From Rickettsiales bacterium (GTDB lineage Bacteria > Pseudomonadota > Alphaproteobacteria > Rs-D84): a DNA stretch of 36,088 bases. Every line of letters starts with the position of its first letter. Within the stretch, counting starts at the first letter, position 1. The notes beneath the pieces were generated by a model, which was given only the letters and a program-made list of their open reading frames with translations, had not been told where the DNA came from and did no database searches. Location of the stretch: positions 1 through 36,088 of the forward strand of contig JAIRUP010000010.1 in the NCBI GenBank assembly GCA_031254335.1, in the 5' to 3' direction. This document shows, piece by piece, positions 1 to 36,088 of this stretch. Made by a program: the position numbers and the translations under genes.

Positions 1-147
1 ACCTGTTAACGCAGGCTTTATGACCTGGATTCCCCAACGAATCCACCAAATCGAAGATTTGGGGATTCTGCTCGGACGGGAAATCATGACGCCAGTCATG
101 ATTTCTTGTCCGTCCTCACTTTCGCTGGAATGACGGGAGGGGAACTT
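1..147. repeat. Intergenic cluster of short palindromic repeats (family E type)
   Basis: This gene-free stretch downstream of ybaB is made of imperfect hairpins. Around 29-73 a GATTCCCC...GGGGATTC pair encloses an AAATC/GATTT hairpin. At about 78-115 a long stem pairs GGGAAATCATGAC with GTCATGATTTC. The block ends in the GGAATGACGGG motif that also closes other family D/E repeats in the window. The first 25 bases look like the truncated end of another copy (CCTG...CAGG). No reading frame is credible here. Confidence 0.7.
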
Positions 148-444
148 TTAATCGTCCAGGTTGATGCCTTGCAGGGCTTTGCCCATGACCGTGTCGATTA
201 AGCCGTCGGCCTTCGTTTTCGCGTCGGCATAGGCCGCGTTTATGACTTCGCCGATGGTTTTCGCATCTTCCTTCAACAGGGTCGGATTGATTGTGAGCTT
301 CACGGGGTCGTATTTGCCCGTCAATTCCGCTATCGCCATTCCGCCGCCGGAGATTCCCTTGACCGTAAGCTCGCCCAGCTGCTGCTGCGCCTCGGCCACC
401 TTTTTCTGCAATTCCATCGCTTGCTGCTGCATATTGTTCGACAT
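148..444 (-). CDS. ybaB: YbaB/EbfC family nucleoid-associated DNA-binding protein
   Basis: This 98-residue protein matches the YbaB/EbfC family: small dimeric, nucleoid-associated DNA-binding proteins that are usually about 100 residues. Visible features are an N-terminal amphipathic helix rich in Gln, Lys and Glu, then the GISGGGMAIAELTGKY segment typical of the central sheet, then a C-terminal helix ending in MGKALQGINLDD. I chose the start at 444 because the minus strand carries AAGGAA seven bases upstream; a longer open frame reaching 495 lacks family similarity and runs through a hairpin. In many bacteria ybaB sits between dnaX and recR. Here it lies directly downstream of rpsA, while dnaX is 17 kb away. 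Family assignment is secure; a specific regulatory role is not. Confidence 0.9.
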   Translation of the reverse strand: MSNNMQQQAMELQKKVAEAQQQLGELTVKGISGGGMAIAELTGKYDPVKLTINPTLLKEDAKTIGEVINAAYADAKTKADGLIDTVMGKALQGINLDD

Positions 445-469
445 TTTGTGTTCCTTACGAGTTGATGAG

Positions 470-490
470 ACCCCCGCGTAATCCGGGGGT
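470..490. repeat. Hairpin between rpsA and ybaB
   Basis: A perfect stem pairs CCCCCG (471-476) with CGGGGG (484-489), extended by one A-T pair, around a 7-base loop. It sits between the rpsA stop and the ybaB start. It lacks a following T run on the minus strand, so a terminator role is doubtful; RNA processing or another short palindromic repeat is as likely. A TATAAT-like hexamer lies just upstream on the minus strand (493-498) without a clear -35 box. Confidence 0.5.
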
Positions 491-504
491 GACATTATAA
501 AACA

Positions 505-2205
505 TTACTTGTTCTTGTTTTCGATTGCCGCCGAAAGGATGTCGCCAAGGACCGCGCCGGAGTCGCCCTCCGTCGAATATTCCCGGACCGCCTTCTTTTC
601 GGCCGCGTCGTCGAGCGCGCGAATCGAGAGCTTCAATTCGTCGCCCGTGAACGCGACCATCGCCTCGACCTCGTCGCCGACCTTGTATTTCGCCGTCGAT
701 TGCTCGGCCTTGTCGCGCGACACATCCGTTTTCCGAATCGTTCCGATTTTTCCGTCCGAGAGTTCCAGCTTGATTTCGTCGGGGCTTACTTCCTTCACCG
801 TGCCTTTCACGACAGAGCCTTTGCGGATTCCGCCGGCCGTTCTTTCGGGGGCCGAGGCCGCGCCGCTTTCGTCCAGCTGCTTTATGCCCAAGGTGACGCG
901 CTCTTTCTCGATATTCACATCCAGGATTTTCGCGCGGACAATCTGGCCCTTTTCAAAGCCCTTCATCGCGCCCGCGTCCTTGGACCACGAGACATCCGAC
1001 ACATGGACCATGCCGTCCAAGTCGTCGCTTAGCGCGACGAACAGGCCGAATTCCGTGATGTTCTTCACCGGGCCCGTTATGACATCGCCGACCTTGTGCG
1101 CCGCGGCGTAAGCCTTCCACGGGTTCTCCATGTTCTGCTTTATGCCCAGCGAAATCCTGTGCTTGTCGTTGTCGATGTTCAGAATCGTAACAGTGACCTG
1201 CTGCCCGACGGACAATATTTTGTTCGGATTCTGGTTCCTGTTCGTCCAGCTGATTTCCGACATGTGCGCCAGGCCCTCTATATCGTTGCCCAAATCGATG
1301 AACGCCCCGTAATCCGTAAGCGAACATACTTTGCCCTCCACGATGTCGCCGACATTGAAGCCCTTGGCCGCCGCGTCCCAGGGATTGGCTTCCAGCTGCT
1401 TCATGCCCAGGGAAATCCTGTGCGTTTCCTGGTCGAACTGTATGATTTTCACCTTGACCTTTTCGCCGACATGAAGGACTTCCTTGGGGTTCGACACGCG
1501 CTTCCACGAGATGTCGGTCACATGGAGCAGGCCGTCTATGCCGCCCAAATCTATGAACGCCCCGTAATCCGTGATATTCTTGATTATGCCGTCCACGACC
1601 GTTCCCACCGAGAGATTCTTCAATATCTCCTTTTGGGCTTCCAGCGCGCCGGCGTCCTGGATGGCGCGGCGCGACACAATCGCGTTCGTGCGGAGCGCGT
1701 CCATTTTGAGGACGCGGAATTTGTCCGTCATGCCGATTAAGGACTTCGCGTCCCTTATAGGCCTTGCGTCCGCCTGGGAGCTGGGCATGAACGCCATGAC
1801 CCCGCCCAAATCGACGGTATAGCCGCCGCGGACCGCTTCGACCACCGTTCCCGTCGGGTCGACGCCGTCGGCAACCAATTTTTCAAGCTCTTTCCACGCT
1901 TTTTCAGCGCGCGCCTTGGTATAGGACAGCATCGCCGTCCCTTCGCGGCTTTCGTATCTTTCCACGAACACATCGATTATATCGCCGACGGCCGGGACGC
2001 TTGCGCCGAATTCCTTGATATTGACGCGGCCCTCGGATTTAAGGCCCACATCCACGAACACGAAGTCCGCCAGGACATCCTTGACCGTTCCTTTTGTGGC
2101 GTATCCCTGCAATGTTTCCTGCGAACCGTAGGCCGCGTTGAACATGTCCGCGAAATTCTCGCCGGACAGGGGGTTGAATATACCTTTGGATAAATCTTTC
2201 ATCAT
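505..2205 (-). CDS. rpsA: 30S ribosomal protein S1
   Basis: This 566-residue protein carries six S1 (OB-fold) domains, at about 35-97, 115-181, 199-269, 284-356, 371-443 and 461-528. Domains 3 to 5 show the canonical pattern of DYGAFIDLG, then a HV/HM-D/EISW segment, then HRISLGIKQ. Length and domain number match proteobacterial S1 (about 557-570 residues), which binds mRNA on the 30S subunit and helps initiation. The C-terminus has the VLGDIL sequence typical of the alphaproteobacterial protein. Two adjacent ATG codons (2205 and 2202) are possible starts; neither has a strong Shine-Dalgarno, which is common for rpsA. The leader is long (about 100 bases), leaving room for autoregulation. cmk and ihfB, often its neighbours, are not here; ybaB follows on the same strand. 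Confidence 0.97.
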   Translation of the reverse strand: MMKDLSKGIFNPLSGENFADMFNAAYGSQETLQGYATKGTVKDVLADFVFVDVGLKSEGRVNIKEFGASVPAVGDIIDVFVERYESREGTAMLSYTKARAEKAWKELEKLVADGVDPTGTVVEAVRGGYTVDLGGVMAFMPSSQADARPIRDAKSLIGMTDKFRVLKMDALRTNAIVSRRAIQDAGALEAQKEILKNLSVGTVVDGIIKNITDYGAFIDLGGIDGLLHVTDISWKRVSNPKEVLHVGEKVKVKIIQFDQETHRISLGMKQLEANPWDAAAKGFNVGDIVEGKVCSLTDYGAFIDLGNDIEGLAHMSEISWTNRNQNPNKILSVGQQVTVTILNIDNDKHRISLGIKQNMENPWKAYAAAHKVGDVITGPVKNITEFGLFVALSDDLDGMVHVSDVSWSKDAGAMKGFEKGQIVRAKILDVNIEKERVTLGIKQLDESGAASAPERTAGGIRKGSVVKGTVKEVSPDEIKLELSDGKIGTIRKTDVSRDKAEQSTAKYKVGDEVEAMVAFTGDELKLSIRALDDAAEKKAVREYSTEGDSGAVLGDILSAAIENKNK

Positions 2206-2310
2206 AATAAAAAATCTTTCAAAGTATGCCGTTCCGAATATGGAAGGTCTTGCGCGGTTTTGTCTTTGGTCCCAGTCCGAATCGCGCCCTTTGGCGGAAC
2301 CATGGCGAAT

Positions 2311-2337
2311 TCTATATTAAGACTTGCAAAAAATCAA
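2311..2337 (-). promoter_or_regulatory. Candidate rpsA promoter
   Basis: On the minus strand a TTGATT hexamer (2332-2337) and a TATAGA hexamer (2311-2316) are separated by 15 bases. This would give a leader of about 100 bases before rpsA. The spacing is short and the -10 box imperfect, so the assignment is tentative. Confidence 0.35.
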
Positions 2338-2342
2338 GCCGA

Positions 2343-2510
2343 ATGACAAAAAATCCAGGTGCAATTTTTCGTTTCCGGGCCAAATCGCCCACTACACGGC
2401 GAAAAGCCGCCTTCGCGGACGCCCCAGTCCAGCGCGCGGCGGCTTTTCTTGGTATTGGACGATTTATCCTCGGAAACGCGATTGCGCCAAGGATTTTTTG
2501 AGTTTATAAT
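2343..2510 (+). repeat. Family A palindromic element, copy A1
   Basis: About 168 bases lie between the divergent rpsA and rph genes and begin with ATGACAAAAAATCC, the family's conserved left end. The outer stem pairs AATCCAGGTGCAAT with ATTGCGCCAAGGATT. The middle arm pairs AAATCGCCCACTA with TGGTATTGGACGATTT, with mismatches. The inner arm AAAAGCCGCC/GGCGGCTTTT is capped by a GGAC/GTCC apex. The right end, ATTTTTTGAGTTTATAAT, is shared with the other copies. Because it lies between divergent promoters, this copy cannot be a simple terminator of an upstream plus-strand gene. Together with flanking sequence it accounts for most of the 350-base gap. Confidence 0.85.
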
Positions 2511-2516
2511 AAAACC

Positions 2517-2545
2517 TTGAAATAAAGGACCGCTGCGGGTAGTAT
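2517..2545 (+). promoter_or_regulatory. Candidate rph promoter
   Basis: TTGAAA (2517-2522) and TAGTAT (2540-2545) are spaced by 17 bases and end just before the rph ATG at 2554, which would give a nearly leaderless mRNA. An alternative is TTGCGC (2482-2487) with TATAAT (2505-2510), also spaced by 17 bases and lying inside the right end of element A1. The sequence does not decide between them. Confidence 0.4.
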
Positions 2546-2553
2546 TTCGGAAA

Positions 2554-3276
2554 ATGGAAAGCAAAATGCGCGAGTTAAGAAAAAATCTTGAATTAAGGGC
2601 GGTCGAGATTATACCCAATGTCAATAAATGGGCCGAAGGGTCGTGCCTTATAAAAGTCGGCGGGACACAGGTAATCTGCACCGCCTCGGTCGAAAACCAG
2701 AGGCCGCTTTGGAAGCGGCTTCAAAACATATCCGGCGGATGGGTCGCCGCGGAATACTCCATGCTTCCGCGCGCCGTCGACAAAAGAAAAAACCGCAAGA
2801 ACATAATGGACGACCATCGCAGCGCGGAGATTTCACGCCTGGTCGGGCGTTCGCTTCGCGCCGTCGTGGACATGGACAAATTGTGCGACAGGAGCATTGT
2901 CATAGACTGCGATGTGATTCAGGCCGACGGCGGGACACGCTGCGCCGCCATCACCGGCGGATTCGTCGCGCTCAATCTGGCCTGCAAAAAACTTCTCGCC
3001 GAGGGAAAACTGAAACAGGACCCCATCAAGGATTTCGTCGCCGCCGTTTCCGTCGGCATGGCGGGCGGGCAGCTGCTTATGGACCTTGATTTCGGCGAAG
3101 ACTGCGGCGCGGAAATCGATTCCAATTTCGCCATGCTTGGCTCCGGCAAATTCATAGAGGTTCAGGCGACCGGAGAAGCCGGCGATTTCGACGCCAAACT
3201 TTTGGCCGAGATGATGGACGCCGCGGCAAAGGGTTGCCGCGAACTTATTAATAAACAGGTCAAGGCGGTTGGGTGA
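2554..3276 (+). CDS. rph: Ribonuclease PH
   Basis: This 240-residue protein is a full-length RNase PH (family norm about 238), the phosphate-dependent 3'-5' exonuclease that trims tRNA 3' ends. Recognisable blocks are HAEGS-like WAEGSCLIKVG near residue 27, CTASVE near 47, GWVAAEYSMLPRA near 68, SAEISRLVGRSLRAVVD near 95, and the diagnostic IDCDVIQADGGTRCAAITGG near 120-140. Usually the second conserved block begins with GR before the EI; here it reads DHRSAEI, a small local variation. The start could be the ATG at 2554 or the one at 2566. No strong Shine-Dalgarno is seen before either. The gene is divergent from rpsA, with element A1 between, and is followed by repeat B1. hrcA/grpE, frequent alphaproteobacterial neighbours, are absent. 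Confidence 0.96.
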   Translation: MESKMRELRKNLELRAVEIIPNVNKWAEGSCLIKVGGTQVICTASVENQRPLWKRLQNISGGWVAAEYSMLPRAVDKRKNRKNIMDDHRSAEISRLVGRSLRAVVDMDKLCDRSIVIDCDVIQADGGTRCAAITGGFVALNLACKKLLAEGKLKQDPIKDFVAAVSVGMAGGQLLMDLDFGEDCGAEIDSNFAMLGSGKFIEVQATGEAGDFDAKLLAEMMDAAAKGCRELINKQVKAVG

Positions 3277-3280
3277 TTGA

Positions 3281-3335
3281 CCCCCCACCGAAAAATCGCC
3301 TTGCGATTTTTCGACTCCCCCGCAAGGGGGGAGTT
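3281..3335 (+). repeat. Family B two-hairpin repeat, copy B1
   Basis: The element starts CCCCCCACCG. It carries a first hairpin pairing CGAAAAATCGC with GCGATTTTTCG, then a second pairing ACTCCCCC with GGGGGGAGT around GCAA. It lies between rph and the yfgM-like gene. The first hairpin differs between copies but always pairs. Confidence 0.85.
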
Positions 3336-3358
3336 AATTAATAAAAAGGAGTGAAAAA

Positions 3359-4042
3359 ATGGTAAGGAACATAGCAAAAAGAAAGTCGTTGCAGGACCAT
3401 CAGGAGGACGCGCTTTACCGCGAGGTTTGGGAAGAGGTTCGAATCCAAAAATTCTATGCCGCTTTGCGAAGCAATCTGCGCCTGATACTCGCCGCCGCCG
3501 TCATAATCATATCCGCCGTCGTCGTGGTTCAAATCATCCGGCACAACAACGAGGCAAAACTTAAAACCGAAGTTCTGGCATACGAATCCGCCATGGCCAT
3601 GGCCGCCGAACGCCAGTTCGAGGGAGCGGAAGTCCTTCTTATGCGAATGGCTGAAAAATCCAGCGGCGGGATGGGCGACCTTGCAAGGTTCCGCGCCGCA
3701 CAAATCGACCTGGCCAACGGGCGCGAGAGCGAGGGCATAGCGAAACTGGAAAACCTTGCCAAGAACGGCGCGACCAAAGACTTCAAGCATCTGGCCGTCA
3801 TAAAAATCGCCGCAACCAAGGCCAAGACCATGGACGCCAAGGCTTTCGAGCGCATGCTTGCGCCTTTGCTCACAAAGCGGTCGCCATTTTACTTCACCGC
3901 CATGCTTATGGTCGCCATGAAGCATGCGGAAGAGGGGAACAATGCGCAGGCCAGGTCTTATGCGGACAAGATTGCAGGCGACAAGAACGCGCCCGGAATC
4001 ATCGCCGCGCAGGCCGAAGCGTTGTCAGTGTTTCTGCAATAA
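3359..4042 (+). CDS. YfgM-like membrane-anchored TPR protein
   Basis: This 227-residue protein has a cytoplasmic N-terminus of about 40 charged residues, one membrane segment (about 41-60, LILAAAVIIISAVVVVQII), and an alanine-rich helical periplasmic part with TPR-like helix pairs. This is the architecture of the YfgM/TPR_21 family, which works with the SecYEG-PpiD periplasmic chaperone network. The gene upstream of bamB in many proteobacteria is of this type, and here too it precedes a BamB-like gene, with a TAATG stop/start overlap. The start at 3359 has a strong AAAGGAG six to eight bases upstream. The family assignment rests on architecture and synteny more than on invariant motifs. Confidence 0.8.
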   Translation: MVRNIAKRKSLQDHQEDALYREVWEEVRIQKFYAALRSNLRLILAAAVIIISAVVVVQIIRHNNEAKLKTEVLAYESAMAMAAERQFEGAEVLLMRMAEKSSGGMGDLARFRAAQIDLANGRESEGIAKLENLAKNGATKDFKHLAVIKIAATKAKTMDAKAFERMLAPLLTKRSPFYFTAMLMVAMKHAEEGNNAQARSYADKIAGDKNAPGIIAAQAEALSVFLQ

Positions 4043-4206
4043 TGACAAAAGATATAAGCTCGGTTTTTCGTTTTCGGTCCAAATCGTCCACTGCGCGGCG
4101 AAAAGCCGCCTTCGCGGACTTCGATGTCCAGCGCGCGGCGGCTTTTCTTGGTATTGAACGATTTGTCCTCGAAAACGCGACCTCGCTAATATCTTTTGGA
4201 ATTATT
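4042..4206 (+). repeat. Family A palindromic element, copy A2 (within the bamB-like frame)
   Basis: This copy starts ATGACAAAAG and ends near CTAATATCTTTTGG. The inner arm AAAAGCCGCC/GGCGGCTTTT equals that of A1, but the apex loop between GGAC and GTCC has changed (TTCGAT). The outer stem pairs GCTCGGTTTTTCG with CGAAAACGCGACCTCGC imperfectly. The element starts exactly at the only ATG of the following gene, so it encodes that protein's N-terminal extension if translation starts there. Confidence 0.85.
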
Positions 4207-4947
4207 TTGATTTTTGCGCTGGCTTTGGGGGCGTGCGACAAGAAGGACCCCATATTGCCGGGCGACCGCATTCCCGTTTTCGAGGCCGGAGCGAAATTGA
4301 AAGAGAGCAAGGTCGGGGTTCTCGATTTATTACCCCCCACCGGCAGCAAAGCTGCCGACTCCCCCGCAAGGGGGGAGTTGGACTATATTATGTCGGATGA
4401 GAATGTGCTGACCAGGAAGGCCGACGGGAAAATCATATTCCGCGGGTTTCCGACCGCCACAAAGGCCGGGCCAGCCGCCGCCCCGATAACATCGGGCGGA
4501 TATATTTACGCGGGGCTATCCACCGGCGAGGTCATAAAAATCAACAAGGCGACCGGCGAAATTTTATGGACTATCGACCTTGGCTCGCGAAGCCTTATAA
4601 CCGGCGGAAGCCAGATTGCGGACATATCGGCAATGCGCCTTGACGGCGGAAATCTTTTCGTTTCCAGCATAGGCGGGATTTTTGCCAAAATCGACGCCGC
4701 GGCCGGCCGCGCGATTTGGACCGCGCCAATCGGCACGGGTCATGGGATTTTCATTTCAGGGCGCGCCCTTGCGATTATAGATTTGGACGGGGATTTGGCC
4801 GTGCTTGACGCGCGCGACGGAGCCTTGTCTGCGCGGCATAAACTGAAGCGCAAGGATTTCGATACTGTGGAATTGGTCAGGGAGGACGGCGGGTTGTTTT
4901 GGAGGGTTAGCAACAAGAGGCGGGAGGAGTTGGTGAAAGTGGAGTGA
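4042..4947 (+). CDS. bamB: Short BamB-like PQQ-type beta-propeller lipoprotein
   Basis: From about residue 50 the product reads as a lipoprotein: a hydrophobic stretch, then LALGAC (lipobox, Cys at about 65), then propeller repeats such as GLSTGEVIKINKATGEILWTIDLG and AKIDAAAGRAIWTAPIG, typical of PQQ-like blades. With the YfgM-like gene upstream, this points to BamB, the propeller subunit of the outer-membrane protein assembly complex. It is short: 301 residues, of which about 48 come from element A2 and about 16 (97-113) from repeat B2. The remainder holds roughly half the blades of an eight-bladed BamB of about 390 residues. The only ATG in frame is 4042, overlapping the upstream stop. A TTG at 4207 would leave almost no signal peptide. 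Start and exact function are therefore uncertain. der, a usual neighbour, is absent. Confidence 0.68.
   Translation: MTKDISSVFRFRSKSSTARRKAAFADFDVQRAAAFLGIERFVLENATSLISFGIILIFALALGACDKKDPILPGDRIPVFEAGAKLKESKVGVLDLLPPTGSKAADSPARGELDYIMSDENVLTRKADGKIIFRGFPTATKAGPAAAPITSGGYIYAGLSTGEVIKINKATGEILWTIDLGSRSLITGGSQIADISAMRLDGGNLFVSSIGGIFAKIDAAAGRAIWTAPIGTGHGIFISGRALAIIDLDGDLAVLDARDGALSARHKLKRKDFDTVELVREDGGLFWRVSNKRREELVKVE
4333..4379 (+). repeat. Family B repeat, copy B2, in frame inside the bamB-like gene
   Basis: The first hairpin pairs CGGCAGC with GCTGCCG around AAA, and the second pairs ACTCCCCC with GGGGGGAGT. It has a length compatible with the frame and is translated as PPTGSKAADSPARGEL within the segment between the lipobox and the first propeller blade. 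Confidence 0.88.
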
Positions 4948-5001
4948 CCCCCCACCAAAATTTATTTCATAAATTTTGACTCCCCCGCAAGGGGGGAGTT
5001 A
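4948..5001 (+). repeat. Family B repeat, copy B3, between convergent genes
   Basis: It begins at the base after the bamB-like stop. The first hairpin pairs CAAAATTTAT with ATAAATTTTG, followed by CTCCCCC-GCAA-GGGGGGAG and then a T-rich stretch. Lying between two convergent genes, it may end transcription from either side. Confidence 0.82.
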
Positions 5002-5009
5002 TTTTTTTA

Positions 5010-5690
5010 TTATTCGGGGATGTCGGAGAGGTTTTCGATTTGCAGAATCTGGTTGTCCAGGGATTCCCTTTCCGCGTTCTTATAGCCGTCGTCGTTCGCC
5101 CCGTCCGCATCGCCGCCGCGGATTTTCGGGTTGAGCAGACTTTCATAGGTGTCCATGACATCCTGCTTGTCCTTCAAATCGTCCGCTATCAACTTATTCG
5201 GGCCGGGTATAAACCATTCGTAAATCTTCAACGCCGTTATTTGCATGACCGGCCTTGTTTTCGCGGCCTTCACATAATGCGGAAGCTCCATGCCAGACCA
5301 ATACCACAACATCGCCATATATAAAAATCCGTTTATGAACACGCCGCGCACAAGTCCGAACACGACCCCAAGGCTTCGGTCCGCGCTTCGCAGAATCGTC
5401 GTATGTATATAGTCCCGAAGCCTTTGCGCGAACAGGCTGAACAGTATCAATATGAAAAAGAAGACTATGAAATACGAAGCTATAAGCGTCGACACAGTCG
5501 GCTCCGGCACGGCCAGCACATTCATGATTTGGAGTTCCAGCTTCGGCGACACGAACCTTGCCGCCAAGGCCGCCGCTATCCAGGAGCCCGTCGCGACCGT
5601 CTCGAACACTCCGCCACGCGCGAAGGCCCACAGCGTCGAGGCCAGGATTACCCCGACGAATATATAATCAAGAAGCGTAAGGTCCAGCAT
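5010..5690 (-). CDS. cvpA: CvpA family inner-membrane protein
   Basis: This 226-residue protein has four predicted membrane segments in the first 160 residues and the family's signature DRSLGVVFGLVRG near residue 104-116, followed by a hydrophilic, acidic C-terminal tail. CvpA proteins are small inner-membrane proteins first linked to colicin V export and now to envelope stress resistance; biochemical function is unsettled. The start at 5690 lies only three bases after the mltA stop, so mltA and cvpA are very likely one operon. The C-terminal tail (about 60 residues rich in Asp, Asn, Glu) is longer than usual for the family. Confidence 0.88.
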   Translation of the reverse strand: MLDLTLLDYIFVGVILASTLWAFARGGVFETVATGSWIAAALAARFVSPKLELQIMNVLAVPEPTVSTLIASYFIVFFFILILFSLFAQRLRDYIHTTILRSADRSLGVVFGLVRGVFINGFLYMAMLWYWSGMELPHYVKAAKTRPVMQITALKIYEWFIPGPNKLIADDLKDKQDVMDTYESLLNPKIRGGDADGANDDGYKNAERESLDNQILQIENLSDIPE

Positions 5691-5693
5691 CGC

Positions 5694-6767
5694 TTATCTT
5701 CCGCCCGAGTATTTCTTCGGAAGCAGAACGAATTTGCTTCCCTGATAATTCTGGCCGCTGGCGAAATGCTCGGCCTCGGCGTCGATGCCGAAGAATATGT
5801 CCGCGCGGACCCAGCCCTTAATCGCCTCGCCCCGGTCCTGGGCCACGACCAATTTCTGGAATCTTGTCCCGTCGCGCAGCTGGGTATCGATGAACATCGG
5901 GACCCCGAGCGCGTATATCGAATCGTCCACCGCGACGGACCTTATCTTCTGCAACGGAACGCCCAGCTTTCCGATAACATCAAACGAGCCGGCCTCGGAG
6001 AAATACACATACCGCGGGTTGCCGTCTATGATTTCGCGCGCGAGCGCCGGATTCGATTTCAGGTATTCCCAAACAGCCGCCGCGGCCATGCCGTTCGGCG
6101 GCGTGATTCCCTTGTCCTGCAACTGGCGGCCGGGGCTGTTGAACGGGACATCGTTCGTGCTTGCGAAGTTCAATTTCACCAAGCGGCCGTCGTCGAGGCG
6201 CAGCATGCCCGAGCCTTGGATTTGGAGATTCTGGACATCGACCGGGTGCGCCCAGTAAAGCGGCTTGCCTATCCCCTGGGCCAGGATTGTCTTCTTATCC
6301 ACGCCCTTGAATTCCCGGCCGTCCGTCGGCATCGCCATGAGCGGCTCGGTATATTCGCCGCGGCGCGTTCTGCTGGCCGGAATCGTCGGCGAATAATAGC
6401 CCGTCATGCGGCCCTTGGCACCGCTTTCAGGGTCATTGACGCGGTATGCCTGGAAGTGTTCCTCGAACCATTTCCTGACCGTCGCAAGGTCCGCGCTTTC
6501 GCTTGGCGCGTAGCGGCATTTCTCCTCGAACAATTCCCTGTCCGGGACGACTTTGCCCTCGAATGTCATTTTGCCCTTGCAGCTGTTCTTGAAGGATTTC
6601 AGCGCGTAGCGCAAATCGTCGTCCTTCCAGCCCGGAAGCTGGTTGAAGTCGGCCTTGGTCAAGTTGCTTGGGACGCGCTGGTCCCCGCTTCCCCGGGTGC
6701 CCGGCATTTCAAACCAGTCGCCGCAGGACGCGAGCAAAAGCGGTATAAATATCAATAATCTTTTCAT
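5694..6767 (-). CDS. mltA: Membrane-bound lytic murein transglycosylase A (MltA)
   Basis: This 357-residue lipoprotein begins MKRLLIFIPLLLASC, with a clear lipobox (LASC). The MltA domain is seen in GRMTGYYSPTIPASRTRRGEYTEPL, YWAHPVDVQNLQIQGSGMLRL and NDVPFNSPGRQL. The C-terminal 3D domain contains VAQDRGEAIKGWVRADIFFG, whose aspartates include the expected catalytic residue. MltA cleaves the glycan strand of peptidoglycan, forming 1,6-anhydro-muropeptides, while anchored to the outer membrane. Length matches the E. coli enzyme (365). I chose 6767 because it gives a proper signal peptide; an open extension to 6902 would run through repeat B4. The gene is divergent from secB and coupled to cvpA downstream. 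Confidence 0.95.
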   Translation of the reverse strand: MKRLLIFIPLLLASCGDWFEMPGTRGSGDQRVPSNLTKADFNQLPGWKDDDLRYALKSFKNSCKGKMTFEGKVVPDRELFEEKCRYAPSESADLATVRKWFEEHFQAYRVNDPESGAKGRMTGYYSPTIPASRTRRGEYTEPLMAMPTDGREFKGVDKKTILAQGIGKPLYWAHPVDVQNLQIQGSGMLRLDDGRLVKLNFASTNDVPFNSPGRQLQDKGITPPNGMAAAAVWEYLKSNPALAREIIDGNPRYVYFSEAGSFDVIGKLGVPLQKIRSVAVDDSIYALGVPMFIDTQLRDGTRFQKLVVAQDRGEAIKGWVRADIFFGIDAEAEHFASGQNYQGSKFVLLPKKYSGGR

Positions 6768-6776
6768 GTTCCTTGT

Positions 6777-6831
6777 CCCCCCACCGAAAAACCGCAAAGC
6801 GGTTTTTCGACTCCCCCGCAAGGGGGAAGTT
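6777..6831 (+). repeat. Family B repeat, copy B4, upstream of mltA
   Basis: The first hairpin pairs CGAAAAACCGC with GCGGTTTTTCG around AAA. The second is slightly decayed (CTCCCCC-GCAA-GGGGGAAG). It lies between the divergent mltA and secB genes, within 10 bases of the mltA start codon, so it would form the mltA leader. Confidence 0.85.
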
Positions 6832-6850
6832 AATTTTATAAGGCTTGGGG

Positions 6851-6878
6851 TTGAAATTTTCCCAAACCGCGCTATACT
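6851..6878 (+). promoter_or_regulatory. secB promoter
   Basis: TTGAAA (6851-6856) and TATACT (6873-6878) are spaced by 16 bases and are both close to the sigma-70 consensus. Transcription would start near 6885, giving a leader of about 40 bases before the secB ATG. Confidence 0.6.
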
Positions 6879-6924
6879 AACCATTATATCAAAAATCAAC
6901 ACTCAAAACAAGGAGCCCAGCAAA

Positions 6925-7353
6925 ATGTCGGAACTTAAACTCATAACCCAATTCTTGAAGGATATGTCCTTCGAATCCCCAAATGTCCCGCAGCTTTTCT
7001 TCAAGCAGGAAAATTCCCAGGCCAAGATGGAAATAAACATGGATATTCAAATCAAAGGGGCCGAAAACAACCTGTATATGGTCGACCTTGTGTCCAAAGT
7101 CCATTCCAAGCTGGAATCCGACGACAAGACAATCTTCCGCATAGATGTCGTTTATTCGGGCTTGGTCAGCGCGAAATTCCCGAAGGAAGAGGACTTGCAG
7201 AAAGCCCTTTTGGTCGATATTCCCACAATGCTGTTCCCCAGCGTGCGCGCGCTTGTGCTTCGCGCCACGGGTGATTCCGGCTTTCCGCCCTTCGCCATGA
7301 CGCCCGTCGATTTCGAGCAATTATATAAAGACCGCAAAAAGGCCAAAAAATAA
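6925..7353 (+). CDS. secB: Protein-export chaperone SecB
   Basis: This 142-residue protein has family-typical length. Hallmarks are the N-terminal YxKDxSFExPNxP motif, here QFLKDMSFESPNVPQLF, then the NMDIQIKGAENNLYMVDL strand region, and the C-terminal LFPSVRALVLRATGDSGFPPFAMTPVDFEQLY. SecB is a tetrameric cytosolic chaperone that keeps preproteins unfolded and hands them to SecA. The start at 6925 has AAGGAG nine bases upstream and a good promoter before it. secB next to mltA is recurrent in alphaproteobacteria. The gene is followed by element A3. Confidence 0.96.
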   Translation: MSELKLITQFLKDMSFESPNVPQLFFKQENSQAKMEINMDIQIKGAENNLYMVDLVSKVHSKLESDDKTIFRIDVVYSGLVSAKFPKEEDLQKALLVDIPTMLFPSVRALVLRATGDSGFPPFAMTPVDFEQLYKDRKKAKK

Positions 7354-7512
7354 AAGGGAAGTTTTTCGTTTTCGGGCTAAATCGTCCACTACGCGGCGAA
7401 AAACAGGTCGTCGCGGCGGCAGGCAAGGCCAGACGCCGACCTGTTTTTCTTGGTATTGAACGATTTATCCTCGAAAACGCGTCTTCCCTAATTATTTTTT
7501 GAGATTTATTAA
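7344..7512 (+). repeat. Family A palindromic element, copy A3
   Basis: The copy covers the secB stop codon (within AAAAAATAAAAGGG) and most of the secB-rpoH gap. The outer stem pairs AAAAGGGAAG with CTTCCCTAATT. The middle arm pairs CTAAATCGTCCACTA with TGGTATTGAACGATTTA. The inner arm is AAAAACAGGTCG/CGACCTGTTTTT, different from A1/A2 but still paired. The right end is ATTTTTTGAGATTTATTAA. Confidence 0.88.
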
Positions 7513-7534
7513 ATCGAGGGAATAATAAATTTCA

Positions 7535-8515
7535 GTGAATAAAAACAAAACCGATTTTCAGAGCAAATCCACCGCGCTGGTGCGGGGCGGGGAAAACTGG
7601 CTGTCGTCCTATATCGACTATGTCAAAAATGTCCCCATGCTTTCCGAGGCAGAAGAGACCGACCTTATTCAGCGCGTCAAAAAATTCAAGGACCGCGCCG
7701 CCGCCGAAAAAATCATAACCGCGCATTTGCGCATGGTCGTGTCCACCGCTTTCGAGATGCAATCATACGGAATCCTTTCCATGCAGGACATGATTGCCGA
7801 GGGAACAGTCGGACTTCTGAAAGCGCTTGAAAAATTCAATCCCGAAAAGGGCGTGCGCTTTTCCGTCTATGCTTCCTATTGGATTAAGGCCGAGCTTTAC
7901 AGCCTTGTGTGGGACAACTGGTCCAGCGTAAAGGTCGGCGAGAATCCCAGCCGCAAGAAAATCTTCTTCAACCTCGGCAAGGCGCGCCGCGCTTTGGGAA
8001 TCTCCGACCAGAAGATGGATGCAAGCAACATACAAAAAATCGCGCACTATTTGGATGTTCCCGCGAAAGAAGTCGAGCTTATGAACGCGAGGATGTCGCG
8101 CGATTCGTCCCTTAATGTTCCGCTTCGCGGCGACGACGAGGGCGCGGAGTTCCAAGACAAGCTGCAATCCAAGGCCGAAAGCATCCACGATGTTTTGGAA
8201 AAAAAGGAATTCGCCGTGCGCGGCGGCGCGCTGCTGCGGAAGCATTTGGCCGCTTTGCCCGAGCGAGACCGCGAAATCATCCGGCGGCGGCGGCTGGCCG
8301 AAAAGCCCGAGACTTTGGACGACATCGCGAAGGAATACGGCATTTCCAAAGAGAGGGTCAGGCAAATCGAGGAGAGGGCGTTCGAGAATTTGAAGAAGGG
8401 TGTTTTGGAAGATGCCAAGGGGTTGAAGTTGGAAGGAAGAGGGCAGAAGGAAGAAGGCAGAAGGATTGATTCCCACCCCTCCGCTTCGCGGCACCCCTCC
8501 CCGGAGGGGAATTGA
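7535..8515 (+). CDS. rpoH: RNA polymerase sigma factor RpoH (sigma-32 type)
   Basis: This 326-residue protein is a heat-shock-type sigma factor that directs RNA polymerase to chaperone and protease promoters. Region 2 is visible as DLIQRVKKFKDRAAAEKIITAHLRMVV and MIAEGTVGLLKALEKFNPEKGVRFSVYASYWIKAEL. The RpoH box after it reads RKKIFFNLGKARR, close to the usual RKLFFNLRK form. Region 4.2 is seen in ETLDDIAKEYGISKERVRQIEERAFENL. The start is GTG at 7535, with GAGGG 14 bases upstream, a long spacing. The C-terminal 35 residues are an unusual extension, and the last 15 or so come from repeat C1. The stop overlaps the dciA-like start (TGATG), so the two are translationally linked. Confidence 0.94.
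   Translation: MNKNKTDFQSKSTALVRGGENWLSSYIDYVKNVPMLSEAEETDLIQRVKKFKDRAAAEKIITAHLRMVVSTAFEMQSYGILSMQDMIAEGTVGLLKALEKFNPEKGVRFSVYASYWIKAELYSLVWDNWSSVKVGENPSRKKIFFNLGKARRALGISDQKMDASNIQKIAHYLDVPAKEVELMNARMSRDSSLNVPLRGDDEGAEFQDKLQSKAESIHDVLEKKEFAVRGGALLRKHLAALPERDREIIRRRRLAEKPETLDDIAKEYGISKERVRQIEERAFENLKKGVLEDAKGLKLEGRGQKEEGRRIDSHPSASRHPSPEGN
8467..8513 (+). repeat. Family C repeat, copy C1, at the rpoH 3' end
   Basis: It reads ATTCCCACCCCTCCGCTTCGCGG followed within a few bases by CCCCTCC-CCGGAGGGG-AATT, forming small hairpins and a flanking ATTCCC/GGGGAATT pair. It encodes the rpoH C-terminus (DSHPSASRHPSPEGN), and its GGAGGGG end is correctly placed as Shine-Dalgarno for the next gene's ATG at 8515. 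Confidence 0.85.
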
Positions 8516-8835
8516 TGGTGGAGGTCAAGAAAATCGATTTTAAGAAGCGAAGCGAGAGGCCGCAGTTCGCGTTCGCCGCCGCCCTGGGGCTTCTTAAAAA
8601 GATGGGCGGAAACGCATTCGATTCCGAAATCGCCGCGGACTGGCCGAAAATCGCGGGCGCGGACTATGCCGCCGACCTGTCCGTCAAGAGCTTGTCGAAA
8701 TCCGGCGTTCTTACTCTGCGCGTTCTGGTTCCCGCCAAGATTACCGTCCTGTCATACGAGGGAAACGAGATTATGCGGCGCGTCAACGCTTATTACAAAA
8801 GGGATGTTGTCAAAAAGGTAAGTTTCAGGAAATAA
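8515..8835 (+). CDS. DciA-like DUF721 protein
   Basis: This 106-residue protein resembles the DUF721/DciA family. It contains a helix-rich N-terminus, a WPKIAGADYAADLSVKSL segment corresponding to the family's W..ivG..la.h..p, and a basic strand-rich end (GVLTLRVLVPAKITVLSYEGNEIMRRVNAYY). DciA proteins interact with the replicative helicase DnaB and support its loading; whether that holds here is inference. The ATG at 8515 overlaps the rpoH stop, and its Shine-Dalgarno is contributed by repeat C1. A TTG at 8512 is an alternative. The gene converges on the thiol protein gene with eight bases between stops. Confidence 0.75.
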   Translation: MVEVKKIDFKKRSERPQFAFAAALGLLKKMGGNAFDSEIAADWPKIAGADYAADLSVKSLSKSGVLTLRVLVPAKITVLSYEGNEIMRRVNAYYKRDVVKKVSFRK

Positions 8836-8843
8836 TAAGGAAA

Positions 8844-9404
8844 TCAATTCTTTTTACGGGGGAAGAGCAGGATGACGGCAAGGGCCGCCGCGAGGACCCC
8901 CAAGAGGCCGTATAGAAGCCCGTTGCCCTTCTGCTTTTCTATATTAATCGTTTCCGCGCGCGAGCGGGCCATTTGCTCCGCATTTTCCTTGCGCACCCCG
9001 GCAGGGTCCGCAAGCAACGCCGCCGCGTTCGTTTTCACCGCTTCAAGCTCTTGTTCCGACAGGCCGTCGTTCAGGGCCGCGCGGAATTCGTTTTCCGTCG
9101 TTCCCTTCGCGAAGCCCTGGAAGCATTTGTCCCCTATGACCATAAGCGGTATGCCGTAGCCGTCCAATTTGCATTTCTTGATTTGCTTCTCGAACGCGCC
9201 GCGGTTCGCCGGTTCCTGCACATTCTTTTGGACGAAATTCACGAACGGATACTCGATTACCAATGTGTCGAATATGAAGTCCTTGGCCAGATGGCAATAG
9301 GGGCAGGTCGGGGCGTAGAACAGGGTGGCTTCGCGCACGGCGGCCGACGCGAAGGAAGAAGTAAGAAGCAAGAGGGAGGAAGTTATGAATAATAATTTTT
9401 TCAT
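8844..9404 (-). CDS. Periplasmic membrane-anchored CPYC thioredoxin/glutaredoxin-like protein
   Basis: The 186-residue product has a signal peptide (MKKLLFITSSLLLLTSSFASA), a glutaredoxin-like active site CPYC at residues 34-37 after a YAPT strand, and a cis-proline-type segment GIPLMVIGDKCFQGF at about 90-105. A helical linker follows, then a C-terminal membrane segment (about 165-182) ending in RKKN. It is therefore likely a periplasm-facing thiol-disulfide oxidoreductase tethered to the inner membrane. Partner and direction of electron flow cannot be read from sequence. Two further cysteines (KKCK and DKCF) flank the fold. The start at 9404 has AAGGA nine bases upstream and a good promoter. 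The neighbouring VirB6-like proteins contain conserved extracytoplasmic cysteines that could be substrates (speculation). Confidence 0.8.
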   Translation of the reverse strand: MKKLLFITSSLLLLTSSFASAAVREATLFYAPTCPYCHLAKDFIFDTLVIEYPFVNFVQKNVQEPANRGAFEKQIKKCKLDGYGIPLMVIGDKCFQGFAKGTTENEFRAALNDGLSEQELEAVKTNAAALLADPAGVRKENAEQMARSRAETINIEKQKGNGLLYGLLGVLAAALAVILLFPRKKN

Positions 9405-9432
9405 TTAGGGAGTCCTTTTTGGTTTCGGGGTG

Positions 9433-9461
9433 ATTATAGTAAGGATTGGGGGGCGGGTCAA
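9433..9461 (-). promoter_or_regulatory. Promoter of the thiol-protein gene, -35 box inside repeat D1
   Basis: On the minus strand TTGACC (9456-9461) and TATAAT (9433-9438) are spaced by exactly 17 bases, close to consensus. Transcription would start near 9426, 22 bases before the ATG at 9404. The -35 hexamer is part of palindromic repeat D1. Confidence 0.65.
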
Positions 9462-9478
9462 GCCCGACCATGACAAAG
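9450..9478 (+). repeat. Family D repeat, copy D1
   Basis: A hairpin of GGCGGGTC-AA-GCCCGACC type is followed by ATGACAA, the family's invariant tail. It lies upstream of the thiol-protein gene, whose -35 box it provides on the minus strand. Confidence 0.8.
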
Positions 9479-9490
9479 GAATTATACAAT

Positions 9491-9569
9491 GGACCCCGGC
9501 CACCCCACCCACGACCTGCGCTGCGCTTTGCTTGCTCGGTCGCGGGACCCGGGCCGCCGGGGTGACGGG
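9491..9569 (+). repeat. Long palindromic repeat (family E type)
   Basis: ACCCCGGC at the left pairs with GCCGGGGT near the right end. Inside, a CGACC...GGTCG stem encloses a GC-rich loop. The block ends GTGACGGGA, the tail seen in other repeats. It lies just downstream of the last VirB6-like gene and, with D1, fills the gap 9405-9576, where no gene is seen. Confidence 0.75.
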
Positions 9570-9576
9570 ATGGGAG

Positions 9577-10803
9577 TTATTTCCTTATCATAGTCCATAT
9601 ATTCCCGCCGTATTTTTTCGCCGCCGCCGCGAGGCTGTTCACATTCTCTTGGATTTTGCCCGTCCATTCCTTGTCGACCGCGCCGCCCATTTGCGTCGCG
9701 ATTTTATCCGTCTGCGATATGAGGTAGGCGCACAAGGCTCCGCCGAGCAGCGTATAAACCATGCTGTTTCCGTTTTCCGCCAATATGCCTTTCATAAGCA
9801 GGTAGCATATGGATGAAATCAGCGCGACGGCGATTATATATATAAGCACCTGGACCAGTTTCTTTATTTGTCCCGATATGTCCCCGCCCCCGAAACTGTT
9901 CGCTATCCTTTCAAAAATCGCGCTTGCGAACGGCGCGTCCTTCGACCAGCCGTCCTTGAAAGATTCCTTGAACGCGACGAACGGCAAAAACATCAGCATA
10001 AGAGTCATGTCCACAACAACCCCCAATGTCATAATCGTGAATTTCACCGCGCACCAAAGGAACAGCGCGACACCGGCCACTCCCAGCACCGCCAGCGCGA
10101 CATTCGTTCCGATGCCCGTTCCAATCAACGCGAAACTTTGTGAGAGCGCCGTCCAGAAGAATTCCGTGATTCGGCCCGTCATGCATAAGACGCTTGCGAC
10201 ATTTTCAGGCCCCAAAAATCCGAAGCTGTTTCCGCCCGCCACGACCATCGCATGCACCGCCGCGCAGCTTTGCGAGATTCCCATGCCGGTCGCCTCGGTC
10301 AAGAACAGGTCCGCCGCGTAGTTTCCGACCCTTGCGACCGCCGACATCAAAATCATAAACCATTCCGCCGGATTCGATTTCAGCACGAACACCGCGACCG
10401 TTATTATGATTCCCTTCTTCACGGCCTTTTTCACCGTATCGCTTATTTTCGATTTCGCGTATACGACCGACCAGGCCTCGAGACCCCACCAGAACGCGAA
10501 GAATATGAACAGAAGCCATATTATGACATCGATTAAATTTTTGTAAATCAGCATGGCGACCGTGCTTAGGCCCTCGACCACCAGAAGACCCGCGCGGATG
10601 TCCAACGGGACGCCTTTTGTTTCCAGGCTTGCCGCGTTCGGGACAGAGTTTCTGAGGCCCAGCAGGATATTATGCCTTGCGCGGTCGGTAAGCTCGGTCA
10701 TCTCGAAATTATCCGAAGTCGGCCGAGGTTCCCCGGTCGCGGCTTCGCCTTGCCGTGGAATGACAAATAACAATAAAGCGATTATCAGGAGGAGTTTCTT
10801 CAT
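9577..10803 (-). CDS. VirB6/TrbL-like polytopic membrane protein, fifth in the operon
   Basis: This 408-residue protein starts with a signal-like segment (MKKLLLIIALLLFVI), then several membrane helices and the operon's shared FLPF motif (LMLMFLPFVAFKESF, about residue 270-285). An extracytoplasmic loop contains two cysteines (SCAAVHAM...VLCMTGR), a pattern found in three of its paralogues. The C-terminus is hydrophilic and ends MIRK. This general design fits VirB6/TrbL, the inner-membrane channel component of type IV secretion systems, although no invariant residue proves it. The signal region includes in-frame repeat D6 (VIPRQGEAATGEP). The start at 10803 forms an ATGA overlap with the preceding gene, with GGGGGA just upstream. 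It lacks the N-terminal CxxC motif of three of its paralogues. Confidence 0.65.
   Translation of the reverse strand: MKKLLLIIALLLFVIPRQGEAATGEPRPTSDNFEMTELTDRARHNILLGLRNSVPNAASLETKGVPLDIRAGLLVVEGLSTVAMLIYKNLIDVIIWLLFIFFAFWWGLEAWSVVYAKSKISDTVKKAVKKGIIITVAVFVLKSNPAEWFMILMSAVARVGNYAADLFLTEATGMGISQSCAAVHAMVVAGGNSFGFLGPENVASVLCMTGRITEFFWTALSQSFALIGTGIGTNVALAVLGVAGVALFLWCAVKFTIMTLGVVVDMTLMLMFLPFVAFKESFKDGWSKDAPFASAIFERIANSFGGGDISGQIKKLVQVLIYIIAVALISSICYLLMKGILAENGNSMVYTLLGGALCAYLISQTDKIATQMGGAVDKEWTGKIQENVNSLAAAAKKYGGNIWTMIRK
10725..10767 (-). repeat. Family D repeat, copy D6, in frame in the fifth VirB6-like gene
   Basis: On the minus strand it runs TGTCATTCC...GGCAAGGCGAAGCC...GGGGAACC, an imperfect copy of the GTCATTCCCC...GGGGAATC hairpin. 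It is translated as FVIPRQGEAATGEP and forms the end of the signal-like segment. Confidence 0.7.
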
Positions 10804-12053
10804 GGCGTTCCCCCCGTTTTTCCGATTCCGAACTTCGTCAGATTCGTGAACGCCTTGCCAACCCAATCCACGCCGCCCTTCAAGGCCGCATAGGCGTTGT
10901 CACCGAAATTCATGAACGGCTTGGCTTCTATGTTCGCGAACTGTTTCATGAGCTTCGCTTCAACAACATAATAATAGAACACAAACACGAACAGCAATGT
11001 CGCAACCGCCGCAAACGGGTCGCCTTCGTTCCTGTCAATCGCATAGGACATGAGCGCGTAGAATATGGAAAGTTTAAGCGCAATCGCAACCATCCCCACC
11101 GCCATGCTTGTTATTTGATTCAGCATATTGTCCGCCACATTTCCCGCCAGCTTCCATGTTTTCGAGAAGGCCAGCGCGCCGATTACGACCGGCAGGAACA
11201 TTATGAAGAACAGCACCGTGAAGACTATGTTCATAAGCTCGAAAAATATTTTGAGGCCGTAAATCGCGAATACGGCCGCGGCCGCGAGGCCCAGGAACCA
11301 TAACAGCGGCTTGTTGTCCCGGCTTCCCTGATTCATGGTCGCGAAGCCTTTGTTCGCGCCCAAGAGCGCGATTGTATTCACGACCCCGGCCATGCACATC
11401 AGCGGGCGCGTCGCGCTTTCCGTTATAAGCGAATATTTATCCTCTTCCGACGGAGCCGCGCTTTCGCAGAGCCCGCTTGGCAGGCCCGCCGTCTTCATAG
11501 ATATGAACGCCCCGATTGAAAGTATAGGCCTGATGGTCATGTCCGTGAGCATTCTTGGCGCGGAATTCCCAAGGGTTCCCAGCGCGCCCAAGAATACTCC
11601 GACCACGAGTATGCGCACCGCCTGCTGCCAAAGGCCCGTTATCCAGGGCTTTATATCGAGCGACTTTTCGCCCGGAGCCGAAATGTCCGCCGTTTGAGCC
11701 GCCGCTTCTTTCAGGATTTTCCATGCGCTTAACGCCGCGAATATGCCGAAGCCCAGCACAAGCATAATCCATATATGCCCGATAAACGCCTCATACACTC
11801 CGGCGGACGCATTACCGACCGCGTCGATTAAATCCCGGATATAGGGGCAGAATATGCAGCCCGCCGCGGCTATGTCGCATTTGCCCGCGGCGTCGCACAC
11901 CCCGATTTGTTTCAGGAAATCAGGCAGCGAAACCGACGCCAAGGATTCGCCCGATATGCTCGCCGAATAATAATACAGAACGGCCAGTATCGCGCCGAAC
12001 CACACGAGCGGCTTGATTAGAAGCGGAAGAAAGCGGGCGGCCAATGCGGGCAT
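10800..12053 (-). CDS. VirB6/TrbL-like polytopic membrane protein, fourth in the operon
   Basis: This 417-residue protein has an N-terminal membrane segment (about 10-30), then a short cysteine-rich extracytoplasmic stretch with Cys53, Cys59 and the motif GCIFCPYI (Cys66/Cys69). Further helices follow, together with a TDMTIRPILSIGAF segment matching the paralogues, a loop with two more cysteines (GLCESAAP...PLMCMAG), and the FLPVVIGALAF motif in IMFLPVV. It ends GKTGGTP; the DNA for GGTP doubles as the ribosome-binding site of the next gene. Its start overlaps the previous stop (TAATG at 12053). Predicted as an inner-membrane channel-like subunit by resemblance to VirB6/TrbL; homology should be confirmed by profile search. 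Confidence 0.65.
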   Translation of the reverse strand: MPALAARFLPLLIKPLVWFGAILAVLYYYSASISGESLASVSLPDFLKQIGVCDAAGKCDIAAAGCIFCPYIRDLIDAVGNASAGVYEAFIGHIWIMLVLGFGIFAALSAWKILKEAAAQTADISAPGEKSLDIKPWITGLWQQAVRILVVGVFLGALGTLGNSAPRMLTDMTIRPILSIGAFISMKTAGLPSGLCESAAPSEEDKYSLITESATRPLMCMAGVVNTIALLGANKGFATMNQGSRDNKPLLWFLGLAAAAVFAIYGLKIFFELMNIVFTVLFFIMFLPVVIGALAFSKTWKLAGNVADNMLNQITSMAVGMVAIALKLSIFYALMSYAIDRNEGDPFAAVATLLFVFVFYYYVVEAKLMKQFANIEAKPFMNFGDNAYAALKGGVDWVGKAFTNLTKFGIGKTGGTP

Positions 12054-13183
12054 TACGGGTTCCCTCCCTTTCTGATTTTATTCAAGGTTTGGATTTTGCC
12101 CTTGATGTTCGTCGCGAGCGCGGCGAAATTCTTATAGGCTTCCAAGCCGACCACCGCCTTGTCGTCGTCCTCGAAGCCGAGCGCGGCCAAGAGTTCCTTG
12201 GCAATATCATCGATTTTCGCGGCGAGGAACCCGATTATCAAGACCAGAACCGCGATGCCCGCCGCGCTATGCATGACCGCCGGCGATTCGAAACTTGGGT
12301 TCGACAAATCGATAAATCCGCTTAGCATCGCCAGGATTACGACATACACAATCATCGCGCTTGCCAGCGTTATGACGGAACGCACCGCCGTTTGGAAGAT
12401 ATTGCCCGACATTCCGCCGATTGATTTCACCCATCCGGGGGCTTCCGAATTTTTCATAACAAACGCCATCAGCATAATCGGGAACAGGAACGCGAACAGG
12501 GTGAGGCTTACGATTACATCTATGAAATAGAACAGGAACTTCAAGAAGAGCTTGATAAACGACCAGGCGACGAACACGCCCAGGAAGAACATGAAGACCG
12601 TATCCAGCGCGGGGCCGAAGTCGCCCGAGAGGACGCTCAGCAACGCGGTCAAGTTCAGAGAATTGGAAATCATCGCGAAGCCGAACAGTATGAAGCCTTG
12701 GAACGCCGTCGTCGTCATTTGCATTATATCAAGAACCCGGTTTTTAAGCGCGGGCGAATAAAACGACGAGTCGGGCATGGGTTTGGGTTCGTATGCGGCC
12801 GAGATTCCCCGGTCGGGCAGGGGAATGACAGAACTGGCGATGGCGTGCGTCATGGCCGCGACAGGTTCCAATGTCAGGCGCGCCACAGTTTTCGGGACGA
12901 ATGTCCCCATCCCAATCAATGAAACTATTATAATCGAATTAATCAGCACCGGCTTCATGGACTTCATATAAAACGGGTCCTCGGCCCCTTTGGACAATTT
13001 CGTCATCACTATATACACCGTATAGAACGCTATGAACGCGGTGAGCAGAAACAGCGCGAAGCGCGCGATTTGGCCATAGGAATTCTCCGCTGCGCTTCCC
13101 ACCGCGACAAACAGATTGTCGAAGACAGGGCAGGCCCAGCACTGCACCAGATTCGCCGTCAAAAATTCAAGCGCGCCGTTCAT
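12053..13183 (-). CDS. VirB6/TrbL-like polytopic membrane protein, third in the operon
   Basis: This 376-residue protein carries the clearest N-terminal signature, VQCWACPVFDNLF (Cys15, Cys18), followed by about six membrane helices. A TLEPVAAMTHAI segment is shared with the paralogues, and the FLFPIMLMAFVMK motif lies near residue 230. The extracytoplasmic loop that carries two cysteines in its paralogues lacks them here and instead holds in-frame repeat D5 (VIPLPDRGISAA, about 119-130), followed by FYSPALKNRV. The C-terminus is hydrophilic (IQTLNKIRKGGNP). ATGA overlap with the gene before and TAATG overlap with the gene after. Assigned to VirB6/TrbL by topology and operon context. Confidence 0.65.
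   Translation of the reverse strand: MNGALEFLTANLVQCWACPVFDNLFVAVGSAAENSYGQIARFALFLLTAFIAFYTVYIVMTKLSKGAEDPFYMKSMKPVLINSIIIVSLIGMGTFVPKTVARLTLEPVAAMTHAIASSVIPLPDRGISAAYEPKPMPDSSFYSPALKNRVLDIMQMTTTAFQGFILFGFAMISNSLNLTALLSVLSGDFGPALDTVFMFFLGVFVAWSFIKLFLKFLFYFIDVIVSLTLFAFLFPIMLMAFVMKNSEAPGWVKSIGGMSGNIFQTAVRSVITLASAMIVYVVILAMLSGFIDLSNPSFESPAVMHSAAGIAVLVLIIGFLAAKIDDIAKELLAALGFEDDDKAVVGLEAYKNFAALATNIKGKIQTLNKIRKGGNP
12802..12830 (-). repeat. Family D repeat, copy D5, in frame in the third VirB6-like gene
   Basis: On the minus strand TGTCATTCCCC and GGGGAATC flank a short loop, the same design as intergenic copy D4. It is translated as VIPLPDRGIS within a predicted extracytoplasmic loop. Confidence 0.78.
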
Positions 13184-14343
13184 TTCTTTAACATCTTCCC
13201 TATGTTGCCGCCCAGCTTCACCGCGGTTTTCCCGAGGGTTTGGGCGTTCGCCGTCAGATTCTTATAGAATGTTTCGTCCGGCGCGCCGAATTTGGCCATC
13301 TTTTCCTTCGCTATTTCCAGCAGGCGGGTCATGACCAGAAGCGCGAGAATAGAACTCAGCGCAATCATGAATTTATCCGACCATGACGACAGGTTCGCCG
13401 AGATTCCGCTTTGCCCGAACAGCGCCGCAATCAGCGACAGATTGATGAGCGTCATAATCCCGCCGATTACCATCGCGACGACAAGGCCGCGCAGACTGTC
13501 TATGATTCCCTTCAAGGCTTCGGTCGGATTCGCCCATGCGTCCGTCTGCTGCATGACCCACTTGAATGTCCTGAACGGGAACAGCATGATTGCAAAGCAA
13601 AAGTTCAATATTCCCTGCAATATGACGGACGCTATGTATAATCCCGACAGGAAGAATGTAATCGCCAGCACGGCCCCCACAAAAAAGTTGAACAGCCAAA
13701 GGCCCATATCCGGTTTTTTAGACATAGGGTTCCCGCCCGTTATGAAACTCGGCACGCCCATCATGTCAAGTCCGAGCGTCACCACCTGATTGTTCTTGTA
13801 TATGATTCCCGAAATCGGATTCGCCATTTGATTGCAGATTTCGGGGGAGAAGAAGGAATGGGTGTTGCATTCCATTCCCACCCCCGCCTTCGGCGACCCC
13901 TCCCCGGGAGGGGAATTTAATATGGATTCGGTGTAGATGGAGCCGAGTTTTAGGAACGGATTGATTATCGTTTCCGTCAGGAAGGTCGGGCGGACCGCCA
14001 GCAGAATCGTTGTCGCGAGCGCGGCGCGCATCATCATTTGCGCCAGCTTCTTCGGGATTCCCCACGCAAGCTCCGCCGTTTTTTTCCCGTCATAATATCC
14101 GCCGCCGTTCTTGATATTCAGAAAATCCAGCCAGTCCTGGGGAACATACTGCTTTATGACGAACAGCATGATATTGAATCCGACCAGGGTCCATATGAAC
14201 GCCGACACAAGCGGCACGAAGAAATCGTATAAGCCCGCGGAAACCCGCGTCATGACATCAATCATGAACGGCACGAACTTGTCCAGGCTTGCGCCGTTCA
14301 TCCAATCCGGGACATCCGGCAAAACGGTCATGAAGCCGTTCAT
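13180..14343 (-). CDS. VirB6/TrbL-like polytopic membrane protein, second in the operon
   Basis: This 387-residue protein has five or six membrane helices, a TETIINPFLKLGSIY segment aligned with the operon's shared T..xxP region, and the FPF motif (IMLFPFRTFKWVM, about 258). It has no N-terminal CxxC. The central extracytoplasmic loop contains two cysteines (GMECNTHSFFSPEIC) and, just before them, in-frame repeat C2 (about residues 143-157). The C-terminus is basic (GKMLKK). The start at 14343 overlaps the previous stop as ATGA, with GGAGGG five bases upstream. Assigned to the VirB6/TrbL group by topology, shared motifs and context. Confidence 0.65.
   Translation of the reverse strand: MNGFMTVLPDVPDWMNGASLDKFVPFMIDVMTRVSAGLYDFFVPLVSAFIWTLVGFNIMLFVIKQYVPQDWLDFLNIKNGGGYYDGKKTAELAWGIPKKLAQMMMRAALATTILLAVRPTFLTETIINPFLKLGSIYTESILNSPPGEGSPKAGVGMECNTHSFFSPEICNQMANPISGIIYKNNQVVTLGLDMMGVPSFITGGNPMSKKPDMGLWLFNFFVGAVLAITFFLSGLYIASVILQGILNFCFAIMLFPFRTFKWVMQQTDAWANPTEALKGIIDSLRGLVVAMVIGGIMTLINLSLIAALFGQSGISANLSSWSDKFMIALSSILALLVMTRLLEIAKEKMAKFGAPDETFYKNLTANAQTLGKTAVKLGGNIGKMLKK
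13874..13918 (-). repeat. Family C repeat, copy C2, in frame in the second VirB6-like gene
   Basis: ATTCCC/GGGGAATT flanks with an inner CCGCCTTCGGCG hairpin and CCCCTCCCCGGGAGGGG. On the minus strand it is translated as NSPPGEGSPKAGVGM. The flanking protein reads on in the same frame. Confidence 0.85.
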
Positions 14344-15650
14344 GGCGTCCCTCCGGCGGGCGCGGCGGGCGCGCTTTTCTTTTTTCCGAATTTTTTGAGC
14401 GAGTTTATCAAGGCCGTCGTGTTGGAGCTTACTTGCTTCAACAGGTCGCTTGGAATATTCGCTTCCGCCGTGATTTGCTTCACCAGCTCCGTCATCATAG
14501 TCATGAACATCGCTATAAACAGGCCCGTGAAAATCAGATTAACCGTATGGCTGTTGAGCAGCGAATCGGGATTCAGTATCATGCTTGAATCGTTCGCCAT
14601 AAAAGCCTCGCCCAGCGACATCATGCCGGGCCCGCCAATCGCATAGCCCGCAAGCATAAGCGCGAATCCCAAAAATATGGAGAGCAGGCCCAGGCCCACC
14701 GCGGTTTTCACCACATCGTTTATCAGGCCCATCATGTCCTCGTCCTTGGCGTCCCAGAACGGGTTCCCCTTGAAGAGCCAGCCCAGCAGCATAAGCGGCA
14801 AAAAGAGCATGTCGATTGCGAACTTTACGACAAACTCCAAAAACGCGAGCGCAATCGGGATTATAATCCAAAAATAGACCAGCATAAGCAGGAACCCAAG
14901 CGCCAGCATTCCGAAGTTCGGGAATATTACGAACTTGAAGTTCTTGGCGTCGAACGCCGAATTCACCAGCAGCCAGCCCGCCGTCATCCCCGTCGCCGCA
15001 AGCGCGTGCAGGCCAGCAATCGAACACCTCATCTTATTCTTGAAGCCCGGGCTGAAAACGCCCTGCGTCCGCTCCGGGTTGTCGAGCGCGATACTGGCCA
15101 CCAGGCACGCGTCGAAGTTTATATTGCTTTCCGCGTTCGCCGCGCCAAGCGCGCTTTGGAACGACAAGGACAGGTTCATCAACGGCTCCACCGCCGTTCT
15201 TCCAATCAAGGACGGCAACGGGAACAAGAGCAGCATTGAAACAAACGCCAGCTTCACAAGGTGCAGGCCCGCGCCTCCGCCGACTTTCCATGCATTCGTT
15301 TCGGGTTTCCCCGACAGGTAGCCGCCCAGCAATTTCCACGCGAGGTAAATCGGCGTCAGGATGATTGCCAAGAGCGCCGTGAATTCCCCGAGGCTCGCGT
15401 ATATAGCCGCGGCCGAATCCGACATCGCGCCAGTTATTCCAGAAAAGATTCGGCACGACCAGCAGCTGCTGAAAAAGTCGAACGCGGCGGCCGTGTCGGT
15501 CGCGACAAAGCTGCGATACACCGAAAGGCCGACGACGCCCGCCGCCGCGCCCGCGAGGCCGACGACAGCCGCCGGGACCGCGGCGAATCCCGCGCCGAAC
15601 GATGCGATTGCCGTTATAGCAGATAGTAATGCCAATCTGATTTTTTGCAT
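14340..15650 (-). CDS. VirB6/TrbL-like polytopic membrane protein, first in the operon
   Basis: This 436-residue protein begins with a hydrophobic, signal-like segment (about 5-40), followed by SSCWSCRIFSG (Cys63/Cys66), the operon's CWxC motif. Membrane helices, a RTAVEPLMNLSLSF segment, a loop with paired cysteines (FDACLVAS...NKMRCSIAG) and the FLPLMLLGWLF motif (near residue 285) follow. The hydrophilic tail ends in a Pro/Ala-rich stretch and GGTP. The start has GAGGGAG four bases upstream. A six-base-pair hairpin (15660-15675) sits immediately before that Shine-Dalgarno. The operon seems to start here, since terminator-like hairpins separate it from pbp1A, yet no obvious promoter is seen. 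Confidence 0.65.
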   Translation of the reverse strand: MQKIRLALLSAITAIASFGAGFAAVPAAVVGLAGAAAGVVGLSVYRSFVATDTAAAFDFFSSCWSCRIFSGITGAMSDSAAAIYASLGEFTALLAIILTPIYLAWKLLGGYLSGKPETNAWKVGGGAGLHLVKLAFVSMLLLFPLPSLIGRTAVEPLMNLSLSFQSALGAANAESNINFDACLVASIALDNPERTQGVFSPGFKNKMRCSIAGLHALAATGMTAGWLLVNSAFDAKNFKFVIFPNFGMLALGFLLMLVYFWIIIPIALAFLEFVVKFAIDMLFLPLMLLGWLFKGNPFWDAKDEDMMGLINDVVKTAVGLGLLSIFLGFALMLAGYAIGGPGMMSLGEAFMANDSSMILNPDSLLNSHTVNLIFTGLFIAMFMTMMTELVKQITAEANIPSDLLKQVSSNTTALINSLKKFGKKKSAPAAPAGGTP

Positions 15651-15659
15651 AGACTCCCT

Positions 15660-15675
15660 CTAAACGGAAGTTTAG
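15660..15675 (-). promoter_or_regulatory. Hairpin upstream of the VirB6-like operon ribosome-binding site
   Basis: CTAAAC and GTTTAG form a perfect inverted repeat with a four-base spacer, directly before the GAGGGAG Shine-Dalgarno of the first gene. It could be a protein operator or an RNA hairpin affecting translation; the sequence does not decide. Confidence 0.4.
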
Positions 15676-15686
15676 AAAGAAACGGC

Positions 15687-15707
15687 AAAAAATCCAAAGG
15701 ATTTTTT
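15687..15707. terminator. Terminator-like hairpin between pbp1A and the VirB6-like operon
   Basis: AAAAAATCC and GGATTTTTT pair perfectly around a three-base loop. The T run is inside the stem, so it could act in both directions. The same AAAAAATCC/GGATTTTTT ends bound family A elements, so this may be a minimal remnant of one. Confidence 0.5.
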
Positions 15708-15709
15708 GT

Positions 15710-15762
15710 CCCCCCACCGAAACCGCTTTGCGGTTTCGACTCCCCCACAAGGGGGGGGAGTT
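15710..15762 (+). repeat. Family B repeat, copy B5
   Basis: The first hairpin pairs CGAAACCGC with GCGGTTTCG; the second is CTCCCCC-ACAA-GGGGGGGAG with one extra G. It lies just after the pbp1A stop. Confidence 0.85.
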
Positions 15763-15769
15763 AATTTCA

Positions 15770-17893
15770 TTAGAAGAAGCCGGTTTCGATGTCCGCGGAC
15801 GGCGCACCGACCGCCGGAGTATCGGGCGAGAACAAAGAATTCGATTTCGCCCCCAACGGATTCGGCGTTTGTCCAATCTTGAACACTTCCGTTATAATCC
15901 TTTCGTTCGCCGCGCCCGTCGGCTTCGTTCCCGTATCATAATTAACCCGCACAAACTCCAAGCCGTTCGGCTGCGGGAAGGGCTGGCCTTTTTGGCCATC
16001 GAGCGCGATTTCCATGAATTCCCGGAATATTTGCGCCGCCAAGCCCGAACCCGAGCCGTCGGCAAGCGGCCTTGGCGTGTCGTAGCCCATATACACCCCC
16101 ACCGCAAGATTCGTCGTGAAGCCCACGAACCACACATCCTTGACCTCGTTCGTCGTTCCCGTTTTGCCCGCAATCGCGTGGCCCTTTATTTGCGCCCGGC
16201 GTCCCGTTCCCCTTTCGACGACCCCGGTCAAAATCGATGTGAGCTGGTATAGACTTTGCGGGTCGCTTAACGGGTCGGAGCCGCTCGATGCGCTGGGCGG
16301 CGTCGCGCCGCCCTTCCATTCCGCCGCGCAATCCGCGCAGTCCGCGTTCCTGAATATAGTCCGGCCGGAGCGGTCCTGGACATAATCCACCAAACTCGAC
16401 TGGTGCCTGAACCCGCCGTTTATAAACGCAGAGAACGCCAGCGTCATATTCTCCAATGTCGATTCGCCCGAGCCCAGCGCGACGGAAAGATTTATATTCT
16501 TCAAGGTGCTGTCATAGACGCCGAATTTCTTCGCCGTATTCACGACGCTGTGGACGCCCAAATCCTGGACAAGCCGCACCGTCGTCGCGTTGCGCGATGT
16601 TTCAAGCGATTGCCTGAGCGGCACGAAGCCCTTGAACTGCCGGTCGTAATTTTCCGGCTTCCACATCGTGTTGTCGTCCTTTATCGAAACCACCGGCGCG
16701 TCCAGCAAAAGCGTTTGCGGCGTGAAGTTCGGCCTTTCCAGCGCGTTAAGATATATAAAGGGCTTTATCGTCGAACCCACCTGACGCCTTGCCTGGACCG
16801 CGCGGTTGAAAGACGAATCGGCGAAGGAATAGCCGCCGCTGATTGCCAGGACGCGCCCAGTATGCGGATGGATTGCGATGAGCGCGCCTTGGATTTCCGG
16901 CTTGCCGTCCTCGCCGCCGGAATCGTCCCGCGGGTGCGCGTTATGATAGGCTTCCAAATTTTTCCGAAGGATTTGCTGCGCCGCGATTTGCAGCTTTTTA
17001 TCCAATGTCGTCTTTATGTAAAGGCCTTCGTTATACAATTTCTCGCGCCCGAAGATGTTTATCATGCGCCGCCGCACTTCTTCCGAGAAATACTGGAAGT
17101 CGTCCGCCTGCTGCGCCGTGAAGTCGTCGTTTATGGCGAGCGGCTCGGCCATCGCGGCGTCCGCTTGCTGCGCCGTAATCATTTTTTCCTTCAACATGCG
17201 ACCCAAGACCCAGTTGCGGCGCGAAATCGCGCCCTCCATATTCTTCGCAGGATTATAATTGTTCGGAGCCTTGGGCAGGGCCGCAAGATACGCCATTTCA
17301 GACAACGACAATTCAGAGACCGGCTTGTTGAAATACATCAAACTCGCCGAGCCGACGCCGAACGCGCGCGCCCCAAGGTATATTTGATTGAGGTAAAGGG
17401 CCATAATATGCTCTTTGGAAAATGTCCTTTCCAGCCGGAGCGCGAGTATAACCTCGCGGATTTTGCGCGATATGGTTCTGTCGCTTGAAAGGAAGAAGTT
17501 CTTGGCGACCTGCTGCGTGATTGTGGACGCCCCGGAAAACCTTGTGCCGCCGCCCAAGACGCGAAGCGCGTTGTTCCCCGTCGCGCGCGCTATGCCCGTA
17601 AAGTCTATGCCGGAATGCGACCAGAACGACGAGTCTTCCGCCGCGACGAACGCGTCTATCAGCTGAGGAGGCAAATCCTGGAATTCTATGAACACGCGGC
17701 GTTCCGTCGCGTATTCCATAAGCAAACTTCCGTCCGACGCATAGAGCCTTGTCGCGACCGGCGGCCGGTATGACGCCAGGCTTTTATATTCCGGCAGGTC
17801 CGTCCCATACCTTAGGAACAGAGCAATCGCCAAGACCATCACGGAGACCGCAATCCAAAACAAAGCGCGCAAGGTATAGTCTATGAACTTCAT
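15770..17893 (-). CDS. mrcA: Bifunctional penicillin-binding protein 1A (GT51 and transpeptidase)
   Basis: This 707-residue class A PBP has an N-terminal membrane anchor (about 8-28). Its glycosyltransferase domain contains AAEDSSFWSHSGID, SGASTITQQVAKNFFLS and RKIREVILALRLERTFSKEHIMALYLNQIYLG. Its transpeptidase domain has the SxxK serine in QVGSTIKPFIY, SxN in TSRNATT and KTG in AGKTGTTNEVKDVWFVGF. It polymerises lipid II and cross-links peptidoglycan in the periplasm. At 707 residues it is shorter than many alphaproteobacterial PBP1A proteins (800 or more), mostly by a smaller region between the domains. The start at 17893 gives a proper anchor and overlaps the dnaX stop as ATGA, so translation is coupled to dnaX, an uncommon pairing. 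Confidence 0.95.
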   Translation of the reverse strand: MKFIDYTLRALFWIAVSVMVLAIALFLRYGTDLPEYKSLASYRPPVATRLYASDGSLLMEYATERRVFIEFQDLPPQLIDAFVAAEDSSFWSHSGIDFTGIARATGNNALRVLGGGTRFSGASTITQQVAKNFFLSSDRTISRKIREVILALRLERTFSKEHIMALYLNQIYLGARAFGVGSASLMYFNKPVSELSLSEMAYLAALPKAPNNYNPAKNMEGAISRRNWVLGRMLKEKMITAQQADAAMAEPLAINDDFTAQQADDFQYFSEEVRRRMINIFGREKLYNEGLYIKTTLDKKLQIAAQQILRKNLEAYHNAHPRDDSGGEDGKPEIQGALIAIHPHTGRVLAISGGYSFADSSFNRAVQARRQVGSTIKPFIYLNALERPNFTPQTLLLDAPVVSIKDDNTMWKPENYDRQFKGFVPLRQSLETSRNATTVRLVQDLGVHSVVNTAKKFGVYDSTLKNINLSVALGSGESTLENMTLAFSAFINGGFRHQSSLVDYVQDRSGRTIFRNADCADCAAEWKGGATPPSASSGSDPLSDPQSLYQLTSILTGVVERGTGRRAQIKGHAIAGKTGTTNEVKDVWFVGFTTNLAVGVYMGYDTPRPLADGSGSGLAAQIFREFMEIALDGQKGQPFPQPNGLEFVRVNYDTGTKPTGAANERIITEVFKIGQTPNPLGAKSNSLFSPDTPAVGAPSADIETGFF

Positions 17894-19428
17894 GAATCCT
17901 GGACTTTGGATATTGTGGCACCGCCGAACATCGACAAGGCCGCCGCGACAAGCGGGTCGCTTTCGGCCGCCGCCTTGTCGTTTTCCGCGATTGTTCCCGC
18001 GCCGCCCGCCGCCGCGGATTCCACCGTCCATGCGCCTTCGGCGGATTCATTCAGCCAAGCGCGCAGCCTGCTTGCGAACTGCGATTTTCCATTCCGGCAG
18101 AAGACGGTTATTTTGCCCGGAGCAAACTCCGTTATTTCCACTTCCGATTTCATTTCGCCGAGAAGCAATGTTTCCTTGGCCGCCGCGAGCGCGTTGGTCA
18201 GGTCCGAGATGGAATTGATGATTTGTTTTTTTTGTCCCCCCACCGGCAGCGAAGCTGCCGACTCCCCCGCAAGGGGGGAGTTGGGTTTTGGCGCGGTTTC
18301 GGATAAAAGGGTTTTGATGGGTTTGATGTCCGCGAGATACATCATGCGGACAACCATCATATCGAAGCTGTTCTTTTGGTGCGCCGCGTGCGCCAATTCC
18401 GCCGCGCCCGCGGTCATGACCTGCCATACCCTTGACAGCGCGTTCAGCGTCGAATTCGCCGCCAATTCCTTTATGCGGCTTTTGATATTCTCGGTATAGG
18501 GCGCGGCGTTAATGCTTGCCGGCGCGATTTTCGCCCGCGTCATCCAGTAAGTGAAATCCTGCATATCCGCGAGAAGCCCCGACAGGTCCGCCCCGCCCGA
18601 ATATATATCCGCCACTTTCCCAAGCGCGGCGTTTATGTCCCCCGTCATGACCGATTCCATGAGCGCGGTCAAGGAATCGAAGCCCGTGCGCTTCAACATA
18701 TCGTTAATCGCGTCCTCGTCCACCCGTCCATTGGTTTGCGAAATCGCCTGGTCGAGAATCGACAACCCGTCGCGCACGGAGCCGTCCGCCGCGTGCGCAA
18801 TCAACGCCGCCGCCGCGTCCGACAATTCCACATTTTCAAGTTTAGCCAATTTGAGGAAGTGCTTCTTCAATTCGTCTATATGGACCCGGGCCAAATCGAA
18901 CCTTTGGCAGCGCGACAGAATCGTCGTCGGGATATTCCTTATTTCCGTCGTCGCCATCATGAAAATCACATGGCGCGGAGGCTCCTCCAATGTTTTCAGC
19001 AGCGCGTTGAACGCCGCCTTGCTTAACATATGCGCTTCGTCTATGATATATATCTTGAACCTTCCCGCGTTCGGCGCGTATCCGGCCGAATCCAATATAT
19101 CCCTGATATTATCCACGCCCGTATGCGACGCCGCGTCTATTTCCATGACATCGATATGCTGGCCCGCCGTAATCGCGCGGCAATTCTCGCACTCTCCGCA
19201 CGGCGTCGCGGTCGGGCCGCTTTGCGCCGTGCAGTTCAGGGCCTTGGCGAATATTCTCGCCGTGCTGGTTTTGCCCGTTCCCCTTATGCCCGAAAAGACA
19301 TAGCCGTTCGCGATTTTCCCGCTGGAAATCGCGTTGGAAAGCGTAGTGGACAGGACTTCCTGCCCGATTAAATCCGCGAAGGTTTGCGAGCGGTATTTCC
19401 GCGCCAAGACTGTGTAATTATTTGCCAT
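17890..19428 (-). CDS. dnaX: DNA polymerase III subunit gamma/tau
   Basis: This 512-residue clamp-loader ATPase begins MANNYTVLARKYRSQTFADLIGQ. It shows Walker A GIRGTGKT (47-54), a zinc site with cysteines 66, 77, 80 and 83, Walker B and DEAH at 130-133, NALLKTLEEPP at 141-151 and an SRC sensor. Domain III and a short tau-like tail follow. Repeat B6 is inserted in frame at about residues 381-398, at the junction between the ATPase/clamp-loader core and the tail, a linker that tolerates insertions. The protein is short for a full tau. The start at 19428 is the family start; no Shine-Dalgarno precedes it, and a -10 box ends six bases upstream, suggesting a leaderless mRNA. ybaB and recR are not adjacent. 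Confidence 0.95.
   Translation of the reverse strand: MANNYTVLARKYRSQTFADLIGQEVLSTTLSNAISSGKIANGYVFSGIRGTGKTSTARIFAKALNCTAQSGPTATPCGECENCRAITAGQHIDVMEIDAASHTGVDNIRDILDSAGYAPNAGRFKIYIIDEAHMLSKAAFNALLKTLEEPPRHVIFMMATTEIRNIPTTILSRCQRFDLARVHIDELKKHFLKLAKLENVELSDAAAALIAHAADGSVRDGLSILDQAISQTNGRVDEDAINDMLKRTGFDSLTALMESVMTGDINAALGKVADIYSGGADLSGLLADMQDFTYWMTRAKIAPASINAAPYTENIKSRIKELAANSTLNALSRVWQVMTAGAAELAHAAHQKNSFDMMVVRMMYLADIKPIKTLLSETAPKPNSPLAGESAASLPVGGQKKQIINSISDLTNALAAAKETLLLGEMKSEVEITEFAPGKITVFCRNGKSQFASRLRAWLNESAEGAWTVESAAAGGAGTIAENDKAAAESDPLVAAALSMFGGATISKVQDS
18235..18282 (+). repeat. Family B repeat, copy B6, in frame inside dnaX
   Basis: CCCCCCACC, a CGGCAGC/GCTGCCG hairpin around GAA, then CTCCCCC-GCAA-GGGGGGAG. 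Read on the minus strand it gives NSPLAGESAASLPVGGQ within DnaX. It is nearly identical to B2, which is read on the opposite strand of the repeat in the bamB-like gene. Confidence 0.9.
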
Positions 19429-19434
19429 CCCGGG

Positions 19435-19463
19435 AATATAAATCAGAAGGGTGAAAAAAGCAA
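19435..19463 (-). promoter_or_regulatory. Candidate dnaX promoter
   Basis: On the minus strand TTGCTT (19458-19463) and TATATT (19435-19440) are spaced by 17 bases. Only six bases separate the -10 box from the dnaX ATG, so transcription would begin at or next to the start codon. Confidence 0.45.
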
Positions 19464-19499
19464 GCAAGAAGTAAGAAGGAAGAGGGAAGAAGTTTTGAC

Positions 19500-19527
19500 T
19501 TGAATTTTATTATTATCCATGTATAAT
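19500..19527 (+). promoter_or_regulatory. nusA promoter
   Basis: TTGAAT (19500-19505) and a perfect TATAAT (19522-19527) are spaced by 16 bases. A second -35-like TTGACT lies five bases upstream. Transcription would start near 19534, leaving a leader of about 84 bases that contains a terminator-like hairpin. Confidence 0.6.
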
Positions 19528-19551
19528 CCTTGTGTTCTTAAATAAATTTTT

Positions 19552-19581
19552 AAGGGCGGGACTTAAAATCCCGCTCTTTTT
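19552..19581 (+). terminator. Terminator-like attenuator hairpin in the nusA leader
   Basis: AAGGGCGGGA pairs with TCCCGCTCTT (ten pairs including one G-U) around CTTAAAA, followed by further T residues. It lies downstream of the nusA promoter and upstream of the ribosome-binding site, so it can act as an intrinsic terminator in the leader. Since NusA promotes pausing and intrinsic termination, it could be an autoregulatory attenuator (inference). Confidence 0.6.
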
Positions 19582-19617
19582 AGTATCGCCATGAAAAAAA
19601 AGAAAAGGAGTGATAAT

Positions 19618-21174
19618 ATGCCCATAGTCGCACCGATGCCCAGACAGGACCTTTTGCTTGCCGCGGACGCCCTGGCCGCAGAAAAGCAAATATCAAAGGA
19701 CATCGTTCTGGAAAGCCTTGAAAACGCCGTCGCAAAAATCGCCAAGGCCAAATACGGCGAAGACCTTAACATTACCGCTTCCATCGACCGGAAGACCGGC
19801 GCCATCACCGTTCTCCGCGTATTCGATGTCATAGAAGACGACGCCGCCAAGGGCGAGGAATACAATCCTTTCACCCAGCTTACCGTGAAAGAAGCCAAGA
19901 AATATTCCAAGGAACCCGTCGTCGGCGAGCAGGTTTTCGACCGCTTGCCCGAGCCAGAATTCGGCCGCCAAGCCTTTCAGCAGGCCCGTCAGGTCGTCGT
20001 CGGACGAGTTCGCGACGCCGAGCGCGGCAATCAATACGAGGAATTCAAGGACTCGGTCGGCGACATCGTATCCGGCGTCGTCAAGCGCGCGGAATTCGGA
20101 AACATTTATCTCGACATCAAGGGCAAGGGCGAGGGATACATTCGCGCGACCGAACTTATCGGACGCGAACGCCCGCACCCGGGCGAACACATTCGCGCGC
20201 TTATCATGGATGTCGTCCGCAGCAATTCCGGCCCGCAGATTTTCATGACACGCACGCATCCGATGTTTATGGAACGCCTGTTCATGCAGGAAGTTCCAGA
20301 AATCTACGACGGCGTTATCAAAATCAAGTCCGTCGCGCGCGCGCCCGGTTCGCACGCTAAAATCGCCGTCATATCCGACGACCCGTCCATCGACCCCGTC
20401 GGCATGACCGTCGGCGTCAAGGGAACCCGAATCCAGCCCGTCATCAACGAATGCCAGGGCGAAAAAATCGATGTCATCCTTTATTCCGAAGACCCGGCCG
20501 TTTATATAGTGAACGCCATCGCCCCAGCCAAAGTTCAGAAAATCATCGTGGACGAGGACACCCACACCGCAAGCGTTATCGTCGCCGAGGACCAGCAGTC
20601 CCTTGCCATCGGCCGGCGCGGGCAGAATGTCCGCCTTGCGTCCCAGCTTACCGGCTGGAACATCGACATCATGTCCGAGGCCGAGGAACAGGAACGCCGC
20701 GCAAAGGAAACCGCCGAAAAGACCGAGCTGTTCGTCAAGGCTTTGGATGTCGATTCCATCATAGCGCAGCTTCTTATAACCGAAGGCTTCCGCTCGGTCG
20801 AGGAAGTCGCTTTCGTTCCCACGAACGAACTTGAAACAGTGGAAGGCTTCGACGCCACAATCGCGTCCGAGCTTCAACAGCGCGCGAAGGATTACCTGGA
20901 CAAGCTGGCGAAAGAATACAAGGACGCCGGACACGCGCTTAAAATGACCGACGACCTTTTGGACTTCAAATTCCTGAAACGGCCGCAAATCCTTAAACTC
21001 GGCCACGGGGGAGTGCGCACGCTTTCCGACCTTGCCGATTTGGCTTCCGACGAGATGCTTGAAATCATCGGCGCAGAAGAGATGAAGGAATTCGTCGCGG
21101 GACGAATCATCATGAAGGCCCGCGAGGCCGCTTATGGGATTAAGGAAGAAGTCGGCGAGGAAGAAACCGAATGA
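19618..21174 (+). CDS. nusA: Transcription termination/antitermination factor NusA
   Basis: This 518-residue protein has the N-terminal RNA polymerase-binding domain (AADALAAEKQISKDIVLESLENAVAK), an S1 domain (about 130-200), two KH domains including DPVGMTVGVKGTRIQPVINE and LAIGRRGQNVRLASQLTGWNIDI, and two C-terminal acidic helix-hairpin repeats (about 360-500). Length and domains match alphaproteobacterial NusA, which modulates pausing, termination and antitermination. I chose the ATG at 19618 because AAGGAG lies seven bases upstream; an ATG at 19591 has no such site. The stop lies inside repeat A4, and infB follows on the same strand. rimP and ylxR, the usual partners, are missing here. 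Confidence 0.97.
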   Translation: MPIVAPMPRQDLLLAADALAAEKQISKDIVLESLENAVAKIAKAKYGEDLNITASIDRKTGAITVLRVFDVIEDDAAKGEEYNPFTQLTVKEAKKYSKEPVVGEQVFDRLPEPEFGRQAFQQARQVVVGRVRDAERGNQYEEFKDSVGDIVSGVVKRAEFGNIYLDIKGKGEGYIRATELIGRERPHPGEHIRALIMDVVRSNSGPQIFMTRTHPMFMERLFMQEVPEIYDGVIKIKSVARAPGSHAKIAVISDDPSIDPVGMTVGVKGTRIQPVINECQGEKIDVILYSEDPAVYIVNAIAPAKVQKIIVDEDTHTASVIVAEDQQSLAIGRRGQNVRLASQLTGWNIDIMSEAEEQERRAKETAEKTELFVKALDVDSIIAQLLITEGFRSVEEVAFVPTNELETVEGFDATIASELQQRAKDYLDKLAKEYKDAGHALKMTDDLLDFKFLKRPQILKLGHGGVRTLSDLADLASDEMLEIIGAEEMKEFVAGRIIMKAREAAYGIKEEVGEEETE

Positions 21175-21240
21175 CAAAAAATCCAGGCGCGGTTTTCTCT
21201 CGAAAACGCGACCTCGCTAGGATTTTTAGAGTTTATTAAA
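21171..21240 (+). repeat. Family A element, copy A4, internally deleted
   Basis: About 70 bases carry both family A ends but none of the middle. The left end is ATGACAAAAAATCCAGGCGCGGTTTTC and the right end TCTCGAAAACGCGACCTCGCTAGGATTTTTAGAGTTTATT, where full copies have about 100 more bases between. It contains the nusA stop codon in its first bases and separates nusA from infB. Confidence 0.85.
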
Positions 21241-21254
21241 AAGGAACAGGTGAT

Positions 21255-23630
21255 ATGGCGGAAAACAGAAAGACTTTGACTTTGGGGAAATCGGTGCATG
21301 TCGGCGCGGTGCAGTCGTCCAAGGGCGACGCAATCTTCGTCGAACGCAGAAAAAAAATCCTTATGCCGGGACAGCAGGAAATCAAAGACCAGGTCAAAAA
21401 GACCACCAGCGCCGTCGACGAGAAACTCCGCGCCGTTCTCGACGCCGCAAAGGAACGAGAGGCCGCACGCGCCAAGCAACAGGCCGAAGATGACGCCCAG
21501 CGCGCCCGCGTCAATCGGGAAATCGCCGCGGAACAGTCCGAATACGAGGCCGTTCGAGAACAGCTTAAAGCCCGCGAGAATTCGGGTGCTTTGGAATCCA
21601 ACAACAATATCAATTCCCACCCCGCCGCCTTCGGCGGCACCCCTCCCAAAAGGGGAATCGATTCGGATATGGACAACCGGCGCGGGAAAAAGCGCGGCGG
21701 GCACAACCAAAACCAGGACGCCGCAAGCTTCAAGGGCAGAATTTCCGTCCGCGACATCGTCATGAATTCCGACGAGGGCGACATGGAGGTAAGGAACCAG
21801 AACCGCCGCCGTTCCGACGCCGCAATGAAACGATTCCGCGACAAACAAAATCAGGCCTTCAACGCGGGCGCGAAGGTAGAGCGCGAGGTCGCCCTCGGCG
21901 ATTCAATCGTCGTAAAAGACCTTGCGGACAGGCTTGGCGAAAAAATCGGAAATGTCGTCAAAAAACTTATGGGAATGGGCGTCGTCGCCAGCCAAAACCA
22001 GACCATCGACGCCGACACCGCGGAACTTCTTGCGCTGGAATTCGGCGCGAAGGTCAAACGCGTATCCGTCGTGCCGCACGAGGACCAGCTCAACCTTTCC
22101 CCCGACCCGTCAAAAATGACGCGCAAAGCCCCCGTCGTAACCATCATGGGACATGTCGACCATGGAAAGACTTCGCTTTTGGACGCGCTGCGCCAGACCA
22201 ATGTCGCAATGGGCGAGGCCGGCGGAATAACACAGCACATCGCCGCATACGAGGTCGCAACCGCAAGCGGCAAGACCATAACCTTCCTCGACACTCCCGG
22301 CCACGAGACCTTTTCCGCCATGCGCGCCCGCGGAGCCATGATTACGGACATCGTCGTTCTTGTCGTCGCCGCGAACGATTCAATCATGCCACAGACCGTC
22401 GAGGCCATAAACCACATCAAGGCCGCGAAAGTTCCCATGATTGTCGCCATAAACAAAATAGATTTGCCCGACGCAAATCCGCAGAAAGTCAAGACCGACC
22501 TTTTGACGCACGAGATTCAAGTCGAGGACCTTGGCGGCGAGATTTTATGCGCCGAGATTTCCGCCACCAAAAAAATCGGGCTGGACAGACTTGAAGAGCT
22601 GATTCTCACCCAGGCCGAAATGCTCGACCTTAAAGCCGACATGGACATACCCGCGCGCGCCTCTGTCGTCGAGGCGAAAGTCGAAAAAGGCCTTGGTTCC
22701 ACATCCACAATTTTAATGCAGCAGGGCAATCTTTCCATCGGCGACGCATTCGTTTGCGGAAAGACCTTCGGCCGCGTGCGCGCCATCATCAATTCGTTCG
22801 GCGCGCGGGTAAAATCCATCGTCGCCGGCCAGCCCGCAATCGTCCTTGGGTTCGAGGAGCTTCCTTTCGCGGGCGACGACTTCAAGGGAATGGACACGGA
22901 GCAGGCCGCGCGCGATGTGGCCTATTACCGCCTGCACCGCGAAAAGGAAATCGCGGGCCTTGCCAAAAAATCCACGCTCGAAGAACTGTTCGCAAAGAAG
23001 GAAGACGGCAAGAAGGTCGCGCTTCCCATCGTTCTTAAAGCCGATGTGCAGGGTTCGGTCGAGGCCTTGCGCGACATGATTAACAAAATCGGCACAGACA
23101 AGGCCGAGGTTCAGATACTTGGCGCCGGGGTCGGCGCCATTTCCGAAGGAGATGTCCGCCTTGCCATCGCAAGCCGCGCCGTCATAGTCGCATTCAATGT
23201 CCGCGCCGACGCGTCCGTCCGCGAAATCGTGCGCGCCAACAATGTCGACATCCGCTATCATTCCGTCGTTTATCACATAACCGACGAACTACGCGACATT
23301 TTGGCCGGAAAATTGGAGCCGATTCGCCGCGAGAATTTCGTGGGATACGCCGATGTCATCGCGCTTTTCACCGTCGGAAAGGGGACCCGCGTCGCGGGCT
23401 GCCGCATGACCGAGGGATACATCAAAAAGGATTCGCTTGTCCGTCTTTTGCGCGACGGGGTTGTCGTTTATGACGGAAAGCTGGCCGAGCTTCGCCGCGA
23501 GAAGAACGAGGTCAAGGAAGTGTCCGGCGCGGGGGTGGAATTCGGAATGTCGTTCGACAATTACAACGACCTGAAAATCGGCGACAAGGTGGAAGCCTAT
23601 GAAGTCGAGATGTTGAAGGCCGCCTTATAA
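21255..23630 (+). CDS. infB: Translation initiation factor IF-2
   Basis: This 791-residue GTPase has a charged N-terminal region (about 1-215), the IF2_N-type helix segment ([25 protein letters not shown]), then the G domain with [11 protein letters not shown] near 300, [15 protein letters not shown] and NKID, and domains II to IV (for example [11 protein letters not shown] and [12 protein letters not shown]). It positions initiator tRNA on the 30S subunit and promotes subunit joining. Repeat C3 lies in frame at about residues 120-135, in the variable N-terminal linker. The start at 21255 follows AAGGAACAGG. It is downstream of nusA as in most bacteria, but rbfA, usually next, is at 30 kb on the other strand beside lepA. 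Confidence 0.98.
21612..21660 (+). repeat. Family C repeat, copy C3, in frame inside infB
   Basis: ATTCCCACCCC, a perfect GCCGCCTTCGGCGGC hairpin, then CCCCTCCCAAAAGGGGAAT. It is translated as [17 protein letters not shown] in the IF-2 N-terminal linker. Confidence 0.87.
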
Positions 23631-23631
23631 G

Positions 23632-23801
23632 GACAAAAAATAAAAGGGGCGTCGCGTTTTCGGTCTAAAACACCGAATGACGCTTCGGAAAACAGGCCGC
23701 CGCAGGAGCGGCAAGCCTAGCCGTCGACCTGTTTTCCTTGGTCCTCGGCGTTTTATCCTCGAAAACGCGACGCCCCTAATTATTTTTTGAGGTTTATTAA
23801 T
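23632..23801 (+). repeat. Family A palindromic element, copy A5
   Basis: It begins one base after the infB stop (GACAAAAAATAAAAGG). The outer stem is the strongest of the family: GGGGCGTCGCGTTTTCG pairs with CGAAAACGCGACGCCCC. The middle arm has switched to AAAACACCGAA/CTCGGCGTTTT, and the inner arm to GAAAACAGGCCG/CGACCTGTTTTC. The apex is AGG-AGCGGCAAG-CCT. The right end is AATTATTTTTTGAGGTTTATTAA. Confidence 0.9.
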
Positions 23802-23805
23802 TATA

Positions 23806-23833
23806 TTGATAATAATTCCCGATTTGTTATAAT
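23806..23833 (+). promoter_or_regulatory. Strong promoter of the structured RNA
   Basis: TTGATA (23806-23811) and a perfect TATAAT (23828-23833) are spaced by 16 bases. Transcription would start near 23840, just before the first hairpin of the RNA. Confidence 0.7.
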
Positions 23834-23839
23834 AATTTC

Positions 23840-23996
23840 AATGCGGGCGTGTTGTCCGCACCGAGACTAGAAGACTCTATATGCACCAAAGCACTTCCTG
23901 CAATGGCAGGAGGGCGGCGAAAGCCGCGCTATCCGCTTTGGTATAGTTCTTCTAGCCTCCTGCCACTTTTCATAACAAGAAAGTGGCTTTTTCTTT
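23840..23996 (+). ncRNA. Structured RNA of unknown class, about 155 nt (sRNA or attenuator)
   Basis: A promoter, folded core and intrinsic terminator define this transcript. The 5' hairpin pairs GCGG (23843) with CCGC (23856). A long closing stem joins CTAGAAG (23867-23873), CTAT (23877-23880) and ACCAAAGC (23885-23892) to GCTTTGGT (23935-23942), ATAG (23943-23946) and CTTCTAG (23949-23955). It encloses a TCCTGC/GCAGGA hairpin (23896-23911) and a GCGGC-GAAA-GCCGC hairpin with a GNRA loop (23914-23927). GGCAGGAGG (23905-23913) is also perfectly complementary to CCTCCTGCC (23956-23964), which overlaps the terminator stem, so two exclusive folds exist. I compared it with what I remember of SRP RNA, tmRNA, 6S RNA and RNase P RNA and saw none of their signatures. 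Confidence 0.72.
23962..23996 (+). terminator. Intrinsic terminator of the structured RNA
   Basis: GCCACTTT (23962-23969) pairs perfectly with AAAGTGGC (23980-23987), with a ten-base loop, followed by TTTTTCTTT. Confidence 0.8.
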
Positions 23997-23999
23997 GCG

Positions 24000-24037
24000 A
24001 AAAAACGGGGCTCGTTTTTTATCAAGAGGCGGGCCCC
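24000..24037 (-). terminator. Likely terminator of the pilin-like operon
   Basis: On the minus strand GGGGCCCG pairs with CGAGCCCC (one G-U) around a long loop, followed by GTTTTTTCG. It is in the right orientation to end transcription of the three pilin-like genes, although it lies about 250 bases past the last stop. On the plus strand it is a hairpin just upstream of the 55-aa ORF. Confidence 0.5.
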
Positions 24038-24054
24038 GACCTTTGGAGGGAGAA

Positions 24055-24222
24055 ATGAAATCCGTCGATGTTCGGAAACTGAAATCATATGAAAGACTTG
24101 TCAAAGAAATGGAGGGTTATGTTCGCGAGACCGGTGATATGAATCTTAATTTGGAAAAATTTATGGAATGGAGGAAGAATAAGGATATTTGCAAATTGGG
24201 ATGCCGACCTTCGTCGGCATGA
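24055..24222 (+). CDS. Small 55-residue hypothetical protein
   Basis: I do not recognise this protein. It is highly charged and probably helical (MKSVDVRKLKSYERLVKEME at the start), with no membrane segment. GGAGGG lies four bases upstream of the ATG, a strong ribosome-binding site. Its last residues (CRPSSA) and stop codon are provided by family E repeat E1, so the original reading frame may have ended differently. It sits downstream of the structured RNA's terminator; read-through or antitermination would be needed to express it from that promoter. It is antisense to the presumed 3' untranslated region of the pilin-like operon. The Shine-Dalgarno and charged composition favour a real gene, but a chance frame is not excluded. 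Confidence 0.5.
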   Translation: MKSVDVRKLKSYERLVKEMEGYVRETGDMNLNLEKFMEWRKNKDICKLGCRPSSA

Positions 24223-24224
24223 CA
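24200..24224 (+). repeat. Family E repeat, copy E1
   Basis: GATGCCGACC-TTC-GTCGGCATGACA, a nearly perfect hairpin (GCCGAC/GTCGGC). It supplies the last codons and the TGA of the 55-aa ORF. The same unit is found at the end of ftsE. Confidence 0.8.
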
Positions 24225-24260
24225 GCTGAGTCGCCGGTGGCGACAATTTATTACATGGAT

Positions 24261-24286
24261 GGTCGGGTTAAACCCGACCATGACAA
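24261..24286 (+). repeat. Family D repeat, copy D2
   Basis: GGTCGGGTT-AA-ACCCGACC followed by ATGACAA. A compensatory C-to-T/G-to-A change relative to D1 and D3 preserves the stem. It lies just past the stop of the last pilin-like gene. Confidence 0.82.
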
Positions 24287-24291
24287 TGCGG

Positions 24292-25575
24292 TTATTCCAG
24301 ACCGAGCTCGCGGTATTTTTGCTCGACCTTGCCGATTGCAGTTTGCAATGCCCGAAGGTAATCCGCAGCGGTAGCATTCGCGTTGCTTGCCACCGGCGAC
24401 AAGGCCTTATCCATTTCCGTTCCCGCGCCTTTCGCGTTTTCGCTTTTAATCACGGCGCGCATGATTCGGCCCATGTCGCTTAACATGACATCCCTCAACG
24501 CCGCGTCCTTTTCCGCAAAATCCCAATAATACGACGGGTCCGCCGAGTCCACCATGCCGCTTGCCGCCGTGAGCGATGTCGCGACCATTCCCGCGTATCC
24601 AACATTCACGACCTCGGCCGCGACGCTTCCGTTGGAAAGCCCAAGGTGCTGGCCGATTGAAAGCACGCCCTGCGCGCCGTCCTGCGGCGGGCTTATGCCT
24701 TCAAGGACCAGATTCCCCACCTTCATCCTATTCGCCTCGACCCCGCGGAACCGCCCGACATTCCCCAACAGCAGGTTCCCCCCGACCGTTATATCGCCGC
24801 CGTCGGACGCCAAATCGCCCATGACATTCGCTTCGCCCGACACAGAAAATTCCTTGTCCAGCGACACATTCTCGGCGAACGAGATATTGTCCGCCTCGGC
24901 CCATTCGACCTTCATCCGCTCCGCCACGCGGACCGAACCCGCATTCATCATTCCGATTTCGTTTATATCGTTCCCGCCCATGTCCAAGTCCGTCAGCATC
25001 GCCGAATCGAACGCGCGCCCGGAATCCACGCGATACAACCAGTCGCCCGTTTTCCAAAAGACCGGCGTTTGCGCCGCGAGCGCGTCCCCGCGGCTCGATA
25101 CATTCCACATCGCAAGCGACTGCTGCCATGTCCCGAACGAGCCGTAAAGCTGGTTCCCCGACACGAAGCCCGCCCCCTCGCCGCCTTCCATAGCGACATG
25201 GCGCGTGCGGAGCGGCGTCGTATCCGGCAATTCCGACACGACTATGCCCTGCAAATACGAATGGCCCAGATTGTCCGACACCCTGATGACGCGCGCGCGG
25301 ATATTCTTCGCCGCGCCGTCAAAACCGAACGGACCCAAGTCCCTTGGGTGAACCTGGAACACCGCGCCGCCCCGGTGCGCCGACAGTTTCTTTTCGTTCG
25401 CTTCGATATACCGCATGAGGGCGTCCCGCGCCTCGGCCAGTTTCCGGCTTTCCGCGATGGCGACCCGCGTTTCCTCGCGCCTATTAATCTGCTTGTATAT
25501 CATCGGCAGAAGCCCCATGAAGATGGCGACCATCATAAGAACTTCCACCAAAGACGCGCCCCGCTGGTTCTTCAT
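24292..25575 (-). CDS. Pilin-like PilV/shufflon-type protein, third in the operon
   Basis: The 427-residue product begins MKNQRGASLVEVLMM, a classic class III/type IV prepilin leader: cleavage after Gly6, Glu at +5, then a hydrophobic helix (VEVLMMVAIFMGLLPMIY). The following helix and the first 170 residues resemble the PilV/shufflon pilus-tip family. The rest is a series of short beta-rich modules (GGDITVGGNLLLGNVGRF, then NRMKVGNLVLEG) like those of tip adhesins and tail fibres. It would be exported, processed by a prepilin peptidase and placed at a pilus or pseudopilus tip (inference). The start at 25575 overlaps the previous stop as ATGA. No recombinase or sfx-type inversion sites are seen, so no shufflon is claimed. 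Confidence 0.72.
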   Translation of the reverse strand: MKNQRGASLVEVLMMVAIFMGLLPMIYKQINRREETRVAIAESRKLAEARDALMRYIEANEKKLSAHRGGAVFQVHPRDLGPFGFDGAAKNIRARVIRVSDNLGHSYLQGIVVSELPDTTPLRTRHVAMEGGEGAGFVSGNQLYGSFGTWQQSLAMWNVSSRGDALAAQTPVFWKTGDWLYRVDSGRAFDSAMLTDLDMGGNDINEIGMMNAGSVRVAERMKVEWAEADNISFAENVSLDKEFSVSGEANVMGDLASDGGDITVGGNLLLGNVGRFRGVEANRMKVGNLVLEGISPPQDGAQGVLSIGQHLGLSNGSVAAEVVNVGYAGMVATSLTAASGMVDSADPSYYWDFAEKDAALRDVMLSDMGRIMRAVIKSENAKGAGTEMDKALSPVASNANATAADYLRALQTAIGKVEQKYRELGLE

Positions 25576-26867
25576 TTGACTGCCTGGGCCTCCTTCCAAT
25601 TTTTCGAGCTTATTTTCTCCATCGGGTCGCGCGCGCGGTTCAGGACATCGGAGGCCGAGTCCCCGGACCACGACATTATTTTAAGAACCCTAAATTCCGG
25701 CGCGGCGTTCGCGGAGTTCGGAAACGACCAGCCGCCCAGCTTTAACGGCGGATTCAGACTATCCGCCATCTTGTCGCTTGAAACCGTAATCCCCGCCGCG
25801 CCGCCCACGGAAAGATGGCCCGCCGTGATTTGCGGCGCGGACAACGAATACGCGCTTATTTCCGCAAACGCCGACACGCTGCGCGCGAAGCCCGGTTTCA
25901 CCACAAGATTATTTCCGACGCTTAATTCCATCGACACCGTCGTTCTATCCGCTATGATTTTGCCCTGCGCGCCGTGCGACGACTCGGACAGCGCGCCGAG
26001 CCCGCCGCCAGGCGTTCCGCCGAACAGGGAGCTTGCCGTTATTTTCCGCGCGCCCACCAAATCGCCGCCGACGCGAAGCGAGTTTATAAACACCCGGTCC
26101 GGCTTCAACCGAAGGCCCTTTTGGAAGTTCGCCGAATTCGCCGACAGCAATTCCGCCGATATATGGCCCGCCGACGCGTCGTCGGCTTCCAGCCCCACGC
26201 CGGACAGATTCTTCGCGTTTATTATAGAGCTGTGCCGGCCGCCGTCCGACATCCCCAAGTCCGTTTCCATGGAATTCAATTCCGGCTGCTCGGCCACCCG
26301 CACCCTGTGCAAAAAACGCGCGCGGTCGCCGTCCAGATTATGCTCGGAAATCCTTAATACGATTCTGCCGGGTTCAAGACCCGGGATTCTCGCGGACCAT
26401 TGCCCGTTCGCGCTGTAAGCGAAGCCGCCTTCTTCCGACACCCCGCCTTCGGGCCCCAAGAGGCGCGCGAACCTGTGCGCCGACAATGCCGTAGAGCTTT
26501 CCATATCCGCGATAAGATATGCGGTCGCCGTTTTCACCCCGGCATTGGAAGTCGACTTGAATACGACCGCGCGCGGCGGCGGAAGGTTCCGGCTTTGGGT
26601 CGCGCCGAACGGCGCCAAGGTTTCAAAAAATTCTTCCGCAGGGATTTCCATTTGGTAATTGTCCGGCCACAGAGGCTCGTTAAGAGCGGTGAAATTCCGC
26701 GCCGCGTTCCCGAGCCTTGTCAAATGATTCGCGTATGCGATTTCGCGGATTTCCCTGGCGCCGCCCTCTATCTTCCCATAAAGGAACGGAGCCGATATGC
26801 CGATGATTCCAATCGTCAGTATAACATCCAGCAATGACGCGCCGCGCTCGGCCTTTCTTACGAACAT
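25572..26867 (-). CDS. Pilin-like PilV/shufflon-type protein, second in the operon
   Basis: The 431-residue product begins MFVRKAERGASLLDVILTIG: a basic leader, Gly10, then ASLLD, with Asp in place of the usual Glu at +5, and a hydrophobic helix. The body is beta-rich with repeated AGH(I/L)S modules (DASAGHISAELLSANSANF, QITAGHLSVGGAAGITVSS), similar to the third-gene product. A tip-adhesin role is inferred from the family resemblance. The start at 26867 overlaps the previous gene by ten bases; an upstream in-frame ATG would leave a leader too long for a prepilin. It has the same strand and composition as its neighbours. Confidence 0.7.
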   Translation of the reverse strand: MFVRKAERGASLLDVILTIGIIGISAPFLYGKIEGGAREIREIAYANHLTRLGNAARNFTALNEPLWPDNYQMEIPAEEFFETLAPFGATQSRNLPPPRAVVFKSTSNAGVKTATAYLIADMESSTALSAHRFARLLGPEGGVSEEGGFAYSANGQWSARIPGLEPGRIVLRISEHNLDGDRARFLHRVRVAEQPELNSMETDLGMSDGGRHSSIINAKNLSGVGLEADDASAGHISAELLSANSANFQKGLRLKPDRVFINSLRVGGDLVGARKITASSLFGGTPGGGLGALSESSHGAQGKIIADRTTVSMELSVGNNLVVKPGFARSVSAFAEISAYSLSAPQITAGHLSVGGAAGITVSSDKMADSLNPPLKLGGWSFPNSANAAPEFRVLKIMSWSGDSASDVLNRARDPMEKISSKNWKEAQAVK

Positions 26868-28306
26868 TTCGACGGGTCCCCGCCCTGCATAAGGCATTTC
26901 TTCATATCGATTCTTTTTTCCAGCCGCGCGTAGCGAGCATAGAGGCACGCCGCATGCTGCGACAGGCTGCGGCTGTCGTATTTTTGGCCCAGATTCTCCA
27001 TCAGCGATTTGCAGGAAACCGCGCCGCCGCCGTCGTCCGCCGCCGACACCGGAATCAGGATGCCGTCGTTGTTTATTCCTTCCAGCCGCAAATCCGGCAG
27101 CTGGGATGTTCCGTTAAGCCTTATCGAAACCAGGGTCGGCGCATTGTCCGAATTCGCCGAAAGCATTCTCGCCGTCTGGTCTTTCACCGTTATATGCCCC
27201 GCCGACACAGAGTCCGCGTATATCCCCGAGCGCGGCAGGGTCAGCAAATCGTCATAGAATATATTCGAATCCGAAGTTATTTCCGCGACCCCGGATATAT
27301 TCATGACCGCGACGCCGCTTAACGCCGTATTGCTAAGCTCGGCATTGCCGCCGACGCTCCACTTCGCGGGGCCATAGAACGACGCCGCGCCCGGCGACTG
27401 GTGGTAATCCAAGACCGAGATGAAATCAACTTCCAGATTCGCCGCGCTTCCGCCGATGGACGATATGTCCCGGACTTCGAGCGAATTCGCCGCAAGCGTC
27501 CCGCGCGAGACATTAAGCGGCGCTTCCGCCGCGCTTACGCTTTGGAACGACGCGCTTTTCGTCGCAAGAGATTCGATTTCGTTTTTGTTCTTGTCCTCTT
27601 CCGCCCCCGAAACCAGGACGCGCATGAAGAAGCCCGCGTCGAATTCCGCCGCGCCCGCGTTCGCGGACCCCGCGCCCGTTATATTGTTGTAGAGCATATC
27701 GATATCCGCATTCATCGCGTTCTTTTCAGGATTCCGCGATTTCCGCGCGAGAAATTCCGACATTTCGGCCTCGAGCGGGATTCGGACGAATATGCCGTCC
27801 GCCGCCGGCGCGAATCCGAACGCGCTTTTCGTATCGAGTTCCCAGTCGCCGGTCGCGCCCGACAATTTTCCATCCGACGCCGTCGCGCCCCAAAAACCGA
27901 TTCTTTGCGCGATTTCAGCCCGGCGGGTTTCGCTTAGCGCGCCGCCGCTTACTTCTATGAGCGGAATCGTTTCGTCCGGATTCCGGAGAAGCACGACCCT
28001 TATGTCCTGGCCGAGCGGCGTCCTTGGATTCCAGCCGATTGGGAGGCCGTATGCCTCGAATGTTTGGTTTATTTTCGCCGATTCGATTTTATCGACGCCC
28101 AATGGAATTTTTTCATAGTTCTCGCGCGCCCAGGCCGAGGCCGCGGCGTAAAGGGAGTCAATCTGCCGAGATACCGCCGCATTTTCCGCGGATAAAGCGC
28201 GGTTAGCCAGCTTGCCAAGGAGAGTTGGCATGAAAGCTATGACTAAACTTAGCATAAGCAGGGCCTCGAACATAAAGCGGCCAAGCTCGCTTTTTATGCG
28301 CGGCAT
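26858..28306 (-). CDS. Pilin-like protein with beta-rich body and cysteine-containing tail, first in the operon
   Basis: The 482-residue product starts MPRIKSELGRFMFEALLML: leader, Gly9, then RFMFE with Glu at +5, and a hydrophobic helix (EALLMLSLVIAFMPTLLG). The N-terminal third is helical (AVSRQIDSLYAAASAWARENYEK), as in pilins. The middle has beta modules such as DSVSAGHITVKD, also found in the second gene. The last 60 residues carry four cysteines (SCKSLMEN, HAACLYAR, KKCLMQGG, SKCS), absent from the other two, perhaps disulfide-linked after export. GGGGGAG lies upstream of the ATG. The gene follows a candidate promoter whose -35 box lies in repeat D3. Confidence 0.68.
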   Translation of the reverse strand: MPRIKSELGRFMFEALLMLSLVIAFMPTLLGKLANRALSAENAAVSRQIDSLYAAASAWARENYEKIPLGVDKIESAKINQTFEAYGLPIGWNPRTPLGQDIRVVLLRNPDETIPLIEVSGGALSETRRAEIAQRIGFWGATASDGKLSGATGDWELDTKSAFGFAPAADGIFVRIPLEAEMSEFLARKSRNPEKNAMNADIDMLYNNITGAGSANAGAAEFDAGFFMRVLVSGAEEDKNKNEIESLATKSASFQSVSAAEAPLNVSRGTLAANSLEVRDISSIGGSAANLEVDFISVLDYHQSPGAASFYGPAKWSVGGNAELSNTALSGVAVMNISGVAEITSDSNIFYDDLLTLPRSGIYADSVSAGHITVKDQTARMLSANSDNAPTLVSIRLNGTSQLPDLRLEGINNDGILIPVSAADDGGGAVSCKSLMENLGQKYDSRSLSQHAACLYARYARLEKRIDMKKCLMQGGDPSKCS

Positions 28307-28334
28307 AACAAAGACTCCCCCCTACATCTTGGAG

Positions 28335-28362
28335 TTTAGAATAATTAAAGGGGTCGGGTCAA
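28335..28362 (-). promoter_or_regulatory. Candidate promoter of the pilin-like operon, -35 box in repeat D3
   Basis: On the minus strand TTGACC (28357-28362) and TCTAAA (28335-28340) are spaced by 16 bases, about 28 bases upstream of the first pilin-like start. The -10 box is weak (four of six). Confidence 0.4.
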
Positions 28363-28378
28363 GCCCGACCATGACAAT
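28351..28378 (+). repeat. Family D repeat, copy D3
   Basis: GGTCGGGTC-AA-GCCCGACC followed by ATGACAA, nearly identical to D1. It separates lepA from the pilin-like operon. Confidence 0.83.
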
Positions 28379-28381
28379 ATA

Positions 28382-30175
28382 TTATTCCTTGATTTTGAGG
28401 GCGTTGATGAAGGCCGATTGCGGGATTTCCACGCTTCCGAAGCTGCGCATTTTCTTCTTCCCTTCCTTTTGCTTTTCCAGGAGCTTCCTTTTGCGCGTTA
28501 TATCGCCGCCATAGCATTTCGCCGTAACATCCTTACGAAACGCCGCGATTGTTTCGCGCGCGATGATTTTTCCGCCAATCGCCGCTTGGAGCGGTATCTT
28601 GAACTGGTGCCGCGGAATCAAGTCTTTCAGCCGCTCGATAATAACACGGCCCCGGTCCTCGGCATTCGAGCGGTGGCACAGGAAGCTGAGCGGTTCCACC
28701 GTTTCCGTATTAACCAGTATAGAAACCTTCACCAGGTCGCTGGCCGCATAGTCGCCCAAGGCATAATCGAAGCTGGCGTAGCCCTGCGATATGCTTTTCA
28801 CACGGTCGTAAAAATCGAACACGATTTCCGCCAAGGGCAGGCGATAGACCACCATCGCGCGGTTGCCCGCATAAGTCAGCGTTTCCTGGACCCCGCGCCG
28901 TTCGGAGCACAGATTCAGGATTCCGCCGATATATTTATCCGGCATCATTATAGTCGCGCGGACCCAAGGCTCCGCAATTTCGACGATTTGCGACGGGTCC
29001 GGCAAGTCCGCCGGAGTTTGGACTTCGATTTTCTTTCCGTCCCGCAGCACGACCTTATACAGCACGCTAGGGACCGTCGTCATCAGGTTCAGATTGAATT
29101 CGCGGCTTAATCTTTCCGATACGACCTCCATATGCAGAAGGCCCAAGAATCCGCACCGAAGGCCGAAGCCGAGCGCGCTGGATTTTTCCGTTTGGAACAC
29201 GAACGACGAATCGTTCAGGCCCAATTTTTCGGAGGCTTCGCGGAGCGCCGGATAATCGTCCGCCTCGATTGGAAAGAACGACGAAAACACGACAGGTATG
29301 CTTGGCTTGAATCCGGGCAGCGGCGACGCCGTTTTATTATTCGAATCCACAATCGTGTCGCCGACCTGGCAATCCCTGATGGTCTTCATGCCCGTTATTA
29401 TGAAGCCGATTTCGCCCGCGGATAGCTTTTCCGCGTCAACCATTTTCGGAGTGAAAAATCCTATGCGGTCGATTTTATATTCCGCGTTCGTCTGCAAAAA
29501 CCGCACCGTTTGGCCGCGCTTCAATTCCCCGTCCATAAGACGCACCAGAATCACGACACCGAGATACGCGTCATACCACGAATCCACCAGCAACGCCTTG
29601 GCCGGCGCGGCCGCGTCGCCCGCAGGGGCGGGCAATTTCTCGATTATCGCTTCCAGCAATTCGTCCACGCCCGCGCCCGTTTTCCCCGATACTTGCAGCG
29701 CGCCTTTGGCCGGGATTCCAATAACATCCTCTATTTGCTCGGTCGCCATGCAAATATCGCTCGACGCCAAATCCACCTTGTTCAAGACCGGCATTATTTC
29801 CAGGTTGTTGTCCAGCGCGAGGTATGCGTTCGCCAAGGTTTGCGCCTGGACCCCCTGCGTCGCGTCGACCAGCAGGACCGCGCCCTCGCACGCCGCCAGG
29901 GAACGCGAGACCTCGTATGTAAAATCCACATGGCCCGGAGTGTCAATCAGGTTCAGCTGGTAGTCCGCGCCATTCTTCGCGCGGTAATTAAGGCGCACCG
30001 TTTGGGCCTTTATCGTGATTCCGCGCTCGCGCTCTATGTCCATGCTGTCCAGCACCGTGTCCTTCATTTCGCGCGCGGCCAGGCCGCCCGTTTTTTCAAT
30101 CAGCCTGTCGCTGAGCGTCGATTTGCCGTGGTCGATGTGGGCGATGATGGAGAAGTTGCGGATGTTGGGTTTCAT
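28382..30175 (-). CDS. lepA: Elongation factor 4 (LepA)
   Basis: This 597-residue translational GTPase has family length (about 600). The G domain shows [30 protein letters not shown] and NKVD. The EF4-specific C-terminal domain contains [20 protein letters not shown] and a basic end with [33 protein letters not shown]4 binds ribosomes and affects elongation or initiation under stress. The start at 30175 overlaps the rbfA stop as ATGA. Pairing with rbfA is unusual; lepA often accompanies lepB. No defects are seen. Confidence 0.97.
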
Positions 30176-30582
30176 TTCGACCCCCCACCAAAACCGCGAA
30201 GCGGTTTTGGCTCCCCCGCAAGGGGGGAGCTGGAAATTGAATTCAATAATTTATCCATTTTGGTGGCGCGTTCGAGCGTGTCGTCGTATTCGAACCTTAT
30301 GTCCGGGACGAATTTCTGATTCATTATGCGGCCAAGCTCCCGCCGGATTTTCGGCGTCGCGCTTTCCAAGGCATGCGCCACCCTTTCGCGGTCCGCGCCC
30401 GCCGCCGTAAAATAATAAAGCCGGACGAACTGCAAGCCGCCCGCCGCTTCGGCCCCCGACAGGGACACCCTGCCGATTTCCCCCTCGGCATAATCGCGCG
30501 CGAGGATTGCCGCGACATGCGCCTGCACCGCGCTTGCGACTTTATCGTTCCGATTGAAATTCTTGGGTCTGCCGTTTTTCAT
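30172..30582 (-). CDS. rbfA: Ribosome-binding factor A
   Basis: This 136-residue protein fits RbfA (KH-type 30S maturation factor). After a basic start ([20 protein letters not shown]) come [20 protein letters not shown], the alpha-beta segment with [36 protein letters not shown], and the [11 protein letters not shown] helix, all typical of the family. The last 17 or so residues come from repeat B7, which replaced or extended the native C-terminus while keeping the ATGA overlap with lepA. The start at 30582 is chosen by family length; no strong Shine-Dalgarno is visible. In most proteobacteria rbfA follows infB. Confidence 0.92.
30181..30230 (+). repeat. Family B repeat, copy B7, forming the rbfA C-terminus
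   Basis: CCCCCCACC, a CAAAACCGC/GCGGTTTTG hairpin, then CTCCCCC-GCAA-GGGGGGAG. On the minus strand it reads [17 protein letters not shown], followed only by SK and the rbfA stop. Confidence 0.9.
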
Positions 30583-30640
30583 TTTGTCATTGTAATGGAT
30601 GGGGGAATAATTTACAATAAGAAAACAATAATGCGGCCGG

Positions 30641-30669
30641 GATTCCCCGGTCAAGCCGGGGAATGACAA
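30641..30669 (+). repeat. Family D repeat, copy D4
   Basis: GATTCCCCGG-TCAAG-CCGGGGAATGACAA, a perfect CCCCGG/CCGGGG hairpin with GATT/AATG flanks. It lies five bases before the yqaA-like start, between divergent genes. Confidence 0.82.
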
Positions 30670-30673
30670 TTTT

Positions 30674-31246
30674 ATGAAACTTAAAACTTGGCTTATGAAG
30701 AATTCCAGCCACCCGGTCGCACTGGTCGCGGTGTTCTTCCTGACGCTCGCCGAATCCGTCTTCCTGTTCATTCCGCCCGAAGTCTTCATAACCCCGCCAA
30801 TCGTGTCCGACAAAAAAAAGGCCGTTCCCGTCGTCATTCTCGCGTCCCTTGGGTCCCTGGCCGGCGGCGCGATTTCATACCTTATCGGCGCCTTCATGTA
30901 TAATTCCATCGGCGTTTGGATTATCGAAAACTTTTCAAGCCCCGAAAAATTCGAGATGGCCCGCACGATGTTCATAACCCAGGGTTTCCTTATCATATTC
31001 GTCGCCGCGTTCACCCCCATGCCTTTCAAGCTGCTGGCCATGGCCGCGGGGTTCATCGGGTTCAACCCATGGCTGTTCCTTGGCGTGTCCGGGATTTTCC
31101 GCGCCGCCCGATTCGCCATGGTCGCCGCGCTTGTCCACCGCTATCAGGCCGGGTTCAAGGCCGTGCTGGAAAAGTATTTCTGGTGGGGCGTCAGCATTGG
31201 AATTGTTGTTGCAGTTTTGGGATTGGCTGTATTATCATTTATATAA
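30674..31246 (+). CDS. YqaA/DedA-type (VTT domain) inner-membrane protein
   Basis: This 190-residue protein with four or five membrane segments resembles the small DedA/YqaA branch of the SNARE-associated/VTT domain family. It has an LAESVFLFIPPEVFITP entry loop, a Gly-rich helix ASLGSLAGGAISYLIGAFM, and the FTPMPFKLLAMAAGFIGFNPWLFL re-entrant region with the family's basic RAARF sequence after it. Members act in membrane homeostasis, some as lipid flippases; a substrate cannot be assigned. No good Shine-Dalgarno precedes the ATG at 30674; 30695 is an alternative. ftsE follows after 53 bases that contain repeat E3. Confidence 0.85.
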   Translation: MKLKTWLMKNSSHPVALVAVFFLTLAESVFLFIPPEVFITPPIVSDKKKAVPVVILASLGSLAGGAISYLIGAFMYNSIGVWIIENFSSPEKFEMARTMFITQGFLIIFVAAFTPMPFKLLAMAAGFIGFNPWLFLGVSGIFRAARFAMVAALVHRYQAGFKAVLEKYFWWGVSIGIVVAVLGLAVLSFI

Positions 31247-31262
31247 GGATGTTAGTTATCAC

Positions 31263-31290
31263 TGGATGCCAGCCTGCGCTGGCATGACGG
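31263..31290 (+). repeat. Family E repeat, copy E3, before ftsE
   Basis: TGGATGCCAGC-CTGC-GCTGGCATGACGG: a GCCAGC/GCTGGC hairpin with the family tail. The GACGGCGGAG at its right edge includes the ftsE Shine-Dalgarno (GGAG). Confidence 0.8.
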
Positions 31291-31299
31291 CGGAGAAAG

Positions 31300-32133
31300 A
31301 TGAACAATAACTTTTTGGATTTGCCGGAGGAGAAGGCCCGCGCGCCCCAGCGGAACATAATCTCGTTTTCCGAAGTCGGCGTTCGATACGGAAAAAATCC
31401 CGAAATCATTTCCGACGCATCGTTCGGAATCAGCGACAAGTCCTTCTTCTTCCTGACCGGCGCGTCAGGCGCGGGAAAGACTTCCCTTATGCGCCTTATC
31501 AACATGACCCACGCCCAGTCCCGCGGAGTCGTCAAAATATTCGGCCGGAACACAAAGACCCTGAGCCGCGACGAGATTTCCAACCTGCGCCGCAGAATCG
31601 GATTCGTGTTCCAGGACTATTGCCTTATCAACACCATGACCGTTTTCGACAATGTCGCCCTGCCGCTTGCCGCGCGCGGCGAGGACAAGGCCAAGACGCG
31701 CCGCCTGGTCATGCGGATTCTTGAATGGATTGGGCTTGCCGCCGCCGCAAACGCATATCCGCTGAACCTTTCCGGCGGACAGCAGCAGCGCGTCGCAATC
31801 GCGCGCGCCGTCGTGTCCCGGCCGGACATCCTTCTCGCCGACGAGCCGACCGGCAACCTGGACGAGGAGAACGAAAAAAAGCTGATGGACCTTTTCGTCA
31901 AACTGAACCGCGCGGGGACCGCCGTCATATTCGCGACCCACAGCAGGAAACTTCTTGAATCATACGACTATCCCCAGATTCACATCGAGAACAGGCATGT
32001 AAGCCTTAGGAAGGAAAAATTTTCCGGCGCGCCGAAAAGAAACCCGTTCGAGAATGTGTTCAAGGGGTTTAATAATGATATTTTACAAAAGGAGATGCCG
32101 ACCTTCGTCGGCATGACAAAGAATAATGATTAA
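31300..32133 (+). CDS. ftsE: Cell-division ATP-binding protein FtsE
   Basis: This 277-residue ABC ATPase has Walker A GASGAGKT (54-61), Q loop FQDYCL, signature LSGGQQQR, Walker B ILLADEPTGNLD and H loop ATHS. With FtsX it forms the inner-membrane complex that controls periplasmic peptidoglycan hydrolases during division. It has about 20 extra residues at the N-terminus and 40 at the C-terminus compared with typical FtsE (about 220-230). The final residues MPTFVGMTKNND come from repeat E2. The start has GGAG six bases upstream. It overlaps ftsX by eight bases. Confidence 0.95.
   Translation: MNNNFLDLPEEKARAPQRNIISFSEVGVRYGKNPEIISDASFGISDKSFFFLTGASGAGKTSLMRLINMTHAQSRGVVKIFGRNTKTLSRDEISNLRRRIGFVFQDYCLINTMTVFDNVALPLAARGEDKAKTRRLVMRILEWIGLAAAANAYPLNLSGGQQQRVAIARAVVSRPDILLADEPTGNLDEENEKKLMDLFVKLNRAGTAVIFATHSRKLLESYDYPQIHIENRHVSLRKEKFSGAPKRNPFENVFKGFNNDILQKEMPTFVGMTKNND
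32094..32118 (+). repeat. Family E repeat, copy E2, forming the ftsE C-terminus
   Basis: GATGCCGACC-TTC-GTCGGCATGACA, identical in its core to E1. Here the frame is shifted relative to E1, so ATGA is read through as part of GMT and the gene ends 18 bases later. Confidence 0.85.
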
Positions 32134-32980
32134 AAGGTCGGGGGTTTTTCAGCCGTCAAAAGACCAGGCGGTTTTCCTGGCCGGGCTTTCCGCGCTTATG
32201 TCGTTTTTAATCGTCCTTGCCCTTGGCGTCGCACTGGCCCTTTCCAACGCGACCGAAAAATGGAGCCGAAGCTGGGACATGAAGGCGACCGTTCAGATTC
32301 TCGGCGGAGGCGACATCGACGCCGCCAAGAAAATCCTGAAAGGCGAATCCGCCCGCATAAAGTCCAGCCAGGTTCTTTCCGAGGCCGAACTGTCCCGGAT
32401 GCTTAAACCATGGATGCAGGGGACGCGCGACCTTTCAGGCTATCTGCCCGTTCAAATCGACATAACATTCAACAAATCATCCGACATCCGCATCCTTGCC
32501 GACAAGATGGAAAATGTCCGCGGCGTCAAATTCATCCCGCATTCCGACGCCGTCAAAAAAATCATGGTTTTCGGAAGCGCGACCCAGGTTCTCGCCGTAA
32601 TCCTGATTCTTTTCGTAATCCTCGCCAGCTTCGCCTCCATCGTGTTCGCCACGAACAGCATAATCAAAATCCATTCCCGCGAAATCGAAATCCTGGCCGT
32701 GGTCGGCGCATACGATTCCTTCGCAATCAACCATATCAGCGCCATCATCCTTAGACTTGTCGCAATCGGAGCCGCGCTTGGCCTTGTGCTCGGCGCGCTT
32801 GGAATTTTCGGAATCCTTGAAATCGCCGCCGCACAAAAAACCGGAATCGTTTCCGCGATGGACATCGGCGCCGCAGACATTCTGAAACTTGGAACCGTTC
32901 CGATTCTTCTGTCCGTCGGCGCCTTCATGGTTTCAAGGAGCGTCATAAAGAGGACCCTTTCCGGGAAGATATTCGAATGA
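32126..32980 (+). CDS. ftsX: Cell-division permease FtsX
   Basis: This 284-residue protein has the FtsX layout: a cytoplasmic N-terminus, a first membrane segment (about 18-42), an extracytoplasmic domain (about 43-150, including VQILGGGDIDAAKKIL and LPVQIDITFN), then three membrane segments with the FtsX/MacB-type core (FATNSIIKIHSREIEILAVVGAYDSFAINHI). It transmits FtsE ATPase activity to the cell wall. It starts inside ftsE (ATGATTAA overlap) and ends in an ATGA overlap with the DUF218 gene, so the three are coupled. Confidence 0.93.
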   Translation: MIKRSGVFQPSKDQAVFLAGLSALMSFLIVLALGVALALSNATEKWSRSWDMKATVQILGGGDIDAAKKILKGESARIKSSQVLSEAELSRMLKPWMQGTRDLSGYLPVQIDITFNKSSDIRILADKMENVRGVKFIPHSDAVKKIMVFGSATQVLAVILILFVILASFASIVFATNSIIKIHSREIEILAVVGAYDSFAINHISAIILRLVAIGAALGLVLGALGIFGILEIAAAQKTGIVSAMDIGAADILKLGTVPILLSVGAFMVSRSVIKRTLSGKIFE

Positions 32981-33507
32981 TTATATCCACCGCAATCAAA
33001 ACCCTTTTCCGCCCAAGCAGCCTGATTGTCCTTATAATCGTGATTCTCGGCGTCGTTTTCGTCCACGCCGTCCCGGAATGCCGCGCGGTTCGGTCCAAAA
33101 ACATCGTCGTCGTGACCGGCGACAAGACACGAATCCCCAAGGCCATCGAAATCGCCGAGATTCGCGGCGATTCGCGCCTTTTCATTTCCGGCGCCGGAAG
33201 CCACGACCTTAAACTTCCGAAAAACATGAAAATCGAAATCGAGACCGAATCCAAGACGACCTATGAAAACAGCATCGCAATCCGCGACTGGGTTCTGCGC
33301 CACGGATTCGACGACATCGCCCTTATAACATCCGATTACCACATGTGGCGAACTCTGTTATTGGTGAGGCGGCAGCTGCCTTTCACCAAGGTAGAGGTTT
33401 GTCCCGTGGAGTCCCCCGGCATGACGCGGCGGCGCAAGTTGGAATTGTGGATTACCGAATTCGGGAAATACATCATGACGATGGTCGGAGTTAATGACAA
33501 AAAATAA
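32977..33507 (+). CDS. YdcF/SanA-type DUF218 membrane protein
   Basis: This 176-residue protein has one N-terminal membrane segment (about 14-30) and a DUF218 domain: NIVVVTGDKTR, RLFISGAG, ESKTTYENSIAIRDW and ALITSDYHMWRTLLLVRRQLP. The family (ElyC, SanA, YdcF) is linked to envelope and peptidoglycan precursor homeostasis; the reaction is not established. Its place between ftsX and plsC is a known alphaproteobacterial arrangement. The final residues (NDKK) and the stop codon lie inside the left end of element A6. Confidence 0.9.
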   Translation: MIISTAIKTLFRPSSLIVLIIVILGVVFVHAVPECRAVRSKNIVVVTGDKTRIPKAIEIAEIRGDSRLFISGAGSHDLKLPKNMKIEIETESKTTYENSIAIRDWVLRHGFDDIALITSDYHMWRTLLLVRRQLPFTKVEVCPVESPGMTRRRKLELWITEFGKYIMTMVGVNDKK

Positions 33508-33663
33508 AGCGGGAATTTTCAATTTCGCGTCCAATCATTCACTACGCTTCGAAAAACCGACACGCCGCGGACGCCCCAGTCCAGACGGCGGTCGGTTTTT
33601 CTTGGTATTGAACGATTATCCATCGGAATTGCGTTCCCGCTAATATTTTTTGAGTTTATAATA
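33494..33663 (+). repeat. Family A palindromic element, copy A6
   Basis: It starts ATGACAAAAAATAAAGCGGG inside the DUF218 gene. The outer stem pairs AGCGGGAA with TTCCCGCT. The AATTTCGCG region faces CGGAATTGCG, and the middle arm is CCAATCATTCACTA/TGGTATTGAACGATT. The inner arm is GAAAAACCGAC/GTCGGTTTTTC with the GGAC-GCCCCA-GTCC apex of A1. The right end ATTTTTTGAGTTTATAAT contains a possible -10 box for plsC. Confidence 0.88.
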
Positions 33664-33674
33664 ACGAGGGTGAA

Positions 33675-34328
33675 ATGTTCAGAACAATAATAACAAAAAC
33701 TTTGATTTACGCTTGGTTCGCGCTGGCGAGCTTGGTCATGCTGGCGGGCGTCGTCAGCCCCAAGGCAGCGCGGTTGGCCATGAAAATATCCAGCGGCGGC
33801 GCGCTTGTCATCGCGCGCGTTGTCGGCGGAATCAGATACGAAGTAGTCGGAAAGATTCCGGCGCGCGGAATCGTCGCCGCGAAGCACATGTCCATGATGG
33901 AGACCGGGATTCTTTTCCACGAGATTCCGGGTTCCTTCTTCGTCATAAAAAAGGAGCTTGCCATGATTCCGTTTTACGGATGGTCGCTTGTGCGCGCAGG
34001 CATGCTTCCCGTCGACCGCAAGCGCGCGAATATGGAAAGTTTGGTGCGCGCCGCAAGCGAGCGCATGGCGGCGGGCGGCGTCATGGTGATTTTCCCCGAA
34101 GGCACGCGCGTGGCCGCGGGCGACGGTTCCAGATTCAAGGGCGGCGTTGTCCGAATCGCGCGCGCGACGCACGCGCCGATTACGCCAGTCGGCTTGGACA
34201 CAGGTCTTTATTGGCCGAAGCGCGGGCGGATGGTGCCGGGGACCGCGAAGGTGATTTTCGGCGAGGCGCTGCCGTGGGACGCGAGCTTGGAAGAGATTAA
34301 GGAAGAGATTCAGAAGAGGTCGGCATGA
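33675..34328 (+). CDS. plsC: 1-acyl-sn-glycerol-3-phosphate acyltransferase
   Basis: This 217-residue protein has an N-terminal membrane segment (about 8-27) and acyltransferase motifs: KHMSMMET (His71, Glu76), GMLPVDR near 110, FPEGTR (140-145) and TPVGLDTG near 175. The HX4E form, rather than HX4D, is common in alphaproteobacterial PlsC. It makes phosphatidic acid from lysophosphatidic acid at the inner membrane. GAGGGTG lies just before the ATG. The TGA stop lies within the first bases of element A7. Confidence 0.93.
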   Translation: MFRTIITKTLIYAWFALASLVMLAGVVSPKAARLAMKISSGGALVIARVVGGIRYEVVGKIPARGIVAAKHMSMMETGILFHEIPGSFFVIKKELAMIPFYGWSLVRAGMLPVDRKRANMESLVRAASERMAAGGVMVIFPEGTRVAAGDGSRFKGGVVRIARATHAPITPVGLDTGLYWPKRGRMVPGTAKVIFGEALPWDASLEEIKEEIQKRSA

Positions 34329-34491
34329 CAAAAAATCCAACCTCGGTAATTCGTTTTCGGTCCATAACGCCGATTAACGGCGGGAAACCGTCTTCGCAGG
34401 AGCGGCAAGCCTAGCGCGCGACGGTTTCCCTTGTTCCTCGGCGTTCTATCCTCGAAAACGCGACCTCGTTAGGATTTTTAGAGTTTATTAA
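34325..34491 (+). repeat. Family A palindromic element, copy A7
   Basis: It lies between convergent genes and begins in the plsC stop (ATGACAAAAAATCC). The outer stem pairs AATCCAACCTCGGTAATTCG with CGCGACCTCGTTAGGATT imperfectly. The middle arm is AACGCCGATTAAC/GTTCCTCGGCGTT, and the inner arm GGGAAACCGTC/GACGGTTTCCC. The apex is AGG-AGCGGCAAG-CCT as in A5. With T-rich right and A-rich left ends it could stop transcription from both sides. Confidence 0.88.
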
Positions 34492-34492
34492 A

Positions 34493-36088
34493 TTATCTGT
34501 TCGGCGCCAGGGAGAATTGGTCGCGCCAGCCGGACACCCGGGTTCCGCCGACCGTGCATTGGACATTCTCGAATCCCGTGTCGGACTGCGCCGACTTCAT
34601 AAGGCTGTTCACCACGAATCCGCCCACCGCGCCCAAGGCAACGCCCACCGCAGAATCGACTATATATCTTTTCGCGCTGTATGTGCCGTCCGCGCCCACC
34701 CATCTGCTTGCGTCGGTCAGTTTGTGCGCGCCCAAGGATTTGAGGGCGGGTGCGTCGTTGTCGTCTTCTGACGAATTGACGGCAAGCGGCTTGAACTGGT
34801 TCTTGTCGAACTGCTCGAAGGCGAAATATTCCAGCCATGCGATTTCCTCCTCCGCGCTAAGGCCCGTTCCGACGATGGAGGCGCGGCCGATTCCGATGTC
34901 TATCCGCCCGCCCGCGGACTCTATCCTTTGCGAAAGCTGGGCGAAGCGGGACGAGCTTATGATTTGATTGCGCGCGCTTTTATCAAACAGATAATCCCTG
35001 ATTTTATTCCGCTCGTCCAGTGTGAAATCGCTTTGGAAATCCCTGAAATTTTGGAGCATCGCGCCCGCTGTCGCAGGCGACAGAGGGTCTTCGTTCTTCG
35101 CCGCGTTCCGTGCGCGAAGCAGATTGTCTCTTCGTTGCTTTTCGGCCTTTATCTGGGCTTCGGTTTTTGTTTTCTCGGCCTCTATTCGGTCGAGCATTTT
35201 TCGTATTTGGCCGGATTTATCCGCCAACTGAGCGACCGTCAGATGGCTGACATTCTGCGCGACATCGGAAGAAATTCTCGCCATGTCCGTATAGTCGGAC
35301 TTCATGTCTTCGGGTATTTCCATTTTATCAAGAGTCTTGAAGAGGGCCAGGAAATCCGACCGCGCATTTTTCAGAGCTTCCTGTTCGGAATCAAACTTGC
35401 TCTTGAAAGCCGCAAAGTTGTTTTTTGCGTCTTTGACGGCCTTTTGCAAAGAAGTGAGGGTTTGCTTGGCGGATTCCGGCTTGTCGTCCTGTATCGCGGC
35501 CATCAAATCGTTTTTCAGCGCGCTTATTTTGTCGCTGTCCAAAATAGAGGCGCGGGAGCTTTCCGGCACGAGCCGCTCTATATCGTTTTGCAAGGTGAAC
35601 AGTGAATCATTGGTGTTCGCCAATTCGCTCATGATATTCTGATATTTCGCCGCGAGCTGGGAATTGTTCTTTATATTCTCGACTTTCCTATTATATTCAT
35701 CCAACTCGTCCTTGTCCTTCTGCGAGATTTGCTGAGTTGTCTGCGAGGAGCGCGGGCCCGTGCAATAGCCGAGAGGAAAATTTTCATCGTTCGAGTTGAT
35801 TTTTCTGGCCAGGTCGCAACTGTTGTTCGCGCCCCATTCCCTGCATATATTGGACGCGCCTAAGTATATGAACACCCCGCTGTCCGGATTCGCATACCAT
35901 GTGCCTTTCGGAAGGGGTGTTTTATCGGCATAGCAGACAAGATTCGTCGTATTTGTCGTAATCGTTCCGCCGCATATCTTTTGGACGAAATCCCTGCAAT
36001 TAACAGACCCATATCCGCTGATATTTATTTGCGTTTCCGCCGGCGTCGGCGCATTTTGCTGGGGGGGGGGATTGCTTGGCGCTGGCGC
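34493..36088 (-). CDS. Large coiled-coil, cysteine-containing envelope protein, N-terminus outside the window
   Basis: The frame stays open to the right edge, so at least 530 residues are present and the start is missing. The visible part begins with a Pro/Ala/Asn-rich stretch encoded partly by a run of ten C (36061-36070). Next is a region with cysteines (VNCRDFVQKICGG, NLVCYADK, NICREWG, NSCDLARK, GYCTGP) that may form disulfides. A long Lys/Glu/Gln/Asn-rich coiled coil follows (about 330 residues). Near the end comes a Gly-zipper hydrophobic segment (VGVALGAVGGFVVNSLM) and a short tail with one more cysteine. I do not recognise a named family. The composition suggests an exported or surface protein; secretion route is unknown. 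Confidence 0.7.
   Translation of the reverse strand, partial: APAPSNPPPQQNAPTPAETQINISGYGSVNCRDFVQKICGGTITTNTTNLVCYADKTPLPKGTWYANPDSGVFIYLGASNICREWGANNSCDLARKINSNDENFPLGYCTGPRSSQTTQQISQKDKDELDEYNRKVENIKNNSQLAAKYQNIMSELANTNDSLFTLQNDIERLVPESSRASILDSDKISALKNDLMAAIQDDKPESAKQTLTSLQKAVKDAKNNFAAFKSKFDSEQEALKNARSDFLALFKTLDKMEIPEDMKSDYTDMARISSDVAQNVSHLTVAQLADKSGQIRKMLDRIEAEKTKTEAQIKAEKQRRDNLLRARNAAKNEDPLSPATAGAMLQNFRDFQSDFTLDERNKIRDYLFDKSARNQIISSSRFAQLSQRIESAGGRIDIGIGRASIVGTGLSAEEEIAWLEYFAFEQFDKNQFKPLAVNSSEDDNDAPALKSLGAHKLTDASRWVGADGTYSAKRYIVDSAVGVALGAVGGFVVNSLMKSAQSDTGFENVQCTVGGTRVSGWRDQFSLAPNR

Follow-up and report, generated by a model that had tools for sequence, protein, structure and literature searches.

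A multicopy RNA family of gut Alphaproteobacteria with the features of a transcription attenuator ahead of surface and secreted protein genes

The window, that is, the whole stretch of 36,088 nucleotides analysed here (contig JAIRUP010000010.1 of a Rickettsiales bacterium), carries 3′ of infB (21255-23630) a strong promoter, a highly structured RNA and an intrinsic terminator, which together occupy positions 23806-23992. The parts of this copy and the nearest downstream open reading frame (ORF) are the following, with the kind of evidence in brackets.

23806..23833, plus strand: sigma-70-type promoter, TTGATA-16-TATAAT with TG ahead of the -10 (11 of 12 consensus positions)
23842..23860, plus strand: P0 hairpin at the extreme 5′ end of the transcript (predicted fold; other copies by eye)
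23863..23877, plus strand: P1a hairpin GAG...CTC, its loop carrying the PK1 5′ strand (sequence; copies)
23867..23874, plus strand: PK1 5′ strand CTAGAAGA, partner 23948-23955 (copy-specific complementarity, z = 21.6)
23885..23892, plus strand: PK2 5′ strand ACCAAAGC, partner the P5 loop at 23935-23942 (copy-specific complementarity, z = 25.2)
23894..23901, plus strand: P3 5′ strand CTTCCTGC, the anti-antiterminator strand (partner 23906-23913)
23905..23913, plus strand: shared strand GGCAGGAGG, 3′ half of P3 or 5′ half of the antiterminator helix (three-way lock-step covariation, also in the second order)
23914..23927, plus strand: P4 hairpin GCGGC-GAAA-GCCGC with a GAAA loop (covariation)
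23929..23946, plus strand: P5 hairpin CTAT/ATAG, its loop carrying the PK2 3′ strand (covariation)
23948..23955, plus strand: PK1 3′ strand TCTTCTAG, adjoining the antiterminator 3′ strand (copy-specific complementarity)
23956..23964, plus strand: CCTCCTGCC, 3′ half of the antiterminator helix, its last three bases also forming the base of the terminator stem (exact complement, covariation)
23962..23992, plus strand: intrinsic terminator GCCACTTTT...GAAAGTGGC TTTTT (stem-loop 23962-23987, then the T run)
24045..24222, plus strand: Shine-Dalgarno GGAGGG and 55-aa ORF (24055-24222), the nearest downstream ORF (orphan, doubtful coding status)

The near-consensus promoter and the intrinsic terminator that a first-pass annotation of this DNA had described are both present. 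The perfect pairing that it had proposed between 23905-23913 and 23956-23964 holds as well: GGCAGGAGG and CCTCCTGCC are exact complements, and their pairing overlaps both P3 and the foot of the terminator hairpin. For the 161-nt RNA, the folding energy is -73.3 kcal/mol, versus -45.8 ± 3.6 for shuffled sequences (z = -7.7; 0/200). The GNRA hairpin of that annotation is P4, and homologues correct its "long closing stem" to two separate pseudoknots, PK1 and PK2.

The interval that separates infB from the promoter of the RNA contains a MITE-like element of about 159 bp with strong self-complementarity (23632-23790). It is a dispersed repeat, with 32 matches in its own genome, 23 in a second genome of the genus (G002), small numbers in two further members of the genus and zero in 26 other relatives. 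On the other side of the RNA, a G+C-rich hairpin (GGGGCTCG...CGGGCCCC, 24006-24040) intervenes between the terminator and the Shine-Dalgarno sequence, so that the ORF begins 62 nt past the terminator, and not at the distance of about 26 nt seen across the family. No relatives of the 55-aa ORF were found in 40 related genomes, and its final codons extend into a short dispersed repeat, which makes its coding status doubtful. Of the earlier suggestion that the RNA controls this ORF, the ORF and its Shine-Dalgarno sequence are there, but a specific service to an ORF unique to this genome is questionable. This repeat is short and palindromic (GGGATGCCGACCTTCGTCGGCATGA), supplies the C-terminal codons of the ORF, is present at 24179-24225 and 32071-32118, and has about a dozen copies genome-wide. 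Further downstream, on the minus strand (24292-28306), three consecutive large ORFs of 459, 458 and 482 aa share similar, repetitive bodies and prepilin-like N-terminal segments (GASLVEVLMMVAIFMG, GASLLDVILTIGIIGI and GRFMFEALLMLSLVIA); judging from these features, they form a tandem family of pilin-like proteins.

The RNA is not confined to this locus. A DNA search of its own genome (749,938 bases) uncovered diverged copies elsewhere, each with promoter, hairpins and terminator, and close copies occur in metagenome-assembled genomes (MAGs) of termite-gut Alphaproteobacteria. The first pattern search demanded an exact GGCAGGAGG/CCTCCTGCC motif, to which any variation of that helix is invisible; because of this bias, the covariance model R1, based on 19 copies, was made with the GGCAGGAGG:CCUCCUGCC helix purposely left out. 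Copy numbers obtained with the covariance models derive from a short calibration with rough E-values and mostly from MAGs; on this basis, R1 located at least 6 copies in the own genome (0.75 Mb), 24 in a single-contig genome of 1.0 Mb (G035) and 57 in another (G005). Every one of the 60 family genomes sampled carries the RNA, the maximum being 57 copies in one genome. It is also present in 87 of the 96 genomes drawn from the order and, by a second model (R2), in 40 of 43 from a second order, where the maximum is again 57. A class-wide search recovered it from 15 of 289 genomes, among which several families from beyond the order are represented. Across the phylum (349 genomes), the search returned two known family members and three weak matches beyond the class (E about 2e-4 to 8e-4), which were taken as chance. 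This near absence from other genomes shows the specificity of the model. What had been noticed as a single element is thus confirmed as a multicopy family, much larger in scope than originally stated.

No Rfam 15 family reached its gathering threshold for the window or for nine diverse relatives, and among 20 loci of other families and orders only tRNAs were matched; the hit to a known family that the first-pass annotation had set down as speaking against its reading was thus not found, and its statement that the RNA fits no class it knew is borne out. The nearest approach was to sRNA-Xcc1 (RF02221), with which the closing pair GGCAGGAGG...CCUCCUGCC aligns weakly; at 23.7 bits against a gathering score of 53 (E = 0.11 for a 601-base query), this amounts to chance. 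The RNA appeared undescribed in a literature search whose coverage excluded preprints, most subscription journals and the motif lists of a human-microbiome structured-RNA survey (PMC8040213). The window RNA had no matches in phage and plasmid collections, and the GGCAGGAGG form had none in viral contigs. The GGTTGGAGG form matched three viral contigs from IMG/VR (L201, L202 and L203), where the RNA sits just beyond P2-like prophage tail genes and is followed by exported-protein genes; these copies probably represent host flanks of integrated prophages, and a phage element was rejected as far as could be seen from them.

Covariation strongly supports a switch. An alignment of 113 rows (110 distinct; A4) was fitted to P3, P4, P5 and the terminator. 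These helices show standard pairs in 95.0% of cells, and double changes in 554 cells, versus 164 ± 13 after shuffling. Individually, P3 is paired in 96.2% of cells, P4 in 97.2% (all five pairs vary on both strands), P5 in 99.5% (compensatory changes in 4 of 4 pairs) and the terminator in 90.7% (8 of 9 pairs vary on both strands), each across 110 copies. The antiterminator helix, which is absent from the aligning model, is nevertheless paired in 95.6% of cells, with 101 double-change cells versus 40.6 ± 3.5 after shuffling and never more than 10 when one strand is slid along the other. In the other orders it is paired in 98.2% of cells, and double changes number 51 versus 11.5 ± 4.0. The shuffle controls retain relatedness among the copies, and the slid controls and the separate orders agree with them. 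Variant antiterminator pairs include GGUUGGAGG:CCUCCAACC, GGUCAGGAGG:CCUCCUGACC, GGCGGGAGA:UCUCCCGCC and GGUUGGAGU:ACUCCAACC, as well as GGCAGGAAG:CUUCCUGCC and GGGCGGAUG:CAUCCGCCC in other orders. At the central position of P3, the shared strand and the antiterminator strand, the triplet among 109 copies reads U-A-U in 51, A-U-A in 44, C-G-C in 3 and G-C-G in 1. Such lock-step change of three strands is the expected signature of mutually exclusive helices, and it points to a terminator and an antiterminator helix that exclude one another and are both conserved. The stems are thus maintained by compensatory changes in relatives, the comparison that the first-pass annotation had proposed.

Two more pairings were analysed by comparing, in 99 non-redundant copies, the complementarity of each copy's own partner strand with that of the partners of other copies. 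PK1 (23867-23874:23948-23955) joins the loop of the 5′ hairpin to the segment before the antiterminator strand (z = 21.6), and PK2 (23885-23892:23935-23942) joins the segment 3′ of that hairpin to the P5 loop (z = 25.2). These copy-specific values support PK1 and PK2 as long-range pairings kept as pseudoknots across the family. PK1 abuts the antiterminator helix with zero gap in almost all copies. The P1a hairpin retains a 4-bp stem in 87% of the 99 copies (own 8.5 versus swapped 6.7 ± 0.3), and at the position of P0 the other copies, read by eye, have a hairpin with an altered stem sequence. The apical region of P4 reads GAAUAU..GAAUAAG in most copies; in other orders it forms an internal loop, AAUAA(G)/GAAUA(U), that a true apical stem caps, and in the own genus P4 often ends in a plain GNRA loop. 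Since this plain loop replaces the conserved one in 4 of 6 copies of the own genome, the P4 loop is an unlikely ligand pocket, and the region may rather serve as a tertiary docking element.

Among 99 copies, a TATAAT-like box is exact in 47 and matches 5 of 6 positions in 36, and the PK1 5′ strand follows it at a median distance of 39 nt (IQR 38-40). A Shine-Dalgarno-led ORF of at least 40 aa starts within 120 nt past the terminator in 66 of 96 copies (69%), versus 11.7% at random positions. The median distance from terminator to ORF start is 26 nt, and 59% of starts fall at 12-45 nt (control, 3.8%). In other orders, 35 of 43 copies have such a Shine-Dalgarno-led ORF within 150 nt; about 30% of copies have no obvious near ORF. 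The RNA lies, then, in the 5′ leader of downstream ORFs. By a crude hydrophobicity rule, 32 of 37 downstream ORFs of at least 100 aa (86%) have signal-peptide-like N-termini, versus 44 of 224 (20%) in the background. Other downstream products include HTH_3/HTH_31-type regulators and a trypsin-like protease (Pfam, run on ten downstream proteins, returned HTH, trypsin-like or nothing). In other orders, reading of the sequences alone suggests lipoproteins, beta-barrel-like outer-membrane proteins, prepilins (GRSMVEM), glycosyltransferases and an HTH protein. These genes are diverse, and no single metabolite is indicated by them.

These data bear on two rival explanations. The first-pass annotation had offered as an alternative a stand-alone sRNA acting in trans on Shine-Dalgarno sequences through CCUCCU, to which the downstream ORFs would be incidental. 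Cuckoo/CcsR-type and other alphaproteobacterial anti-Shine-Dalgarno sRNAs are indeed multicopy, structured, CCUCC-containing RNAs with a terminator, and the RNA described here resembles them in having its own promoter and terminator in each copy, in the frequency of CCUCC across the family and in the fraction of copies with no near ORF. However, its CCUCC is neither invariant nor independent of internal pairing, changing to CUUCC, CAUCC, ACUCC or UCUCC together with the internal partner, and ORFs start about 26 nt past the terminator far above chance, as in a leader and not a free sRNA. This alternative is accordingly very unlikely. A dispersed mobile or repeat element of the MITE or REP type, with promoter and terminator present by coincidence, would explain the many copies per genome and the occasional tandem ones (contig C4 of G005; locus L020). 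Against it, sequence-divergent copies keep their structure through compensatory changes, the promoter distance and the position ahead of a Shine-Dalgarno-led ORF are fixed, and the neighbouring repeat at 23632-23790 behaves differently, being confined to the genus; such an origin is highly unlikely.

In our reading, the RNA is very probably an undescribed class of cis-acting, switch-like leader, a riboswitch-like transcription attenuator of the surface and secreted proteome. The attenuator or riboswitch logic anticipated in the first-pass annotation thus gains weight from the three-way covariation in 110 copies, its repetition in a second order and the position upstream of Shine-Dalgarno-led ORFs. 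Computation establishes the promoter, the family with its two exclusive helices and its pseudoknots, and the location ahead of ORFs, while transcription, read-through and a ligand with its identity are matters of inference. Each copy would be transcribed from its own promoter into an RNA of about 150 nt folding as P0, P1a, P3, P4 and P5 plus PK1 and PK2, with the transcription switch in its 3′ half. In the OFF state, P3 would form and free the CCUCC..CC segment, so that the terminator forms and the RNA of about 150 nt is released. In the ON state, GGCAGGAGG would pair with CCUCCUGCC, breaking P3 and the base of the terminator and allowing RNA polymerase to read into the gene. A common signal, most likely a ligand of the pseudoknotted 5′ domain, could bias this choice at many loci together and thereby set the output of exported and surface proteins, prepilins and small DNA-binding regulators. 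When energies are computed for nested pairs only, the terminated fold is preferred by 9.5 kcal/mol (median); as pseudoknots go unscored in this calculation, the antiterminated state may be underestimated. OFF is therefore the likely default, and the signal would favour read-through. The abutment of PK1 on the antiterminator helix makes us lean towards a folded 5′ domain that stabilises this helix, with the signal present in the ON state.

In its boldest form, which seems to us about evenly balanced between right and wrong, this reading makes the RNA a riboswitch of a new class. Its aptamer would be built on a double pseudoknot, and it would switch exported and surface proteins genome-wide in reduced-genome, host-associated Alphaproteobacteria, in response to a signal not known to be sensed by RNA. 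Possible, if somewhat improbable, is a sub-case that overlaps with the general attenuator reading, in which the trigger of the same attenuator would be a protein acting in trans, a factor for processive antitermination, temperature or another RNA. The three-way exclusive helices are compatible with any trigger, the regulated genes share a cell-surface theme and not a pathway, and the P4 loop is replaceable by GNRA like a docking element. On the other hand, the 5′ domain of the RNA is long and tightly packed, and both pseudoknots are conserved; RNAs that bind ligands show such features more typically than simple protein sites do.

Among the closest known systems are attenuation riboswitches of the antiterminator/anti-antiterminator type, with which the RNA shares a complex 5′ domain, exclusive P3, antiterminator and terminator helices, a near downstream ORF and occurrence at several loci. 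It differs from them in belonging to no Rfam class, in its unusually high number of copies (20-57 in genomes of about 1 Mb) and in preceding exported and surface protein genes instead of one pathway. T-box leaders (RF00230) likewise occur in many copies per genome and choose between terminator and antiterminator, but RF00230 was unmatched and the downstream genes are not aminoacyl-tRNA synthetase or amino-acid genes. The c-di-GMP riboswitches (GEMM) also control surface, pilus and secreted genes at multiple loci; they were set aside for want of an Rfam match, and c-di-GMP itself is unlikely because a search for GGDEF domains, positive in control genomes, found none in 24 RNA-bearing genomes of the family. 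A type III toxin-antitoxin RNA, which would consist of tandem repeats ahead of a gene for a ToxN-like nuclease, was rejected on account of the single unit before the terminator and the Pfam results for the ten downstream proteins. As for a trp-type leader peptide, P0 opens the RNA in most copies, and no Shine-Dalgarno-led start was obvious by eye.

The RNA, previously uncatalogued, spans whole orders of animal-gut Alphaproteobacteria. Such reduced-genome bacteria are expected to retain little regulation, and in some genomes of about 1 Mb this single class precedes 20-57 genes, making it a candidate master switch for what uncultured symbionts or parasites display to their surroundings. Should a metabolite be sensed, the class would offer a direct handle on that signal together with a compact new aptamer. 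Its size (hundreds of copies) makes structure, ligand and regulon testable at once.

Several individual loci deserve mention. In two other genera, copies L023 (G010) and L026 (G004) adjoin the 3′ end of infB and are oriented towards it, as a result of either a shared insertion neighbourhood or old synteny. Copy L163 (G000:C6:13931-14036) is degenerate: its TATAAT box abuts P3 directly and the 5′ pseudoknot domain is missing. At L020, the second of the two tandem copies is without its 5′ half. Finally, at L018, L020, L023, L026, L053 and L014, in several termite-gut genomes, the RNA is followed by proteins of 55-75 aa with the pattern EIMND..N..AI.FIKKYL.EC..RNK.L and without a confident Pfam match, which appear to constitute an undescribed small protein family.
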